A program made the position numbers and the translations under genes. A DNA stretch of 64,000 bases from Pararcticibacter amylolyticus (lineage in GTDB: Bacteria; Bacteroidota; Bacteroidia; Sphingobacteriales; Sphingobacteriaceae): contig NZ_QEAS01000011.1 in the NCBI RefSeq assembly GCF_003130405.1, forward strand, positions 172,024-236,023. Direction: 5' to 3'. The notes under the pieces were generated by a model that ran no database searches, was not told the origin of the DNA, and worked only from the letters and a program-made list of their open reading frames with translations. This document shows positions 1 through 64,000 of this stretch, piece after piece (position 1 is the stretch's first letter; each line of letters starts with the position of its first letter).

Positions 1-48
1 CGGTGGCAGGTCCGTTAGAGAGGATACCACTACCACAAGCAACAAATA

Positions 49-447
49 ATGAATACAGATCCAATAGCAGATTATCTTACAAGAGTAAGGAATGCCATTA
101 AGGCCAACCACAGGGTTGTGGAAATTCCTGCATCAAACCTCAAAAAGGAAATCACGAAAGTACTTTTTGATAAAGGTTACATCGCGAACTATAAGTTTGA
201 GGACAACAGTGCACAAGGTACTATCAAGATTGCATTGAAATATCATCCTGTAACTAGAGTTCCTGCTATTCGCACTCTTACACGTGTGAGTAAGCCTGGT
301 TTGAGAAAATATGCAGGTGTAGACAGTATGCCACGTGTACTAAACGGTTTAGGAATTGCTATCATTTCTACTTCAAGAGGAGTAATGACTGATAAGGAAG
401 CCCGCAACCTGAATATTGGTGGCGAAGTATTATGTTATGTACATTAA
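49..447 (+). CDS. rpsH: 30S ribosomal protein S8
   Basis: S8 binds 16S rRNA in the central domain and helps assemble the small-subunit platform. The 132-residue product has normal family length. It starts with the usual [12 protein letters not shown]-type N-terminus and carries the S8 signature STSRGVMTD at residues 107-115. It is the first complete gene of the spc block in this window and is followed 16 bases later by rplF. The 48 bases before it show no recognisable rpsN end, so S14 must lie outside the window. No Shine-Dalgarno precedes the ATG, as is normal for Bacteroidota. Confidence 0.98.
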
Positions 448-449
448 TC

Positions 450-455
450 AGGAGG
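450..455 (+). promoter_or_regulatory. Perfect Shine-Dalgarno before rplF
   Basis: AGGAGG lies eight bases before the rplF ATG, an ideal Shine-Dalgarno with ideal spacing. None of the neighbouring ribosomal-protein genes has one, and Bacteroidota ribosomes normally sequester the anti-SD. The sequence is therefore either a chance match or a special translational control site. Confidence 0.6.
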
Positions 456-463
456 ATTAAAAC

Positions 464-1021
464 ATGTCAAGAGTAGGAAAAGCCCCAATAGCAATCCCCG
501 CTGGAGTTACCGTTACTGTATCTGCAGAGAATGTAGTAACAGTTAAGGGTCCAAAGGGAGAATTAACACAGAAATTAGAAGGAGACATCACTATTGCCCA
601 GGAAGACGGCAAAGTAGTTGTTAACCGTCCTTCAGAACAAAAACGTCACAAGGCTCTTCATGGCCTTTACCGTGCACTTATCAATAACATGGTAAAAGGG
701 GTAACAGAAGGGTACAAATTAGAGCAGGAATTAGTTGGGGTAGGTTATCGTGCCTCAAATACCGGTAATACGCTGGATCTTGTGTTAGGATATTCTCACC
801 ACTATGTGTTTGAATTACCTAAAGAAATTAAAGTAGCTACAACTGCAGAGAAGGGTAAGAACCCGACAATCATTCTGGAAAGCATTGACAAGCAATTATT
901 AGGACAAGTTGCGGCAAAAATACGTTCACTGCGTGCTCCGGAACCTTACAAAGGAAAGGGTATTAAGTTCGTAGGTGAAGTGTTAAGAAGAAAAGCAGGT
1001 AAATCAGCAGCTAAAAAATAA
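464..1021 (+). CDS. rplF: 50S ribosomal protein L6
   Basis: L6 binds 23S rRNA near the sarcin-ricin loop and factor-binding site. The product is 185 residues, normal length, with two repeated L6 folds. The N-terminus MSRVGKAPIAIP and the C-terminal stretch around RAPEPYKGKGI (about 155-170) are typical; the latter is the rRNA-binding L6 signature. The gene lies between rpsH and rplR in the standard spc order. It is the only gene in this operon with a textbook AGGAGG upstream. Confidence 0.98.
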   Translation: MSRVGKAPIAIPAGVTVTVSAENVVTVKGPKGELTQKLEGDITIAQEDGKVVVNRPSEQKRHKALHGLYRALINNMVKGVTEGYKLEQELVGVGYRASNTGNTLDLVLGYSHHYVFELPKEIKVATTAEKGKNPTIILESIDKQLLGQVAAKIRSLRAPEPYKGKGIKFVGEVLRRKAGKSAAKK

Positions 1022-1027
1022 TAAGTC

Positions 1028-1381
1028 ATGGCAGGAAGTAAGTTATCTCGCAGAGAGCGAATTAAAAAAGGCATCAGACGTAGGTTGGCTGGTTCTACTG
1101 AGCGCCCACGTTTGTCAGTATACAGAAGCAATAAGGGCATTTATGCTCAGGTTATTGATGACACTACAGGTAAAACTCTTGTGGCTGCATCTTCCTTATC
1201 AAAGGAGTTTTCAGCAACAGGAAATAAAGTTGAGCAGTCTAAAGCTGTTGGTAAACTTGTAGCAGAAAAGGCTGTTGCTGCCGGTATCACTCAGGTGGTA
1301 TTTGATAGAAATGGTTATTTGTATCACGGACGCGTTAAATCCCTTGCAGAAGGTGCACGTGAAGGTGGTCTGAATTTTTAA
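1028..1381 (+). CDS. rplR: 50S ribosomal protein L18
   Basis: L18 carries 5S rRNA into the large subunit. The 117-residue protein has the basic N-terminal tail ([15 protein letters not shown]) followed by the compact L18 fold ending in the usual [12 protein letters not shown]. It starts six bases after the rplF stop and ends 13 bases before rpsE, so it is part of the same transcript. Nothing is unusual. Confidence 0.98.
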
Positions 1382-1394
1382 TCTGAAGAAATAG

Positions 1395-1913
1395 ATGTCA
1401 ACGATCAATATAAAAAGAGTAAAATCAAGCGAAATTGAATTAAAAGATCGCTTAGTTAGCATACAACGCGTTGCGAAGGTTACCAAAGGGGGCCGTACAT
1501 TCAGTTTCTCGGCTATCGTTGTAGTTGGTGATGAAAATGGAGTAGTGGGTTACGGACTTGGAAAGGCTAAAGAAGTAACTGAAGCAATTGCGAAGGGCAT
1601 TGATGATGCTAAGAAGAACCTGGTAAAAGTTCCTGTAATCAACGGAACAGTACCTCATGAACAATACGGAAAATTTTCAGGTGGTTTTGTGCTTATCAAA
1701 CCTGCTTCAAACGGTACCGGAGTTATCGCCGGTGGTGCGATGCGTGCAGTACTTGAAAGCGCCGGCGTTCATAACGTGTTAGCAAAATCTAAAGGATCAT
1801 CTAACCCTCACAACGTAGTGAAGGCAACAGTTGCAGCATTGGCTCAGATGCGTGACGCTTATACTGTAGCTCAGCAGCGTGGTGTGGATCTTAGTAAAGT
1901 TTTTAACGGATAA
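1395..1913 (+). CDS. rpsE: 30S ribosomal protein S5
   Basis: S5 sits at the mRNA entry side of the 30S subunit and contributes to decoding accuracy. The 172-residue product has the N-terminal dsRBD-like domain beginning at [20 protein letters not shown] (about 16-35). That stretch contains the loop where spectinomycin and fidelity mutations occur in other bacteria. The C-terminal domain includes the [10 protein letters not shown] motif near 130-140. It is followed five bases later by rpmD. Confidence 0.98.
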
Positions 1914-1918
1914 GTATC

Positions 1919-2098
1919 ATGGCGAAAATTAAGATCACTCAGATTAAAAGCGTTATCGACAGAAGCGAGCGCCAGAAGAGAACTATGCAGGCTCTTGGTT
2001 TAGGTAAGATAAACCAGGCTGTAGAAGTTGAAGCTACCCCGTCTATAGTCGGGATGGTAAGGAAAGTTAATCATCTAGTAGCAGTAGAAAGTATTTAA
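1919..2098 (+). CDS. rpmD: 50S ribosomal protein L30
   Basis: This is a 59-residue gene found by reading the rpsE-rplO gap. The ATG is at 1919 and TAA at 2096-2098. The product begins [11 protein letters not shown] and contains the L30 core around [15 protein letters not shown], the standard L30 helix-turn region. Length and position between S5 and L15 are as expected. It ends two bases before the rplO ATG. Confidence 0.97.
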
Positions 2099-2100
2099 TC

Positions 2101-2547
2101 ATGAACTTAAGTAATTTGAAACCTGCAGAAGGTTCAACAAAAAATAAGAAACGTATAGGAAGAGGTACCGGTTCGGGCCGTGGTGGTACTTCAACCCGCG
2201 GTCATAAAGGTGCGGGTTCACGCTCAGGTACTTCTTCAAAAGTGGGTTTTGAAGGTGGTCAGATGCCTTTACAGCGTCGTGTTCCTAAGGTTGGATTTAA
2301 GAATATCAATCGTGTGGAGTATGTGGGTATCAACCTGGATGTTCTGCAAACCCTTGCCGAGAAGTTTAGCCTGACCAGTATCGACTTCAGTACACTCAGA
2401 GAACACGGCCTGGTTTCTAAAAATGATCTGGTTAAGATCCTTGGAAGAGGCGAAGTAACAAGTAAACTCGAAGTTACAGCCCATGCTTTTACAGCTTCTG
2501 CACAGAAAGCTATTGAAGCTGCTGGTGGTGCTGTTGTTAAAATGTAA
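2101..2547 (+). CDS. rplO: 50S ribosomal protein L15
   Basis: L15 is a late-assembling 23S rRNA-binding protein. The 148-residue product has the glycine/arginine-rich N-terminal extension (residues 17-45, with [17 protein letters not shown]) that threads into the large subunit, and a C-terminal globular domain. It starts two bases after rpmD and ends three bases before secY, the canonical rplO-secY arrangement. Confidence 0.98.
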
Positions 2548-2550
2548 TTA

Positions 2551-3879
2551 ATGAAGAAGTTATTCACTACCCTTTCCAATATCTGGAAAATTGAAGACTT
2601 AAGAGTGCGTATTTTAAACACACTCTTATTTCTTTTAGTTTACCGCGTGGGATCCTTTATTACACTTCCGGGTGTAAATGCAAATGTGCTGGACAACAAT
2701 GCAAGAGAAGGACTCCTTGGTTTATTAAACATGTTTGCGGGCGGATCTTTCTCGAGGGCTTCTATTTTTGCCCTCGGAGTGATGCCATATATCTCAGCAT
2801 CTATCGTTGTTCAGCTTTTGGGTATTGCAGTACCAACCTTCCAGAAGATGCAGAAGGAAGGAGAGAGCGGTAGAAAGAAACTGAATCAGATAACGAGATA
2901 TCTGACGGTAGCCATAACCCTGCTACAGGGGGTTGGATATGTACGGACTCAGATACCTCACGACGCTCAGATGCTGAGCGAACCTCTGTTTTCAATTTCT
3001 TCTATGTTCATTCTTACTGCGGGTACACTGTTTGTAATGTGGTTGGGGGAAAAGATAACTGATAAGGGAATTGGAAACGGAATATCACTGATCATCATGG
3101 TGGGCATCATCGCCCAGCTTCCGGGTGCTTTTATAGCTGAGCTGGACTCACGTCTTGCGGGCGCCGGAATTATTCCTTTCATTGTTGAATTAATAGCTTT
3201 ATTCTTCGTTGTAATTTTTACAATTCTTATTGTACAGGGGGTGAGAAAGATTCCGGTGCAATACGCGAAGAAGATTGTTGGAAATAAACAATACGGAGGT
3301 GTCAGACAGTATATTCCGTTAAAAGTTAATGCGGCCGGCGTTATGCCGATCATCTTTGCACAGGCGCTCATGTTTATCCCAATGAGTATAGGCCAGTTTT
3401 TCCCCGGAGCACAGGGGCCTGTCCTTGCAGCATTGACGAATTACACGTCGCCTGCTTATAACATAACTTTTGCCGTTCTGATTATTGCATTTACATTCTT
3501 CTACACGGCAATTACTGTAAATCCGGTTCAAATGTCGGATGATATGAAGAAGAATGGAGGATTTGTTCCCGGGATCAAGCCGGGTAAGGTGACTGGCGAT
3601 TACATTGATGCTGTTATTTCGAAGATAACACTGCCAGGTTCAATATTTCTTGCAATCATCGCTATCATGCCTTCGCTTGCGATTGTACTGGGAGTGAATA
3701 GTAATTTTGCCCATTTTTACGGAGGGACATCGTTGCTTATTCTTGTCGGTGTTGTGCTTGATACATTGCAACAGATTGAGAGTCATTTATTGATGCGTCA
3801 CTACGACGGATTAATGAAAACCGGCAGGTTGAGAGGACGCACTCCTGTTTCCGGCGGTACTACAGGTCCTGTACTTTAA
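2551..3879 (+). CDS. secY: Preprotein translocase channel SecY
   Basis: SecY forms the protein-conducting channel of the inner membrane with SecE and SecG. The 442-residue protein shows about ten hydrophobic segments. The first begins near residue 20 (LLFLLVYRVGSFITLPG) and the second, plug-proximal region contains the NMFAGGSFSRASIFALGVMP type motif. The cytoplasmic loop GVRKIPVQYAKK and the segment GGVRQYIPLKVNAAGVMP are SecY hallmarks. It lies in the usual place after rplO and is followed seven bases later by map. Confidence 0.98.
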   Translation: MKKLFTTLSNIWKIEDLRVRILNTLLFLLVYRVGSFITLPGVNANVLDNNAREGLLGLLNMFAGGSFSRASIFALGVMPYISASIVVQLLGIAVPTFQKMQKEGESGRKKLNQITRYLTVAITLLQGVGYVRTQIPHDAQMLSEPLFSISSMFILTAGTLFVMWLGEKITDKGIGNGISLIIMVGIIAQLPGAFIAELDSRLAGAGIIPFIVELIALFFVVIFTILIVQGVRKIPVQYAKKIVGNKQYGGVRQYIPLKVNAAGVMPIIFAQALMFIPMSIGQFFPGAQGPVLAALTNYTSPAYNITFAVLIIAFTFFYTAITVNPVQMSDDMKKNGGFVPGIKPGKVTGDYIDAVISKITLPGSIFLAIIAIMPSLAIVLGVNSNFAHFYGGTSLLILVGVVLDTLQQIESHLLMRHYDGLMKTGRLRGRTPVSGGTTGPVL

Positions 3880-3886
3880 TATTAAC

Positions 3887-4672
3887 ATGTCAAAGGTAAA
3901 TTTTAAGACAGAAGAGGAGATTGGGCTTATAGGGGCCAGTGCTTCACTTCTTTCACAAACCCTGGGCGAATTAGCAAAACTAATTCGCCCAGGTATAAAA
4001 ACCATAGAAATTAATAACCTGGCGGATACCTATATCAGAGATCATGGCGGTATTCCTGCTTTTCTTAATTTCAATGGTTTTCCTTATTCTGTATGTATTT
4101 CAACTAACGACCGGATTGTTCATGGCTTTCCGGGAGACGATGAGCTGAAAGAGGGAGATATCATTTCGGTTGACTGCGGTGTTAAGCTGAATAATTTTGT
4201 TAGCGATTCGGCATTTACTTTTGCAGTCGGTGAAATTGCTCCGGAAGTAGCACAACTTTTGAAAGTTACACGTGAGTGCCTTGACCGTGGTGTTGCGAAA
4301 GCAGTAGTGGGGATGCGCATTGGCGATATTGCCTATGCTGTTCAGGAGCATGCTGAAAAACATGGTTACGGGGTTGTAAAGGAACTTGTTGGTCATGGTG
4401 TGGGATATTCTATCCACGAGAAGCCGGAGGTTCCTAATTATGGTAAAAGAGGCACTGGCATGAAGCTGGAAGAAGGAATGGTGATAGCTATTGAGCCAAT
4501 GATAAATCTTGGCAGAGCGGGTGTTAAATTCTGGAAGGATGGCTGGACGGTCAGTACGGTTGACGGTAAGCCTTCTGCACATTTTGAGCATACCGTGGCC
4601 GTAAGAAAAGGGCAGCCTGAAGTGCTTTCAACTTTCGAGCATATTGACGCAGTATTGAATTCTGCTACTTAA
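3887..4672 (+). CDS. map: Methionine aminopeptidase, type I
   Basis: This enzyme removes the initiator methionine from nascent proteins. The 261-residue product matches the type Ia length. All metal ligands are visible: D96, D107, H170, E203 and E234. The catalytic histidines are H79 and H177, in VGHGVGYSIHEKP and VHGFPGD. Co-transcription with secY is implied by the seven-base gap. A new promoter element precedes infA downstream, so map ends one transcriptional segment. Confidence 0.97.
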   Translation: MSKVNFKTEEEIGLIGASASLLSQTLGELAKLIRPGIKTIEINNLADTYIRDHGGIPAFLNFNGFPYSVCISTNDRIVHGFPGDDELKEGDIISVDCGVKLNNFVSDSAFTFAVGEIAPEVAQLLKVTRECLDRGVAKAVVGMRIGDIAYAVQEHAEKHGYGVVKELVGHGVGYSIHEKPEVPNYGKRGTGMKLEEGMVIAIEPMINLGRAGVKFWKDGWTVSTVDGKPSAHFEHTVAVRKGQPEVLSTFEHIDAVLNSAT

Positions 4673-4726
4673 TATGCAAATTATCAGAAAAATACGGAAA
4701 GAAGATATAAATTAAAATTTTTTATT

Positions 4727-4752
4727 TAATTTTGCAACCCCAAATGTTGGGG
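4727..4752 (+). promoter_or_regulatory. Internal promoter -7 box and leader hairpin before infA
   Basis: TAATTTTG at 4727-4734 exactly matches the Bacteroidota -7 consensus TAnnTTTG. It is followed directly by CCCCAA-ATG-TTGGGG (4738-4752), a perfect six-base-pair stem near the predicted transcript 5' end. No clear -33 TTTG is seen. The element would start a secondary transcript for infA-rpmJ and the alpha operon. Confidence 0.55.
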
Positions 4753-4778
4753 GATAATTAAATAGAAATCAATAAAAT

Positions 4779-4997
4779 ATGGCTAAACAAGCCTCTATTG
4801 AACAAGACGGTATCATAAAGGAAGCGTTGTCTAATGCAATGTTCAGAGTAGAACTTGAAAACGGGCATGAAATTATTGCTCACATTTCAGGTAAAATGCG
4901 GATGCATTATATTAAGATCTTACCTGGTGACAAAGTGAAACTCGAGATGTCTCCTTATGATCTGACCAAAGGCAGAATTACTTACAGATATAAATAA
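4779..4997 (+). CDS. infA: Translation initiation factor IF-1
   Basis: IF-1 occupies the 30S A site during initiation. The 72-residue length, the single S1/OB fold with [22 protein letters not shown], and the ending KGRITYRYK are fully typical. The gene follows a 106-base gap with its own candidate promoter and leader hairpin, so its expression may be partly uncoupled from secY-map. rpmJ starts one base after its stop. Confidence 0.98.
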
Positions 4998-4998
4998 G

Positions 4999-5115
4999 AT
5001 GAAAGTTAGAGCATCCATAAAGAAGCGTAGCGCTGATTGCAAAATAATTCGCCGTAAGGGGAAACTTTATGTAATTAACAAGAAGAACCCTAAGTATAAG
5101 CAGCGCCAGGGGTAA
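4999..5115 (+). CDS. rpmJ: 50S ribosomal protein L36, zinc-free form
   Basis: This 38-residue gene (ATG 4999, TAA 5113-5115) starts [14 protein letters not shown] and ends NPKYKQRQG, which identifies L36. The zinc-ribbon ligands of the C+ form (Cys11, Cys14, Cys27, His33) are reduced to Cys14 only. The other positions are Ser11, Asn27 and Tyr33, so this protein cannot bind zinc like the classical form. That agrees with the zinc-independent L36 usual in Bacteroidota. It lies between infA and rpsM. Confidence 0.97.
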
Positions 5116-5195
5116 AATTATTATTGAGGGCTTGCGGTAGCCGTCGTGGAGACAGCCTTCCGCATGTCGGTCAATGAATCAACATTAATTAAAAT
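5116..5195 (+). promoter_or_regulatory. Structured spacer before rpsM
   Basis: This 80-base spacer is unusually rich in GC and short inverted repeats, for example GGCTTGCGGTAGCC (5130-5143) and GCGG paired with CCGC. It contains GACAGCCTTC (5151-5160), whose exact reverse complement occurs in the rpsK-rpsD spacer. It could be a ribosomal-protein leader. The evidence is base composition and pairing by eye only. Confidence 0.35.
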
Positions 5196-5573
5196 ATGGC
5201 AAGAATAGCAGGTATTGATTTACCAAGAAACAAAAGAGGAGAGATCGGCCTTACTTACATTTACGGTGTCGGAAGAGCTACTGCGCAGAGCATATTAGAT
5301 CAAGCCGGTATCGGATACGATGTGAAAGTACAAGAGTGGACCGATGATCAATTAGCAGCGATCCGTACAATAATCAACGATCAGATCAAGGTTGAAGGTG
5401 CATTACGTTCTGAAGTTCAGTTAAACATTAAGCGTTTAATGGATATCGGATGTTATCGTGGTCTTCGTCATCGTAAGGGTTTACCTGTACGCGGACAGAG
5501 AACTAAGAACAACACCCGTACCCGTAAAGGAAAACGTAAGACTGTTGCTAACAAGAAGAAGGCTACTAAATAA
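5196..5573 (+). CDS. rpsM: 30S ribosomal protein S13
   Basis: S13 lies in the head of the 30S subunit and contacts the P-site tRNA and the large subunit. The 125-residue protein begins [14 protein letters not shown] and has the helix-hairpin-helix region [11 protein letters not shown]. It ends in the basic tail from about 90 onward ([18 protein letters not shown]) that reaches tRNA. It opens the alpha operon (S13-S11-S4-rpoA-L17), preceded by a spacer that may be a regulatory leader. Confidence 0.98.
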
Positions 5574-5586
5574 TACCAGATAAGTA

Positions 5587-5976
5587 ATGGCTAAGACTAA
5601 AAAAGTAACTAAGAAGCGTATAGTAGTAATCGAGCCGGTAGGTCAGGCGCATATTAACGCAACTTTTAATAATATTATTGTAACTTTAACTAACTCTCAG
5701 GGACAGGCGATTTCCTGGTCTTCTGCGGGGAAAATGGGTTTCAAAGGATCAAAGAAGAATACTCCCTATGCTGCATCACAGGCTGCTGCAGATTGTGGAA
5801 AGGTTGCCTTTGATTTGGGACTTCGTAAAGTTGAAGTTTTTGTGAAGGGTCCTGGTGCAGGTCGTGAATCTGCGATCCGTACTCTTCAGACTACAGGAAT
5901 TGAAGTAACTACTATTAAAGATATTACTCCGCTTCCTCACAACGGCTGCCGTCCTCCAAAGAGACGGAGAGTCTAA
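5587..5976 (+). CDS. rpsK: 30S ribosomal protein S11
   Basis: S11 forms part of the 30S platform near the mRNA exit site. The 129-residue product ends [14 protein letters not shown], the strongly conserved S11 tail, and contains [15 protein letters not shown] (about 84-98). The start at 5587 is 13 bases after rpsM. A 139-base spacer with several hairpins follows before rpsD. Confidence 0.98.
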
Positions 5977-6115
5977 TTAGAAAGCCTAAGGGTTAAAGCT
6001 GAGGGCCTTTAAGGCTGATGCTGAAGTCGGTCTATCAGACAGACCACAAAGAAATTAATTATTAAAGATAAGATTCGGCAGCTGAAGGCTGTCTGATACT
6101 TTAAAACAGACAACA
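5977..6115 (+). promoter_or_regulatory. Candidate S4 leader between rpsK and rpsD
   Basis: The 139-base spacer holds a hairpin GGTCT-N7-AGACC (6029-6045) and an AGCCT/AGGCT pairing around 5983-6016. Its 3' part, GCAGCTGAAGGCTGTCTG, carries the reverse complement of a decamer in the rpsM leader. Autoregulatory S4-binding leaders are known in several bacteria, and I recall Bacteroidota-specific S4 leader families. The fit here is inferred from position and pairing, not from a model search. Confidence 0.4.
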
Positions 6116-6724
6116 ATGGCAAGATATACTGGCCCAAAATCCAAGATTGCACGTAAGTTCAGGGAACCAATTTTTGGTCCCGATAAAGCATTAGAAAGAA
6201 AAAATTATCCTCCCGGAATGCACGGTGTTTCAAAACGTCGTGGAAAACAGTCTGAATATGCTGTTCAGCTCCAGGAGAAACAGAAGGTTAAATATACATA
6301 CGGGGTTCTTGAGCGTCAGTTCCAGAATTTATTCGACCGCGCTTCCTCTAAGGAAGGTATCACAGGTGAAAACCTTTTGAAATTGCTCGAAGCCCGTTTG
6401 GATAATACAGTTTACCGTTTAGGAATTGCTCCAACACGTTCTGCTGCGCGTCAGTTGGTAAGCCATAAGCATATTACCGTTAACGGTGAAGTTGTAAACA
6501 TTCCTTCTTATTCTTTGCGTGCAGGAGATGTTGTTGCTGTTCGTGAACGTTCTCAGTCACTTGAGGCTGTAACCAATTCTGTTGCTGGCCGCAAGGTGAA
6601 CAAGTATGCATGGTTAGAGTGGAATGCCGGTGATTTTACAGGTAAGTTCCTTAATTACCCTAACCGTGATGAGATTCCTGAGAACATCAAGGAAAACCTG
6701 ATCGTCGAGTTATACTCTAAATAA
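6116..6724 (+). CDS. rpsD: 30S ribosomal protein S4
   Basis: S4 nucleates 16S rRNA assembly and represses its own operon in several bacteria. The 202-residue product begins [21 protein letters not shown] and has the S4 RNA-binding domain around residues 92-155 ([25 protein letters not shown] is the core; only part is quoted). The N-terminus has no zinc-binding cysteine cluster, so it is the C-minus form. Long spacers on both sides set it apart from rpsK and rpoA. Confidence 0.98.
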
Positions 6725-6733
6725 TATTTTTAC

Positions 6734-6763
6734 CTGCCAGACTTTGGTCGTCTGGCAGCTTTT
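6734..6763 (+). terminator. Intra-operon terminator-like hairpin, rpsD-rpoA
   Basis: CTGCCAGAC-tttggtc-GTCTGGCAG is a perfect nine-base-pair stem followed by CTTTT. It sits ten bases after the rpsD stop and 28 before the rpoA ATG. It probably acts as a partial terminator or mRNA-stability element that separates ribosomal-protein from RNA-polymerase expression. Confidence 0.65.
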
Positions 6764-6791
6764 ACAGTTTAAAAAACTTAACTGAATATAA

Positions 6792-7784
6792 ATGGCAATT
6801 TTAGCATTCCAGAAACCTGATAAAGTTATCATGCAGAAATCTACTGATTTCGACGGTACGTTTGAGTTCCGTCCGTTGGAACCAGGTTTCGGTGTTACCA
6901 TAGGTAATGCTTTACGTCGTATTTTGTTGTCATCCCTGGAGGGTTATGCAATTACGTCAATACGCTTTTCCGGGGTGTCTCATGAGTTTTCTACTATCAG
7001 AGGGGTAGTTGAAGACGTAACTGAGATTATCCTTAATCTTAAGCAGGTTCGTTTTAAGAAGACCGGGGAGTCAGGTGATTCGGAGAAGATTTATATAATG
7101 ATTAACGGTCAGGAACAGTTTAAAGCCGGAGATATTACCAGGTTTTCTACCAACTTTACCGTATTAAATCCTGATATGGTTCTGTGTAATATGGAGCCAA
7201 CAGTTACGCTGGAAGTGGAACTTACAGTAAATAAGGGTAGGGGATATGTTGCTGCTGAGGAGAACAAGAATCCGGATGCAAATGTAGGTGTCATTGCAAT
7301 TGATTCTATTTATACTCCGATTAAGAACGTTAAGTATACTATTGAGAACTATCGTGTAGAACAGAAAACGGACTACGAGAAACTCGTTCTTGATATTTCA
7401 ACTGACGGATCTATACATCCGGAAGATGCACTAAAGGAAGCTGCAAAGATCCTTATTCATCACTTCCTGCTATTCTCTGATGAGAATATCATGCTTGAAG
7501 CGCAGGCTAAGGAAGAGACCAAAGAGGTTGATGAAGAGATCCTTCACATGCGTAAGATTTTGAAGACTGAACTTGTAGATCTTGATTTATCTGTTCGTGC
7601 CCTCAACTGTCTTAAAGCAGCTGATATCCGCACGCTTGCTGATTTGGTTTCTTACGATGTAGCAGATATGCTGAAGTTCAGGAACTTTGGTAAGAAGTCA
7701 TTAACCGAAATTCAGGATCTCGTGAAGTCAAAAGGACTTTCATTCGGAATGAACCTGACAAAATACAAACTCGAAGAAGAATAA
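6792..7784 (+). CDS. rpoA: RNA polymerase alpha subunit
   Basis: Alpha dimerises to seed RNA polymerase assembly, and its C-terminal domain contacts upstream DNA and activators. The 330-residue product contains the N-terminal assembly motif [18 protein letters not shown] (about 34-51). The C-terminal domain (about 255-325) has two helix-hairpin-helix units, [20 protein letters not shown] and [10 protein letters not shown]. Its length is normal. A hairpin-bearing spacer on each side separates it from rpsD and rplQ. Confidence 0.98.
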
Positions 7785-7812
7785 GCCGCGAGGTTTAAAA
7801 TAAAAGTAAGCG

Positions 7813-7860
7813 ACATGTTTATAAATCCTCCGCTATTTTAATGGAACGGTATAAGCATGT
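7813..7860 (+). other. Hairpin in rpoA-rplQ spacer
   Basis: ACATGTTTAT (7813-7822) can pair with ATAAGCATGT (7851-7860) over ten positions, one of them a G-U wobble, around a 28-base loop. It ends 15 bases before the rplQ ATG and could control L17 translation. No consensus model was available. Confidence 0.45.
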
Positions 7861-7875
7861 AAAACAACAACAGAA

Positions 7876-8418
7876 ATGCGACACGGAAAAAAAATCAATC
7901 ATTTAGGCCGTACTGACAGCCATCGTAAAGCGATGATGGCTAATATGGCTTCTTCGCTTATTAAGCACAAACGTATCACTACTACATTAGCGAAGGCGAA
8001 AGCTTTACGTACTTATGTAGAACCTTTGATTACAAAGGCTAAAAATGATACAACTCATTCAAGAAGGACTGTTTTCAGTTACCTTCAAGACAAGGAAATT
8101 ATCACCGAGCTTTTCAGGGATATTGCAGCTAAAGTTGCTAATCGTCCAGGTGGTTATACCCGTATCATTAAGTTAGTTAATCGTGCTGGTGATAATGCTG
8201 AGATGGCTCTTATTGAGCTTGTAGATTATAATACTACTTACAAAGCTGATGCTCCGGCTCAGCCAGAGAAGAAGGCTACACGCAGACGGGGTTCCGGTAA
8301 GGCTAAGAAAGCTGATGCAGCTCCTGCTGAGGAAGCTGTAACTTCTGAGACAGCTGTTGCTGAAGAAGCAACTGAGACTGCTGCTCCTGAAACTGAAGAA
8401 AAAGAGAAGGGCGAATAA
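7876..8418 (+). CDS. rplQ: 50S ribosomal protein L17 with acidic tail
   Basis: L17 surrounds the nascent-chain exit tunnel. Residues 1-125 are a standard L17 ([20 protein letters not shown], then the [18 protein letters not shown] core). From about residue 130 there is a 50-residue extension absent from the roughly 127-residue E. coli protein. It is first basic ([14 protein letters not shown]), then strongly acidic and alanine/threonine-rich, with many EE and ET pairs. It is the last gene of the super-operon and is followed by a strong terminator. Confidence 0.97.
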
Positions 8419-8438
8419 TAATCGTCATTTATCCTAAT

Positions 8439-8473
8439 AAAAAAGGCTGTTCTTTCGGGAGCAGCCTTTTTTT
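8439..8473 (+). terminator. Rho-independent terminator of the ribosomal operon
   Basis: AAAAAAGGCTG and CAGCCTTTTTTT form a stem extended inward through wobble pairs to a TTCG-type loop. It starts 20 bases after the rplQ stop and has a long T run, a strong intrinsic terminator. The convergent gene ends at 8483, so it may act in both directions. Confidence 0.9.
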
Positions 8474-8482
8474 ATTTAGCTT

Positions 8483-9382
8483 TTACCAGAGCTTGGACGG
8501 ATATGTTCCGTTTTCGATCAGATCAGCGAGGCTTTTCTGAACAATTGGCTTATCTTCTTTGTAGGTAACTCCAAACCATTTAGACGATGTCGGGATTACT
8601 TTGAAGTTGGCCTGACGTGTTTTTACGAGTTCTTCTGCCATCAAAGGAATGAAGAATTCTGCTTTAGGGTTATTTTCATTTGCCTCAACAAAACGGGTAA
8701 ACATGGGCTTAGCCTGCTGGAAGATGGCAGGAGTGAAGCCCCAGAAGTTCATAGATGCACGGGCGTCTTCATGAAGCGGGGTAGTAGTTCCGTTCTCATC
8801 TTCGTAAACGATCTGTCCGTCTTTTGCATACACTTTTGTACGCTCATTAATCTCCTGTAGGTTGCCTTCCTCATTGACACGGCAAATACCTCTTGATACC
8901 GAGCCGTAGTCGGATAAAGTCTTATCGACTTCGTAACCCATAAGTGAGTAGTTATCGTCTCTTACCTCATTGTTAAGAAAGTCGGCCATTTTCTGAAATG
9001 CGTCGTAGCCATAGAAGTCGTCAGCATTGATTACACAGAAAGGTTCGTTGATCTGGCCGGCAGCTTCAAGCACTGCGTGTCCGGTTCCCCATGGCTTCTG
9101 CCGCTCGATAGTTTTAGTTATTCCGTATTTAGAAAGATCGTAGCTTTGGAAGACGAAGTCGATATCTACTTTACCTTTTAATTTTGGTTCGAAGATAGAC
9201 TTGAAGCTGTCAAGAAACTCTTCTCTGATAATGAAACTCACTTTCCCAAATCCCGCCCTAATTGCATCATAAATAGAGTAATCAATAATAGTCTCATTAT
9301 TCGGTCCAAACCCGTCGACCTGTTTCATGCTTCCATAGCGGCTGGCCATGCCTGCGGCTAGAATAAGTAATGTTGGTTTCAT
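8483..9382 (-). CDS. Sugar-phosphate nucleotidyltransferase family protein
   Basis: The 299-residue protein belongs to the NTP-transferase fold that couples a nucleoside triphosphate to a sugar phosphate. The N-terminal loop LILAAGMASRYGSMKQ (residues 6-21) is a variant of the GxGxR..K nucleotide-binding signature. A metal-binding NADDFYG lies near 119-125. The substrate cannot be told from sequence; UTP-glucose-1-phosphate-like or MurNAc/GlcNAc-1-phosphate enzymes are the nearest possibilities. No cell-wall or capsule genes adjoin it. It is separated from the photolyase by 95 bases on the same strand. Confidence 0.8.
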   Translation of the reverse strand: MKPTLLILAAGMASRYGSMKQVDGFGPNNETIIDYSIYDAIRAGFGKVSFIIREEFLDSFKSIFEPKLKGKVDIDFVFQSYDLSKYGITKTIERQKPWGTGHAVLEAAGQINEPFCVINADDFYGYDAFQKMADFLNNEVRDDNYSLMGYEVDKTLSDYGSVSRGICRVNEEGNLQEINERTKVYAKDGQIVYEDENGTTTPLHEDARASMNFWGFTPAIFQQAKPMFTRFVEANENNPKAEFFIPLMAEELVKTRQANFKVIPTSSKWFGVTYKEDKPIVQKSLADLIENGTYPSKLW

Positions 9383-9477
9383 GCGGCTAAAATATATAAT
9401 ATGGTATCAAGTAACAACAATTCATCAGTATCCGCTCAGGATTCTTGTTAAAGCGACAATCCATAGGGAGGATTGTT

Positions 9478-10794
9478 TTACTTTGGGGTAAGTGCACGTT
9501 TAAATTCTGCGATAGCACGTTGTCTTGCGAAGGCATGATCCACGATTGGCCTGGGGTAGTTGAGAGAGCCGGCGAATTCAGGCACCCATTTTTTGATATA
9601 AACAAGTGCAGGGTCAAACTTCTTTGTTTGCAGTATAGGGTTAAATATCCGGAAATACGGTACAGCATCGTTTCCTGAGCTGGCAGCCCATTGCCAACCT
9701 CCGACATTGCTGGCCATATCATAATCAAGCAGAAGCCGTGCGAAATAAGCTTCTCCCCATCGCCAGTCTATCAGTAAATGCTTTGTGAGGAAACTTGCCG
9801 TAATCATCCTGAGGCGATTGTGCATCCATCCCGTAGAATTTAGCTGCCGCATGCCTGCATCTACCAGCGGGTAGCCGGTCTTTCCCTGGCACCATGCGCG
9901 GAATTCCTCTTCGTTATTCCTCCAGCGGATCTCATCGTAGTTCTTTTTGAATGAGGATTGGGCTGTATGCGGAAAATGCCAAAGGATCATAGCGTAGAAG
10001 TCCCTCCAGATCAGTTCATTCAGCCATGTACGGTCTTCCTGTGTGATGCCGTTCCTGGCCAGATCACGAATACTCAGTGTGCCGAAACGGAGATGCACGC
10101 CTATTTCTGAAGTACCAGGTATGGACGGAATATCTCTGGTTTTTGAGTAGTTCTTTAATACACCCAGGTATTCTTTATCAGGAAAAGTCAGCTTGTTTTC
10201 GGTAAATCCGATCTCTTCCAGAGAAGGTTGAATGACGGGCCTGATGTGGCTAAATTTATTATAGTACTTTTCTGTTGGATAAGACTTTAAGTGAAAAGAC
10301 CGTATTTTTTCATACCATTTCCTCTGATAGGCCGAGTAAACTGAGTAAGGCTGTCCGTCTTCTTTCACAATCTCACTTTTCTCAAAAATTACATGATCCT
10401 TAAAGGAAGAAAAGGATATGTTTTTTTTCGCCAGTAATAAAGAGACTTCAGCATCGCGTTGCGTGGCATATGGTTCATAATCGTTGTTTGTAAATACAGA
10501 TTTAATGTTGAAGTCCTCTGTCAGAAGTTCCCAGACATCTAAAGGCTTCCCGTGTTTTATGACGAGAGAAGAACCGTGGTTCTCCAGTTCGCTGTTGAGT
10601 TCCAAAAGGGACCGGTAAATGAATGTAACACGGGCATCATCTCTGTCAGGGAGCTTGCCGAGTATGGTAGTATCAAAAATAAAAAGTGGAAGTACGGGGA
10701 GTCCGGATCTTAATGCGTGGTAGAGACCTGCATTATCATGAAGCCTGAGATCTCTTCTAAACCAAAATATGCTTACCGGGATGGTTTTATCCAT
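9478..10794 (-). CDS. phrB: Class I deoxyribodipyrimidine photolyase
   Basis: This enzyme uses blue light and FADH- to split cyclobutane pyrimidine dimers. The N-terminal antenna domain starts with FWFRRDLRLHDNAGL. The catalytic domain has the substrate tryptophan in ELIWRDFY and the FAD/dimer motif GGWQWAASSGND followed by PYFRIFNP. All the aromatic residues of a working repair enzyme are present. I place the start at the ATG at 10794, not the longer frame to 10818. There ATGGATAA overlaps the stop of the upstream epimerase by eight bases, which indicates translational coupling. Confidence 0.93.
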   Translation of the reverse strand: MDKTIPVSIFWFRRDLRLHDNAGLYHALRSGLPVLPLFIFDTTILGKLPDRDDARVTFIYRSLLELNSELENHGSSLVIKHGKPLDVWELLTEDFNIKSVFTNNDYEPYATQRDAEVSLLLAKKNISFSSFKDHVIFEKSEIVKEDGQPYSVYSAYQRKWYEKIRSFHLKSYPTEKYYNKFSHIRPVIQPSLEEIGFTENKLTFPDKEYLGVLKNYSKTRDIPSIPGTSEIGVHLRFGTLSIRDLARNGITQEDRTWLNELIWRDFYAMILWHFPHTAQSSFKKNYDEIRWRNNEEEFRAWCQGKTGYPLVDAGMRQLNSTGWMHNRLRMITASFLTKHLLIDWRWGEAYFARLLLDYDMASNVGGWQWAASSGNDAVPYFRIFNPILQTKKFDPALVYIKKWVPEFAGSLNYPRPIVDHAFARQRAIAEFKRALTPK

Positions 10795-11698
10795 AAATAT
10801 CTTTGAGTGCATCATCAAGGCTACTAAAATTATATTTAAAGCCAGAAAAGGAAATTTTCTCTGAGGAGGTATTGGTGCTGTTCAGAACTACCGCTTTCAT
10901 CTCACCCAGCAGAATCTGTAAAAACAGCACGGGAACGGAAGGAAGCCATAGCGGCTTCTTTAGGCGGCGCGCAACAGCCGTGACTAATTCTTTGTTGCGC
11001 ACGGGAGATGGGGCTGCCATATTATATGTTCCTTTACACTGTTCGTTTTTCAATACATGTATGTACATCTGCACTGCATCCTCTATATGGATCCACGGCA
11101 TCCATTGTTTGCCTGAGCCCAATGCTGCACCAATTCCTAATTTTACAGGTTTGGCGAGCTGAGGCAAAGCCCCTCCGCAGGAACTTAACACAACTCCGGT
11201 ACGAAGTTTCACCACTCTCAGACCCAGGGTTTCTCCCTCATTGACCGCATTTTCCCAGGCAATGCATGTTTGTGCCAGGAAATCATTGCCTGGCCGACTT
11301 TGTTCTGTCAACAACTCGTCTCCACGGTGACCGTAATAACCTACCCCGGATGCCGAAATAATAGTCTTCACCCTGGACGAACTATTATTCCTAATAAGCT
11401 TATAGACGAGTTTAATAGATTCGGTGCGGCTCTTAATGATCTTTTGCTTCTGAGCCTTAGTCCAGGGTTTTGCAGTTATAGCTTCCCCCGCAAGGTGGAT
11501 GACCGCCACTGCGTCATGGATGCAGTTTCTATCTATGATACCTTTTTCAGGATCCCACTGAAAGAATTTAATCCCATCTCTTTCATCGTTTTCACTTCTG
11601 CTCAGCGCATGAACGGTATATCCGCCGTCTTGGAGCTGACGGCAGAGAGGTCTTCCTATAAGGCCGCTTGCGCCTGTAATGAGCACTATTCCGGGCAT
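10787..11698 (-). CDS. TIGR01777-family SDR epimerase (YfcH-like)
   Basis: The 303-residue protein is an extended short-chain dehydrogenase. It has GASGLIGRPLC at residues 7-17 as the NAD(P)-binding loop, VIHLAGEAI near 67-75, and ISASGVGYYG with the active tyrosine near 120. The C-terminal part matches the DUF1731 tail of the YfcH/SDR39U1 group. The biochemical role of this family is uncertain. It overlaps the photolyase by eight bases and is divergent from the ferredoxin gene. Pairing of this family with photolyases is, as I recall, recurrent in light-exposed bacteria. Confidence 0.9.
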   Translation of the reverse strand: MPGIVLITGASGLIGRPLCRQLQDGGYTVHALSRSENDERDGIKFFQWDPEKGIIDRNCIHDAVAVIHLAGEAITAKPWTKAQKQKIIKSRTESIKLVYKLIRNNSSSRVKTIISASGVGYYGHRGDELLTEQSRPGNDFLAQTCIAWENAVNEGETLGLRVVKLRTGVVLSSCGGALPQLAKPVKLGIGAALGSGKQWMPWIHIEDAVQMYIHVLKNEQCKGTYNMAAPSPVRNKELVTAVARRLKKPLWLPSVPVLFLQILLGEMKAVVLNSTNTSSEKISFSGFKYNFSSLDDALKDIYG

Positions 11699-11709
11699 TT
11701 TTACTGATT

Positions 11710-11742
11710 CTGATAATTGTTAACCTGATAATTGTACCTTTG
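11710..11742 (+). promoter_or_regulatory. Divergent regulatory region with direct repeat and -7 box
   Basis: CTGATAATTGT occurs twice (11710-11720 and 11725-11735), separated by TAAC. The second copy overlaps TACCTTTG (11735-11742), an exact -7 box for the ferredoxin gene. The repeat period of 15 bases between two divergent genes suggests an operator. Predicted transcription would start about three bases before the ferredoxin ATG. Confidence 0.5.
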
Positions 11743-11749
11743 TTTTTAT

Positions 11750-12082
11750 ATGCTATACACAAAACATCTATTTATCTGTACCAATCAGCGTCCCGAGGGG
11801 AGCCGGGTAAGCTGCGGTGAAGGACACGGGCTTGCTCTCGTCGCTGCTTTTAAAAAAGCTATTAAGGATAAGGGCTTAAATACAGAGATAAGAGCACAAA
11901 AAACCGGCTGCATGGAAACATGCGAACTTGGCCCCAGTGTTGTGGTCTATCCGGAAGGGGTATTTTACGGACACGTCCAAGTTGAAGACGTCGAAGAAAT
12001 CGTATCTGAACATCTTGAGAACAACCGTGTAGTAGAACGTCTTGTTATGGATTTTGACCTGCTTCGCGCTTTGAAAAAGTAG
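11750..12082 (+). CDS. Thioredoxin-like [2Fe-2S] ferredoxin
   Basis: Starting at the ATG at 11750, the product is 110 residues with cysteines 10, 22, 54 and 58. The C-x11-C-x31-C-x3-C spacing is that of thioredoxin-fold [2Fe-2S] ferredoxins, related to the NuoE C-terminal domain. It begins KHLFICTN and has GCMETCELGPSVVVYPEG around the second cysteine pair. It is probably a small soluble electron carrier. The longer in-frame start at 11732 is rejected because it would lie upstream of the predicted transcript start. Its partner is unknown; the adjacent flavoproteins are possible. Confidence 0.9.
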   Translation: MLYTKHLFICTNQRPEGSRVSCGEGHGLALVAAFKKAIKDKGLNTEIRAQKTGCMETCELGPSVVVYPEGVFYGHVQVEDVEEIVSEHLENNRVVERLVMDFDLLRALKK

Positions 12083-12087
12083 CCTGT

Positions 12088-12516
12088 TTAGCTGCTAATG
12101 TAGCTTTCCAATTGCTTGATGGTCTCTTTCTGAACCTCTATAATAGACTTTACAACGTCTCCGATTGAAACCATGCCAATTACTTTTCCCTGGTCGGTGA
12201 CCGGCAGGTGCCTGATATGTTTATCAGTCATGAGGTTCATACAGAGATCGATTTCGTTCTTAAGACTTACAGTGACAGGATCTGCTGTCATTACTTCCAT
12301 TATCAGTGTTTCTTTTGAGGACTTTCCTTTCAGGATTACTTTTCTCGCATAATCTCTTTCTGTGAAAATTCCCAGAAGATGGTCATCTTCCATGATCAGC
12401 AGGGCACTGATGTTTTTTTCCATCATTACATTTAACGCTTCAAAAACTGATGTTTCCTTGCCTACTGAATATACAACCGCAGGCTTGTTCTGCAAAATAT
12501 ACCTTACTGTTTTCAT
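12088..12516 (-). CDS. Tandem CBS-domain protein
   Basis: The 142-residue protein is essentially a CBS pair (Bateman module), about residues 10-60 and 75-130. The motifs ALNVMMEKNISALLIMEDD and LCMNLMTDKHIRHLPV mark the two repeats, each ending in GIFTERD or GMVSIGD. Such stand-alone modules bind adenosine nucleotides or S-adenosyl ligands and act as sensors. No effector domain is attached and the target is not evident. It converges on the ferredoxin gene with only five bases between them, so the two transcripts probably overlap. Confidence 0.92.
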   Translation of the reverse strand: MKTVRYILQNKPAVVYSVGKETSVFEALNVMMEKNISALLIMEDDHLLGIFTERDYARKVILKGKSSKETLIMEVMTADPVTVSLKNEIDLCMNLMTDKHIRHLPVTDQGKVIGMVSIGDVVKSIIEVQKETIKQLESYISS

Positions 12517-12695
12517 AATGGGTCGTTTAAGTATAAAGTTAGGATAAATTCGGAAAGTATAAAGAAAAAGGTTGCTTTCTTACTGAATAGTCCATTGAAG
12601 CGGTTGTTGTAACAGCAATATATAAACGTCAGAATTTTGTTGAAATGTTGTAAATATTATGTTGTTCAGTAGTTTAGAAGTGAGTTGGTAATGTG

Positions 12696-12725
12696 TTTTT
12701 GACTATATTGGCCGTTTTAGGTTTG
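12696..12725 (+). promoter_or_regulatory. Candidate promoter of the cryptochrome gene
   Basis: TTTTTG (12696-12701) and TAGGTTTG (12718-12725) resemble the -33 and -7 elements, with a 16-base spacer that is slightly short. The predicted transcript start is about four bases before the ATG at 12734, giving almost no leader. Confidence 0.5.
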
Positions 12726-12733
12726 TAATTAAA

Positions 12734-14008
12734 ATGAACGAGAAAACCATATTAATTTGGTTTCGGAACGATTTAAGAATACGTGATAATGAAATTTTAA
12801 TTGAAGCTGTAAAGCGGGCCCGGAAAGTAGTACCGGTTTACTGTTTTGATCCACGCTATTTCTCAGAAACAAAATTCGGGACTCAGAAGACAGGTGTGTT
12901 AAGAACCAGATTTTTGATTGAGAGCGTCAGAAACCTTCGGGAGTCGCTCTGCAGTTTGGGGGGAGGTTTGATTGTGAAGATCGGCAAGCCAGAAGAAATA
13001 CTGCCTGAAATTTGCGCTCTTTATAATGTTAGTGAGGTTTATCATCACCGGGAGGTAGGAGCTGAGGAAACGAGTATTTCCGCGAAAGTGGAGGCTGCCT
13101 TATGGAAACAGCAGATCAACCTGAAACATTTCATTGGCCATACCCTGTATCACAAAGAAGACCTGCCTTTTCCCATTCGCAACATTCCCGATAATTTTTC
13201 AGTATTTCGGAAAAAGGCTGAGAAGGATAGCAGTGTCAGGACGAGTTTTGAATCACCCGATCATATTGAGATACCAGGCGGAGTTTTACAGGAAAGCCTT
13301 CCGGGGCTTACAGATCTGGGCTTTCCTGCTGCAAATGAGCAGGAAGAGGAGCACCCTGTTTTTGCAGGAGGGGAAGATGAAGGCCTAAGGCGTTTAATGG
13401 AGTTTATCCATGAAGGGAGCAATAGCAGGAATAAGAATTACAGATTTATATCTTCCCGCTTGTCGGCGTGGCTTTCTCTGGGATGCATTTCTTCCCGTGA
13501 GGTCTATTGGCTGGTGGATGAATACAGGAAGCTGCTCCCTGATCTCAGCTCAAAAGTTATATCAGAACTCCAGTTGCGCGACTATTTCAGGTTCATGTTA
13601 AAGAAGCATGGTCATATTATCCATCATCATGAGGACGGGCTAAAAGAGCTGTCAAAGAGAGAACGAAATGCTTTTGAAAAATGGAAAAATGGAAATTCCG
13701 GCAACCGGGTGGTTGATGCCTGTATTAAAGAGCTTAATTCTACCGGCTATATCAGTGAACTATCCCGTCAGTACGCCGCAAATTTCCTGGTGAACAAACT
13801 CCGGGTCAACTGGCGGGCAGGGGCTGCCTATTTTGAAGAAAAACTGATTGATTTCTCACCTGCTGGTAACACGGGTACATGGGCTGCAGTGCTGGAAGGG
13901 AAAATTATATCGCCAAATAAGAATATAAGTCCTAAATTTGATGAAGTGGAGCAGGAGGAGGAGATCAGGAAGTGGTTAGTGGACCAGAATAATACATCGG
14001 CAGCATAG
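12734..14008 (+). CDS. Divergent DASH-type cryptochrome/photolyase homologue
   Basis: The 424-residue protein has the photolyase N-terminal domain (ILIWFRNDLRIRDNE) and DASH-like features such as LPFPIRNIPDNFSVFRKK and RFISSRLSAWLSLGC (about 237-251). The catalytic domain is unusual. The dimer-contacting Trp of ELxWRD is Leu281 (ELQLRD). The residue matching E. coli Trp384 is Ala in GNTGTWAA (378-385). The GNDPREN-type segment after it is replaced by a charged tail ending EEEIRKW. FAD binding looks possible, since Asn379 and Trp383 remain, but dimer repair looks unlikely. It may be a light or redox sensor. Confidence 0.85.
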   Translation: MNEKTILIWFRNDLRIRDNEILIEAVKRARKVVPVYCFDPRYFSETKFGTQKTGVLRTRFLIESVRNLRESLCSLGGGLIVKIGKPEEILPEICALYNVSEVYHHREVGAEETSISAKVEAALWKQQINLKHFIGHTLYHKEDLPFPIRNIPDNFSVFRKKAEKDSSVRTSFESPDHIEIPGGVLQESLPGLTDLGFPAANEQEEEHPVFAGGEDEGLRRLMEFIHEGSNSRNKNYRFISSRLSAWLSLGCISSREVYWLVDEYRKLLPDLSSKVISELQLRDYFRFMLKKHGHIIHHHEDGLKELSKRERNAFEKWKNGNSGNRVVDACIKELNSTGYISELSRQYAANFLVNKLRVNWRAGAAYFEEKLIDFSPAGNTGTWAAVLEGKIISPNKNISPKFDEVEQEEEIRKWLVDQNNTSAA

Positions 14009-14072
14009 ATCGTTTTAAATAATCAAAACATTTTTTGACATAAAAAACTTAATTATTATAAGGTTAAACTTT

Positions 14073-14080
14073 TATTTTTG
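14073..14080 (+). promoter_or_regulatory. -7 box before sucA
   Basis: TATTTTTG matches TAnnTTTG. The predicted transcript start is about 20 bases before the sucA ATG. No -33 TTTG is found at the standard distance. Confidence 0.5.
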
Positions 14081-14104
14081 ACCTTTCATAAGAATTGATA
14101 TTTC

Positions 14105-16906
14105 ATGGACAATTTGTCATACCTTAGTAATGCAGACTCATCTTATATTGATTCTCTTTACCAATTATACCAGCAAGACCCTGAAGCGGTAGACTTCGGG
14201 TGGCAGAAGTTTTTTGAAGGTTTTGATTTTGGAAGAGGATCCGGGGGAGATACAGCAGGAAGCCAGACTCCTGAGCACTTTCTAAAAGAAATGAAAGTGA
14301 TGGGCATGATTTACGGATACCGTCAGAGAGGGCATTTGTTTACAAAAACAAACCCTGTCAGGGAACGCCGTAAATACTATCCGGGGAAAGAACTTGAAAC
14401 ATTCGGACTAAGTGAATCTGATCTGGATACTGTATTCAACGCAGGTGCGGAAGTAGGGCTGGGGCCTGCAAAATTGCGTGACATCAGACAGCTTCTTGAA
14501 CAAACGTACTGTCAGTCGATCGGTGCAGAGTACGTATACATACGTAATCCCGATAAGTTGAAGTGGTTTAGAGAAAGGATGGAAAGGGAGCGCAATACTC
14601 CGAACCTTTCACTTGACACTAAAAAGAGAATTTTAAAGAAACTGAACGAGGCTGTTGTTTTTGAAAACTTCCTTGGGACAAAGTTTTTAGGACAAAAGCG
14701 CTTTTCGCTGGAAGGTGCAGAAAGCCTGATCCCGGCTCTTGACTTTGTAATCAACAGGGGAGCCGATCTGGGTATTGAGGAGTTTGTGATTGGTATGGCA
14801 CACCGGGGACGTCTGAACGTCCTGGCGAATATTATGAACAAAACCTATAAAGATATTTTTGCGGAGTTTGAAGGCAAGGCTTTTGATGAGTCGAAGCCAT
14901 ACGGCGGTGACGTAAAATATCACCTGGGATTTTCTACAGATGTTGAAACTGATTCAGGAAAAAAAGTTCATTTAAGCCTGTGTCCGAATCCATCGCACCT
15001 TGAGGCTGTAGATCCTGTGGTAGAAGGAATAAGCCGTTCAAAGATAGATTTCAAGTATCAGGGGGATCATAGCCGACTCGCTCCGATTCTTATTCACGGA
15101 GATGCCTCAGTAGCTGCTCAGGGTATCGTCTATGAGGTTTTGCAAATGGCAAAGCTTGATGGCTATAAAACAGGTGGAACCATTCACCTGGTAATCAATA
15201 ACCAGGTCGGATTTACGACCAATTTTAAGGATGCCCGTTCATCCACCTATTGTACAGATATTGCGAAGGTGACGTTGTCGCCCGTATTCCATGTGAACGG
15301 AGATGATGTGGAGGCACTGGTGTATGCTATCAATATGGCAATCGAATACCGGCAGAAATATCATAATGATGTGTTTATTGATATTTTGTGTTACCGTCGT
15401 TACGGACATAATGAATCGGACGAGCCGAAATTTACACAGCCCGTGCTTTATAAAGCCATTGAACAACATCCTAATCCCCGTGAGATCTATAACAAGAAGT
15501 TACTTGAGCAGGGCAGCGTAGATGCCAACCTTGCGAAGGAAATGGAGAAAGATTTCAGGGCCTTGCTTCAGGAGCGGTTGAACGAATCGAAGGAAAGTAA
15601 TACTTACGAACCAAATCCGATGTTCTCCGGTGCCTGGAATGGACTCAGAATGGCTACTCCTGAAGATTTTGAAGAAAAATCACAAACTGCTGTGCAGGAA
15701 GATGTGCTGGTTGGCATTGCAGATAAGATTACATCTCTGCCTTCGGATAAAAAGTTCTTTAAAAAGATCGAGAAGCTGTTCGAAGACAGAAAGAACATGG
15801 TGAAGAACCGGACCTTTGACTGGGCGATGGGCGAGCTCTTAGCTTATGGAACACTGCTCAATGAAGGATTCAGGGTCAGGATCAGTGGGCAGGATGTTGA
15901 GCGAGGTACATTTTCACATCGTCACGCCGTTGTAAAAGTAGAGGATTCGGAGGAAGAATTTGTTCCTCTTACACTAATAAAGAAGGACGGCGAGAATTCC
16001 AACAATAAGTTCGATATCTATAATTCTCACTTGTCTGAATATGGCGTACTTGGCTTTGAGTATGGGTATGCTCTTGCAAATCCACAATCCTTGACAATTT
16101 GGGAAGCACAGTTCGGCGACTTTGTAAACGGAGCACAGACTATACTCGACCAGTTCCTGGTGAGTGCTGAAACAAAATGGCAGCGTTCAAACGGTATTGT
16201 TGTGTTGCTCCCGCATGGATACGAAGGCCAGGGGCCAGAGCACTCTTCAGCCAGAATCGAGAGATTCCTGGAACAGTGTGCTGAATTCAATATCCAGGTA
16301 GCAAACTGTACTAATCCGGCGAATTATTTCCATCTTCTTAGAAGACAGTTAAAGCGTGACTTCCGCAAGCCGCTTGTGGTATTTACACCAAAAAGCCTTC
16401 TCCGTCACCCGCTCTGTGTAAGCAAACTGGAGGAATTTTCCGACGGGCATTTCAGGGAGGTTATTGACGATAGTTACGTGAAACCGGAAAAGGTAAAGCG
16501 TGTTTTATTCTGTACCGGGAAGGTTTATTACGATCTTCTTGAAAAACAACAAGCCGACAAGCGGTCAGATGTGGCAATAGTCAGGGTTGAACAGGTTTAT
16601 CCGATCCCTTACACCCAGCTGAAAGAGGTTAAGGAGAAATATAACAAGGCCGGTGAATTTATCTGGGTACAGGAAGAGCCGGAAAACATGGGAGCATGGC
16701 CATTTATTTGCCGCAAGTTCAGGAATTCAAGCTTCAATCTTGACGTGATCTCCAGAAAGGAAAGCAGCAGTACTGCCACCGGATATTCGAAACAACATAT
16801 ATCCCAGCAATTGTATATAGTAGGAAAAGCTTTTGAAGATACCGCTGGAAATGAGGTTAAGAAGGCTGTGGTAAAGACAACAAAGAAAGTTGTGAACGTG
16901 GATTAA
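14105..16906 (+). CDS. sucA: 2-oxoglutarate dehydrogenase E1 component
   Basis: E1 decarboxylates 2-oxoglutarate with thiamine diphosphate and passes the succinyl group to E2. The 933-residue product is full length. It has the N-terminal E2-docking segment (SYIDSLYQLYQQDPEAVDFGW), the active-site MAHRGRLNVLANI near 228-240, the ThDP/Mg motif GDASVAAQGIV with INNQVGFTT (about 332-375), and a complete C-terminal transketolase-like half (EAQFGDFVNGAQ, HGYEGQGPEHSSAR). It is followed 152 bases later by the E2 gene; lpdA lies about 5 kb downstream. Confidence 0.97.
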   Translation: MDNLSYLSNADSSYIDSLYQLYQQDPEAVDFGWQKFFEGFDFGRGSGGDTAGSQTPEHFLKEMKVMGMIYGYRQRGHLFTKTNPVRERRKYYPGKELETFGLSESDLDTVFNAGAEVGLGPAKLRDIRQLLEQTYCQSIGAEYVYIRNPDKLKWFRERMERERNTPNLSLDTKKRILKKLNEAVVFENFLGTKFLGQKRFSLEGAESLIPALDFVINRGADLGIEEFVIGMAHRGRLNVLANIMNKTYKDIFAEFEGKAFDESKPYGGDVKYHLGFSTDVETDSGKKVHLSLCPNPSHLEAVDPVVEGISRSKIDFKYQGDHSRLAPILIHGDASVAAQGIVYEVLQMAKLDGYKTGGTIHLVINNQVGFTTNFKDARSSTYCTDIAKVTLSPVFHVNGDDVEALVYAINMAIEYRQKYHNDVFIDILCYRRYGHNESDEPKFTQPVLYKAIEQHPNPREIYNKKLLEQGSVDANLAKEMEKDFRALLQERLNESKESNTYEPNPMFSGAWNGLRMATPEDFEEKSQTAVQEDVLVGIADKITSLPSDKKFFKKIEKLFEDRKNMVKNRTFDWAMGELLAYGTLLNEGFRVRISGQDVERGTFSHRHAVVKVEDSEEEFVPLTLIKKDGENSNNKFDIYNSHLSEYGVLGFEYGYALANPQSLTIWEAQFGDFVNGAQTILDQFLVSAETKWQRSNGIVVLLPHGYEGQGPEHSSARIERFLEQCAEFNIQVANCTNPANYFHLLRRQLKRDFRKPLVVFTPKSLLRHPLCVSKLEEFSDGHFREVIDDSYVKPEKVKRVLFCTGKVYYDLLEKQQADKRSDVAIVRVEQVYPIPYTQLKEVKEKYNKAGEFIWVQEEPENMGAWPFICRKFRNSSFNLDVISRKESSSTATGYSKQHISQQLYIVGKAFEDTAGNEVKKAVVKTTKKVVNVD

Positions 16907-17058
16907 GGGGAGTTGTAAGCGGGGAGTTTCAAGTTCAAAGTGGAAAGTTCAAAGAGGGGATTGTATGTTGGGTTTGAGATTTCCAGATTGAATTTGAGGG
17001 GAAAGATGAAGTGTTGAGTTAGGAAGAGATTTGAAAACAGTATATAAAATAAATCAAT
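16907..17058 (+). other. sucA-sucB spacer with short direct repeat
   Basis: AAGTTCAAAG occurs at 16931-16940 and 16945-16954, inside a purine-rich spacer of G/A/T composition without any open frame. It resembles low-complexity intergenic repeats. No terminator is visible, so sucA and sucB are probably co-transcribed. Confidence 0.5.
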
Positions 17059-18609
17059 ATGAGTTTAGAGATCAAAGTTCCGCCGGTAGGCGAATCGATT
17101 TCAGAAGTAACTTTGTCTAAATGGATAAAAAAGGATGGGGAGTATGTTGAGATGGATGAGGTTATTGCTGAACTTGAGTCTGATAAGGCAACTTTTGAAT
17201 TAACAGCAGAAGCGGCAGGAACTTTAAAAACTATAGCATCAGAGGGCGATACTTTAGAGATCGGGGCAGTTGTTTGCTCTATCGAAGCCGGAGCTGGCGG
17301 TGCTAAACCCGAAGCTGATGCTGCTAACGAAACCATCGAAGAATCAAGTGCTCCTTCAGCGCCTTCAAGCGGTGGCACAGAGAGCCTTGAAATTAAAGTA
17401 CCAGCTGTAGGCGAATCCATCACTGAAGTGACTTTGTCACGCTGGCTGAAAAACGAGGGTGATCATGTTGAAATGGATGAGCAGATTGCCGAACTGGAAT
17501 CAGATAAAGCTACGTTCGAACTGACAGCGGAAGCTGCCGGCACTTTAAGACAGATAGCAAAAGAGGGAGATACCCTCGAAATAGGTGCTGCTGTATGTAA
17601 AATCGAAAAGGGATCAGCGGGTTCCTCTCCTAAATCAGCAGAGGCATCTCCGGCACAGCCTCCCGCTCAAAGTGTATCAGACCGTTCTTCTTCTTACGCC
17701 GCAGGCACTCCGTCTCCCTCTGCTGCCAAAATATTAGCTGAAAAGGGAGTAGAGCCTTCATCTGTGAGCGGAACAGGAGTGGGGGGACGCATTACTAAGG
17801 AGGATGCCCAGAAGGCGGAAGCCGGCAAGCAAAAGACCGAAAGCACTAAACCAGCGGGAGCTAAGCCCGAGGTCAAGTCAGCTCCGGCAGCACCTGCTCA
17901 GGCTGGAAACCGTCAGGAGCGCCGTGAAAAGCTTTCAGCACTGAGAAAAACAGTTGCAAGGCGCCTTGTCTCGGTTAAGAACGAAACAGCCATGCTGACT
18001 ACTTTCAACGAGGTAGATATGAAGCCGGTGATGGATCTCAGGGCTAAGTATAAAGATAAATTCAAGGAGAAGCATGGAGTTGGTCTGGGCTTTATGTCTT
18101 TCTTTACGAAAGCTGTATGTGAAGCTTTACGGGAATTCCCAGCTGTAAATGCGAGAATCGATAATGAGGAGGTTGTTTACAGCGATTTTGCTGATGTTTC
18201 TATCGCGGTATCAGCTCCTAAAGGCCTGGTCGTTCCGGTTATCCGCAACGCAGAGTCTATGAGCCTGGCAGAGATTGAAAAGGCGGTACTGGCACTTGCT
18301 ACTAAAGCACGTGACAATAAACTGAGTATCGAGGAAATGACAGGAGGAACGTTTACCATCACAAATGGCGGCGTATTTGGCTCAATGATGTCAACTCCGA
18401 TTATCAATGCTCCGCAATCTGCCATACTGGGGATGCACAATATAGTGGAACGCCCCGTTGCATTGAACGGCGAGGTTGTTATCCGCCCTATGATGTATGT
18501 AGCTTTGTCTTATGATCACAGGATCATTGACGGCCGTGAATCTGTAAGCTTCCTGGTAAGGGTTAAACAGTTACTGGAAGATCCGGCACGCCTGCTCCTG
18601 GGTGTATAA
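17059..18609 (+). CDS. sucB: 2-oxoglutarate dehydrogenase E2 with two lipoyl domains
   Basis: E2 carries the succinyl group on lipoyl-lysine to CoA. The 516-residue protein has two lipoyl domains (about 2-77 and 109-184) with predicted lipoylated Lys43 and Lys150, joined by Ala/Ser/Pro-rich linkers. An E1/E3-binding domain follows near 216-253 ([12 protein letters not shown]...GRITKEDA), then the catalytic domain ending [11 protein letters not shown] with His487 and Asp491. Most E2o proteins have a single lipoyl domain. The two here are near-identical in protein but differ in codons. A perfect terminator follows. Confidence 0.95.
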
Positions 18610-18615
18610 AATACT

Positions 18616-18652
18616 AAAGAGGTAAAAGCCTCAGGCTTTTACCTCTTTTTTC
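18616..18652 (+). terminator. Intrinsic terminator after sucB
   Basis: AAAGAGGTAAAAGCC-tca-GGCTTTTACCTCTTT is a perfect 15-base-pair stem that begins seven bases after the sucB stop and runs into further T residues. Confidence 0.92.
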
Positions 18653-18710
18653 TACCGCTAATCACATTATTCTTAATAGCTTTCACTCTAAAGCTCAAAT
18701 TCTTCAGATC

Positions 18711-19430
18711 ATGTTTACATTACCTGTACTTACCCGTATTGTCACAATACTGCTGGTTATTGCTCCTTTCATTTCCGTATTAGCTCAAACCACGACAGAA
18801 CAGACGGGATGGCTCGCCTGGTTTAACAGTTATAAGTTATCTCCGCGCTGGGGTGTTCACCTGGATGTACAGGCGAGGTCTGCAGACGACTGGCGTTATG
18901 TGAGGAACCTGCTCATCCGCCCGGGGCTTACTTATCATTTCAATGGCCGCCATAACGTCACCGCGGGTTATGCTTTGATACAAACGTATGCAGATGATGC
19001 GGTTGCCGGGAGTAAGGACCTTACTGAGCATAGAATATGGCAACAATATATTTTCGCACATAAAATTAAAAGCCTTCCTTTAACACACCGTTTCAGGCTG
19101 GAGCAAAGGTTTATTGAGAGGGCGTCGGATGATCTGTTCTCACAAAGGATCAGATATTTTGCGCGGTTGATCGTTCCTCTCGCAAAGTCGGGTGACGGTT
19201 TTTCAAAGGGGCCTTTCGCTGCCCTTCAGAATGAAATATTTCTTAATCTTCAGAATAAAAGTAAGTTAAATAACAGTGTTTTTGATCAGAACAGAGGGTA
19301 TGGCGCTTTGGGCTACCGGTTTAGTTCAAAGTTTGATATAGAAGCAGGTTATTTGAATCAGTATGTTAACGGAGCGACACAAAATACCAGCAATAATGTA
19401 GTTCAACTCGCTCTCTATACTCGGTTCTGA
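18711..19430 (+). CDS. DUF2490 outer-membrane beta-barrel protein
   Basis: The 239-residue protein has a signal peptide (about 1-25, ending SVLAQ) and then a barrel-like pattern. The features are TGWLAWFNSYKLSPRWGVHLD, repeated alternating hydrophobic strands, tyrosine/arginine-rich turns (HRFRLEQRFIER), and a terminal aromatic residue in VVQLALYTRF, typical of outer-membrane barrels. It matches DUF2490, common in Bacteroidota and of unknown function. It stands alone behind the sucB terminator and converges on the GIN-domain gene. Confidence 0.82.
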   Translation: MFTLPVLTRIVTILLVIAPFISVLAQTTTEQTGWLAWFNSYKLSPRWGVHLDVQARSADDWRYVRNLLIRPGLTYHFNGRHNVTAGYALIQTYADDAVAGSKDLTEHRIWQQYIFAHKIKSLPLTHRFRLEQRFIERASDDLFSQRIRYFARLIVPLAKSGDGFSKGPFAALQNEIFLNLQNKSKLNNSVFDQNRGYGALGYRFSSKFDIEAGYLNQYVNGATQNTSNNVVQLALYTRF

Positions 19431-19455
19431 TATCACATCCGGCTGTAAATAAGAA

Positions 19456-19484
19456 ACTCCGGACCGCACCGTCCGGAGTCATCT
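19456..19484 (-). terminator. Hairpin between convergent DUF2490 and GIN-domain genes
   Basis: ACTCCGGAC-cgcacc-GTCCGGAGT is a perfect nine-base-pair stem. The tail on the minus strand reads TTCTTATTT, whereas the plus-strand tail is not T-rich. It should therefore stop the minus-strand gene better than DUF2490. Confidence 0.7.
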
Positions 19485-19512
19485 TGATATAAAAAGTGTA
19501 TGTAGCTGCATG

Positions 19513-20244
19513 TTAAATACGAGAGATTCTTCCCGAACCACTCTTTGACTGCCTTACTGCGGGATTGCCTGAGTAAAATACATCTCCAGATCCGCTCACC
19601 ACTGCGTTCAGTGATTTATCGGCATGTATATAGGCATTCCCAGATCCGCTCACCTTGATATTGGAGTCGGAGGTCTTTAGTTCCTTTCCCGAAAATTCGC
19701 CGGAACCACTGATAGCGATATCTGCTGAACCCGCAGATCCTGAAGCCTTAATTTTCCCGGAACCACTGATGGAAGCATTTAATGTGCTGACAGCGGCAGT
19801 GAAACGGATATTCCCCGAACCACTTACTTTTGTGTTCAGTTTAGTGCTTCTGACTGTTCCCGTAACTTCCATATTTCCGGATCCGCTTAATGCAAGCCCC
19901 TCTATGCTTCTAGCAGTAATGTAAACGCTTACTCGTTTGTTGTTCCATCCCCTGAAGTTTATACCTCTTTTGTACGAGATCTTCAATATTCCATTCTCAA
20001 CTTCAGTCTCAATTTTGCTGATCTGCTCTTCATCCCCTTCCAGCCGGAGGTTTTCTGTAGTCCCCATTTTAATGTAAACATCAAAAGCTCCTGCGGAGTG
20101 CACTGCATTGAATCCGCGAACCTGACGTTCTTCAGGCCTGAATTCCGAATGCGCGGCAGGGCTTAAAATAGTTGTAGTTCCTGCGAAACCCAGAAATGGC
20201 AGCAGGAGCAGGATCCAACCGAAAGATGCGAATAACTTTTTCAT
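19513..20244 (-). CDS. Secreted GIN-domain (DUF2807) protein with SGSG repeats
   Basis: The 243-residue protein has a signal peptide (about 1-21) and a DUF2807/head-GIN domain. Its second half is built of seven SGSG motifs at residues 120, 141, 160, 179, 199, 217 and 235, a spacing of 18-21 residues. One turn per repeat suggests a right-handed beta-helix or stacked strands with SGSG corners. The family is common in Bacteroidota and its role is unknown; surface or periplasmic binding is a guess. It is monocistronic, 148 bases from the CocE gene. Confidence 0.85.
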   Translation of the reverse strand: MKKLFASFGWILLLLPFLGFAGTTTILSPAAHSEFRPEERQVRGFNAVHSAGAFDVYIKMGTTENLRLEGDEEQISKIETEVENGILKISYKRGINFRGWNNKRVSVYITARSIEGLALSGSGNMEVTGTVRSTKLNTKVSGSGNIRFTAAVSTLNASISGSGKIKASGSAGSADIAISGSGEFSGKELKTSDSNIKVSGSGNAYIHADKSLNAVVSGSGDVFYSGNPAVRQSKSGSGRISRI

Positions 20245-20304
20245 GGCCTAATATCTTTTAACGAGAATACTACCGTTTAGTACCTATATTCAGATAGACG
20301 CCAG

Positions 20305-20330
20305 GTAACGGAAAACGTTACATTTTTTTT
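20305..20330 (+). terminator. Plus-strand terminator with no plus-strand gene
   Basis: GTAACG-gaaaa-CGTTAC (20305-20321) is followed by ATTTTTTTT. It is oriented to stop transcription from left to right, yet both flanking genes lie on the minus strand. It could end read-through or antisense RNA that crosses the GIN-domain gene. Confidence 0.5.
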
Positions 20331-20392
20331 CAAAAAGTTTTGCGGCAACAGCAACGCTTTCGTTCGCCTGCCGCCTGACCCCGGAACAAACC

Positions 20393-22258
20393 CTATTTCA
20401 CAACAGGTAATATAATACCTGATGCATTGGTAGTATCATGATAAATACGCTGGGTTGCCTTTTGGAAGTCCTTTTCGTCTGCATGGTAAATATCTGTAAA
20501 CGTTTGCGGGTTGCGATCTACAAGAGGGAACCACGAGTTCTGCACCTGTACCATGATCCTGTGGCCTGCCTTGAAGGTGTGGGCTACATCGGGAAGGGTA
20601 TATTTTACAGTTGTAATTTCCCCGGGGATAAAGGGCTCCGGCTTTTCAAAACTGTTCCGGAATTTGCCTCTCATAACCTCTCCTCTGACGAGCATCTGAT
20701 AGCCTCCCATCTGCACATTTGCCGGGTTCGGCTGATTGTTCGGATAGTCATCGGGAAATACATCAATCAGTTTGACCACGAAATCAGCATCTGTGCCTGT
20801 AGTGGCGATCACGAGGTCGGCAATGACAGGCCCGGCAAGCGTTACATCCGCAGTTAGCGCCTCGGTCTGGTATACCATCACATCAGGGCGCCGTGATGCA
20901 AACCGCTGATCAGCTATCATATATTCTCTTGTCCTCTGGGCGTGTACGCCGGCGGTATAGGGAACAGGCCTGGAGGGATCACTGATATATTCATCGTAGC
21001 TCTCCGTTTCCGACGGACGGCTGAATGCGAGTTTACTGCCTTTCTGGAAGTATAACTTTTGTTCCTGTATGTCTTTAGGCGGCCAGGTTTGATAGCTTTT
21101 CCATTGATTCGATCCCGTTTCAAACATCAGCGCTTCGGGTAATTCAGGCGCTGGCTGGCCCTTCAGGTAGTGCTGGAAAAACGGAAATTCTACTTTTTCC
21201 TGGTACCAGAGGCTCGTTGCCTGACCAAATTTTATGTCTCCGAACATGTCTCCCGCAGACCTGGCCCAGCCACCGTGAAACCAGGGACCCATCACCAATG
21301 TATTTTTATTGTTTTTGTTTTGTTTCTCAAGTGCCTGATAAGTGGCGAAAGCGCCATAACAGTCTTCTGCATCAAAGAAGCCACCTACAACCAGCGTTGC
21401 TGTATGGACTTTTTTCAGGTGCGGTGTTATAAGACGGGACTTCCAGAAGTCATCATAAGTACCATGCGTAACAAGATCATTCCAAAACCTGATAGAGTCA
21501 CCGAAATACCGGGTCTTTACATTCTTCAGAGGTCCGAGATCAAGGAAGAACTTATAATGATCATTTGCGGAGTAATTCACCCTTTTTCCCCCTTGTTCCG
21601 GAGTAACAGGTTTGGGCCTTGGTACTCCAAACGAAGAATAGAAAGAAAAGCCATCAGACAGGAAAAGAGCGCCGTTATGATGAAAGTCATCGCCTCTAAA
21701 CCAGTCCGTCACCGGGGCCTGTGGCGAAGCTGCTTTAAGCGCAGGGTGTGCACCCGGAAGTGCCGCTGTCGAGTAAAAGCCCGGATATGAAATTCCGTAA
21801 ATGCCGGCCTTGCCGTTATTTCCCTTGATGTTCTTAATTAGCCAGTCGATCGTATCATAGGTGTCGGTACTTTCGTCTATGTCCTTTTTACTCTTTCTGT
21901 TCGCCGCATGCGGCCTAATGTCTTCGTAGGTTCCTTCACTCATCCACTTCCCTCTGACGTCCTGGTAAACAAAGATGTAGCCCTCTCTCGCAAAAAGCAT
22001 GGAAGGCCCAAGTGTTTTCTTATAATTGTCTGCTCCGTATGGTGCTACTGTGTAAGGAGTACGGTTGAGGAGCAGGGGGTATTTTTTACTTTGATCTTTT
22101 GGTACATAAATCGATGTAAAAAGGCGTACGCCATCACGCATGGTAATGTATTTCTCAATTTTCTGATAGTTATCACGTACGTAAGCTGAGTCCGTATCGG
22201 TTTGAGCCTTTAATTGTAAGGTAAATGTTAAAAATAGCAGGATAACGTATCTTTTCAT
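20393..22258 (-). CDS. CocE/NonD-family hydrolase (peptidase S15-like)
   Basis: The 621-residue secreted protein has a signal peptide ending LKAQ (about 1-19) and an alpha/beta-hydrolase of the X-Pro dipeptidyl-peptidase/cocaine-esterase class. The nucleophile elbow GISYPG places the serine at 157. QDVRGKWMSEG (about 99-109) supplies the oxyanion tyrosine region, followed by a helical cap and a C-terminal jelly-roll domain (about 400-615). Substrates of this family range from acyl esters to glutaryl-beta-lactams and peptides and cannot be chosen here. It is divergent from the GNAT-like gene. Confidence 0.9.
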   Translation of the reverse strand: MKRYVILLFLTFTLQLKAQTDTDSAYVRDNYQKIEKYITMRDGVRLFTSIYVPKDQSKKYPLLLNRTPYTVAPYGADNYKKTLGPSMLFAREGYIFVYQDVRGKWMSEGTYEDIRPHAANRKSKKDIDESTDTYDTIDWLIKNIKGNNGKAGIYGISYPGFYSTAALPGAHPALKAASPQAPVTDWFRGDDFHHNGALFLSDGFSFYSSFGVPRPKPVTPEQGGKRVNYSANDHYKFFLDLGPLKNVKTRYFGDSIRFWNDLVTHGTYDDFWKSRLITPHLKKVHTATLVVGGFFDAEDCYGAFATYQALEKQNKNNKNTLVMGPWFHGGWARSAGDMFGDIKFGQATSLWYQEKVEFPFFQHYLKGQPAPELPEALMFETGSNQWKSYQTWPPKDIQEQKLYFQKGSKLAFSRPSETESYDEYISDPSRPVPYTAGVHAQRTREYMIADQRFASRRPDVMVYQTEALTADVTLAGPVIADLVIATTGTDADFVVKLIDVFPDDYPNNQPNPANVQMGGYQMLVRGEVMRGKFRNSFEKPEPFIPGEITTVKYTLPDVAHTFKAGHRIMVQVQNSWFPLVDRNPQTFTDIYHADEKDFQKATQRIYHDTTNASGIILPVVK

Positions 22259-22338
22259 GAATTAAAATATGTAATGATGCTAATTTAGAAAAACAGTAAT
22301 AGCTTTGGCGTCGTTTATTAAAATTTCTTACATCTTTA

Positions 22339-23499
22339 ATGAGATTAACAGAAGTAGACAGTCAACGGCTTGCCCGTGAGTTCCTGGAAATTCCCGGAAT
22401 GATATATCGCGGCGATCCCCAATATATCAGGCCCTTGGATGATGATGTAGCCAGTGTATTTAATAAAGAGACAAACAAATACTTTGAAGACGATAAATGT
22501 ATCCGCTGGATATTAAAGGATAAATCAGGAAATGGTATCGGGCGTATTGCAGCATTTATAAATCCTGCGACAGCCTATACCTTTGATCAGCCGACAGGCG
22601 GGATCGGGTTTTTTGAGTGCATCAACAATAGAGAAGCCGCCTTTATGCTTTTTGACGCTGCCCGTGAATGGCTTCAGAAGCATGATATGGAAGCAATGGA
22701 TGGACCGGTTAATTTAGGAAGCAGGGAGAGATGGTGGGGCTTGCTTGTTGATGGCTTTCATCCTCCGTGTTACTGCTGTAACTATAATCATCCCTGGTAC
22801 CAGAAGTTCTTCGAGGATTATGGGTTTAAAGTTTTTTTTAAGCAGTATACCTATCTGAGGAAAGTGAAAGAGCCTCTGAGGAAAGTTTATTATGATGTGG
22901 CGGAAAGGATATTCCGGAATCCCGACTACTCTTTCCGGAATGTTGAGAAGAGGATCCTTGATAAGTATGTTCAGGATTTCAGGACCGTTTATAATAAAGC
23001 ATGGGTAAATCATGAGGGAGTAGGAGAAATGACCTTTGATGCCGCTAAAAAGCTCATAGGCAGCCTGGCGCCGGTCATAGACCAGCGTATAGCCTGGTTT
23101 GCCTATTATAAAGGCGAGCCGGTGGGTTTTTTTCTGAGCATTCCGGAGCTCAACGAGCTTTTCGTGAGATATGCGCGGGGGAAGTTAAATCTGGTGAGCA
23201 AGCTAAGGCTGGTGGTAAATAAATGGTTGGGTAAGTGCAGGACCATGTACGGCCTTGTCTTTGGGATAATCCCCGAACAGCAAAAGAAAGGTGTGGAGAT
23301 AGCCATGATCGTTGCCGCAGCGAATGCTCTTTTAGAGAATAAAGCGTATGACGAGGTTCAGATGAACTGGATCGGTGATTTCAACCCCAGGATGATGCAT
23401 ATTGCAGAACAGATAGGGGCAAGGGTGTATAAAACTCATCATACCTACAGATATTTGTTCGACAGAGCAGCAGAATTTAAAAGGCACCCTGAAATTTAA
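22339..23499 (+). CDS. GNAT-fold N-acyltransferase-like protein
   Basis: The 386-residue protein is a large acyl-CoA N-acyltransferase-like protein of a family widespread in Bacteroidota and usually called hypothetical. The C-terminal part (about 270-375), with FGIIPEQQKKGVEIAMI followed by NWIGDFNPRMMHIAEQIGARVY, reads like the CoA-binding V-x-x-x-x-[QR]-x-x-G-x-[GA] motif and the last GNAT strand. The middle has the aromatic stretch GSRERWWGLLVDGFHPPCYC. Neither substrate nor pathway is indicated. It precedes lpdA, which has its own promoter box. Confidence 0.65.
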   Translation: MRLTEVDSQRLAREFLEIPGMIYRGDPQYIRPLDDDVASVFNKETNKYFEDDKCIRWILKDKSGNGIGRIAAFINPATAYTFDQPTGGIGFFECINNREAAFMLFDAAREWLQKHDMEAMDGPVNLGSRERWWGLLVDGFHPPCYCCNYNHPWYQKFFEDYGFKVFFKQYTYLRKVKEPLRKVYYDVAERIFRNPDYSFRNVEKRILDKYVQDFRTVYNKAWVNHEGVGEMTFDAAKKLIGSLAPVIDQRIAWFAYYKGEPVGFFLSIPELNELFVRYARGKLNLVSKLRLVVNKWLGKCRTMYGLVFGIIPEQQKKGVEIAMIVAAANALLENKAYDEVQMNWIGDFNPRMMHIAEQIGARVYKTHHTYRYLFDRAAEFKRHPEI

Positions 23500-23521
23500 T
23501 TTTATTGACAGATAGTTTACC

Positions 23522-23540
23522 TAAGTTTGCATAAATGCAA
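23522..23540 (+). promoter_or_regulatory. -7 box and palindrome before lpdA
   Basis: TAAGTTTG (23522-23529) matches the -7 consensus. It overlaps the palindrome TTGCAT-AA-ATGCAA (23527-23540), placed over the predicted transcript start and about 28 bases before the ATG, a position suited to an operator. Confidence 0.5.
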
Positions 23541-23567
23541 TTTATCTAAGATTAAGACCAACAATTT

Positions 23568-24977
23568 ATGAACATGCAATATGATGTAACAGTTATTGGC
23601 AGCGGACCGGGTGGATATGTTGCCGCTATCCGTTGTGCCCAGTTAGGATTAAAGACTGCCATTATCGAGAAGTATAATACCTTCGGCGGAACCTGCCTTA
23701 ATGTAGGGTGTATTCCGTCCAAAGCTCTTCTTGATTCATCCGAGCATTATTACAATGCTTCCCACACATTTAAAACGCATGGTATTGCTCTTAAAGATCT
23801 TAAAGTAGACCTTGTTCAGATGATGGCACGGAAAGCGCAGGTAGTACAGGAAAATACTGCCGGGATCTCTTACCTGATTAAAAAGAACAAGATAACACCG
23901 TATACGGGAGTGGGGTCTTTTCAGGATAAGAATACCATCAGGATTAAAAAGGCAGATGGTGCGGAAGAAACGATCACTACGGATAAAGTCATCATAGCTA
24001 CGGGTTCGAAACCTACAGCACTGCCATTCCTTCCTGTGGATAAGAAACGGATCATTACTTCGACGGAGGCTTTAAGCCTGACGGAGGTTCCAAAGCATCT
24101 GATCGTTATCGGCGGTGGTGTAATCGGACTGGAGTTAGGATCTGTTTATGCACGGTTGGGAGCGAGAGTAACAGTAGTAGAATTTCTTGATTCCATTATC
24201 GCAACTATGGACAAAACCATGGGTAAGGAATTGCAGAAATCCTTAAGTAAGCTCGGCTTCGAGTTTTTACTGGGACATAAGGTAACGGGTGCGGTTGTTA
24301 AAGGCAAAAAAGTAACCGTCAGTGCAGATAGTCCGAAAGGAGAGAAAGTGACTCTGGAAGGCGACTATTGCATTGTGGCTGTGGGTCGCAGCGCGTACTC
24401 GGCAGATCTTGGCCTGGAAAACATTGGTATTAAGCTGGAAGAAAGGGGTAAGAAAATTCCGGTGAACGAACATCTTGAAACGCCGGTTAAAGGGGTTTAT
24501 GCCATAGGGGACGTGATTAACGGAGCTATGCTGGCTCATAAAGCTGAAGAAGAAGGGGTGTTTGTAGCCGAAACAATTGCTGGCCAGAAACCTCATATCA
24601 ATTATAATTTAATTCCTGGAGTAGTTTATACCTGGCCGGAAGTTGCGAGTGTCGGACTGACCGAAGAACAGCTGAAAGAGCAGGGAAAGAAGTACAAAAC
24701 GGGAACCTTCCCCTTTAAAGCAAGCGGAAGAGCCAGAGCGAGTATGGACACAGACGGACTGGTGAAAGTGCTTGCCGATGCTCAGACTGATGAGGTTCTG
24801 GGGGTTCATATGATCGGGCCCCGTGCTGCCGATATGATCGCAGAAGCAGTGGTTGCAATGGAATTCAGGGCTTCAGCAGAGGATATCGGAAGAATTTGTC
24901 ATGCGCACCCAACGTATACAGAGGCCTTTAAAGAGGCTGCACTTGCTGCTACGGAGAACAGGGCGATACATATATAA
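23568..24977 (+). CDS. lpdA: Dihydrolipoyl dehydrogenase (E3)
   Basis: E3 reoxidises dihydrolipoyl groups of the 2-oxoacid dehydrogenases and reduces NAD+. The 469-residue protein has the FAD-binding GSGPGGY near residue 11, the redox disulfide in GGTCLNVGCIPSKA (about 40-53), and the NAD-binding GGGVIGLELGSVYARLG (about 181-197). The C-terminal interface motif HAHPTYTEA carries the catalytic His-Glu pair. It serves the sucAB products 5 kb upstream and perhaps a pyruvate complex elsewhere. Confidence 0.97.
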   Translation: MNMQYDVTVIGSGPGGYVAAIRCAQLGLKTAIIEKYNTFGGTCLNVGCIPSKALLDSSEHYYNASHTFKTHGIALKDLKVDLVQMMARKAQVVQENTAGISYLIKKNKITPYTGVGSFQDKNTIRIKKADGAEETITTDKVIIATGSKPTALPFLPVDKKRIITSTEALSLTEVPKHLIVIGGGVIGLELGSVYARLGARVTVVEFLDSIIATMDKTMGKELQKSLSKLGFEFLLGHKVTGAVVKGKKVTVSADSPKGEKVTLEGDYCIVAVGRSAYSADLGLENIGIKLEERGKKIPVNEHLETPVKGVYAIGDVINGAMLAHKAEEEGVFVAETIAGQKPHINYNLIPGVVYTWPEVASVGLTEEQLKEQGKKYKTGTFPFKASGRARASMDTDGLVKVLADAQTDEVLGVHMIGPRAADMIAEAVVAMEFRASAEDIGRICHAHPTYTEAFKEAALAATENRAIHI

Positions 24978-25141
24978 TTAGAGGGTTGCCATTGCCATCA
25001 GCGGTCAGCTATCGGTTATCAGCTCACGGTAATACTTTTACGAGGCTGAGTGAAAAGATGAGGAAAGTGCAGGATTATAAGGAATCATGGCAGAGGCTGG
25101 CTCGTAGTCGAATAGTCTTTTTTTATTATGAAAGTCTAAAT

Positions 25142-25177
25142 AGAAAGCCTCGGTATTGCTTAATACTGAGGCTTTCT
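25142..25177 (+). terminator. Intrinsic terminator after lpdA
   Basis: AGAAAGCCTCGGTATT-gctt-AATACTGAGGCTTTCT forms a 16-base-pair stem on the plus strand with one G-U pair. It lies 165 bases after lpdA and 69 before the end of the convergent ThuA gene. A T7 run lies just upstream (25119-25126), giving the minus strand only an A run. Confidence 0.7.
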
Positions 25178-25245
25178 ATTGACTGAATTGCCTGCTGCTT
25201 GTTTCGCAATTCAAAAATGACATTTTTTATTCCGGGTCAGCTGTT

Positions 25246-25980
25246 TTATCTTCCGATAGCATACTGAATGCCACCGAGTAGATGTTTCAGAAACAGAGGA
25301 TCGCTATAGCTTTCTTTGGTGTGACCGAGACCTGTATAGAAGGCTCTGCCTCCATCGAACTCGTGGTACCAGGCAATGGGGTGGTTATTGCCGTTCCCGC
25401 CGCCTTCATAGCTTGTTTCGTCCAGAGAGCCCAGCACCTTGATATCCGGGTTGATGTCTTTGAAGTTATACCATTCATCCGTATGCTCCCACACATCGGG
25501 AAGGTGACTGGTTGAAGGATGGTTCTTGTTAACGATATTGATCTTGGCTTTCTGGACTTTCGGGTGATTCGTGAAGTAGGCGCCTACAAGCTTATTGTAC
25601 CAGGGCCATTCATATTCCGTATCCGTTGCTGCATGTACCCCGACAAAGCCCTTTCCAGACCTGATATATTTCTCGAAAGCTGCTTGCTGTTTGTCGTCAA
25701 GCACCTCATGAGTGGTATTAAGAAACACGACAGCATCATATTTCCTGAGGTTTTTTTCGGTGAACAGACCAGCGTTTTTCGTGGTGTCTGCACTGAATCC
25801 ATTTTCTTGTCCCAGTTTTTGAATAGCAGACATCCCGTCTGGAATAGATTCATGGTAATATCCTCCTGTCTTACAAAAGATAAGTATCCTTGGTTTTACA
25901 GCATGAGTTTCGGGTTTATCATTGCAGGATGCAAGGCTCGCAGAGGCAACAGAAAAAAGCGTCATTAAAAGATAGATCAT
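25246..25980 (-). CDS. ThuA-domain lipoprotein
   Basis: The 244-residue protein has a lipoprotein signal ending LASC (about 15-18) and a ThuA/trehalose-utilisation domain of the class I glutamine-amidotransferase-like fold. Typical segments are ILIFCKTGGYYHESIPDGM, GFVGVHAATDTEYEWPWYNKLVGAYF (only part needed) and the C-terminal GRAFYTGLGHTKESY. Members bind sugar ligands or act in glycoside metabolism; no activity is proven. No catalytic cysteine is evident at the elbow. No trehalose operon is adjacent, although a trehalase lies 18 kb away. Confidence 0.9.
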   Translation of the reverse strand: MIYLLMTLFSVASASLASCNDKPETHAVKPRILIFCKTGGYYHESIPDGMSAIQKLGQENGFSADTTKNAGLFTEKNLRKYDAVVFLNTTHEVLDDKQQAAFEKYIRSGKGFVGVHAATDTEYEWPWYNKLVGAYFTNHPKVQKAKINIVNKNHPSTSHLPDVWEHTDEWYNFKDINPDIKVLGSLDETSYEGGGNGNNHPIAWYHEFDGGRAFYTGLGHTKESYSDPLFLKHLLGGIQYAIGR

Positions 25981-26096
25981 TGTTTTATTGGTTATACATT
26001 GTTGGTTTATGCGAATATAAAGGTTTTGCCGTTAAAGAAGGAATCAAAAAAGGGGCTTTCGCCCCCTTTCATTTATAGTGTTTAATCAAGTACTAT

Positions 26097-29000
26097 TTAT
26101 TTCTCGTACTGCATCATCTCGTATTCGTCGTCATCTATTTCACCTGTGTAGGGTTCCGTCATTTGTGCGTCGATATCTACCCCATGCTTATTCCAGCCAA
26201 GGCGGTTCATAATCGAATCAAATGCTTCATAGATTACCGGTACAATCACGAGTGTCAGGAATAACGAACTTGTCAGACCGCCTATCACTACCCAGGCAAG
26301 ACCATTTTTCCATTCAGCACCTGCACCTTTTGCAAGAGCAATCGGAAGCATCCCGATAACCATTGCAATAGTTGTCATCAGGATCGGACGCAAACGTGCA
26401 TGGTTGGCCAGGATAAGTGCTTCACGGGTACTCTTGCCTTCGGCCTTTTGCTGATTGGTAAAGTCAACCAGGATAATCGCATTCTTGGCAACAAGACCGA
26501 TCAGCATGATCAAGCCCAGGATGGTAAATATATTGAGCGAATTATTGGTAAGTGCCAGTGCAAGCAGAGCTCCGATAACGGATAGTGGTATGGAGAACAT
26601 TACCACAAACGGATAGATATAGTTGTCGTAGAGCGCAACCATGATGAGGTATACCAGGACAATAGACATCAGGAGCGCGATCCCGAGGGTACCGAATCCT
26701 TCTGACTGGTTTTCCATATCCCCGCCAAACACATAGCTTACGCCAGCCGGTCTGGGCAGGTCTTTTATCAGCTGTTCAAGCTCGCTGAAAATCGTACCGG
26801 AAGGACGTCCCACCACCTGTGACTGAACAGAGATCTTGGTGCTCTTGTCCTGGCGTTCCAGCTGGCTCGGGCCTGAACTTTCGGTTACTGTGGCAAACTG
26901 ATCAAGGTGAACCTGATGTCCCTCGCTATTGATGAAGGTCAGGTTTTTTACATCCTCCACACTTTGCCTGTTAAAATTATCCAGGCGTATATTAATATCA
27001 TATTCATATTCACCCTGACGGAACTTGCTGTCCGTATTGCCGCTGAAAGCCGTTTGCATGGTTGCACCCACCGTTTGCAGGCTCAATCCCAGCGATGACA
27101 TCTTGTCCCGGTCAACTTCCACTTTTACCTCGGGATTCCCTTCTTCCACCGACAGCTTTACTTCAGTTGCTCCCGGTATTTTTGCGAGTTTGTTTTTCAC
27201 CACCTCTGCAAAACGGGCCACACTGTCGAGCTCTGAACCCATCACCACAACTTCAACCGGTGCTTGTTCAGCAGTTCCTAAAATGCTCACAGGGGTGGTT
27301 GTAACCTTTGTTCCCACAAGCAGGGGAGCCAGTTCTCTTTTAATTTTGGCAGCGTATACATCAGAAGGGTCGTTACGATTTTCGCGCCCGACCAGCTGAA
27401 CGTTTACTTCAGCCTTATAAGCTGTAGCCTGCGCGCCTCCATTTCCGTCACTGGTTTGCCCCACAGTGGTGATCAGGCGTGTTACCTCCGGCTTTTTGCT
27501 TAAGAATGCTTCTGCTTTACTTGTTATAAGATTGGTCTGCTCTACTGATGCATCTTTCGGCATTTCCAGCTGGACTATGAATTCCCCTCTGTCACTTTGT
27601 GCGAAGAATTCTCCTCCGATGAAGCCAGTCGCAACAAGTCCGAAGGACGCCACCAATAACAACAATGTTAGCCCCAGCACTGTTTTCTTATGACCAAGCG
27701 ACCATTCCAGAATAGATGTTATCCATGCAGTGAATTTATCAAGGCCTTTTTCAAACCTCAAAATGATGCGGCCGAAAAAGTTCTTTCCTTCGATATGTTC
27801 CAGCTTACCAAACCTCGACGAAAGAAGCGGCACGATGGTGAAGGACGCCAGCAAACTGAGCATCGTCGCGATAATCACCACCACACAAAATTCTCTCAGG
27901 ATATCAGATACAAGTCCTGTACTGATGGCAATAGGGAAGAACACCACGACGATTACCAGTGTGATAGAGGTAACGGTGAACCCAATTTCTTTCGTCGCAT
28001 CGTATGCGGCACGAACCCGGTTTTTACCCATCTCCATATGCCGGTAGATATTCTCCAATACCACGATCGCATCGTCCACCAGGATCCCGACCACCAGCGA
28101 CAGCCCGAGGAGCGACATCAGGTTAAGAGTAAAGCCCGCGAGGTTAATTCCTATGAATGTTGCTATAAGCGACGCTGGTATCGAAACCATTACAATTGCC
28201 GCATTTCGCAAACTGTGCAGGAAGAAAAGCATCACGAACGCTACCAGTAATACAGCAAGCAGGAGGTCATGGATAACCGCATCTGCTGACTCCAGCGTAT
28301 ATACAGAACTGTCTGAAGCTATGGAAAGGTTCAGTTTGATATTCTTATAATCATTGTTCATGGAAGCTATGATACCCTGTATGCCTTTACTAACTTCCAC
28401 CGCATTGGCGTCTGTTTGCTTCAGCACCTGGAGGGCAATAGCTGCTTTCCGGTTTACCCTGGCTATCTTTTCAACGTCTTTCTGCGCATCCTGAACATCG
28501 GCGACGTCCCTCAGCCTTACCTGGATGCCGTTCTTATCCGAAACTACCAGGTTGCGAAGTTGTTCCACGCTGGCATATTTCCCTGAAAGACGGATGAGGA
28601 TATCCCTGTCTACAGTTTTGATACTACCTGTAGGGAAATCGAGGTTGGATGTCTGGATAGCCTGTTGTACAGACAATAATGAAAGTCCATAACCCTGCAA
28701 TTTATTTTCATCCAGGTTTACCTGTATTTCTCTTTCGCGTCCACCGACAATATTTACCTGTGCTACTCCGCTGACACGGGAGATCCTTGGAGCCAGGCGG
28801 TTGTCAATCAGGTCATAAAATGCCGCATCATCGAGGTTCGAAGTTGCGGATAAGGTAACGATGGGAAGATCGTCCAGTGAGAATTTATTCAGCGAAGGAG
28901 CTTCTACGTCATCGGGTAATTGTGAAAGAATGGCATTTACCTTTCTTTGTGCATCATTTAGTGCGTAATCTGCATCCCCGTCGCTTGTGAGCTGAATCGT

Positions 29001-29273
29001 AACAATCGACAAACTTTCATAAGAGACAGCATTTAACTTCTTGATATTCTCCATCGAAGCCACCGCATCTTCAATTTTTTTCGTCACAGTATTCTCCACC
29101 TCGGTAGGTGATGCTCCCGGATAGATCGTCGCAACGGAAACTACTCCCGGACTAAACTTAGGGAGCATTTCGTAGTTGAGCGATAAGTAGCTTACAATAC
29201 CCAGCAAGCTTAATACTGTAAACAGTACGACAACAATGGTGGGTCTTTTTATTGATATTTCAGCTATTTTCAT
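26097..29273 (-). CDS. RND efflux pump, inner-membrane permease (HAE1 type)
   Basis: The 1058-residue protein is an AcrB/MexB-like proton-driven exporter with two homologous halves. It starts MKIAEISIKRPTIVVVLFTV. The two proton-relay aspartates appear in VGILVDDAIVVLENIYRH (TM4), and the second half has the equivalent GLVAKNAIILVDFTN. Two long periplasmic loops precede each six-helix bundle. It is the last gene of a tolC-adaptor-pump operon, beginning 44 bases after the adaptor. The substrate is unknown; drugs, detergents or envelope lipids are possible. Confidence 0.95.
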   Translation of the reverse strand: MKIAEISIKRPTIVVVLFTVLSLLGIVSYLSLNYEMLPKFSPGVVSVATIYPGASPTEVENTVTKKIEDAVASMENIKKLNAVSYESLSIVTIQLTSDGDADYALNDAQRKVNAILSQLPDDVEAPSLNKFSLDDLPIVTLSATSNLDDAAFYDLIDNRLAPRISRVSGVAQVNIVGGREREIQVNLDENKLQGYGLSLLSVQQAIQTSNLDFPTGSIKTVDRDILIRLSGKYASVEQLRNLVVSDKNGIQVRLRDVADVQDAQKDVEKIARVNRKAAIALQVLKQTDANAVEVSKGIQGIIASMNNDYKNIKLNLSIASDSSVYTLESADAVIHDLLLAVLLVAFVMLFFLHSLRNAAIVMVSIPASLIATFIGINLAGFTLNLMSLLGLSLVVGILVDDAIVVLENIYRHMEMGKNRVRAAYDATKEIGFTVTSITLVIVVVFFPIAISTGLVSDILREFCVVVIIATMLSLLASFTIVPLLSSRFGKLEHIEGKNFFGRIILRFEKGLDKFTAWITSILEWSLGHKKTVLGLTLLLLVASFGLVATGFIGGEFFAQSDRGEFIVQLEMPKDASVEQTNLITSKAEAFLSKKPEVTRLITTVGQTSDGNGGAQATAYKAEVNVQLVGRENRNDPSDVYAAKIKRELAPLLVGTKVTTTPVSILGTAEQAPVEVVVMGSELDSVARFAEVVKNKLAKIPGATEVKLSVEEGNPEVKVEVDRDKMSSLGLSLQTVGATMQTAFSGNTDSKFRQGEYEYDINIRLDNFNRQSVEDVKNLTFINSEGHQVHLDQFATVTESSGPSQLERQDKSTKISVQSQVVGRPSGTIFSELEQLIKDLPRPAGVSYVFGGDMENQSEGFGTLGIALLMSIVLVYLIMVALYDNYIYPFVVMFSIPLSVIGALLALALTNNSLNIFTILGLIMLIGLVAKNAIILVDFTNQQKAEGKSTREALILANHARLRPILMTTIAMVIGMLPIALAKGAGAEWKNGLAWVVIGGLTSSLFLTLVIVPVIYEAFDSIMNRLGWNKHGVDIDAQMTEPYTGEIDDDEYEMMQYEK

Positions 29274-29317
29274 TTTCTTTCTTCATTGACGGCCATCTTC
29301 CGGCCGAAGGCTTTCGT

Positions 29318-30382
29318 TTATTTTACTGCCTGTACCTGGGCTCCATCTACCAGGTTCACCTGGCCACTGATAATCACTATATCACCCTCGTTCAATCCAT
29401 TCAGGATTTCTACCCTGTCAGAGATGATTCGGCCAGGAGTGACCTTATGTTCCTGAGCTGTATTTCCTTTAAGCAGGTAAACTTTATTACTGTTCACACT
29501 TCCGACGAAAGCAGATCTGGGTACAGTAATGAGAGGCTTTTGTGCCGGAAGATCAAAAGTAGCAGTTCCATACATTCCGGCTTTCAGCTGGTTTCCTGAG
29601 TTATTGGATATCTGTACTTCTACAGGGAAATTCAGATTGGCATCCGCCTTTGCCGCGATGAAGCTGATTTTGCCGGTGAATGATTTGTCTGGGAATACAT
29701 TGGATGTTATTTTTACCTGATCGCCTACTTTAAGATTTACAACCTGCGCTTCATTGGCTGTTACCTTTAGTTTGAGTTTTGAGAGGTCTACAATCTCAAA
29801 TAATTGCGTCCCTGGAGATACATACGATCCTTTTTCAATAAATCGTTTGTTTACGATTCCGGAAATCGGTGCTTTTATATCTGCGTCATTTGCTTTACGT
29901 TTTGCAGTTTGCAGGCGGGCCTGCGCATTTCTAAGGTTGAGGCGCTGAGCGTCTACCTGCTGCTGGGTTACCCCACCTGTTTTGAAAGAGCTTTCATAGC
30001 GTTCTACATCTCTCAAAGCTGTTTGATAATTTGCCTGTGCCGCTTGTGTTTCTACAGCAAGAAGCTCATCGTCTATTCTGGCAACCACCTGGCCTCTCGA
30101 AACGTGGTCTCCTTCGTCAACAGCGATACGGGTTACTCGTCCTGAGTTTTCAGCGGAGAGAGTGAGGTCCTGATTCGCTTCAAAGGTTCCGTTGGCAGTG
30201 AAATCAAGTTCTATATTGCTCTCCTTTGCCGTTTCCGTTTTCACTGCTACAGCTCCTGAATTTCCTGCAGCCACGACAGCCGTCTTTTCCTCGTTTTTCT
30301 TTTTATTGTTTTGCAAAATCCAGCCAATCAGGACAAATACTGCAATAACAGCTATGATGGTTATGATAGTTCCTTTTTTCAT
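29318..30382 (-). CDS. RND periplasmic adaptor (membrane fusion protein)
   Basis: The 354-residue protein links the inner-membrane pump to the outer-membrane channel. It has one N-terminal hydrophobic helix (IITIIAVIAVFVLIGWIL). A biotinyl/lipoyl-like half motif lies around residues 75-105 (GRVTRIAVDEGDHVSRGQVVARID), with an alpha-hairpin near 110-160 and the partner half motif at 165-190. Beta-barrel and membrane-proximal domains follow. Its ATG shares one base with the tolC stop (TAATG), so translation is coupled. Confidence 0.94.
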   Translation of the reverse strand: MKKGTIITIIAVIAVFVLIGWILQNNKKKNEEKTAVVAAGNSGAVAVKTETAKESNIELDFTANGTFEANQDLTLSAENSGRVTRIAVDEGDHVSRGQVVARIDDELLAVETQAAQANYQTALRDVERYESSFKTGGVTQQQVDAQRLNLRNAQARLQTAKRKANDADIKAPISGIVNKRFIEKGSYVSPGTQLFEIVDLSKLKLKVTANEAQVVNLKVGDQVKITSNVFPDKSFTGKISFIAAKADANLNFPVEVQISNNSGNQLKAGMYGTATFDLPAQKPLITVPRSAFVGSVNSNKVYLLKGNTAQEHKVTPGRIISDRVEILNGLNEGDIVIISGQVNLVDGAQVQAVK

Positions 30383-31713
30383 TAGTTTAATAGTGATTTG
30401 ATATTACCGTTAGATTTTAATAGTTGTATTTCAGCAATCTTATAATTGAGTAAAGCCTGATTATAGCTGTTTTTAGCATCCGTTAAGGAATTTTCAGCAT
30501 CAAGAAGATCTGTGAGCGGGGCAAGCCCGTTCCTGTAGTTATTCTGAGTGCTGTTGTATACATCCTGAGCTAAACTTACATTTTCTCTTTGCCTGTTTAT
30601 TGTACTTAAGCTATTCTTTATTTGAGTTTTGGCATTTTCATTAGCCAGATTTAAACTCTGAATAATGTCTCTTTCGTTTTCTTTGTTTTCAAGGATATCT
30701 ACCCGTGCCTGCCTGAGGCGCGAGCGTGTTGCAAATCCGTTAAAGATTGGAATCCGAAGGGTAAGCCCGATGGATGCTGCTTCATACCAGAAAGCATCTC
30801 CCCCCGATTTGTAAAGATCGAACTTGTCACTCATCCCGGTATAGCTATATTCGGTGAACATCGCAAGGGTTGGGTAGTACTCCGATTTGTAAGCTTTCTC
30901 CTGTAACCTTAAAAGGTCGCCCTGTTTTCGTACAAGCAAATATTCGAGACGGGTGTTATAATTTACGCTATCTGAAACCGCTGCAGTCGCTTTAAGATTA
31001 GCGATCTCCACATTCGGAATAGCCAGCTGATTCCTGACCGGCATCCCCATATAATATTTTAACTGATTTTCCTGCAGATTGATGGAGTTAGACATCTGTT
31101 CATATGAAGATCTGTAATTTGTCAGGCTCACCCGCACTCTGTCAAGGTCGATTTTTCTTGCAAGACCATTCTTGTATTGGTCGGAGATGATCTGCTCAAT
31201 GCGTGTTGTGTTTTTGATGTTTGTATCAATAACCGACAAGGCTTCCCTGTTCACCAGAATTTGATAATAGAGGCCTGACACCTGTTCGATCACCTGCTCC
31301 TCTGTCAGATCAACATTGAGATTATAATAGGCTTCACTTGCTTCAGCAGCTTTCAGCCCCGTAAAAACCTGCTGGTTGAAAAGTTGCTGCTGCAACTGGA
31401 CGGCTATTGATGAATTCCATGGCCGCCCCATCTGGAAGACAAGGGTATCCACAACCAGTTGTCCCACTATCGGACTGTAAGATAGATTGCCGGTTCCGTT
31501 AATTTGTGGTAAGGCTTGTGCTCTTACTTCCTGTGTCTTATAGCGTCCTCTTTCAGCGGCCAGGCGTGCCTTTTTTGTATTGATATTATTTTTAACCGCA
31601 TAGTTCAACGCATCTTTAAGTGATAGCTGAACCGGCTGGGCTTGTGTTATTCCTGCTGATGATAACACAAGTGTTACGATAATTGGTAAGAGCTTATTTC
31701 TTATTGGGTTCAT
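30382..31713 (-). CDS. TolC-family outer-membrane efflux protein
   Basis: The 443-residue protein forms the outer-membrane tunnel of the RND system. It has a signal peptide ending ITQAQ (about 1-25) and two repeats of long alpha-helices with small beta-strand segments. Typical phrases are LSLKDALNYAVKNNINTKKA at the N-terminus and NNYRNGLAPLTDLLDAENSLTDAKNSYNQ near 390-415. It is the first structural gene of the efflux operon, 61 bases downstream of a TetR gene that probably controls it. Confidence 0.94.
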   Translation of the reverse strand: MNPIRNKLLPIIVTLVLSSAGITQAQPVQLSLKDALNYAVKNNINTKKARLAAERGRYKTQEVRAQALPQINGTGNLSYSPIVGQLVVDTLVFQMGRPWNSSIAVQLQQQLFNQQVFTGLKAAEASEAYYNLNVDLTEEQVIEQVSGLYYQILVNREALSVIDTNIKNTTRIEQIISDQYKNGLARKIDLDRVRVSLTNYRSSYEQMSNSINLQENQLKYYMGMPVRNQLAIPNVEIANLKATAAVSDSVNYNTRLEYLLVRKQGDLLRLQEKAYKSEYYPTLAMFTEYSYTGMSDKFDLYKSGGDAFWYEAASIGLTLRIPIFNGFATRSRLRQARVDILENKENERDIIQSLNLANENAKTQIKNSLSTINRQRENVSLAQDVYNSTQNNYRNGLAPLTDLLDAENSLTDAKNSYNQALLNYKIAEIQLLKSNGNIKSLLN

Positions 31714-31774
31714 TACAGTGTTCTTGTATAATATTGTTTTATGTGTATGATGGAACGCACTGCTGCGCTTTTTG

Positions 31775-32404
31775 TTACACTTTGCAAGTGCTTCTGTCCT
31801 TATATTTCAGGCTTTTAAGAAATATTTCTGCCAGCTCCCTTTGTCTTGCAACCATTGCATCCCAATGTTTGCTTTCAGGAAATATGTTTTTTTGATTTTT
31901 AGAAATGATCCACATGCATAAACCTGTTAGTGAATCCAGGTAAATTGCACTTACATTCTCCGCATCTATTTCTGCTATTTCACCTTTCTCTATAGCAGAA
32001 TTAAGGATGCCTGCGACAATCTTAATCTCTCTCAGACGGCTTTCCTGAAGTATTTCATCACAATTGTCCCGTATAATAGCATCGGCAGAGGAATCAGTGA
32101 GGTGCATCATGAAGAATTTCTTTACAAAATTCCTTCTGAATTCAATTATCTGAAAGAAAATATCCTTCAGGCACTCTGTTTCTGCAAGGATCTTTTCCAG
32201 CTCTTCGAAATAATCATTTGATACCTTTTCTACCACAGCCACTATGATTGAGGTCTTGTCAGGAAAATAATAATATAGGGACGGTTGGGATACGGCTATA
32301 TCATCAGCTATTTCGTTCATTGTAGTTTTTTGAACACCAAAGTGAGAAAACCGTCTGATTGCGCTTTCAATAATCTGTTCTCTTTTCTTATCAATTTCGG
32401 CCAT
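31775..32404 (-). CDS. TetR-family regulator, probably of the efflux operon
   Basis: From the ATG at 32404 the protein is about 209 residues. The N-terminal TetR helix-turn-helix spans about 8-55 (RRFSHFGVQKTTMNEIADDIAVSQPSLYYYFPDK, partly quoted), followed by an all-helical ligand-binding domain. I prefer this start to the longer one at 32461, since the extra 19 residues read as coding noise and precede a -7 box. It is a paralogue of the regulator immediately upstream and likely represses tolC-adaptor-pump. Confidence 0.9.
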   Translation of the reverse strand: MAEIDKKREQIIESAIRRFSHFGVQKTTMNEIADDIAVSQPSLYYYFPDKTSIIVAVVEKVSNDYFEELEKILAETECLKDIFFQIIEFRRNFVKKFFMMHLTDSSADAIIRDNCDEILQESRLREIKIVAGILNSAIEKGEIAEIDAENVSAIYLDSLTGLCMWIISKNQKNIFPESKHWDAMVARQRELAEIFLKSLKYKDRSTCKV

Positions 32405-32410
32405 TCTATC

Positions 32411-32442
32411 TTTTGACTTTTTTAATAGTTTGGTCAAAAATA
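32411..32442 (-). promoter_or_regulatory. Promoter and inverted repeat before the first TetR gene
   Basis: On the minus strand TATTTTTG (32442-32435) is an exact -7 box 31 bases from the ATG. TTTTGAC (32411-32417) and GTCAAAA (32433-32439) form a seven-base inverted repeat with a 15-base spacer that overlaps the box, a possible TetR operator. Confidence 0.5.
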
Positions 32443-32518
32443 CGGCCAAAAAAGCTATCACGCAAAAAAAAGTACAAAATAGTCTTTGCTAAATAATAGA
32501 TTTAGTGGTGGTTGTAGC

Positions 32519-33130
32519 TTATGAAGCCAGTTTTAAACCATTTAAGAATATTTCACCTAGTTTTTTCTGGCGTTTCAATATCGTGTCAAATTGTTCTTTC
32601 TCCGGAAAAAATGGCCGGGAATTGGCTTTCAATACACTAAATACAATACCCCCCAAAGCTTCCATCAGTAAGACGGCAATCTCTTCACTGTCAAATGTTT
32701 GTAGCTCTTTTCGCTCTATTCCCTTATTCAATATAGTAGTAAGGATTGTAATTTCAGATTGCTTCGCCTTTCTAAACATGGTGGCAAGCTCCTCAGGTAG
32801 ATCAGAGCCGGTAATTTTTGTGAAGTCGAGCAGGTTATAATATTTACTGATAAATTCTTGTCTTTTATTCAGGAACAGCTCCAGGGCCTCGTGACTACTT
32901 GATACATTGCCGACCCCTTTCTTCAGCTCCTTGTCCATTAATCCTATGATGTGTCCCAGAACCGCAGAATAGAGGCTTATTTTATCGGGAAAGTAATAAT
33001 ACAGTAATGCTTTGGATAACGACAGGTCATTGGCGATCTCTGTCATGGTTGTTTTCGATAATCCGAAATGGGCAAAACGTTTTAAGGCAGCATCAATTAT
33101 AAGTTCTTTCTTTTTGTCCTGATTTTCCAC
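32519..33130 (-). CDS. TetR-family regulator, second paralogue
   Basis: The 203-residue protein has a TetR DNA-binding domain (about 9-56, with RFAHFGLSKTTMTEIANDLSLS and LLYYYFPDK) nearly parallel to that of its neighbour, and a different ligand domain. The pair looks like an old tandem duplication with diverged inducers. It is the first gene of the minus-strand block 33130-26097. The ATG sits only five bases from an exact -7 box (33142-33135), which predicts a leaderless transcript. Confidence 0.92.
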   Translation of the reverse strand: MENQDKKKELIIDAALKRFAHFGLSKTTMTEIANDLSLSKALLYYYFPDKISLYSAVLGHIIGLMDKELKKGVGNVSSSHEALELFLNKRQEFISKYYNLLDFTKITGSDLPEELATMFRKAKQSEITILTTILNKGIERKELQTFDSEEIAVLLMEALGGIVFSVLKANSRPFFPEKEQFDTILKRQKKLGEIFLNGLKLAS

Positions 33131-33134
33131 TAGT

Positions 33135-33142
33135 CAAAAATA
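33135..33142 (-). promoter_or_regulatory. -7 box abutting the second TetR gene
   Basis: TATTTTTG on the minus strand is followed by ACTA. The first TetR gene has the same TATTTTTGAC core. The predicted start of transcription falls on or next to the A of the ATG at 33130. Confidence 0.5.
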
Positions 33143-33254
33143 TAGTTTTATTTTCTTTTCTGCCTCGTTAAATTAATCAATGTGCTGTTCTGTTTTAATT
33201 TTATTACATATACTTCGATTTTAATCCGAAATTCGGCTCAGAAAAATACTAAAG

Positions 33255-34271
33255 ATGTTGCAGGTTGCAGAGAATGTATCGTTAAAAGAGTTTAACACTT
33301 TCGGAGTTGATGTAAAAGCACGGTGGTTTGTTGTGGTCAATTCGGAAGATGAATTAAAACAATTATTTTCAGAGGATAAATGGATGCAGGTCCCAAGGCT
33401 GATCCTGGGAGGCGGAAGTAATATTTTATTCACACAAGATTTCGACGGACTCGTTGTTAAGATCAATATAAGGGGAATAGAATCAGAAGTGAACGGAACG
33501 GAGGTTTTCGTCAAAGCCGGCGCAGGGGAGGTATGGAATACTTTCGTGTTGTTCTGTGTTGCACATGGCTTTGCGGGGGTAGAAAATCTTAGCCTCATCC
33601 CCGGATCTGTTGGCGCCTCACCCGTGCAGAATATAGGTGCTTATGGGGTTGAAGTGAAAGATGTTTTTTATTCGTGCAGGGCTTTCAATATCGAAAGCGG
33701 ACAGTTTTCGGTGTTTTATAAGGAGGATTGCAACTTTGCTTACCGCGACAGCATATTTAAAAAAGAACTTAAAGGTAAAGTAATTATTACAGAGGTTTGT
33801 TTTAAACTTTCCACCCAGGCTCATATCAATACAAGTTATGGAGCGATAAGCCAGGAACTGCAAAGGAGAGGAATTGAGCAGCCCGGGATAAGTGATATTT
33901 CCAAGGTCGTTTCCGAAATACGGGTAAACAAGCTGCCGGATCCTTCTACCATCGGGAATGCAGGCAGTTTTTTTAAAAATCCTGTAGTGGGGGTAGACGA
34001 ATTCAGACAGCTACAGTCTAGTTTTCCAGACATAGTACACTACTGTCTACCAAATAGTACAGTTAAGCTTGCTGCAGGATGGCTGATTGAAAAATGCGGG
34101 TGGAAGGGACGAAAAATAAATAACAGCGGTACCTGGAAAAATCAGGCACTCGTATTGGTTAATTTTGGAAATGCCACAGGATCAGAAGTTTATCAGCTTT
34201 CTGAAGCTATAATTGAGGATGTAAAACAGCAGTTCGGCATCACACTGGAGCGGGAAGTAAATATTTTATAG
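33255..34271 (+). CDS. murB: UDP-N-acetylenolpyruvoylglucosamine reductase
   Basis: MurB reduces UDP-GlcNAc-enolpyruvate to UDP-MurNAc with FAD and NADPH in peptidoglycan synthesis. The 338-residue type I enzyme starts NVSLKEFNTFGVDVKA and has the FAD-binding LGGGSNILF (about 53-61) and LIPGSVGASPVQNIGAYG (about 114-131). The proton-donor serine lies in NAGSFFKNP (about 235-243), and type I-specific AYRDSIFK is present. It stands alone, divergent from the TetR gene. Confidence 0.96.
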   Translation: MLQVAENVSLKEFNTFGVDVKARWFVVVNSEDELKQLFSEDKWMQVPRLILGGGSNILFTQDFDGLVVKINIRGIESEVNGTEVFVKAGAGEVWNTFVLFCVAHGFAGVENLSLIPGSVGASPVQNIGAYGVEVKDVFYSCRAFNIESGQFSVFYKEDCNFAYRDSIFKKELKGKVIITEVCFKLSTQAHINTSYGAISQELQRRGIEQPGISDISKVVSEIRVNKLPDPSTIGNAGSFFKNPVVGVDEFRQLQSSFPDIVHYCLPNSTVKLAAGWLIEKCGWKGRKINNSGTWKNQALVLVNFGNATGSEVYQLSEAIIEDVKQQFGITLEREVNIL

Positions 34272-34440
34272 CTTCCTCAGGGTGTTAAATCTGTATTAAT
34301 TTTTAGCTTTTATAGTATCGTTCTTAGTCATTCGGGCCTTTTAGCATAGTTGTTGTATTGTTAGTAGCAAGTTCGTTTATTGAAAACAAACTGATTGCTT
34401 AAACAAATAATGTAACAATCACCCTTAAAATCCTTTAAAG

Positions 34441-34980
34441 ATGACTAAGATCGAATTCAACACAATGGTTATGCGTCAGGCAAGTTCACTGAAGATGTAT
34501 GCACTACACTTTACTCACGATGCAGATGATGCAAATGATCTGGTTCAGGATACTTTGCTAAAAGCGATTACTTATTATAATAAGTTTAAAGAGGGGACTA
34601 ATCTCAAAGGATGGTTGTATACAATTATGAAAAACACTTTCATTAACAACTACCGCCGCTTTGTGAAGATCAGTTCGTTCGTGACAAAATCAGATGAAAT
34701 TTCCTCTGCTAATCTTGTATTCAGTTCCACTAAAAACCAGGGAGAGTCAAAATTCGTAATGGATGATATTAAACTCGCCCTTAGTAAGTTACCTGAAGAA
34801 TACTATGTGCCTTTCAGCATGTATTTCGAAGGCCATAAATACCACGAAATTGCAGATTATCTCGCTATTCCGATTGGAACAGTTAAGACGCGTATTCACG
34901 TTGCCCGTAAGTTACTCAAGAAGAGTCTTAAGCCTTACGACAACGGAGTGAAAAAGCCTGTGTACGCAGAGCTTGATTAA
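34441..34980 (+). CDS. Orphan ECF RNA polymerase sigma factor
   Basis: The 179-residue protein has sigma region 2 (about 10-75, with DADDANDLVQDTLLKA and GWLYTIMKNTFINNYRR) and region 4 (about 115-165, with YHEIADYLAIPIGTVKTRIHVARK). It belongs to the extracytoplasmic-function group. No anti-sigma factor, FecR or TonB gene is next to it, so the usual partner-switch control is absent here. A strong terminator follows directly, making it monocistronic. Confidence 0.94.
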   Translation: MTKIEFNTMVMRQASSLKMYALHFTHDADDANDLVQDTLLKAITYYNKFKEGTNLKGWLYTIMKNTFINNYRRFVKISSFVTKSDEISSANLVFSSTKNQGESKFVMDDIKLALSKLPEEYYVPFSMYFEGHKYHEIADYLAIPIGTVKTRIHVARKLLKKSLKPYDNGVKKPVYAELD

Positions 34981-35011
34981 TACCGCCCCTTTTCTAAACT
35001 CATCATACTTA

Positions 35012-35042
35012 ATTCCCGGGTGCCCGCCCGGGATTTTTTTTT
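35012..35042 (+). terminator. Intrinsic terminator after the sigma factor
   Basis: TCCCGGG-tgcccg-CCCGGGA is a perfect GC-rich stem followed by a run of nine T residues, about 30 bases after the stop codon. Confidence 0.93.
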
Positions 35043-35095
35043 GTAGGGCTATCAGCTATCAGCTTTCACCTTTTCCATACTTGGAATTTTTGAAT

Positions 35096-35103
35096 TATGT
35101 TTG
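35096..35103 (+). promoter_or_regulatory. -7 box before polyprenyl synthetase
   Basis: TATGTTTG matches TAnnTTTG. The predicted leader is about 40 bases. No standard -33 element is seen. Confidence 0.45.
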
Positions 35104-35148
35104 CAGCAGGGGCAGTAAAAATGTCTCAGATACTGCTTAACGTAATTC

Positions 35149-36120
35149 ATGCTGAAGCTTGACGAGATAAAAAGACCAATAGAGAAGGAACTTGATGATT
35201 TCGAGGGAAAGTTTAAATCCTCCATGAAGAGTTCCGTACCGTTACTTGACCGCATTACGCATTATATAGTAAAGAGAAAAGGGAAGCAGATAAGGCCGAT
35301 GTTCGTGTTTTTTTCCGCAAGCCTTTGCGGAGGGATCACAGAAGCTACTTATCGTGCGGCCACGTTTGTGGAATTGATTCACACCGCAACACTCGTACAC
35401 GATGATGTGGTCGATAATTCATACGAACGAAGGGGCTTCTTTTCGGTTAACGCCCTTTGGAAAAATAAAGTTGCTGTTCTGGTTGGAGACTATCTTCTTG
35501 CAACCGGGATGCTGCTGGCTTTGAATAATGACGATTTCAATTTGCTGAAGATCATTTCTGACACCATGAAAGAGATGAGTGAAGGTGAACTGCTGCAAAT
35601 GGAAAAAGCCAGACGGCTTGATATCAGTGAAGATATCTATTATGAAGTGATCAGGCAAAAAACAGCTACTCTGATAGCATCCTGCTGCGCATGCGGAGCA
35701 GCATCAGCCGGCGCAGATGCTGCTACAGTGGCTAAGATGCGGCTGTTCGGAGAGAAAACAGGAATGGCTTTTCAGATTAAAGACGATCTCTTTGATTTTG
35801 GTACCGACGATGTTGGAAAGCCGCTTGGCATAGACATAAAAGAGAAGAAAATTACACTCCCTCTTATTTACACATTAAATAAAGTTTCTACTAAAGAAAA
35901 ACATCATATCATCAATCTGGTTAAGAATCATAATGAGGACAGCAGCAAGGTTGCTGAAGTGATTCATTTTGTCAGGAATAACGGGGGACTCGCATATGCA
36001 GAGATGCAGATGCTGAGATTTCAGGATGAGGCTTTTGAAATTCTTAACACGTTTCCCGAGAATGAAGCCCGCACAGGGCTTGAACGACTGGTAAGGTTTA
36101 CTACTGAACGAAAAAAATAG
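35149..36120 (+). CDS. All-trans polyprenyl diphosphate synthase
   Basis: The 323-residue protein condenses isopentenyl diphosphate onto allylic diphosphates to make the long prenyl tail of menaquinone. The first aspartate-rich motif is HDDVVDNS with the following ERRG (about 84-95), and the second is IKDDLFDFGTDD (about 212-223). The residues before the first motif are small, which favours a long-chain product such as C35-C40. It is followed two bases later by the TerC gene, so both share a transcript. Confidence 0.93.
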   Translation: MLKLDEIKRPIEKELDDFEGKFKSSMKSSVPLLDRITHYIVKRKGKQIRPMFVFFSASLCGGITEATYRAATFVELIHTATLVHDDVVDNSYERRGFFSVNALWKNKVAVLVGDYLLATGMLLALNNDDFNLLKIISDTMKEMSEGELLQMEKARRLDISEDIYYEVIRQKTATLIASCCACGAASAGADAATVAKMRLFGEKTGMAFQIKDDLFDFGTDDVGKPLGIDIKEKKITLPLIYTLNKVSTKEKHHIINLVKNHNEDSSKVAEVIHFVRNNGGLAYAEMQMLRFQDEAFEILNTFPENEARTGLERLVRFTTERKK

Positions 36121-36121
36121 C

Positions 36122-37189
36122 ATGTCAAGCGAAATCATATTTTTTGGAGGATTTATACTTTTTATCGTCCTGATGCTGTCCATTGATCTGGGACTTTTCA
36201 ATAAGAAGGATCATGCGGTAAGTTTAAAGGAAGCAGCGGTTATGAGTGCCATCTGGGTATCTTTCGCAATCGGATTTTACTTTTTACTGCTGGCAGAAGG
36301 GCATAAACTGCACGGCATCGAAAGCTTCGATCAACTGGCAGTAGTCACCAAAAAGCATCTTCATAATATTCAGCTTAATCCGCTTGATTTCTCGGGAAGT
36401 ATGCAGGTCTACAGGCAGAACCTTGCCCTGGAGTTCCTCACCGGATATGTAATAGAATATGCACTTTCAGTTGATAACATATTTGTCATGGTTTTGATCT
36501 TCAGTGCTTTTTCTGTGGAGCCTAAGTATTATCACCGTGTTTTGTTCTGGGGTATCGTAGGAGCAGTGCTCATGCGTTTCCTGTTTATCTTCCTTGGTGC
36601 TACTTTAATCAACCAGTTCGGCTGGATCCTGTATCTGTTTGGAGCATTCCTGGTCTATACTGGGATTATGATGTTTGTTAACAGGAACCAGGAGGAAAAG
36701 ATAGACCCTCAGAATCATAAGGTAGTTAAGTTTGCTTCCAGATATTTCTCTATTTATCCGCACTATTCAGGTAATAAATTCTTTATCAAAAAAGAGGGAA
36801 AGAAGTACGTAACCCCGCTTTTCCTGGTATTGCTCATCATTGAGTTCACTGATCTGATATTTGCCGTAGATTCTATTCCTGCAATATTTGCTGTTACGAA
36901 AGATCCGTATATCGTGTTCTTTTCAAATATCTTCGCCATCCTGGGTTTACGGTCCATGTTCTTTTTGCTGGTAAACATTATCCATAAGTTCCACTACCTG
37001 AAGGTCGGACTGGCTTTTCTCCTTGTTTTCATCGGAATAAAAATGCTGGCACATGGCTGGCTGAAGGAATGGGGATTCACTACAGCCCATTCCCTTTTAG
37101 TAATCGTAACCATCCTCACAACCAGTGTTGTGGCATCTCTCATTTTTCCAAAGAAACGCCTGAAACACGGATTGCCTGAAGAGCATTAA
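36122..37189 (+). CDS. TerC/Alx-family membrane protein
   Basis: The 355-residue integral membrane protein has about nine hydrophobic helices. The family motifs include VEYALSVDNIFVMVLIFSAF-type residues (about 112-130) and the second acidic motif IEFTDLIFAVDSIPAIFA (about 240-257). The paired aspartates and glutamate are thought to handle Mn2+ or another divalent cation. Co-translated Sec-inserted proteins have been linked to TerC in other bacteria. It follows the prenyl synthase by one base, and no metal riboswitch was seen upstream. Confidence 0.92.
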   Translation: MSSEIIFFGGFILFIVLMLSIDLGLFNKKDHAVSLKEAAVMSAIWVSFAIGFYFLLLAEGHKLHGIESFDQLAVVTKKHLHNIQLNPLDFSGSMQVYRQNLALEFLTGYVIEYALSVDNIFVMVLIFSAFSVEPKYYHRVLFWGIVGAVLMRFLFIFLGATLINQFGWILYLFGAFLVYTGIMMFVNRNQEEKIDPQNHKVVKFASRYFSIYPHYSGNKFFIKKEGKKYVTPLFLVLLIIEFTDLIFAVDSIPAIFAVTKDPYIVFFSNIFAILGLRSMFFLLVNIIHKFHYLKVGLAFLLVFIGIKMLAHGWLKEWGFTTAHSLLVIVTILTTSVVASLIFPKKRLKHGLPEEH

Positions 37190-37209
37190 AGGCTAAAAGA
37201 TCTTCTTTT

Positions 37210-38727
37210 TTAGTTGGAGTGAATCATATCAAGGATCTGCTCTACGTACTGCCTTTCATTTGCCAGTCGCGGAACTTTATGCTGTCCGCCCAGTTTGCCG
37301 CGCCCTTTAAGCCAGTTATAGAAGGTTCCCTGCGGTGCCAGGTGTACCAGGGGTCTTCTCAGCGCCATATCTTTGAACCGCTTTGCATCATAATCAGAAT
37401 TGAGCTCCCTGAGCGTATTATCCAGAACGTCGGTAAACTGGTCTGCATTGCCGGGATGCTGCTCAAACTCAATGATCCATTCGTGTCCCCCCGCTTCGTC
37501 CCCGCTGAAGTAAATCGGGCATGCGGTATAGTCCCGTATGATAGCGCCGGTTTCAGAGCAGGCTTTGGTTAAAGCCTGTTCAGCATTGTCCACGATAAGT
37601 TCTTCTCCAAAGGCATTGATAAAATGCTTTGTCCTTCCCGTAATCTGGATCCGGTAAGGAGAGAGGCTGGTAAATTTGATCGTATCTCCTATCATATAGC
37701 GCCAGAGCCCTCCGTTAGTGGAAATGATCAGTGCATAGTTTTTATGGAGTTCCACTTCCTGCAGTCCAAGCGTTTTCGGGTTTTCCTCCCCTATATGCTC
37801 CATGGGCAGGAATTCATAGAAAATGCCATAATCCAGCATCAGGAGCATTTCTTCCGAATCGGAAAGATCCTGAATCCCGAAAAATCCTTCTGAAGCGTTA
37901 TACGTTTCCAGGTAGTACATAGAATCCGAAGGAATAAGCTTTTTAAATTGTTCCCGGTAGGGGGTAAATTTAACAGCTCCATGAATATAGAGTTCCAGGT
38001 TGGGCCATACCTCAAGCAGGTTGTCCTTGCCGGTCAGCTCAAGCAGTTTTTTTGCCAAAACGACTGTCCAGGTGGGTACCCCCGATATATTGGTGACGTT
38101 TACATTAGCAGTTGCCAGTGCCATTTGCTCGATCTTCTGCTCATAATTATCCATCAATGTAATCGACATATCAGGAGTGCGGTAGAACTCTGCCCAGAAG
38201 GGCAGGTTTTTGATGAGCACCGCAGACAAATCGCCGTAGTTAATGTTTTCGTTCAGCTGGTTTACCTGGTGGCTGCCTCCGAGTGCCAGCGATTTTCCTG
38301 TGAATATTAAAGAGTCAGGACGATTGTTGCAGTAGATCGACAACATATCTTTCCCTCCCTTAAAGTGACACTCCTCAAGCGATTCGAAGCTCACCGGGAT
38401 AAACTTACTTCTATCGCTGGTTGTACCCGATGATTTTGCAAACCAGTTGATCTCTGTGCTCCATAGAATGTTCTGCTCTCCTTTCATCATCCGTTCGATA
38501 TAGGGTTTGAGCGTTTCATACGTTTGCACAGGAACATTCTGCTTAAATTGCTCCTGGTTAAAAATGGCATCGTAATTATAACGCTTTCCCCACTCTGTGT
38601 TACGGGCAGAAGCTATCAGGTTCCGAAAAACCTCGTCCTGCACGTCATGCGGATATTTGATAAATAATTCTATCTGGTGCATACGTTTCTTCATGAACCA
38701 GGTGAAAATTGAGTTTACAAATGTCAT
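37210..38727 (-). CDS. GH3-family acyl-acid amido synthetase-like protein
   Basis: The 505-residue protein belongs to the GH3 branch of the adenylate-forming (ANL) enzymes, known in plants for joining amino acids to jasmonate or auxin. Here the ATP motif 1 is [13 protein letters not shown] (about 89-101), motif 2 is [11 protein letters not shown] (near 281-291), and motif 3 is [20 protein letters not shown] (near 362-381). The bacterial substrate is unknown. The gene overlaps the stop of lptB by four bases (ATGA), so it is tightly coupled to recJ-lptB, hinting at an envelope-related role. Confidence 0.92.
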
Positions 38728-39476
38728 GATGTTGTAGTGTTGCCGAATTTCTTCCTCCGGAGCTCAAAATGCTGGCCGAGATAGAATTTTCTCGCCATTT
38801 CATTTCCTGCAATTTCCTGAGGGGTGCCAGTCAGCATAATTTTTCCTTCGGTAAGTAAATAGGCTCTGTCGGTGATAGACAGGGTTTCCTGTACATTATG
38901 GTCAGTTATCAGAATACCAATATTCCGGTTTTTTAATTTTGCTACTATTGATTGAATCTCTTCTACCGCTATCGGGTCTACTCCGGCAAAAGGTTCGTCA
39001 AGAAGGATAAAATTGGGGTTTGCCGCAAGTGCCCTGGCAATCTCTGTTCTCCTTCTTTCGCCTCCCGAAAGCAGGTCCCCCCGGTTTTTTCTAACACGGT
39101 GGAGGCTGAACTCGGTTAGCAATTCTTCCAGTTTTTCTTTCTGCTGAGCCCTGTTGAGCTTAGTCATCTCGAGTACAGCAAGAATGTTATCTTCTACAGT
39201 CAGTTTTCTGAATACAGAGGCCTCCTGCGCAAGATATCCGATCCCTTTTTGAGCCCTCCGGTACATCGGATCGTTGGTGATGTCTTCAGATTCCAGGAAT
39301 ACATGTCCCTCATTTGGTTTGATCAATCCCACTATCATGTAGAAAGACGTGGTCTTTCCGGCTCCGTTAGGCCCGAGAAGCCCGACAATTTCACCTTGTT
39401 CCACGTGAAATGATACGTCGTTTACTACTGTACGCTGTTTGTATTTCTTTACTAAATTTTCTGCTCTGAGTATCAT
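38724..39476 (-). CDS. lptB: Lipopolysaccharide export ATPase LptB
   Basis: LptB powers LPS extraction by LptFGC. From the ATG at 39476 the protein is about 250 residues. Walker A is [15 protein letters not shown], the Q-loop region is [16 protein letters not shown], the signature is [16 protein letters not shown], and Walker B is [13 protein letters not shown] followed by the switch histidine in ITDHNV. A GTG at 39485 would extend it by three residues. It lies between recJ and GH3; LptF/G are not in the window. Confidence 0.95.
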
Positions 39477-39487
39477 CTTAATCACTC

Positions 39488-41188
39488 TTATGACGCCTGG
39501 CGTATTCCTTTAATATTAAGCTGAATACAGCGCTTATCCTTCCATACATTTTCTTCAATCGTATAGCATATATCAAAAGGCAAGCCTTTCTTTACCAGAG
39601 GGAGGTACTCACCCAATCCAAAGCCTATACAATCAAATGCTGAAGATCCTTCCTGTTTCACTGTCATCTTTATATGATTATTTCCAACAACGGAAGCCTG
39701 CCCACAAACATATACGTTTTTACTTAAAAAAACAGGAGTTTGGTTCATCGGTCCGAAAGGAGAGAACTGGCCGAGAATTCTAAAAAACTTCCCGTTGATC
39801 TTCTCAAGCTGAAGAGTTGCATCAATAGAGATCTCCTGTATCAGGAGCTGATCGGGGATGGTTTGAGAAACGATATCCTCGAACCGCTGCTGTAATGCTG
39901 TAACATTTTCAGGCTTAAGCGTCAGACCGGCGGCGTATTTATGTCCACCAAACTGTTCAAGCAGATCGCTGCAGCCGCAAAGGGCCTCATACAGATCAAA
40001 CCCGATAACCGAGCGTGCAGATCCTGCAATATGGCCGTTTGAGTGCGTTAAAACAATAGTTGGCCGGTAGTATTTTTCTGTTAACCGCGATGCTACGATA
40101 CCTATGACCCCTTTGTGCCATCCCTCGTTGTAAACCACCGTAGTTTTTCGGTTAATCAGGGAAGGGTCGGCTTCTATCATCGCCAGTGCCTGCTCGGTAA
40201 TCGAGGTATCATGCTCTTTCCTTTCCGCATTCTTCAGGTCAATCAGCAAACTCTGATTCCTGGCGGTTTCCCTGTTTGCTGCCAGGAGCAGGCATACAGA
40301 GTGCCTGGCATTGTCTATTCTGCCAGCGGCATTGATACGCGGACCGATCGTGAATACGATATCCGAAATAGAATATTGTTTTTTTCCGGAAATCTCCATC
40401 AGGGCCGAGAGCCCGTGACAGGGAGACTCGTTTAAACGTTTTAATCCATACCAGGCCAGGATGCGGTTTTCCCCGGTGACGGGTACAATATCGGAGGCTA
40501 TGCTGACGGCCACCAGGTCGAGATAACAGGATATTGAATCGAAAGGGATGTCATTCCGCAAGGCGAAAGCCTGCACCAGTTTGAAGCCTATTCCGCAGCC
40601 AGAAAGCTCTTTATACGGATACATACACTCTGGCTGCTTTGGGTCGAGAACTGCTGCTGCATCAGGGATCTGATCCCCGGGCAGGTGGTGGTCGCAAATG
40701 ATAAAATCAATACCCAGGCTATTGGCGTACTCAACTTTGTCGGCTGATTTGATGCCGCAATCAAGGGCTATAATGAGGCTGAATCCTTGCGCTGCGGCGT
40801 AGTCAATCCCCTCTTTCGATATGCCATAGCCTTCTTTATATCTGTCGGGAATGTAGTACTCTATTGAATAATGAAAAGTGCTGAAAAAATGATATACTAA
40901 TGTTACTGCCGTGGTGCCATCCACATCGTAATCTCCGTAAATCAGGATCCGCTCTTTATTCCTAAGCGCCTTTTCAATTCTTTGGATGGCAACATCCATA
41001 TCTTTCATCAGAAAGGGATCGTGGAGGTGGCTTAATTCAGGCCTGAAAAAACGGCGTGCAGAGTCAAAAGAAGTAACGCCCCGCTTCACTAATAGTAAAG
41101 CAAGTACCTCATCTATATTTAACAGACGTTTCAGATCCTCAACAAGTGCGAGGTCTGCTACTTCGTTTTCTACCCACCTTTTTTGCAT
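39488..41188 (-). CDS. recJ: Single-stranded-DNA exonuclease RecJ
   Basis: RecJ degrades single-stranded DNA 5' to 3' in recombination and repair. The 566-residue protein has the DHH-family motifs [11 protein letters not shown] (about 81-91), [13 protein letters not shown] (about 164-170) and GPRINAAGR. The DHHA1 motif GGHKYAAGL lies near 400-408, followed by the C-terminal OB domain (about 460-566). It heads the minus-strand operon recJ-lptB-GH3, with lptB starting about a dozen bases after its stop. Confidence 0.96.
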
Positions 41189-41284
41189 ATCTTTGTTTAG
41201 GCTAAAGGGTAAAGATAGTATTTAATCTGCTATTTACCCTGTTGATGTTTGTAAGTAGTTTATTATCAGTATATAGTTTTTGAC

Positions 41285-42052
41285 GTGAAAGTATTTCCAT
41301 TATATGAGGGTTCGTATTCGGTAGATAAATCTAAAAAATTCCTTCCGTTCGACCCAGCCATCCATGACCCAAAAGACAGGCCTGCCTCTCTTTTTGTATT
41401 TGTACAGCCATTTTTGGTTGAAACTTCCAGTGAGCTTCTGGTCCTTGATACCGGCCTTGGGTTTAAAGACGAGCAAGGCATGCTGATCATTCACGAAAAT
41501 ATCAGGAAAGCGGGCTATGATCCCGCAGATGTCAGCAAAGTGCTGATGTCTCACCTGCATTTTGATCACTCTGCAGGTATGATATGGGAGAATGACGGCA
41601 CCATGCAGTTATCTTTTCCCAATGCTGAATATGTGATAAACCGTAACGAGTGGGAAACAGCCTACAGCAGTCAGTCGGCCTCTTACCATATAGACATATT
41701 TGATGTCGTTCAGAGAAGCGGAAGCATTCACTTTATTGAAGGGAATGGACAGCTTGATGAACACATCAGTTATGAAGTGACCGGCGGGCATTGTCAGTAT
41801 CACCAGGTTTTCCTTATCAAGGAAGGAGAAGAGAAAATCTTTTTCGGAGGAGACGTTCTACCCGAGCCTGAACAATTGCTGAGAAGGTTTAAAGCAAAAT
41901 ATGACTTCGACGGGGCCCGGTCTATGGAGCTAAGGGAAGAGTTTGGCAACCTGGCTGCGAAAGAGAACTGGCTTTGCCTTTTCTATCATGCTAAAAGCGA
42001 AGCGATGGCAAGAGTTGAGGTGGTTGACGGGGCGTTCAGGATTGTAAAGTAA
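41285..42052 (+). CDS. MBL-fold metallo-hydrolase
   Basis: The 255-residue protein has a metallo-beta-lactamase fold with the zinc motif SHLHFDHSAG (HxHxDH, about 89-98), a later ligand histidine in GGHCQYH (near 161), the bridging FFGGDVLPEP and a final FYHAKSEA. It resembles quorum-quenching lactonase or general MBL hydrolases; the substrate is unknown. The start codon is a GTG at 41285. It is divergent from recJ. The gene-free region with the GC-rich element follows. Confidence 0.9.
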   Translation: MKVFPLYEGSYSVDKSKKFLPFDPAIHDPKDRPASLFVFVQPFLVETSSELLVLDTGLGFKDEQGMLIIHENIRKAGYDPADVSKVLMSHLHFDHSAGMIWENDGTMQLSFPNAEYVINRNEWETAYSSQSASYHIDIFDVVQRSGSIHFIEGNGQLDEHISYEVTGGHCQYHQVFLIKEGEEKIFFGGDVLPEPEQLLRRFKAKYDFDGARSMELREEFGNLAAKENWLCLFYHAKSEAMARVEVVDGAFRIVK

Positions 42053-42411
42053 ATGATGGTTGTGAGTGATGGGATACAAGCGGACGGAGAGCGGGAAGCG
42101 AAAGTTTAGCCTGATTCCCGTTTTACTCCTGAGTGAGAAACACAATTTTATTAAAGCAATATTCAACGTTTTTGGGGTGCTGTTGAGGCCCTCGTGCGGA
42201 ACGCGCCGGGACCGCTGGTGAGCTTGTTCGACACTCGGCCGACCCCTGGTCGGGACACCTTCGGGAAAAAGGTAGAAAAGTGCACCTCTTGGAGAGATGA
42301 GAGGGTATTCCAAGGTACACCACAATATACAATGCAGGTCATAAGTTACAAGCACATCAGAGTATTTAATGAATAATCTGTTGCCCGTAACTTACAACCT
42401 GCATTCTTAAC
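42053..42411. other. Gene-free region: GC-rich element and long hairpin
   Basis: This is the only gap over 300 bases. 42053-42150 is unremarkable AT-rich sequence. 42165-42290 is strikingly GC-rich relative to its surroundings, with CCGACC-cct-GGTCGG near its centre and short open frames on both strands that look non-coding. 42331-42405 is the inverted repeat listed separately. No transposase, tRNA or promoter box is recognised. It may be a remnant or member of a dispersed intergenic repeat. Confidence 0.6.
42331..42405 (-). repeat. 23-bp inverted repeat downstream of YceI gene
   Basis: The arms 42331-42353 and 42383-42405 match at 19 of 23 positions around a 29-base loop. All four mismatches become G-U pairs if the minus strand is transcribed, and A-C mismatches on the plus strand. 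The hairpin starts seven bases after the YceI stop on that strand, so it would form in the YceI 3' untranslated region. No T run follows. Confidence 0.75.
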
Positions 42412-42999
42412 CTACTTCTTTGCCGCCAGATTGATCGAAAGGAGGAATTCGTCTTCAATCGCCTTGTCTCCCAGACTTCCGAAAAAGCTGTTTGAGCGGT
42501 ATTTGATGTCGTATTTGGTTCTGTCGATCTTAACATTTTTTGCAACCGCAACCACCGCATTTCCCTGTCTTTTTACAACCGCAGGAAAGGTAACGGATTG
42601 GGTGATCCCTTTGATTGTCAGATCGCCGGTTATATTCACCTGACCGGTTCCCGCCGGGCTCACTTTTGTGATCTTAAACTGGGAAGACGGATGCTTGTCG
42701 ACAGCAAAGAAATCATCATTCTTAAGATGTCCTATCAGTTTTTGCGACATATCTCCCTGGATATCAGTCACTGTAATGCTGGTCATGTCAGCAGTAAAAG
42801 CCCCCCCTGCCAGGGAATTACCATTAAACAGAAGACTGCCTGCAGAAAGTTTAACAGTACCGTTATGCTTTCCTGTAACCTTGCTGGCGGTCCATTCAAT
42901 GGATGATCTTTCCGTATCAATTGTAAAGGTCTCCGTTTTAGCTGAAGGTTTGAAGGCGAGTAATGTGGCAACTACGGCCATCGTGAAAAGTGATTTCAT
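42412..42999 (-). CDS. YceI-family periplasmic lipid-binding protein
   Basis: From the ATG at 42999 the product is 195 residues with a signal peptide (MKSLFTMAVVATLLAFKPSA) and a lipocalin-like YceI beta-barrel. Recognisable strands are FTIDTERSSIEWTASKVTGKHNG at the N-terminus and TGDLTIKGITQSVTFP near 117-132. The family binds polyisoprenoid lipids. The longer frame to 43146 adds 49 residues without signal-peptide character and is rejected. It is divergent from the trehalase; a long hairpin lies just after its stop. Confidence 0.92.
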   Translation of the reverse strand: MKSLFTMAVVATLLAFKPSAKTETFTIDTERSSIEWTASKVTGKHNGTVKLSAGSLLFNGNSLAGGAFTADMTSITVTDIQGDMSQKLIGHLKNDDFFAVDKHPSSQFKITKVSPAGTGQVNITGDLTIKGITQSVTFPAVVKRQGNAVVAVAKNVKIDRTKYDIKYRSNSFFGSLGDKAIEDEFLLSINLAAKK

Positions 43000-43202
43000 A
43001 TTATTTGTTTCGTTTTGTTTGTGCATTAATCCATTCTCCAGGCTGGATATCATTGTTTTATTCACTGTTGACTTACATCTCAAAAATACAGGAAAAGCAT
43101 ATAAGTTGGTGTTTAAACAAATATTTAACCTATTTATTACAATCAAAAAAGCTGACTGGGAAAACTTCTTCTTGCTGTTAGCTGTTTTTCTGTATAAGGG
43201 TG

Positions 43203-44825
43203 ATGAAATATCTAACGGGCACTAAACAGCGTATGGCAACTAAAACCAATCCAGTTTTCTGGTCTTTCCTTTTGATTTTCACTGTTCTGTTATCCTGCAA
43301 AGAAGAACGACAGATAAAACGCGAATCGCCTGGCGATTTATTTCCGGGTTTATTTGAGGCCGTGCAGTCAGCGGGCATTTTCCCGGATAGTAAAACCTTT
43401 ACCGATTGTGTGCCTAAAAGGGATCCGCACAAGATTCTCGAAGATTTTAAGAAAGAAAAGGGTAAGCCCGGGTTTGATCTTAAGAAGTTTGCAGAGAAGA
43501 ATTTTGAGCTGCCGGAGCACGCCGGCGAAGAATATAAGACGAATATAAAAGCCGGAGTAGAACCGCATATAAATGAGTTGTGGAATGTTCTTACCAGGAA
43601 GCCGGACAAGTATGTGCAATATTCGTCGCTGATCAGCCTTCCGTATTCCTATGTTGTGCCGGGAGGACGTTTCCGGGAGGTTTACTACTGGGATTCTTAT
43701 TTCACTATGCTGGGGCTCGAGGAGAGCCGGCGCATAGATCTCGTAGAAAATATGGTGAACAATTTTGCTTACCTGATCCGGACTTACGGTTTTATTCCTA
43801 ACGGTAACCGCACTTATTACCTGACGCGCTCACAGCCTCCTTATTTTTCGCTTATGCTGCAATTGCTGATGAATAATAAGGCTGGCAAGGCAGATTCCGT
43901 TCTTATTGCCAACCGGGATGTACTTGAAAAGGAATATCATTTCTGGATGAATACGGTAAATGAAAAAGACACTGCATCCGCACACGTGGTACGGCTGCAG
44001 GACAGTGTTGTTTTAAACCGTTATTTCGATGCCGGAGACTGGCCCCGGGAAGAAGCATATCATGAGGATATCACAACAGCGGCACAAAGCACGGGCTCAA
44101 AAGCAGATGCTTACAGGCAATTGCGCTCAGGAGCGGAGTCGGGCTGGGATTTCAGCAGCAGGTGGTTTGCCGACGCAAGTAATCTCCGTACCATCCGTAC
44201 CACCGATATTATTCCTGTTGATCTCAACTGCCTTCTCTATAATCTTGAAATGACACTGGTCAAGGCGTATAACAGGGAGGGAGATAAAAAAGCCAGAGAG
44301 CACATGCAAAGACAGGCAGACAGAAGAAAGAGAGCCGTGATACAGTATTGCTGGGATAATAAAACCGGATGGTTCAGAGACTATAACTGGCGCAAGCAAC
44401 AGCAAACCGGGATTTTGAGCCTTGCGGGGGTGTATCCTCTGTATTTTGGATTAGCGTCTGAGGGACAGGCAGCGCGTGTAGCTGTAATGCTGAACAGTCA
44501 GTTTTTAAAAGCAGGCGGGCTTGTTTCGACACTTCAGAATACAGGTCAGCAATGGGATGCGCCGAATGGTTGGGCTCCCCTGCAATGGATGGCTATCAAA
44601 GGGCTCATGGAATATAAAAAGAATGCACTTGCCGCAGAGATAGCAGACCGCTGGAGCAGGCAGAACATCAGGGTTTTCAATAAAACCGGGAAACTGCTGG
44701 AAAAATACAATGTAACCGATACAACACTAATTGCGGGTGGAGGTGAATACCCGAATCAGGACGGCTTTGGCTGGACGAACGGAGTGTTATTGAAGATACT
44801 CCGGATGGACTTGCAGAAGAAGTAA
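43203..44825 (+). CDS. treA: Trehalase, lipoprotein form (GH37)
   Basis: This enzyme hydrolyses trehalose to two glucoses outside the cytoplasm. The protein has a lipobox LLSC about 30 residues in (TVLLSCKEE), so it is anchored in the envelope. Trehalase signature 1 is PGGRFREVYYWDSYF, and signature 2 is QWDAPNGWAP. The catalytic aspartate lies in ESGWDFSSRW and the catalytic glutamate in GGGEYPNQDGFGW. Start candidates are GTG 43200, ATG 43203 and ATG 43233; all keep the signal peptide. The acetyltransferase gene follows three bases after its stop. Confidence 0.94.
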   Translation: MKYLTGTKQRMATKTNPVFWSFLLIFTVLLSCKEERQIKRESPGDLFPGLFEAVQSAGIFPDSKTFTDCVPKRDPHKILEDFKKEKGKPGFDLKKFAEKNFELPEHAGEEYKTNIKAGVEPHINELWNVLTRKPDKYVQYSSLISLPYSYVVPGGRFREVYYWDSYFTMLGLEESRRIDLVENMVNNFAYLIRTYGFIPNGNRTYYLTRSQPPYFSLMLQLLMNNKAGKADSVLIANRDVLEKEYHFWMNTVNEKDTASAHVVRLQDSVVLNRYFDAGDWPREEAYHEDITTAAQSTGSKADAYRQLRSGAESGWDFSSRWFADASNLRTIRTTDIIPVDLNCLLYNLEMTLVKAYNREGDKKAREHMQRQADRRKRAVIQYCWDNKTGWFRDYNWRKQQQTGILSLAGVYPLYFGLASEGQAARVAVMLNSQFLKAGGLVSTLQNTGQQWDAPNGWAPLQWMAIKGLMEYKKNALAAEIADRWSRQNIRVFNKTGKLLEKYNVTDTTLIAGGGEYPNQDGFGWTNGVLLKILRMDLQKK

Positions 44826-44828
44826 ACT

Positions 44829-45383
44829 ATGAAGACAGAATTGCAAAAAATGCTCGACGGGGAGCTTTATGAAGCCTGGGACTCCGAGCTTGTCAGCATG
44901 AGAACAAAGGCGAAAATCCTTCTGGAACAGTACAACCAAAGTCTGGCTTCTTCTCCGGAACAAAAGAAGGCCTTATTAACCACATTGCTGGGAAAATGCA
45001 GTACTGTAGATATCCAGGCGCCATTCTATTGTGATTACGGAGTACACATTCTGGCCGGGGATAATCTCTTTATGAATTTCAACTGTGTAATTCTGGATTG
45101 TGCCCTGGTTACGATAGGTGACAATGTGCAGATGGGGCCATGTGTGCAGGTATATGCCGCTTACCATCCCTTGCAGGCGTCTGAAAGGATCAAAGGTCCG
45201 GAACTTGCTGCTCCTGTAACCATCGGTAATAACGTGTGGATTGGCGGCGGGGCAATTATATGTCCGGGCGTAACAATCGGAGATAATACAACAATCGGAG
45301 CAGGCAGTGTAGTGACGAGAAGTATTCCTGGCAATGTCTTCGCTGCCGGAAATCCCTGCAGGGTAATAAAAAGTATAGAATAA
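44829..45383 (+). CDS. maa: Maltose/galactoside O-acetyltransferase
   Basis: The 184-residue left-handed beta-helix enzyme transfers acetyl from acetyl-CoA to a sugar. An N-terminal MAC domain (about 1-55, MLDGELYEAWDSEL) is followed by hexapeptide repeats (TIGNNVWIGGGAIICPGVTIGDN, partly quoted) and the catalytic histidine in YAAYHPL (near 116). It starts three bases after the trehalase stop and is surely co-transcribed, suggesting that it acetylates glucose or maltose released in excess. Confidence 0.93.
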   Translation: MKTELQKMLDGELYEAWDSELVSMRTKAKILLEQYNQSLASSPEQKKALLTTLLGKCSTVDIQAPFYCDYGVHILAGDNLFMNFNCVILDCALVTIGDNVQMGPCVQVYAAYHPLQASERIKGPELAAPVTIGNNVWIGGGAIICPGVTIGDNTTIGAGSVVTRSIPGNVFAAGNPCRVIKSIE

Positions 45384-45413
45384 AAAAGGGTGATCCGCAA
45401 GGATCACCCTTAA
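45384..45413 (-). terminator. Terminator between maa and pruA
   Basis: AAGGGTGATCC-gcaa-GGATCACCCTT is a perfect 11-base-pair stem. Read on the minus strand it is followed by TTTTTT, so it terminates pruA. For the plus-strand maa it lacks a T run but may still act as a 3' stabiliser. Confidence 0.88.
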
Positions 45414-45429
45414 AGATCAGCAAATGCTG

Positions 45430-47064
45430 TTAGTCTTCTTCGTGAAAAGGATACCTGTAGTCTTTTGCCGGACTAAGAGTTTCTTTGATCGTCCTTGGAG
45501 ACACCCAGCGGAGCAGGTTGATCATAGATCCTGCTTTATCATTCGTGCCTGATCCCCTGGCACCTCCGAATGGTTGCTGGCCTACCACGGCTCCTGTACA
45601 TTTATCGTTAATATAGAAGTTTCCAGCTGAATTTCTTAATGCATAGGTGGCCTTTTCAATGATGTAGCGGTCATTGGCAATAACAGCTCCTGTAAGGGCA
45701 TATATAGATGTCTTGTCTATTGTGCTGAGTATCGTATCAAACTCATTGTCGTCATAAATATATATTGTCAGGAAAGGTCCAAACAACTCTTCACACATGG
45801 TGACATAGTTCGGATCTTTGGTAACGACCACGGTAGGTTCAATGAAATATCCCTTAGACTTATCATAGTTGCCGCCCGCTATCACCTCAACGTTGCTGTC
45901 AGCTTTTGCCGCATCAATCGCTTTAGTGAGCTTTTCGAATGATTTTTCATCAATCACAGCATTTATAAAGTTGCTGAAGTCCTCTACCGGGCCGATCTTG
46001 AAGGTACTGAGCTCTGTTTGCATCATTTCTTTCAACTCGGGCCATATTGATTTTGCAATATAAACCCGGGATGCTGCCGAACATTTTTGTCCCTGGTATT
46101 CAAATGCTCCTCTTATGATTGCTGTATTAGCTACTTTCAGGTCGGCAGACTGGTGTACGAGAATATAATCCTTTCCGCCGGTCTCACCAACAATACGGGG
46201 ATAGCTTTTATATTTGTGTATGTTATTTCCAATGGTTCTCCAGATGTCCTGGAATACCGAGGTTGATCCGGTGAAATGAATGCCGGAGAAATCCGGATGG
46301 TTGAAGATAACTTCTCCCGCATCAGGTCCCGAAACATATACCAGGTTAATGACGCCAGCCGGAAGTCCGGCCTCCATAAACACCTCCATAATCACTCTTG
46401 CTGCATAGATCTGTGCGTTTGATGGTTTCCATACAACAACATTTCCCATTAATGCCGCAGAAGCAGGGAGATTTCCCGAAATTGCGGTAAAGTTGAAAGG
46501 TGTTAAAGCGAAGACAAAACCTTCAAGAGGACGTTGTTCAAGGCGGTTCCAGCTTCCTGAAGGAGAAACAGGCGGTTGTTGTGCATAAATTTCCGCCATG
46601 TATTTTACATTAAACCTGAGGAAGTCGATAAGTTCGCAGGCTGAATCAATTTCCGCCTGGTAAGCGTTCTTAGACTGCCCGATCATGGTTGCTGCATTGA
46701 TCTTATAACGGTAAGGGCCGGCAATCAGATCTGCTGCTTTAAGAAAAATAGCCGCCCTTTGTTCCCATGCCAGCGCTTCCCACGATTCTTTTGCCGACAG
46801 CGCAGCGTCAATCGCCAGCTGTACATGACTTTTATCTCCCTGACTATAGGTAGCCACAACATGTTGCAGATTGTGAGGGGGCCTTATCTCTACTTTTTTA
46901 TCAGTTCTTATTTCCTTTCCCCCGATATACATGGGTATATCTATACGGGATGAATAAGCGGCAGTAATAGCTTCTTTTAATAAGGAGCGTTCCCGGCTTC
47001 CGGGAGCATAAGACAGGACCGGCTCATTTACCGGTGTTGGTATATTAAAAAATCCCTTTGTCAT
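45430..47064 (-). CDS. pruA: L-glutamate gamma-semialdehyde dehydrogenase
   Basis: This enzyme oxidises the product of proline catabolism to glutamate with NAD+. The 544-residue aldehyde dehydrogenase has the usual P5CDH N-terminus with NEPVLSYAPGSRER. The general-base glutamate is in VGETGGKDY (about 290-298), and the catalytic cysteine is in YQGQKCSAASRVY (near 328). No proline dehydrogenase gene is in the window. A -7 box lies about 20 bases upstream of the ATG. Confidence 0.95.
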   Translation of the reverse strand: MTKGFFNIPTPVNEPVLSYAPGSRERSLLKEAITAAYSSRIDIPMYIGGKEIRTDKKVEIRPPHNLQHVVATYSQGDKSHVQLAIDAALSAKESWEALAWEQRAAIFLKAADLIAGPYRYKINAATMIGQSKNAYQAEIDSACELIDFLRFNVKYMAEIYAQQPPVSPSGSWNRLEQRPLEGFVFALTPFNFTAISGNLPASAALMGNVVVWKPSNAQIYAARVIMEVFMEAGLPAGVINLVYVSGPDAGEVIFNHPDFSGIHFTGSTSVFQDIWRTIGNNIHKYKSYPRIVGETGGKDYILVHQSADLKVANTAIIRGAFEYQGQKCSAASRVYIAKSIWPELKEMMQTELSTFKIGPVEDFSNFINAVIDEKSFEKLTKAIDAAKADSNVEVIAGGNYDKSKGYFIEPTVVVTKDPNYVTMCEELFGPFLTIYIYDDNEFDTILSTIDKTSIYALTGAVIANDRYIIEKATYALRNSAGNFYINDKCTGAVVGQQPFGGARGSGTNDKAGSMINLLRWVSPRTIKETLSPAKDYRYPFHEED

Positions 47065-47083
47065 AAATCAAAGAATTAAGTTG

Positions 47084-47091
47084 CAAAGATA
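47084..47091 (-). promoter_or_regulatory. -7 box of pruA
   Basis: TATCTTTG on the minus strand matches TAnnTTTG. The predicted leader is about 15 bases. No -33 TTTG at standard spacing. Confidence 0.5.
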
Positions 47092-47147
47092 GCCATTTAC
47101 AGTTGCACGGGAGGGTAACGGCCATGTCAACTTTGGTACTAAAGTGA

Positions 47148-47600
47148 TCAAAATACTTCACTTATTGTAAATCCGATCTGGTTAAAGGTCACTGTGTCAC
47201 CACTTTTATGCCCGGCCAATGCCTTTGCCACCGGAGAGGCCGCAGAAATTACATTAAACTGTATCCCATCTGAATATAGCAGGCCCAAGCCTGCAGCGAT
47301 AAAGAAGTTTCCCCTGTCTGTAAACACCAGGCTGCCCGACCCGGCACTGACGGATCTGACTGCAGGATTGATCAAACTCAGAGCGTGTCTGAGTTTTTTC
47401 GCTTCAAATAATTGCCTTTCATTAAGTTGTATTTCCTGCTGCATCATCTCTCTGGCTGTTTCATATTTGTCGCCTGCGCTGCTTTTGGTTTCGTTCCCGG
47501 CAGCTTCTCTGGCTGACAGAATAGCCTGCCCTGCAATCTGTATCCGTTCATCGATATACTCCAGGCACGCCCTATAGAGCTTTTGCTTTATTTCACACAT
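47148..47600 (-). CDS. GreA-like transcription factor homologue
   Basis: The 150-residue protein from the ATG at 47600 has an N-terminal helical hairpin (about 1-75) with an acidic tip GDKYETAR (43-50). Its C-terminal FKBP-like domain contains SPVAKALAGHKSGDTV (122-137). That string closely follows the Gre-factor signature (SPlGrALlGkkvGDeV), and the tip resembles GreA's GDxxENAEY. I infer a Gre-like secondary-channel RNA polymerase factor. This family is often labelled 3-oxoacyl-ACP synthase, which nothing in the sequence supports. The start at 47768 is rejected as non-coding extension. Confidence 0.75.
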   Translation of the reverse strand: MCEIKQKLYRACLEYIDERIQIAGQAILSAREAAGNETKSSAGDKYETAREMMQQEIQLNERQLFEAKKLRHALSLINPAVRSVSAGSGSLVFTDRGNFFIAAGLGLLYSDGIQFNVISAASPVAKALAGHKSGDTVTFNQIGFTISEVF

Positions 47601-47696
47601 AACGCAAATAAAGGAATTTACCTCGTAAGGGTACACATTTAAAACCCGGATAAGTTTGAATCTGAAAAATAATTTCCATTCAATAAAACGATTTAG

Positions 47697-47704
47697 TAGA
47701 TTTG
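47697..47704 (+). promoter_or_regulatory. -7 box before the sugar porter gene
   Basis: TAGATTTG matches TAnnTTTG and predicts a leader of about 54 bases for the gene starting at 47763. Confidence 0.4.
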
Positions 47705-47762
47705 GTTTGCCGGTGATCAAATTGCCTGCTCCTTTAACGAATCCATTATAAACTAAATACAC

Positions 47763-49136
47763 ATGCAATCATATTCAATTAGTACTACGGGAGAAGCCGT
47801 GTCCGCAGGCACAAGCTCCGGCAGTTATTCCATTCGTATTTCTCTTATAGCCGCTTTGGGTGGTTTTCTTTTTGGTTTCGAAACGGCAGTGATTTCGGGA
47901 GCCGAAAAAACGATACAGGGCTTATGGTCTCTGAACTCTTTCTGGCAGGGCTTTACCGTGGCAGCAAGCTTAATCGGAACCGTCATTGGCTCTGTAGCGG
48001 CTGGCGTTCCGGCTCAAAGGTTTGGCAGAAAGAAGGTGCTGATGCTTATTGCTGTCATGTATCTCCTGTCGGCAATAGGATGTGCTGTTGCTTCCGAATG
48101 GCTTCTTTTTGTTGTTTTCCGGATTGTCGGAGGACTGGCTGTAGGCGCTTCTTCCGTTGTAGGGCCTATGTACATATCGGAAGTCTCGCCTGCTCATCTG
48201 AGAGGGCGGCTGGCCGGTTCCTTTCAGCTTATGATTGTAGGCGGTATCTTCATCGCTTATCTCACGAATTTTTTGTTTGCCGGAATGGGAGAGGAGAGCT
48301 GGCGCTGGATGCTCGGTATTATGGTCATCCCTGCTCTTATTTTTGTTATTCTGCTCAGGTTTATTCCTGAAAGTCCGAGATGGCTGGTTCTGAATAACAG
48401 AGCTGCGGAAGCAGAGCGGATTTTTGCTAAAACAGGAGAAAGCAACGCCGTGGAGCTTGTCCGGCAGGAACAGGAAAGGCAGGGGCACGGGTTAAAGGAA
48501 AGTCTGTTTAACGGGAAATATAACAAACCTATTCTGTATGCAGTGATCCTGGCCATGTTTAATCAGCTATCGGGCATTAATGCCATCCTTTACTATGCTC
48601 CCAGGATATTTGAGTTAGCCGGATTTGAAAAGTCAGAAGCTTATCTTCAACCAGTATATATAGGAGCTGCTAACCTCTTATTTACACTTCTGGCAATGAC
48701 AGTCATCGACAGATTCGGGAGAAAGAAGCTTTTGCTTACCGGCTGTATTGGAATGATTGTGTTTCTGGGCTTAACGGCAAATGCCTTTGGTTCAGATGGC
48801 GGTGCAAACAGCAATGTGCTGATTTACCTGATCGGATTTATTGCTTTTTTTGCGTTTTCACAGGGGGCGGTTATCTGGGTTTTCATTTCCGAGATCTTTC
48901 CTAATTCGGTACGGGCCCAGGGCGGATCGCTGGGAAGTTTTACACACTGGATCATGGCTGCAATTATTTCGTGGACATTTCCTATTATTGTAGAAGGAAG
49001 TCCCGAAGGAGGCTTTTACTCTTTTGTGTTTTATAGCATCATGATGATTGCTTCTTTTGTGTTTATCTGGCGTGTAATGCCTGAAACTAAAGGCAAGTCG
49101 CTGGAACAGATACAAAAGGAACTGGGAATAAAATAA
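47763..49136 (+). CDS. MFS sugar porter (XylE/GalP type)
   Basis: The 457-residue transporter has 12 hydrophobic helices and the sugar-porter motifs. These are RFGRKKVLM after TM2, PESPRWLVL before the central loop, QLSGINAILYYAP in TM7, RFGRKKLLL after TM8 and PETKGKSLEQI at the C-terminus. It should import a hexose or pentose with protons. Glucose from the trehalase 3 kb away is a plausible substrate, but no shared regulation is visible. It is divergent from the GreA-like gene. Confidence 0.94.
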   Translation: MQSYSISTTGEAVSAGTSSGSYSIRISLIAALGGFLFGFETAVISGAEKTIQGLWSLNSFWQGFTVAASLIGTVIGSVAAGVPAQRFGRKKVLMLIAVMYLLSAIGCAVASEWLLFVVFRIVGGLAVGASSVVGPMYISEVSPAHLRGRLAGSFQLMIVGGIFIAYLTNFLFAGMGEESWRWMLGIMVIPALIFVILLRFIPESPRWLVLNNRAAEAERIFAKTGESNAVELVRQEQERQGHGLKESLFNGKYNKPILYAVILAMFNQLSGINAILYYAPRIFELAGFEKSEAYLQPVYIGAANLLFTLLAMTVIDRFGRKKLLLTGCIGMIVFLGLTANAFGSDGGANSNVLIYLIGFIAFFAFSQGAVIWVFISEIFPNSVRAQGGSLGSFTHWIMAAIISWTFPIIVEGSPEGGFYSFVFYSIMMIASFVFIWRVMPETKGKSLEQIQKELGIK

Positions 49137-49220
49137 GAGGGCAGGCCGGTATAAGTGTAAGAACTTTTAAACTTCCGCGGGACATTTGTTGTTTACTAAA
49201 AAGAAAGGAAGCGGCATCTT

Positions 49221-50513
49221 ATGTCACACTCTGATGTTTTAATTGTCGGAGCCGGTATATCCGGGCTCGCGGCGGCTCGTTCATTAACGAAAGCTTATCA
49301 TCATGTCCGGATCCTGGAGGCTTCGGATAAGCCCGGAGGACGGATCTCGGATGTTCACGATCCGCAGTTCCCCCAGCCTGTCATGCTTGGAGCTGAGTTT
49401 ATTCACGGAAAATTACCTCTTACAATTGCCCTGCTCAGGGAGGCCGGTATTGCCTACTTCCCGGTCAGCGGGAAAAGTATCCGCATGTTCAGAGGGACGG
49501 AGGATATTTCAGGGGATAAGGATGTAGACTGGCCTTTAATTATAGAAAGGCTGAAGAGCCTGCGGGACGATATGAGCCTGAGCGATTTCCTGGAACAGTA
49601 CTTTGGAGATGAGAGAGACCGGGAGCTGAGGAATTCCGTTAAGAATTTCGCAAAAGGCTTTGATGCCGCGGATCCTGATAAGGCGAGTGCGATGTCGCTT
49701 CTGAAGGAATGGGAGATGGAGGAAGATGAGCAATACAGGGTGGAAGGCGGTTACGGCAGGCTGGTAGACTTTATGGTAAACGAATGCTTGCTTTATGGAT
49801 GCGAGATCCATTTCAGCACTGTTGTAAATACCATCAACTGGCGGGAAGGTTATGTGGAAGTGATATCGGCAGAAGGAGAACGCTTTACAGCAGAGAAAGT
49901 GATCATCACTGTACCTGCCGGTGTTCTCAGAGTGAAAGACGCGGCTTCTTCGATCACTTTTAATCCACCCCTGACGGAGAAGATGAGGCTTATGGATTCT
50001 ATTGGGGTAGGATCGGTAGTAAAGATTATCCTGTCATTCAATGAGGCTTTCTGGGAGTCAAAAACAGGAGCCGGAGCCGGGTTTATATTTTCAGATGAGG
50101 CGTTTCCTACCTGGTGGACTCAATCTCCGCATTCTTATCCTGTTCTTACGGGCTGGATGGGAGGCCCGGAAGCAGAAAGGCAGGCAGAAACATCAGATGA
50201 AGACTTGCTGAGGCTTGCTCTTGAATCGTTAAGCTCCATATTTGCTCTTCCTTTAGAAGAACTGCGGGCAAAGCTTCTTGCCTGGAAGGTTTCCAACTGG
50301 GGGGCTAACCCCTTTTCGTACGGGGCTTATACTTATCCGACAGTAGAGGTGCCCGAGCCTTACAGGCTACTTGCCCGCCCGGTTGAGGACACTATATACT
50401 TTGCCGGAGAAGCTGTTTACAACGGACAATACGGGGGAACGGTAGAAGCTGCACTGGCCAGTACATCGTATCTCGCGGAAGACTTTCTGCATTTACAGGT
50501 ATCGGGAAGCTAA
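49221..50513 (+). CDS. Flavin-containing amine oxidase
   Basis: The 430-residue protein has the FAD-binding VGAGISGLAAARSL (about 7-20) with a following acidic residue in ILEASDKPGGR. The FAD/substrate domains are typical of monoamine and polyamine oxidases. The C-terminal motif YFAGEAVYNGQYGGTVEAAL (about 394-413) covers the flavin. There is no cysteine at the covalent-flavin site of MAO, so FAD is probably non-covalent. No signal peptide is seen and the substrate is unknown. It is 37 bases before lpxK. Confidence 0.9.
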   Translation: MSHSDVLIVGAGISGLAAARSLTKAYHHVRILEASDKPGGRISDVHDPQFPQPVMLGAEFIHGKLPLTIALLREAGIAYFPVSGKSIRMFRGTEDISGDKDVDWPLIIERLKSLRDDMSLSDFLEQYFGDERDRELRNSVKNFAKGFDAADPDKASAMSLLKEWEMEEDEQYRVEGGYGRLVDFMVNECLLYGCEIHFSTVVNTINWREGYVEVISAEGERFTAEKVIITVPAGVLRVKDAASSITFNPPLTEKMRLMDSIGVGSVVKIILSFNEAFWESKTGAGAGFIFSDEAFPTWWTQSPHSYPVLTGWMGGPEAERQAETSDEDLLRLALESLSSIFALPLEELRAKLLAWKVSNWGANPFSYGAYTYPTVEVPEPYRLLARPVEDTIYFAGEAVYNGQYGGTVEAALASTSYLAEDFLHLQVSGS

Positions 50514-50550
50514 TTCTGATAATTTTGCGTTTTTTATCTAAGTTTACCGC

Positions 50551-51615
50551 ATGCAATACCTGCGGTTGATATTATTGCCTTTTTCCTGGCTGTATGGTCT
50601 GATAATTATTTTCAGAAATATCGCCTATGACAAAGGCTGGTTTGCATCCCGCCGCTTTCGTATTCCTGTCGTGAGCGTCGGAAACCTTGCTGTAGGCGGC
50701 GCAGGTAAAAGTCCGCTGACAGAGTATATTATCAGGCTTTTAAAAGATCATGTAAGAGTTGCCGTGCTGAGCAGGGGATATGGACGAAGTACCAAAGGGT
50801 TCAGATATGTGAGCACGCAGGATACTGCTGATCTGAGCGGAGATGAGCCGTTGCAGTTCAGGCGTAAATTCGATCAGATCACCGTGGCTGTTTCTGAAAA
50901 GAGGGTTACAGGGATTGAACATCTTCAGGAGGATCATGATGTTGTTATCCTCGACGACGCTTATCAGCACCGGGCAGTGAATCCAGGTTTAAGCCTTCTT
51001 CTTTTTGATTATACCGCATTAAGCAATTTCAGGCTGCTGCTGCCTGCGGGGAATATGCGCGAGCCTTTTGCCGGCAGGAAGCGTGCTGATGTATTGGTTG
51101 TAACCAAGACTCCCGAAATCCTTCCTCAGGATGAAAGAAGCAGGTTGATCAGCAAGCTGAGTCCCTTTCCGTATCAGAAGGTTTTTTTTTCCTATCTTGA
51201 CTACGGAAACCTGGTTCCTGTTTATTCAGGGGAGGAAGTGGCCTTAAGTGAGGCTCTGAAGTCGCAATTCATGATTTTTCTGCTGACAGGAATTGCAAAT
51301 CCCCGGCCACTTGTGCATAAACTTGAAAGCGGAGGAGGGGAAATAAAGCATTACGATTACCCTGATCACCATCCTTTCAGCCCAAAAAATATTAGTAAAC
51401 TTGCACAGGATTTCAGGCAGGAAAAGATGGCTGCTAAGGTGATCGTTACCACCGAAAAAGATGCGCAGCGGCTTAGAAGCGATTCTCTTGCCGAACTGTT
51501 ATCGGGATTGCCGGTTTATTACCTGCCTGTTCAGGCAAGGATCCACGAGCCTGATAAAGAGAATTTTGATCATTTAATAGAAAAATATGTTTCAGAACAT
51601 TTACAGCACGGCTGA
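50551..51615 (+). CDS. lpxK: Tetraacyldisaccharide 4'-kinase
   Basis: LpxK phosphorylates the lipid A disaccharide at the 4' position. The 354-residue protein has an N-terminal membrane anchor (LRLILLPFSWLYGLIIIF) and the P-loop GGAGKSP at 49-55, where Ser replaces the usual Thr of GGxGKTP. The DDAYQHR motif is near 136-142. The conservative Ser should still ligate Mg2+. Its last 29 bases overlap the start of the phosphorylase gene. Lipid A and LptB point to a complete LPS pathway. Confidence 0.95.
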   Translation: MQYLRLILLPFSWLYGLIIIFRNIAYDKGWFASRRFRIPVVSVGNLAVGGAGKSPLTEYIIRLLKDHVRVAVLSRGYGRSTKGFRYVSTQDTADLSGDEPLQFRRKFDQITVAVSEKRVTGIEHLQEDHDVVILDDAYQHRAVNPGLSLLLFDYTALSNFRLLLPAGNMREPFAGRKRADVLVVTKTPEILPQDERSRLISKLSPFPYQKVFFSYLDYGNLVPVYSGEEVALSEALKSQFMIFLLTGIANPRPLVHKLESGGGEIKHYDYPDHHPFSPKNISKLAQDFRQEKMAAKVIVTTEKDAQRLRSDSLAELLSGLPVYYLPVQARIHEPDKENFDHLIEKYVSEHLQHG

Positions 51616-52402
51616 ATATATAAAAAAACGTATCGGCGACTTTGAACCAGAAGTTGGAATTATTCTTGGAACCGGGCTCGGTGGTTTGGTCAACGATATT
51701 GAGGTGCATACCAAGTTATTGTATGCCAATATTCCTGACTTTCCGGTTTCAACAGTAGAATTTCATTCCGGAAGGTTAATTTTCGGTATGCTGCAAGGTA
51801 AGAGAGTTGTCGCCATGCAGGGCAGGCTCCACTATTATGAGGGATACGATATGAAACAGATCACCTTCCCCGTGAGGGTCATGAAGGTTCTTGGGATCAG
51901 GCATTTATTTGTGTCAAATGCAAGCGGCTCCCTGAACCCCGACTTCGCGAAAGGAGACCTGATGATCATAGAGGATCATATCAATCTTCAGCCGGATAAT
52001 CCTCTGCGCGGAAGGAATTACGACGAATTCGGTCCCCGTTTCCCGGATATGAGTTATCCGTATGATATGGCGCTTGTGAAAAAAGCAAAGGAAATAGCTC
52101 AGGCGAATAACATCAGGTGCCATCAGGGCGTTTACGTATCTGTAACCGGACCCAATCTCGAGACCCGGGCGGAATACAGGTATCTCCGGAATATTGGCGG
52201 CGATGCAGTCGGCATGAGTACAGTGCCGGAAGTAATTGTTGCAAATCATATGGGAATCCCGGTGTTTGCTGTTTCCGTTATCACTGATGAAGGGTTTCAT
52301 TCCAGCCCGGAACCGGTTTCCGTTGAAGAGATTGTGAAGGTTGCTGAAGATGCAGAACCGAAGATGACGCTTGTATTGAAAGAGCTGCTGGCTTCTTTAT
52401 AG
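51587..52402 (+). CDS. Purine nucleoside phosphorylase, trimeric type
   Basis: This enzyme phosphorolyses inosine and guanosine to free base and ribose-1-phosphate. The 271-residue product has GIILGTGLGGL (about 24-34), FHSGRLIFG, the phosphate/base site QGRLHYYEGYDM, and the purine-binding MSTVPEVIVANH (about 213-224). The ATG at 51587 lies inside lpxK, a 29-base overlap. No later start keeps the N-terminal helix that the family needs, so the overlap seems real. Confidence 0.94.
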   Translation: MFQNIYSTAEYIKKRIGDFEPEVGIILGTGLGGLVNDIEVHTKLLYANIPDFPVSTVEFHSGRLIFGMLQGKRVVAMQGRLHYYEGYDMKQITFPVRVMKVLGIRHLFVSNASGSLNPDFAKGDLMIIEDHINLQPDNPLRGRNYDEFGPRFPDMSYPYDMALVKKAKEIAQANNIRCHQGVYVSVTGPNLETRAEYRYLRNIGGDAVGMSTVPEVIVANHMGIPVFAVSVITDEGFHSSPEPVSVEEIVKVAEDAEPKMTLVLKELLASL

Positions 52403-52415
52403 TGAAAATTGATTA

Positions 52416-54389
52416 ATGAAATATCTTTTAGTTGTACTTGCTGCAGTACTTTTCCTGGTTTCTGAGAATAGTTATGCGCAGACTCCAACTCCTGAACGTG
52501 AGCAGGGGTCTGAACTTGATTCCCTTCGCAAGCTTGAAGAGGCAAGCAGGGATACAATTATTTTTAACTCGAAGTATATCCGGTATACTACCCTGGATCT
52601 ATTAAAGGACAGAACTCAGACAAGGCCGATTGATACAACATTAAACCGGATTCATAATTATAATCCGCTGATTCAGCCTGAGAGACCCACCATTGGCCTT
52701 GGTAACCTGGGCTTACCATACAGGGAGCTGCTTTTTAACCCCAATAAGAGCATTGGCTTTGATCCCGGATTCCATTCCATGGATATTTACAGGCTCACCC
52801 AGGATTCTCTCCGGTATTACCGTGCCAGGACTCCTTTTACCTCGCTATATTACGTAAACGGAACAAGGGCTGAGCAAATCCTCAGGATCGTTCACAGCCA
52901 GAATATTAAGCCGAACTGGAACGTAGGCGGGAACTATTTCAGGATCGGAGCACGAGGAATTTACAACAGTCAGAATGCGGATCACTTAAATGCCTCCCTT
53001 TTCACATGGTATGAATCGCCCAAAAAACGATATAATATCCTGGTAAACGGGCTCTTTAATACGTTTAAGTTCGAAGAAAACGGATCATTGCTTAATGACA
53101 CTGTTTTTACGTCGAAAAGCACGTTAGGGCCGGGAGAGGAAACTGTAAGGCTCGGTCCGGAGAATGATCCTGTAAGACAGACATGGAAGCAAAAGAACTT
53201 TTTTCTTAAACAGTTTTATTATATCGGGCGGATAGACAGCCTGGCGAAAGATTCTGCTTCGGGAGTATTACCTACACAGCGTTTCTCTCACGCTCTCAGC
53301 TATTCTTCAGACTCATACCGGTTCTACAAGAATACCAATGACCCGTATAACGTTTTTCCGGATATCCCGGATGACAGGAATAGGGTGATTGATTCTACCC
53401 ACGTCAAGAACCTCCGTAATGAATTTATGTACAGCTTTTACCTCCGGGGACGGGCTGTGAGCTTTATAAAGAACGAACTTAAGCTGGATGTCGGCCTGCA
53501 GCATGACCTGTACCGCTTTGATCAGATGGGATATAAGCTCAACTTTCAGAATATCACATTCAAAGGCAACCTGGGATACCGGTTTAGCGACCGCGTGAGT
53601 GTGAATGGAAATATTCAGCAGATCTTTCAGGGGCGCAATGCCGGTGATTTCTTATATGAAGCTCAGATGCAATTCTTGCTGAGTAAATCAGTAGGCAGAA
53701 TATTATTGAGTGCTTATACACAAAATCGTTCTCCTGAGCAATTATATGACCGGTCTAATTATACCTATCATAACTGGGACTATGATTTCGATAAGACAAA
53801 GGTGAATAACCTTTCTTTTGCTTATCTCAACGCGAAGTTCGGCTTTAATGTTAAGGCTGAGTACTTTTTGCTTACCAACTATTTGTATCTGGCAGAAACA
53901 GCATTTCCTGCCGAAATAGTGCCGCAGCAACAGGGAGGAGATATCAGTATGTTAAAACTGACTTTGGGCAAGCGTTTCAGAATGGGCAAATTTAACCTCG
54001 AAAGTTTTGCTGTATATCAGAAGACCGATTACAAAGAGTTGCTGAGGGTCCCCGAGTTTTATACCTATAACAGCTTTTATTATGGAAACAGCTTTTTTAA
54101 GAAAGCGCTCACAGCTAATCTCGGTTTTGATGTAAGAATGAACACTACTTATACAGCGCCGTCTTATGCCGTAAACATCAGTCAGTTTTACAACGGCTAT
54201 TCTGCCAAATACTCATCATACCCTATCGTGGATCTCTGGGCCAGATTTGCGTTAAGGCGGGCAAATATCTTTGTCAGGTACGATTACGCAAACCAGGGTC
54301 TTTTCTCCAAAGGTTATTATACAGTCAACCGGTACCCGATGCCCAGCACCTTGCTGAAGTATGGGGTTATATGGAACTTCTACGATTAA
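52416..54389 (+). CDS. Putative porin (Porin_10-like outer-membrane barrel)
   Basis: The 657-residue protein has a signal peptide (about 1-22, ending NSYAQ) and then a long series of alternating amphipathic strands rich in Tyr, Phe, Asn and Arg. It ends in an aromatic residue (YGVIWNFYD). It fits the Bacteroidota putative-porin family of large single-chain barrels. The N-terminal 40 residues after the signal are charged and possibly periplasmic. It follows the phosphorylase by 13 bases, so lpxK-PNP-porin form one transcript. The cargo is unknown. Confidence 0.82.
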   Translation: MKYLLVVLAAVLFLVSENSYAQTPTPEREQGSELDSLRKLEEASRDTIIFNSKYIRYTTLDLLKDRTQTRPIDTTLNRIHNYNPLIQPERPTIGLGNLGLPYRELLFNPNKSIGFDPGFHSMDIYRLTQDSLRYYRARTPFTSLYYVNGTRAEQILRIVHSQNIKPNWNVGGNYFRIGARGIYNSQNADHLNASLFTWYESPKKRYNILVNGLFNTFKFEENGSLLNDTVFTSKSTLGPGEETVRLGPENDPVRQTWKQKNFFLKQFYYIGRIDSLAKDSASGVLPTQRFSHALSYSSDSYRFYKNTNDPYNVFPDIPDDRNRVIDSTHVKNLRNEFMYSFYLRGRAVSFIKNELKLDVGLQHDLYRFDQMGYKLNFQNITFKGNLGYRFSDRVSVNGNIQQIFQGRNAGDFLYEAQMQFLLSKSVGRILLSAYTQNRSPEQLYDRSNYTYHNWDYDFDKTKVNNLSFAYLNAKFGFNVKAEYFLLTNYLYLAETAFPAEIVPQQQGGDISMLKLTLGKRFRMGKFNLESFAVYQKTDYKELLRVPEFYTYNSFYYGNSFFKKALTANLGFDVRMNTTYTAPSYAVNISQFYNGYSAKYSSYPIVDLWARFALRRANIFVRYDYANQGLFSKGYYTVNRYPMPSTLLKYGVIWNFYD

Positions 54390-54412
54390 TCCTCCTGTCT
54401 GATAGTGTTTAC

Positions 54413-55669
54413 TTATGTTTTTTGTTTTTTCTTCTTAGCCGCAGGAAACAACACGTTATTCAGGATCAGCCTGTAACCTGCCGAATTGGGGTGTAGGCTT
54501 AGGTCAGTGGGAGGGTCGCCAACCGCATGCTGGTAATCTTCCGGATCGTGACCGCCATAAAAGGTCCATTGTCCTTTCCCAAATTCTCCGTGAATGTAGC
54601 GGGCCTCGTCTGCTGTTTTAGTTTCTCCCATTACCAGCACGTCTGGTTTCAGCAGGCTTTTTTTAAAGGCTGTTGTCTGCCCCATAAAGCCTTTAATTAC
54701 ATTGTCGTGGTCCTGGGTCAGGATGGTTGGAATAATGTCCCATTTGGCAGAGAACTCAAATAAAGTGAAAAAATCTTCTGCTTGCGGCAAATTCCTTACC
54801 GGGGTCATATCAATATTCGAAAACTCATAATTATAAGGGTTCACGTCAAGCCGGAAGTTCTGGAAAGCAAAAGTTTTGCTGAAGTCAAGTTTGGATTGAG
54901 CTTCCGGATCGGCGCCATCTCCGTCAAACATGCTTTCGCATATGTCGGTTCCTTCCGCAGCGAGGGCAATATCAAAACTGTCGGTGCCCGAGCACATAGC
55001 GAAAAGGAATCCACCTCCGGCACAGAAGTTTCTGATCGTTTTGGCAACTGCCAGCTTCATTTGAGATACCTTTTTGTATCCAAGTTTTTTGGCTGTTGCT
55101 TCCTGTATTCTCACATCCTCAATATACCAGGAGGCTGTCCGGTAAGCCGACCAGAACCGGCCATACTGGCCTGTAAAATCTTCATGATGGAGGTGGAGCC
55201 AGTCGTATTTTGCAAGATCGCCCTTCAGAACTTCTTCGTCGTATACAATGTCATAAGGGATTTCTGCGTAGGTAAGCACCAGTGTCACGGCATCATCCCA
55301 GGGCAATTTATTCTTCGGGCTGTACACAGCAATTTTGGGTGCTTTTTCCAGTTTTACGATCTCCATATTCACTTCCGGATCCTGTATCTCCGAGAGTATG
55401 GCATTTACCTTAGCGTCCGCTATAACCTCGTATGATACCCCTCTTATTTTGCATTCACTTTCAGCTTTTTGGGAGTAAGCCATCAGAAAGCTTCCCCCGC
55501 GGTAGTTGAGCAGCCAGTTTGCTTCCATTCCGTTCTTCAGCACCCAATACGTCATTCCATACGCTTTCAGATGGTTTTTTTGATCTTCATCCATTGGGAT
55601 CAGGATGGAAGCGGCATTGACCCTGAGGGACAGTAAAAGGAGAATGATAGAAGCGTAAACCTTTAGCAT
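54413..55669 (-). CDS. Secreted amidotransferase-like protein (misnamed asparagine synthetase B)
   Basis: The 418-residue protein has a signal peptide (about 1-20, ending VNAAS), so it is exported. The segment GGGFLFAMCSGTDS (218-231) resembles the nucleophile elbow of class I glutamine amidotransferase-like folds, with Cys226. A histidine-rich HLHHED lies near 159-164. It has no N-terminal Cys-Gly and no ATP-pyrophosphatase motif of AsnB. Homologues in Bacteroidota are usually labelled asparagine synthetase B, which the sequence does not support. Its function is unknown. It converges on the porin gene. Confidence 0.75.
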   Translation of the reverse strand: MLKVYASIILLLLSLRVNAASILIPMDEDQKNHLKAYGMTYWVLKNGMEANWLLNYRGGSFLMAYSQKAESECKIRGVSYEVIADAKVNAILSEIQDPEVNMEIVKLEKAPKIAVYSPKNKLPWDDAVTLVLTYAEIPYDIVYDEEVLKGDLAKYDWLHLHHEDFTGQYGRFWSAYRTASWYIEDVRIQEATAKKLGYKKVSQMKLAVAKTIRNFCAGGGFLFAMCSGTDSFDIALAAEGTDICESMFDGDGADPEAQSKLDFSKTFAFQNFRLDVNPYNYEFSNIDMTPVRNLPQAEDFFTLFEFSAKWDIIPTILTQDHDNVIKGFMGQTTAFKKSLLKPDVLVMGETKTADEARYIHGEFGKGQWTFYGGHDPEDYQHAVGDPPTDLSLHPNSAGYRLILNNVLFPAAKKKKQKT

Positions 55670-55694
55670 GTAATGATAACGACGTGAATGTATT

Positions 55695-55702
55695 CAAAAG
55701 TA
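55695..55702 (-). promoter_or_regulatory. -7 box of the amidotransferase-like gene
   Basis: TACTTTTG on the minus strand matches TAnnTTTG and predicts a leader of about 21 bases. Confidence 0.45.
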
Positions 55703-55839
55703 CGTGCATTTGTTCATAGTTTAAAAGAGAGATTAAAGCCTGGGTTTAAGCCCGGCGTTAAAAAAACGCATTTCAGGAGGAGAGATAAGGTTGCAGGATT
55801 TGTATTCTGATTGCACGCAGCCATTACCCAAATAATTGC

Positions 55840-55847
55840 TAACTTTG
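55840..55847 (+). promoter_or_regulatory. -7 box of the cyclophilin gene
   Basis: TAACTTTG is an exact TAnnTTTG match and predicts a leader of about 15 bases before the ATG at 55867. Confidence 0.5.
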
Positions 55848-55866
55848 CGGGCTCAAAGCAAAGATC

Positions 55867-56304
55867 ATGAGTAAAGCGATTCTAAGAACAGAAAAAGGAG
55901 ACATGACTATCGAATTTTACGATAAGGATGCTCCTAATACAGTAGCAAACTTTCTGAAGCTGGCTAAAGAAGGATTCTACGATGGTGTCACTTTTCACCG
56001 CGTAATTCCTGATTTTGTTATACAGGGAGGTGATCCTACCGGAACAGGTGCAGGAGGCTCAGGTACGCGTATTAAATGTGAACTTACCGGCGATAACCAA
56101 TATCACGATCGTGGAGTATTATCTATGGCTCATGCAGGCAGAGATACAGGCAGTTCCCAGTTTTTTATCTGCCACAGCCGGAAAAATACCTCTCACCTTG
56201 ACCGTAATCATACCTGTTTTGGTAAGGTTGTGGAGAATGTGGATGTAGTGGATGACATTCGTCAGGGAGATAAGATTTTAGGGATCGATATAATAGAAGA
56301 ATAA
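55867..56304 (+). CDS. ppiB: Cytoplasmic peptidyl-prolyl isomerase, cyclophilin type
   Basis: This enzyme interconverts cis and trans prolyl bonds. The 145-residue compact cyclophilin has no signal peptide. The active-site residues appear in FHRVIPDFVIQGGDPTGTG (about 41-59, catalytic Arg43), MAHAGRDTGSSQFFICHS and LDRNHTCFGKVV. It is followed 77 bases later by the DUF5606 gene, with no terminator between them, so the two are likely co-transcribed. Confidence 0.95.
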   Translation: MSKAILRTEKGDMTIEFYDKDAPNTVANFLKLAKEGFYDGVTFHRVIPDFVIQGGDPTGTGAGGSGTRIKCELTGDNQYHDRGVLSMAHAGRDTGSSQFFICHSRKNTSHLDRNHTCFGKVVENVDVVDDIRQGDKILGIDIIEE

Positions 56305-56381
56305 AGCATTGAGAATGCGTGGAGATATATGACTGAAGTATTCTTATATCTCGTTACTCACGTCTCATATCCAGGTTAGCT

Positions 56382-56798
56382 ATGAATTTAAGAGGAATTG
56401 TTTCGGTTTCGGGTAAGCCGGGACTTTATAAAGTAATCGGGCAAAATAAGTCTGGTTTTGTAATTGAGGGGCTGGATGCCCAAAAGTTGAAACTGGTAGT
56501 TAATTTGTCAACATCTAAGCTGGCTTCGCTGGAAGACATTACTGTTTTCGGCGAAGACGAAGATCTGAAACTCGTGGATATCTTTGGCCGGATGAAAGAA
56601 GGTGCTAATGTGCCTGACGCTAAAGCCGATGGAAAGGCATTAAGGGCTTATTTCCGGGATGTTGCTCCCGGACATGACGAGGACAAGGTCTATGCTTCAG
56701 ACATGAAGAAGATCATCAATTGGTATAATATCCTTAAAGACCTTCCCGTCTTTGAAGAAGAGGCGCCTGCCGTAGCTTCAGAAGAGGGAAAAGAATAA
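56382..56798 (+). CDS. DUF5606-family protein
   Basis: The 138-residue cytoplasmic protein starts MNLRGIVSVSGKPGLYKVIGQ and matches the DUF5606 family, which is nearly confined to Bacteroidota. The first 60 residues look like a small beta-barrel (SH3-like), and a helical segment with DIFGRMKEG follows. The C-terminus is acidic. The role is unknown. Its regular place next to a cyclophilin gene hints at protein folding or growth-related expression. A bidirectional terminator follows. Confidence 0.85.
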   Translation: MNLRGIVSVSGKPGLYKVIGQNKSGFVIEGLDAQKLKLVVNLSTSKLASLEDITVFGEDEDLKLVDIFGRMKEGANVPDAKADGKALRAYFRDVAPGHDEDKVYASDMKKIINWYNILKDLPVFEEEAPAVASEEGKE

Positions 56799-56806
56799 TT
56801 TTGTAA

Positions 56807-56845
56807 ATCTTTGCCTGTGCAGGCACAGGCAAAGATCTTTTGCTT
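56807..56845 (+). terminator. Bidirectional terminator after DUF5606
   Basis: ATCTTTGCCTGTG-cagg-CACAGGCAAAGAT is a perfect 13-base-pair stem followed by CTTTTGCTTT. It starts eight bases after the stop and also lies just beyond the end of the convergent 44-codon gene. Confidence 0.88.
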
Positions 56846-56847
56846 TA

Positions 56848-56982
56848 TCAAAAGAGATAAACAATTCCGGCACCTATCAGTATTCCCAGGACCAGGAAGA
56901 TCCAGAAGTATTTTTGTTCTGTACCGGTGTTTCCTCCCTTAAACCTGTAGTTTCTGGTATAATTTTTTGGATCAATCTGCAT
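56848..56982 (-). CDS. 44-residue single-helix membrane protein
   Basis: A small frame was read directly on the minus strand, with ATG at 56982 and TGA at 56848-56850. The N-terminal half is polar (MQIDPKNYTRNYRF...). The C-terminal half is one hydrophobic helix (FWIFLVLGILIGAGIVYLF) that ends at the stop. It begins 18 bases after the rlmH stop on the same strand and ends beside a bidirectional terminator, so it looks like the second gene of that transcript. The topology suggests an anchored peptide with the N-terminus in the cytoplasm. No homologue is recognised. Confidence 0.7.
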   Translation of the reverse strand: MQIDPKNYTRNYRFKGGNTGTEQKYFWIFLVLGILIGAGIVYLF

Positions 56983-57000
56983 AATCTACTAACGTAATTT

Positions 57001-57474
57001 TTATTCGTGATGGTATGGTTCTCCTTTTAAAATAGTAAAGGCCCTGTAAAGCTGTTCGGTAAAAAACAGGCGTACCATCTGATGTGAAAAGGTCATTTTC
57101 GAAAGAGATATCTTACTGGCAGCCTCATTGTAAATTCCCGGATCAAACCCATAAGGACCGCCAACGATAAACACGAGGTTTTGTACGCTGCCAAGCATTT
57201 TCTTATTCAGGAATCCGGAAAACTGGGATGAGGTATACTCGTCTCCCTTTTCATCCAGGAGGATCAAATGATCTGTTGAACTGATGTTCTTCCTGATCAG
57301 CTCGGCTTCTTTAGCTTTTTGCTGGTCTTCGGTGAGGCTTTTTGTGTTTTTCAACTCCGGAAGCTCCACTATCGAAAAGTTGATATAGTGCTTTAGTCGT
57401 TTCAGGTACTTTTCAATCCCTTCCTTCAGATACTTTTCTTCGGTCTTACCAATTACCAGGAGTGTTATTTTCAT
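57001..57474 (-). CDS. rlmH: 23S rRNA (pseudouridine1915-N3)-methyltransferase
   Basis: RlmH methylates pseudouridine 1915 in helix 69 of assembled 70S ribosomes. The 157-residue SPOUT protein has the knot segment LVFIVGGPYGF (about 98-108) for S-adenosylmethionine. The C-terminus is FTEQLYRAFTILKGEPYHHE, whose YRA and YHH residues are characteristic. A -7 box lies 90 bases upstream. The small membrane gene follows. Confidence 0.96.
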   Translation of the reverse strand: MKITLLVIGKTEEKYLKEGIEKYLKRLKHYINFSIVELPELKNTKSLTEDQQKAKEAELIRKNISSTDHLILLDEKGDEYTSSQFSGFLNKKMLGSVQNLVFIVGGPYGFDPGIYNEAASKISLSKMTFSHQMVRLFFTEQLYRAFTILKGEPYHHE

Positions 57475-57563
57475 TGAAATTGTAGTTAGGAGGCGTCTCC
57501 GGTATTAAGATCTGTTTATCTGATCATTACAACGGTTGGTCTGCGCCATTGCAGATCAGGAAG

Positions 57564-57571
57564 CAAAGATA
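57564..57571 (-). promoter_or_regulatory. -7 box of rlmH
   Basis: TATCTTTG on the minus strand matches TAnnTTTG. It would give an 85-base leader, longer than elsewhere in this window. The rest of the 57475-57758 gap shows nothing else. Confidence 0.4.
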
Positions 57572-57758
57572 CTTTATAAAAGCGATCCGGCAATGTCCCG
57601 GTTCTTCACACTGGAAATTAAGTTTACAGAAAAATGCTGATAAAATCATATTTCGGTACGTCTTCAGACTGCTTAATGCTTGGTGCCGTGCTGTTATTTA
57701 CATACAGCAAATATTCGATAATTTCGGTCATCAGAGAATTATATGGAGCATGAATACA

Positions 57759-60089
57759 CTAAAATTCAATTTTGTAACTGATATTCGGGATGAACGTGGC
57801 CTGTTCATCTCTGGTGACTGTTCTGTTTACATACTTATAGCGGAAACCCGAATAGTCTTTTTGCCCGGTTGCATTAATTATTTTCAGAGCTAATTCCCTT
57901 GATCTGCCTTTGCGGTTCACCCTGTGGGATGCCGTTAAGTGAGTGACAAATGATCCGGGAAACTGATTCTGGAATGCATGTGCTTCGTCGAATACTACGC
58001 TCCGTGTTTCAATACTTGCTTTGTCGTTTACGGGAGAGAACCGGTCTCCTCCCTGTACCGCAAACCGGGTATTGAGACTCCATACATTTTCCCCATTTTT
58101 TCCGCTTCGCCATTCCTTTCCAATAAGAAAGTTGAAGAGATAGTTTCTGTTGAACCGGCTGTTGTACCACAGTCCGTTGCCGCCCTGGTACTTTGCATTG
58201 AATACCGATGCGGTTACCAGGAAGTAATAGTTCTTATCCAGGTATCTCTCCATAGTGAGATCAATGCCGTATGCTTTTGTTTTTCCGGAGTTTTGAAGTT
58301 TGTCGCGGAAGAACCAGTTGTCCTGCATATTTACCACTGAAAAGGAACTGTCAGCGATCACCGGAACATTGAAAAGTTGCTGATAATATGGTTCTATCTT
58401 TAAATGAAGAATATCGGAGAGTTTTTGATCAAAGCTAAGGATGAAGTGATGCGCCCTGGTAAAACCAAGATCTTTGTTTATCAGTTCATTGTCCTTTTGA
58501 GATCTGGCAAAGTAGTAACTGAGCCGTTCAAGCCGGCTATGCAGGCCGTAGGCTGCTCCTAACGACCAGTTTTCACCACCCTGCCATCTGAAACCTGCTC
58601 TTGGTTCTATGGAATATTTATTATTCAGGGTAAACATCTGACCGGTAAGGCCGATGCTGAATACCGCTTTATCATTCAGATTAAAAGATGAACTGGTATA
58701 GGCCGAGAGCAGGGTGCTCATGTCATTTCCTGAAACCAGTGTTTCAGGTGACAATGATGGTTTCAAACTTTCCTTAATTGACAGGTCATATAGCAGGCCG
58801 GTAACAGTAATACCTGTTTTATTGGTGTGCGAGGCACTGAACTTTGTGTTCAGAAAAGAGGTGAAAACGAAGTTCCAGTTTGTGTTTCTGATCCGGTTTT
58901 GCGGAGAGAAGATAAGATTCTGATCCAGACTGTCAGTCCGGAAGTTTAAGCTGCTGACTGTCGCCGCCAGCGAAGTCTTTAGAAACGTCTGGCTATTCAG
59001 GAACAACTTGTTGCTCAGTCCGGCTGCCCCCATGTACTGGATGATCTTTTGCTCTTCGCGGTCTTCATAGTATTCCCATTTCAGGCTGTCGGTTTCTGCT
59101 TTTTCTCCCGAGCGGTCTTTCAGGCCTATACCCCAGAAGGAAAACGTACCGGCCCGTTTTGTAGGGAAGTTAAGTTTAAAAGAAAGATCCTGGTAGCGGA
59201 CGTTCCCCGCGTCTTCGGGGAGCAGAGGGGATGCAAGTGCCAGAGTGGAATAACGATAATTGAATAAATAAGAAGAGCGTTTCCCTTTCTTAAATGGCCC
59301 TTCAGATGAAAAATCGATCCCGGTAAGGCCGGCCTGAAAAGTGTTTTCATGCTCTTTATTGTTTCCGTTACGCATATAAATGTCGAATACCCCTGAAACG
59401 GCGTTGCTGTATTCAGCGGGAAAGGCTCCGGTGAAAAAGTCAGAATTTGCCAGGAGCTGGCTGCTCAGCGCAGTTAGTCCTCCTCCCCCGAAAACAGTTA
59501 CATCGGCAAAGTGATTCGGATTAGGGATTTCGATCCCTTCCATCTTCCATTGCAAATACTGGGGGGCGTTTCCCCGTACAACGATCCCGTTATTTCCCGT
59601 ATTGCTCGAAACGCCTGCAAAGGAGGACGCCAAACGTGCCGGATCATCAAATCCACCTGCGTACCTCCCGGCTTCCTCCACACTCAGCATTCTTGCTCCG
59701 GCTATTGCCATGTTGTTCAGGGGTTTTTCCTTAGTAGTAAGCGGGCGTACCGTTACTTCTTTTAACTGCGAAGATCTCTCCTCTAAAAAAACGGTCAGGA
59801 ATACTTCTTTAGCTGAAGACACTACAACCTCCCGGATCAGCGCCTGCTGATATCCTACCAGTGATACTTTAACGTCATAGCGGCCCACCGGTACTTTTGG
59901 TATACTGAAATTTCCGCTGCTGTCTGCGGTAGTCCCGCGCTGGCCCGCGCCTGGCAGTACGATTGAAGCAAAAGGAACGGGGGCTCCGGAGAACTGGTCG
60001 AGAACGACACCCCGGATGGTTTGTGTTGGTTGTTGAGCAAAGCTATGAATGCTGAAAAACAGGATGATGACTGAGATATTAAGCCGCAT
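57759..60089 (-). CDS. TonB-dependent receptor with carboxypeptidase-regulatory domain
   Basis: The 776-residue outer-membrane protein has a signal peptide (about 1-18), then a CarboxypepD_reg-like beta-sandwich (about 22-108: TIRGVVLDQFSGAPVPFASI). The plug domain follows near 115-225 (containing YLQWKMEGIEIPNPNHFADV), then a 22-strand barrel rich in aromatic residues ending in a terminal Phe. No SusD-like partner is adjacent, so it is not a typical polysaccharide-utilisation pair. The ligand is unknown. It is divergent from a PAS-LuxR regulator that might control it. Confidence 0.92.
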   Translation of the reverse strand: MRLNISVIILFFSIHSFAQQPTQTIRGVVLDQFSGAPVPFASIVLPGAGQRGTTADSSGNFSIPKVPVGRYDVKVSLVGYQQALIREVVVSSAKEVFLTVFLEERSSQLKEVTVRPLTTKEKPLNNMAIAGARMLSVEEAGRYAGGFDDPARLASSFAGVSSNTGNNGIVVRGNAPQYLQWKMEGIEIPNPNHFADVTVFGGGGLTALSSQLLANSDFFTGAFPAEYSNAVSGVFDIYMRNGNNKEHENTFQAGLTGIDFSSEGPFKKGKRSSYLFNYRYSTLALASPLLPEDAGNVRYQDLSFKLNFPTKRAGTFSFWGIGLKDRSGEKAETDSLKWEYYEDREEQKIIQYMGAAGLSNKLFLNSQTFLKTSLAATVSSLNFRTDSLDQNLIFSPQNRIRNTNWNFVFTSFLNTKFSASHTNKTGITVTGLLYDLSIKESLKPSLSPETLVSGNDMSTLLSAYTSSSFNLNDKAVFSIGLTGQMFTLNNKYSIEPRAGFRWQGGENWSLGAAYGLHSRLERLSYYFARSQKDNELINKDLGFTRAHHFILSFDQKLSDILHLKIEPYYQQLFNVPVIADSSFSVVNMQDNWFFRDKLQNSGKTKAYGIDLTMERYLDKNYYFLVTASVFNAKYQGGNGLWYNSRFNRNYLFNFLIGKEWRSGKNGENVWSLNTRFAVQGGDRFSPVNDKASIETRSVVFDEAHAFQNQFPGSFVTHLTASHRVNRKGRSRELALKIINATGQKDYSGFRYKYVNRTVTRDEQATFIPNISYKIEF

Positions 60090-60169
60090 AAATAATTTCT
60101 ATTTTTGGTTGTAAAGAAGCCGTTTTAGCGGAGCTCCCGCAATACTGATTTTTCATTACTTTTACAAGC

Positions 60170-60940
60170 ATGGACGAACTGAGGTTACTGGAAGCAGAAT
60201 ATAAAGAGCTCCTTGATGAACAGAGATTCATCGGGGCTGAGCTTGATTATTCTGTTGCAGAAAGGCATATCCGGTTTTTGCAGCAGTTATCAGAGGTTGG
60301 GAACAGTGGCATTACATTGTTCGATATGAATAAGCGGGAGCATATTTTTACCTCTTACAATTTCAGTAATCTGTTTGGGTTTGATCTGGATGCCGCAGAG
60401 CAATCCGGCACCTCTTATTTCAACTCGAGGGTTCATCCTGCCGACCTGATTGATCTTTCAAAGACCGGGAATATGCTGCTGCGATATATGTACAGAATGC
60501 CTGCCGATGAACGCAAGAATTATAAGCTGATCAATGAATACCGGATCCTGAATAACGAGGGGAAGTACATAAGAGTGATTGAGCAGCATCAGGCCCTGGA
60601 GCTCGACGATCAGGGCAATATATGGCTGGCTATCGGAGTGATTGATCTTTCGCCGGATCAGGGCGAATTTCACGGTGTAAAATATCAGCTTCTTAATTTT
60701 GTGACGGGAGAGCTTGTTTGCCCTGCTCCGGCCGCAGACAAATCAGTATGTCTGACCCCGAGGGAGCGCGAAATTCTGCATCTGATAAGAGACGGTTTTT
60801 TGAGTAAGGAGATTTCTGACAGGCTCTCAATCAGCGTACATACGGTGAATACCCACAGGCAAAGGATCCTCGAAAAGCTGAATGCCGGTAATTCTATGGA
60901 GGCTGTCAATTATGCTGCCCGGCTGGGCCTTCTTTTTTAA
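60170..60940 (+). CDS. PAS-LuxR type transcriptional regulator
   Basis: The 256-residue protein has a PAS-like sensor domain (about 45-160, with LFDMNKREHIFTSYNFSNLFGFDLD at its start) and a C-terminal LuxR helix-turn-helix (about 190-250). The latter contains LTPREREILHLI and KEISDRLSISVHTVNTHRQRI. There is no receiver aspartate domain, so it is not a classical response regulator. It may respond to a small ligand or a redox state. The divergent TonB receptor 80 bases away is a candidate target. Confidence 0.9.
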   Translation: MDELRLLEAEYKELLDEQRFIGAELDYSVAERHIRFLQQLSEVGNSGITLFDMNKREHIFTSYNFSNLFGFDLDAAEQSGTSYFNSRVHPADLIDLSKTGNMLLRYMYRMPADERKNYKLINEYRILNNEGKYIRVIEQHQALELDDQGNIWLAIGVIDLSPDQGEFHGVKYQLLNFVTGELVCPAPAADKSVCLTPREREILHLIRDGFLSKEISDRLSISVHTVNTHRQRILEKLNAGNSMEAVNYAARLGLLF

Positions 60941-61063
60941 CCGTTCTTTCGGGCTTGAGCAGCCTGTGATGTCGCAATTGCCATACTTAATTCATTTTTT
61001 TGCGTTTGAGAAATTCGTCATAATCCTGCAGCGATTCTCTGCGTTAATACAGTAAAACTGATC

Positions 61064-61552
61064 ATGCAAAAAACTATCTCTCTTTTCTGCTGTCTCATGA
61101 TTATCTCTTTATATTCCTGCGGACAGGAAAAAAAGGAAAAATCGCAGGCACCTGCTAAGGCCGAAAAAGTAACGACAATAAAAAATATGAACTATAATAA
61201 ATTAACTCCCGAAGAAGAACGTGTTATTATCAATAAAGGAACAGAGTATCCCGGCACCGGCGAATATCTTAATAATAAGGAAAAGGGAACTTATGTCTGT
61301 AAGCGCTGTAATGCTCCTCTTTATCGTTCTGAAGATAAATTTGATTCGCATTGCGGCTGGCCAAGCTTTGATGACGAAATAAAGGGTGCGGTGAAGAAAC
61401 TGCCGGATGCAGATGGGCAAAGGACAGAAATTGTTTGTGCGAATTGCGGTGCGCACCTGGGGCATGTGTTTATGGGAGAAGGCTTTACCTCTAAAGATAC
61501 CCGGCATTGCGTGAATTCTATTTCCATGAAGTTTATACAGGCAGAGAAATAA
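61064..61552 (+). CDS. msrB: Lipoprotein methionine-(R)-sulfoxide reductase
   Basis: MsrB repairs oxidised methionine. The 162-residue protein has a lipoprotein signal with lipobox LYSC (about 17-20), a charged linker, and the MsrB domain from about 45. The domain has the zinc cysteines in CKRC and [12 protein letters not shown], the motif HCGWPSF, and the resolving/catalytic cysteine in TRHCVNS (near 150). Envelope anchoring suggests repair of periplasmic proteins. It is 51 bases upstream of the thioesterase gene. Confidence 0.95.
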
Positions 61553-61567
61553 GGAGTAATTATCTGC

Positions 61568-61599
61568 TTTGCTTTCCCTGTATAAACCGAGTACTTTTG
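61568..61599 (+). promoter_or_regulatory. Canonical promoter at the thioesterase start codon
   Basis: TTTG (61568-61571), a 20-base spacer and TACTTTTG (61592-61599) together form a complete Bacteroidota promoter. Transcription should begin about five bases after the last G, on or beside the ATG at 61604, which predicts a leaderless mRNA. Confidence 0.7.
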
Positions 61600-61603
61600 C
61601 TGT

Positions 61604-62014
61604 ATGAATGTTGAAGAACGAATTATTCAGTCGGAAGTCAGGATGTTTAAGCCCGTTTTTGCCACTAATACCAATCATTATGATACTCTTCACGGGGGAG
61701 TAGCCATGCACATGATGGATGAAGCTGCCTTTATAGCGGCTACGCGTTTCACCAGGCTTCCAGTTGTGACGGTATCATCAGACCGGATCAACTTTAATAA
61801 ACCCATTCCTTCGGGTACAATTGTAGAACTGGTAGCAAAAGTCACTGAAGTGGGACGTACCAGCCTAAAAGTAGGGATCGATATTTTTGTTGAACAGATG
61901 TATGAGGAACACAGGGAACTGGCGATTCATGGTGTACTTACTTTTGTAGCTCTGGGACCGGATAAACGTCCTGTCTCCATTCTCCAGCACCTGGAAAATG
62001 TGTCGGCTGAGTGA
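61604..62014 (+). CDS. Hotdog-fold acyl-CoA thioesterase
   Basis: The 136-residue protein has the hotdog fold of the YciA/ACOT group. TNTNHYDTLHGGVAMHMMDE (about 20-39) is the active-site region with the catalytic Asn/His and Asp. The central helix continues into a strand-rich domain with VSSDRINFNKPI. It cleaves acyl-CoA to free acid; chain length is not evident. It lies between msrB and fabG with its own promoter and an apparently leaderless start. Confidence 0.92.
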   Translation: MNVEERIIQSEVRMFKPVFATNTNHYDTLHGGVAMHMMDEAAFIAATRFTRLPVVTVSSDRINFNKPIPSGTIVELVAKVTEVGRTSLKVGIDIFVEQMYEEHRELAIHGVLTFVALGPDKRPVSILQHLENVSAE

Positions 62015-62106
62015 AGCCATCATTTGTTTTACCACTCTGTATGTCAGCCTCTGTGTAGTACCGTCCGGCAAAAAATCTTAACTTCGTGCCCAATAGATAT
62101 TCTTTT

Positions 62107-62850
62107 ATGAAATTACTTGAAGGAAAAATTGCTCTCATAACAGGAGCTTCTAAAGGCATAGGCCGTAAAATCGCTGAGAAGTTCGCAGAACAAGGCGCCA
62201 ATGTTGCATTTACATATCTCTCGTCTGTGGAAAAGGGACAGGCGCTTGAACAGGAATTACAGGCTGCTGGTACGAAGGTAAAAGGCTATCGTTCTGATGC
62301 TTCTAAATTTGAAGAAGCCGATAAACTGATCAACGATATAGTGGCTGACTTCGGAACAATAGATATCGTGGTAAACAATGCCGGGATTACAAAGGATGGA
62401 TTGCTGATGCGGATGACCGAACAGCAATGGGATGATGTGCTGGAAGTGAACCTTAAATCTATATTTAATGTGACGAAGGCTGCATCGCGGGTTATGATGA
62501 AAAACCGGAAAGGGGTGTTTATCAATATGAGCTCGGTGGTCGGAGTGCAGGGGAATGCTGGCCAGGCAAATTATGCTGCTTCAAAAGCCGGAATTATAGG
62601 CTTCTCTAAATCTGTGGCGAAAGAGCTGGGATCAAGAAATATCCGTACGAATGTGGTAGCTCCGGGTTTTATAAAGACTGAAATGACAGAAGTTCTGGAT
62701 CCGAAAGTTGTAGAGGGCTGGGAACAAAATATCCCGATGAAGAGAGCCGGCGAAACGGAAGACGTTGCTAATGTCTGCGTATTCCTTGCTTCTGATCTGA
62801 GTGCTTACGTTACCGGCCAGGTGATAGCAGTTGACGGCGGAATGTTGTAA
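62107..62850 (+). CDS. fabG: 3-oxoacyl-ACP reductase
   Basis: FabG reduces 3-oxoacyl-ACP with NADPH in fatty acid elongation. From ATG 62107 the product is 247 residues, with the cofactor motif TGASKGIGRKIA (about 12-23), NNAGI (about 85-89), and the catalytic Ser-Tyr-Lys in NMSSVVGVQGNAGQANYAASKAG. The longer GTG start at 62086 is rejected because a near-consensus -7 box (TAACTTCG, 62079-62086) overlaps it. A single FabG outside a fab cluster could also serve other 3-oxoacyl substrates. Confidence 0.92.
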   Translation: MKLLEGKIALITGASKGIGRKIAEKFAEQGANVAFTYLSSVEKGQALEQELQAAGTKVKGYRSDASKFEEADKLINDIVADFGTIDIVVNNAGITKDGLLMRMTEQQWDDVLEVNLKSIFNVTKAASRVMMKNRKGVFINMSSVVGVQGNAGQANYAASKAGIIGFSKSVAKELGSRNIRTNVVAPGFIKTEMTEVLDPKVVEGWEQNIPMKRAGETEDVANVCVFLASDLSAYVTGQVIAVDGGML

Positions 62851-62884
62851 ACAGCCCTGAGCAGTCTTTTCAATAATAGCTTCC

Positions 62885-64000
62885 ATGATGCAGTTTACCC
62901 TCTTTTCATTTTTGTGGTTGCTGCTCAGTTTACTGCTGGGGCTGGGTTATGCGTTTATTCTTTACAGACAGCATAACTCTTTTACGGAGCCCCTCCGGCG
63001 CTGGCTGTTTCTGCTGAGGACTGCTGTTGTGTCATTGATCTGCTTTCTTTTATTCGCTCCTTATATCAGGCAGTCGAACAAGACCATAGAAAAGCCGGTT
63101 ATCCTGTTTGCTCAGGATAATTCGGCTTCCATAGCTTTATCAAAGCCAAAAGGTTTTAACATCAGCTCTTATTCGGAAGGAATAAGAGATCTGCAGAAGC
63201 GGCTTTCTTCCAGGTATAACCTGCATACTTTTACCATCGGTGCGGAGGTCAGGGAGGGAAAAGAATATCATTTCAACGAGCAGCTAACCAGCCTTTCGGA
63301 CTTGTTCCAATATATCAGCGACCACTATGCCAGCCAGAATGTCGGTGCTGTGGTGTTGGCAACTGACGGGATTTATAATAAAGGAGGAAATCCTTTGTAT
63401 GATGCGAAAACGTTAAAGGCACCGGTTTTTACGATTGCCCTTGGTGATACAGTGCCACGTAAAGATCTGCTGATCGCAAATGTTCATTACAATACAACAG
63501 TCTACACGGGAAATGACTTCCAGGTTGAAGTCAGCGTTGAAGCCTATGAAAGCAAAGGCAAAAATACCACTTTGACAGTCACGGAGGGGGGGAGAGCACT
63601 GCTGCAAAAAAGCATCTCAATTACTTCGGATGAGTATCATGAAACCATCCCGCTAACCCTGCCGGGCACGAAGAAGGGTATCCACCATTATTCATTAAAG
63701 CTTTCCGCTCTGGAAGGTGAACTTTCGACCCGGAATAACCAGGACGATTTCTACGTAGAGATGCTGGATGGGAAACAGAAAGTACTGATCTGGGCAGCGG
63801 CGCCTCACCCGGATATTACGGCCATGAGACAAGCGCTGGAGTCGAATAAAAATTATGAAGTCAGTATCTCTATCACGACTGTTAATAATGAGGATTTAAG
63901 GAATGCAGACCTGGTCATACTTCACCAGGTACCGTCAGTCTCTCTTCCTTTGAAAGAGCAGCTTTCCCTGCTTCGAAATAAAGCCTTGTTTTTTATCCTT
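62885..64000 (+). CDS. Membrane protein with von Willebrand-like region (truncated by window end)
   Basis: The frame is open from ATG 62885 (or 62888) to the last base, 372 codons, with no stop. Two membrane helices open it (FLWLLLSLLLGLGYAFIL and LLRTAVVSLICFLLFAPY). A soluble region follows with ILFAQDNSASI, a MIDAS-like DxSxS pattern, and VVLATDGIYNKGGNP, which fits the second von Willebrand strand. It resembles the large BatA-adjacent or VWA-containing hypothetical proteins of Bacteroidota. The full gene is probably near 700 residues; its function is unknown. Confidence 0.7.
   Translation, partial: MMQFTLFSFLWLLLSLLLGLGYAFILYRQHNSFTEPLRRWLFLLRTAVVSLICFLLFAPYIRQSNKTIEKPVILFAQDNSASIALSKPKGFNISSYSEGIRDLQKRLSSRYNLHTFTIGAEVREGKEYHFNEQLTSLSDLFQYISDHYASQNVGAVVLATDGIYNKGGNPLYDAKTLKAPVFTIALGDTVPRKDLLIANVHYNTTVYTGNDFQVEVSVEAYESKGKNTTLTVTEGGRALLQKSISITSDEYHETIPLTLPGTKKGIHHYSLKLSALEGELSTRNNQDDFYVEMLDGKQKVLIWAAAPHPDITAMRQALESNKNYEVSISITTVNNEDLRNADLVILHQVPSVSLPLKEQLSLLRNKALFFIL

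Follow-up and report, generated by a model that had tools for sequence, protein, structure and literature searches.

What does a protein of 150 residues with the marks of a Gre factor do in a cell that already has GreA? This is the question raised by a gene of Pararcticibacter amylolyticus located in the window analysed here, a stretch of 64,000 nucleotides, and for which the first-pass annotation had named a fatty-acid-synthesis label while proposing a factor of the Gre family. Factors that act through the secondary channel govern pausing, fidelity, and initiation; those studied in depth stem for the most part from Proteobacteria, Thermus, and mycobacteria. GreA places its globular domain on the beta-prime rim helices of RNA polymerase and its hairpin into the channel, according to the available text of PMC7527559. 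We argue that the protein would regulate RNA polymerase through the secondary channel, with a Gre fold but as a factor separate from GreA, a reading that draws on a predicted structure and to which we give a probability of roughly 0.7. If true, the presence in Bacteroidota of a further, widespread family with the Gre fold and a conserved tip of its own would provide a new handle on polymerase regulation in this phylum, as well as a natural test of the role of tip chemistry as opposed to that of the fold. Searches of the open-access literature on Gre factors in Bacteroidetes, Bacteroidota, or Flavobacterium, on the label, and on the tip sequence showed no study of this family among the matches listed, with subscription papers lying mostly outside the search.

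The gene and its family

The open reading frame of 150 residues is present as first described, and its translation contains both of the motifs then quoted, GDKYETAR at residues 43-50 and SPVAKALAGHKSGD at residues 122-135 (Table 1). A longer frame of 206 residues, starting from a TTG at 47768, exists as a mechanical alternative only; the ATG start fits the open frames of several relatives (those in genomes G006, G029, G034, G045, and G052), which are no longer than 149-150 codons where the full-length match lies.

Table 1. Coordinates in the window of the gene and of the parts of its product
Feature	Position	Strand	Remarks
CDS, Gre-like protein, 150 aa	47148..47600	minus	ATG start at 47600, stop codon at 47148-47150; short relative frames
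N-terminal antiparallel helical hairpin, predicted, residues 2-75 (helices 2-40 and 45-75)	47376..47597	minus	AlphaFold2
Hairpin tip, residues 37-50, ETKSSAGDKYETAR	47451..47492	minus	Most conserved stretch of the family
C-terminal FKBP-like GreA/GreB-C domain, predicted, residues 89-150	47151..47336	minus	PF01272 and fold
S-x-x-S-P loop, residues 117-131	47208..47252	minus	Profile-aligned to the GreA stretch with S121 and S124

This frame is more than a product of chance, as follows from its homologues at E <= 0.001 in 44 of 60 relative genomes, its own included (43 of the 55 of good quality), from the listed matches, none of which has an internal stop, and from the 14 invariant columns of a 30-row alignment. 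At a larger scale, a phylum-wide profile search was positive in 77 of 395 sampled genomes and, in a species-genome collection, 584 of the 594 motif stretches among the matches listed encode a relative. The best 80 of these species-genome relatives are all titled as Bacteroidota organisms, in a list that is ranked by similarity and says nothing on absence outside this phylum. In a quick tree of 106 family rows (below 62% identity) and five GreA rows, in which 16 of the 108 inner branches are starred, the GreA rows share one branch (length 5.2, support 100), and the branching order within the Gre-like family is mostly left open.

Sequence similarity to known protein families

The sole Pfam family above its cut-off is PF01272 (GreA_GreB C-terminal), which scores 27.4 bits against a cut-off of 26.9 over residues 116-140 only and is also found, at E <= 0.01, in 21 of 30 family members. 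The N-terminal GreA family PF03449 (GreA_GreB_N) is absent at E up to 10, and none of the same 30 members has it at E <= 0.01, whereas the curated cut-offs of NCBIfam are missed altogether, with 21.2 bits vs 139 for the best GreA model and 14.6 vs 188 for GreB. Failing both tests, the protein was rejected as GreA proper; being detectable by Pfam, it does not represent a new kind of protein either. What holds of the Gre-family assignment is the Gre-type predicted fold described below and the PF01272 match, and what does not is membership in GreA or GreB as these are defined by PF03449 and the NCBIfam cut-offs.

Profile-profile comparison with GreA of related genomes gave an E of 9.8e-8 with one template, as opposed to 0.27 with reversed GreA, over the I-S-x-x-S-P stretch, and the confident sequence similarity to GreA is limited to 23-32 C-terminal residues. 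A search of the PDB with the single protein returned no significant match; the corresponding profile search retrieved Gfh1 at E 0.0054 over 27 positions, along with DNA polymerase kappa chains at chance level (E 0.17-0.23).

That the gene might encode all or part of a 3-oxoacyl-ACP synthase is hardly credible. The label named in the first-pass annotation is the one point in its favour; the window itself bears no annotation, and the phage and plasmid collections gave no annotated record that matches. Neither Pfam nor NCBIfam lists a ketoacyl-synthase family up to an E of 10, in agreement with the first-pass view that nothing in the protein fits such an enzyme, and the predicted fold is of the Gre type.

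Predicted fold

The AlphaFold2 model, built from 66 sequences, has a mean pLDDT of 90.3 and a pTM of 0.78, and consists of two long helices joined by a short loop, followed by barrel strands and one helix. Its weakest part is the tip, at residues 31-50 (block means of 78 and 69). The hairpin-FKBP arrangement by which the initial Gre proposal was to be judged is therefore the one predicted, and the full-length structural matches obtained with VIA are to Gre factors and Gfh1 only: of 50 matches listed, eight reach residue 150, all of them GreA, GreB, Gfh1, or a GreA/Gfh1 chimera, with one of these rows, 9a7t, being an integrative model. The best full-length row is 3aoh_X, Gfh1 on RNA polymerase (Z 11.9, rmsd 2.9, 136 aligned), and GreA 1grj gives Z 10.4, rmsd 4.1, and 135 aligned; the match to 2p4v is full-length as well. 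In the other 42 rows, the match does not extend beyond the hairpin region and Z goes as high as 10.4; for long helices a Z below about 13 may mean merely a common arrangement. Since unrelated hairpins reach such values, it is coverage, and not Z alone, that carries the argument for the fold. Foldseek returned four matches at E <= 0.001, all GreA or Gfh1 entries; their TM-scores of only 0.35-0.50, together with an rmsd over 12 for two of the eight full-length VIA rows, those of free Gfh1 (2eul and 2f23), mean that the position of one domain relative to the other is not matched firmly. The positive control, a GreA homologue from a phage contig, gave a poor model (pLDDT 76.7, pTM 0.43) that aligned to 1grj with a Z of 10.9 but an rmsd of 11.0.

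The fold matches bring in two other readings. By analogy with its best full-length match, the protein could be an inhibitor like Gfh1, which would occupy the channel and block nucleotide addition, and both Gfh1 and Rv3788 are precedents of inhibiting Gre paralogues according to PMC4598747. The Z values for Gfh1 and GreA are, however, only about 1.5 apart, and the fold cannot separate an inhibitor from a stimulator, so that we regard this inhibitory role as a doubtful, if tenable, possibility. Alternatively, the Gre fold may have been reused outside the secondary channel, for example in a Rnk-like or barrel-only binder: Rnk is a Gre relative whose hairpin is too short for the active site (PMC4598747, in excerpt), and the confident sequence similarity of our protein is confined to the C-terminal loop. 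We consider this improbable, given that the predicted hairpin is full length, with helices of 39 and 31 residues vs 31 and 26 in the low-confidence GreA control model, and that the most conserved part of the family is the tip and not the barrel.

The hairpin tip

Among the 200 distinct family members collected here, an uneven sample, conservation peaks at the tip, with a mean column entropy of 1.10 bits over residues 37-54, against 2.59 and 2.46 in the helices and 2.06 in the barrel. The core tip motif K-x-S-x-G-D-K-x-E is present in 176 of the 200 and the stricter K-[ST]-[ST]-A-G-D-K in 137; GDxx[DE] occurs in 179, and position 37 is acidic in 185. Even though the tip had been described as acidic in the first-pass annotation, it turns out to be charge-balanced and flanked by lysines: the mean net charge of residues 37-50 is -0.35 in 190 of the 200 members (the 10 gapped ones being left out), with 147 of them at exactly 0, as compared with -2.94 for a stretch of 14 residues at the tip in 17 distinct GreA proteins.

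In GreA, the tip residues D41 and E44 are required for the action on the catalytic Mg2+ (PMC7527559, in the part available). How the tip of the Gre-like protein is laid on that of GreA hence decides whether transcript cleavage would be possible at all, and two registers can be drawn. In the first one, Y46 and R50 fall on the tyrosine and the basic residue of the GreA string N-A-E-Y-x-A-A-[KR], which leaves K39 and A42 at the places of D41 and E44; this is the register picked by loose or global hhalign, with low confidence. In the second one, G-D-x-x-E is superimposed on G-D-x-x-E, and D44 and E47 take the places of the two GreA acids. On the models, the latter agrees better with the helix ends, the second helix spanning residues 45-75 here and 43-68 in the low-confidence GreA control; VIA ranges, for their part, give end residues only. 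A register taken from profile alignment alone, being of low confidence, was not accepted as proof.

The second register would allow the protein to act as a second transcript cleavage factor, with D44 and E47 binding the second Mg2+ and promoting RNA hydrolysis as in GreA or GreB. The frequency of GDxx[DE] in the family speaks for this role, and so, on the models, may the longer second helix, which would bring D44 and E47 nearer to the positions of D41 and E44 than the tyrosine register does. Against it stand the preference of the loose profile alignment for the tyrosine register, the neutral, lysine-flanked tip, and the fact that GreA is already there in every good-quality relative genome, and we judge cleavage to be an unlikely function of this protein. 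Both cleavage and Gfh1-like inhibition are sub-cases that overlap with the main explanation, that is, a Gre-fold regulator in the secondary channel.

The docking loop and the proposed mechanism

The second conserved element is the S-x-x-S-P loop of the barrel, in which, in the same sample, S119 is kept by 197 of the 200 members, S122 by 162, and P123 by all 200. Profile alignments place S119 on S121 of GreA. In the Escherichia coli protein, S121P abolishes the binding to RNA polymerase, and the GreA change S124L leaves binding in place with a strongly reduced antipause activity, as far as the available text of PMC7527559 goes.

The conservation of S119 and P123, the full-length hairpin, and the conserved tip are the grounds on which docking, channel entry, and an effect on the active site different from that of GreA are proposed. 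With its S-x-x-S-P loop, the C-terminal barrel would attach to the secondary-channel rim, as in GreA, and the helical hairpin would reach into the channel, bringing the K-S-S-A-G-D-K-x-E tip close to the active site. From there, the protein would be expected to tune catalysis, pausing, or initiation, or to vie with GreA and DksA for the channel, rather than to serve as the main cleavage factor, because GreA already cleaves in the same cells and because the sequence of the tip, its charge, and probably the placement of its acids differ.

Coexisting factors and copy pattern

Apart from the Gre-like protein, the source genome encodes a canonical GreA, 157 residues long, and all 55 relative genomes of good quality, its own included, contain PF03449, the N-terminal domain of canonical GreA. 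Two matches to PF01272, which we take to be Rnk-like, lie on contig C137 of the source genome with about 450 bases between them, one in an ORF of 134 residues and the other in an open frame of 186 codons. A DksA-like ORF is also present, directly upstream of another one that is presumably lspA-like.

The 95 matches that the phylum sample yielded were all typed by their tip, with a pattern slightly looser than the K-x-S-x-G-D-K-x-E core motif. Exactly one core-tip copy was found in 76 of the 77 positive genomes, in a search that scored at most 10 candidates per genome and may thus miss extra copies. This core-tip copy is the only one in 59 genomes, is accompanied by one copy with a degenerate tip in 16 and by two in one; the remaining genome has a degenerate copy only. 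Likewise, in one of the nearer relatives (G040), the degenerate-tip copy L164 is the sole one seen. In the 17 genomes with extra copies (loci such as L166-L177 and L222-L230), the degenerate-tip ones keep an S-x-x-[SAT]-P loop and, among the 24 of the 200 members outside the core motif, 23 keep S119 (L164 being the exception) and all keep P123, with S122 often replaced by A or T. The copy pattern fits, without amounting to proof, a core regulator plus docking-competent partners or competitors.

A broader picture can be sketched tentatively, and we hold it to be possible rather than probable: many Bacteroidota may have a second Gre-fold layer beside GreA, with one core-tip factor per genome acting at the polymerase active site through a tip chemistry unlike that of GreA and of Gfh1 (the latter compared at the level of the fold), and, in some lineages, degenerate-tip copies that retain the docking loop and might serve as competitors or antagonists.

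Comparison with known systems

With GreA and GreB, the Gre-like protein shares the predicted hairpin-barrel layout, a PF01272 match barely above its cut-off, the I-S-x-x-S-P loop, and the G-D-x-x-E at the tip; contrary to them, it lacks PF03449, lies far below the NCBIfam cut-offs, has a charge-balanced tip, and coexists with GreA. Gfh1 from Thermus is the closest full-length match when compared at the fold level and, together with Rv3788 from Mycobacterium, offers the parallel of a Gre-fold protein living beside GreA. Rnk also combines a GreA/GreB-C domain with a helical hairpin, although the Foldseek match to 3bmb is weak (E 0.055), the source genome has its separate Rnk-like PF01272 matches, and the Rnk hairpin is short in the text seen of PMC4598747, whereas the one predicted here equals or exceeds in length the hairpin of the low-confidence GreA control model. 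The resemblance to DksA and TraR would be one of working mode only, a hairpin inserted in the same channel, since zf-dskA_traR (PF01258) does not show up in the Pfam search even at E values as high as 10 and a separate DksA-like protein exists in the genome. GreA/B-C domains are also described in multidomain conflict proteins, combined with TPR and PIN domains (PMC8195603, in excerpt), a class to which the Gre-like protein, with its 150 residues, does not belong.

Genomic neighbourhood and mobile elements

Downstream of the gene, on the same strand and after a gap of 83 bases, lies an ORF at 45430-47064 that we take, by its type of sequence, to be aldehyde dehydrogenase-like, and upstream lies a divergent ORF at 47763-49136, presumably sugar-transporter-like on the same grounds. 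Neither of these direct neighbours recurs in the other rows shown when 80 loci are compared (two of them without a called family gene), a comparison in which no conserved neighbourhood pointing to transcription was found. The recurrent neighbours are mostly confined to Pedobacter-titled loci, and a function deduced from an operon was ruled out, as the neighbours vary between lineages.

An origin in mobile elements was likewise ruled out from the lack of relatives of the Gre-like protein in plasmid records, in phage records, and in viral contigs, where 51 matches to one peptide pattern included none that encodes a relative. As a separate observation, IMG/VR viral contigs of 60-465 kb carry GreA homologues (L232-L235) with an intact G-D-L-S-E-N-A-E-Y tip.
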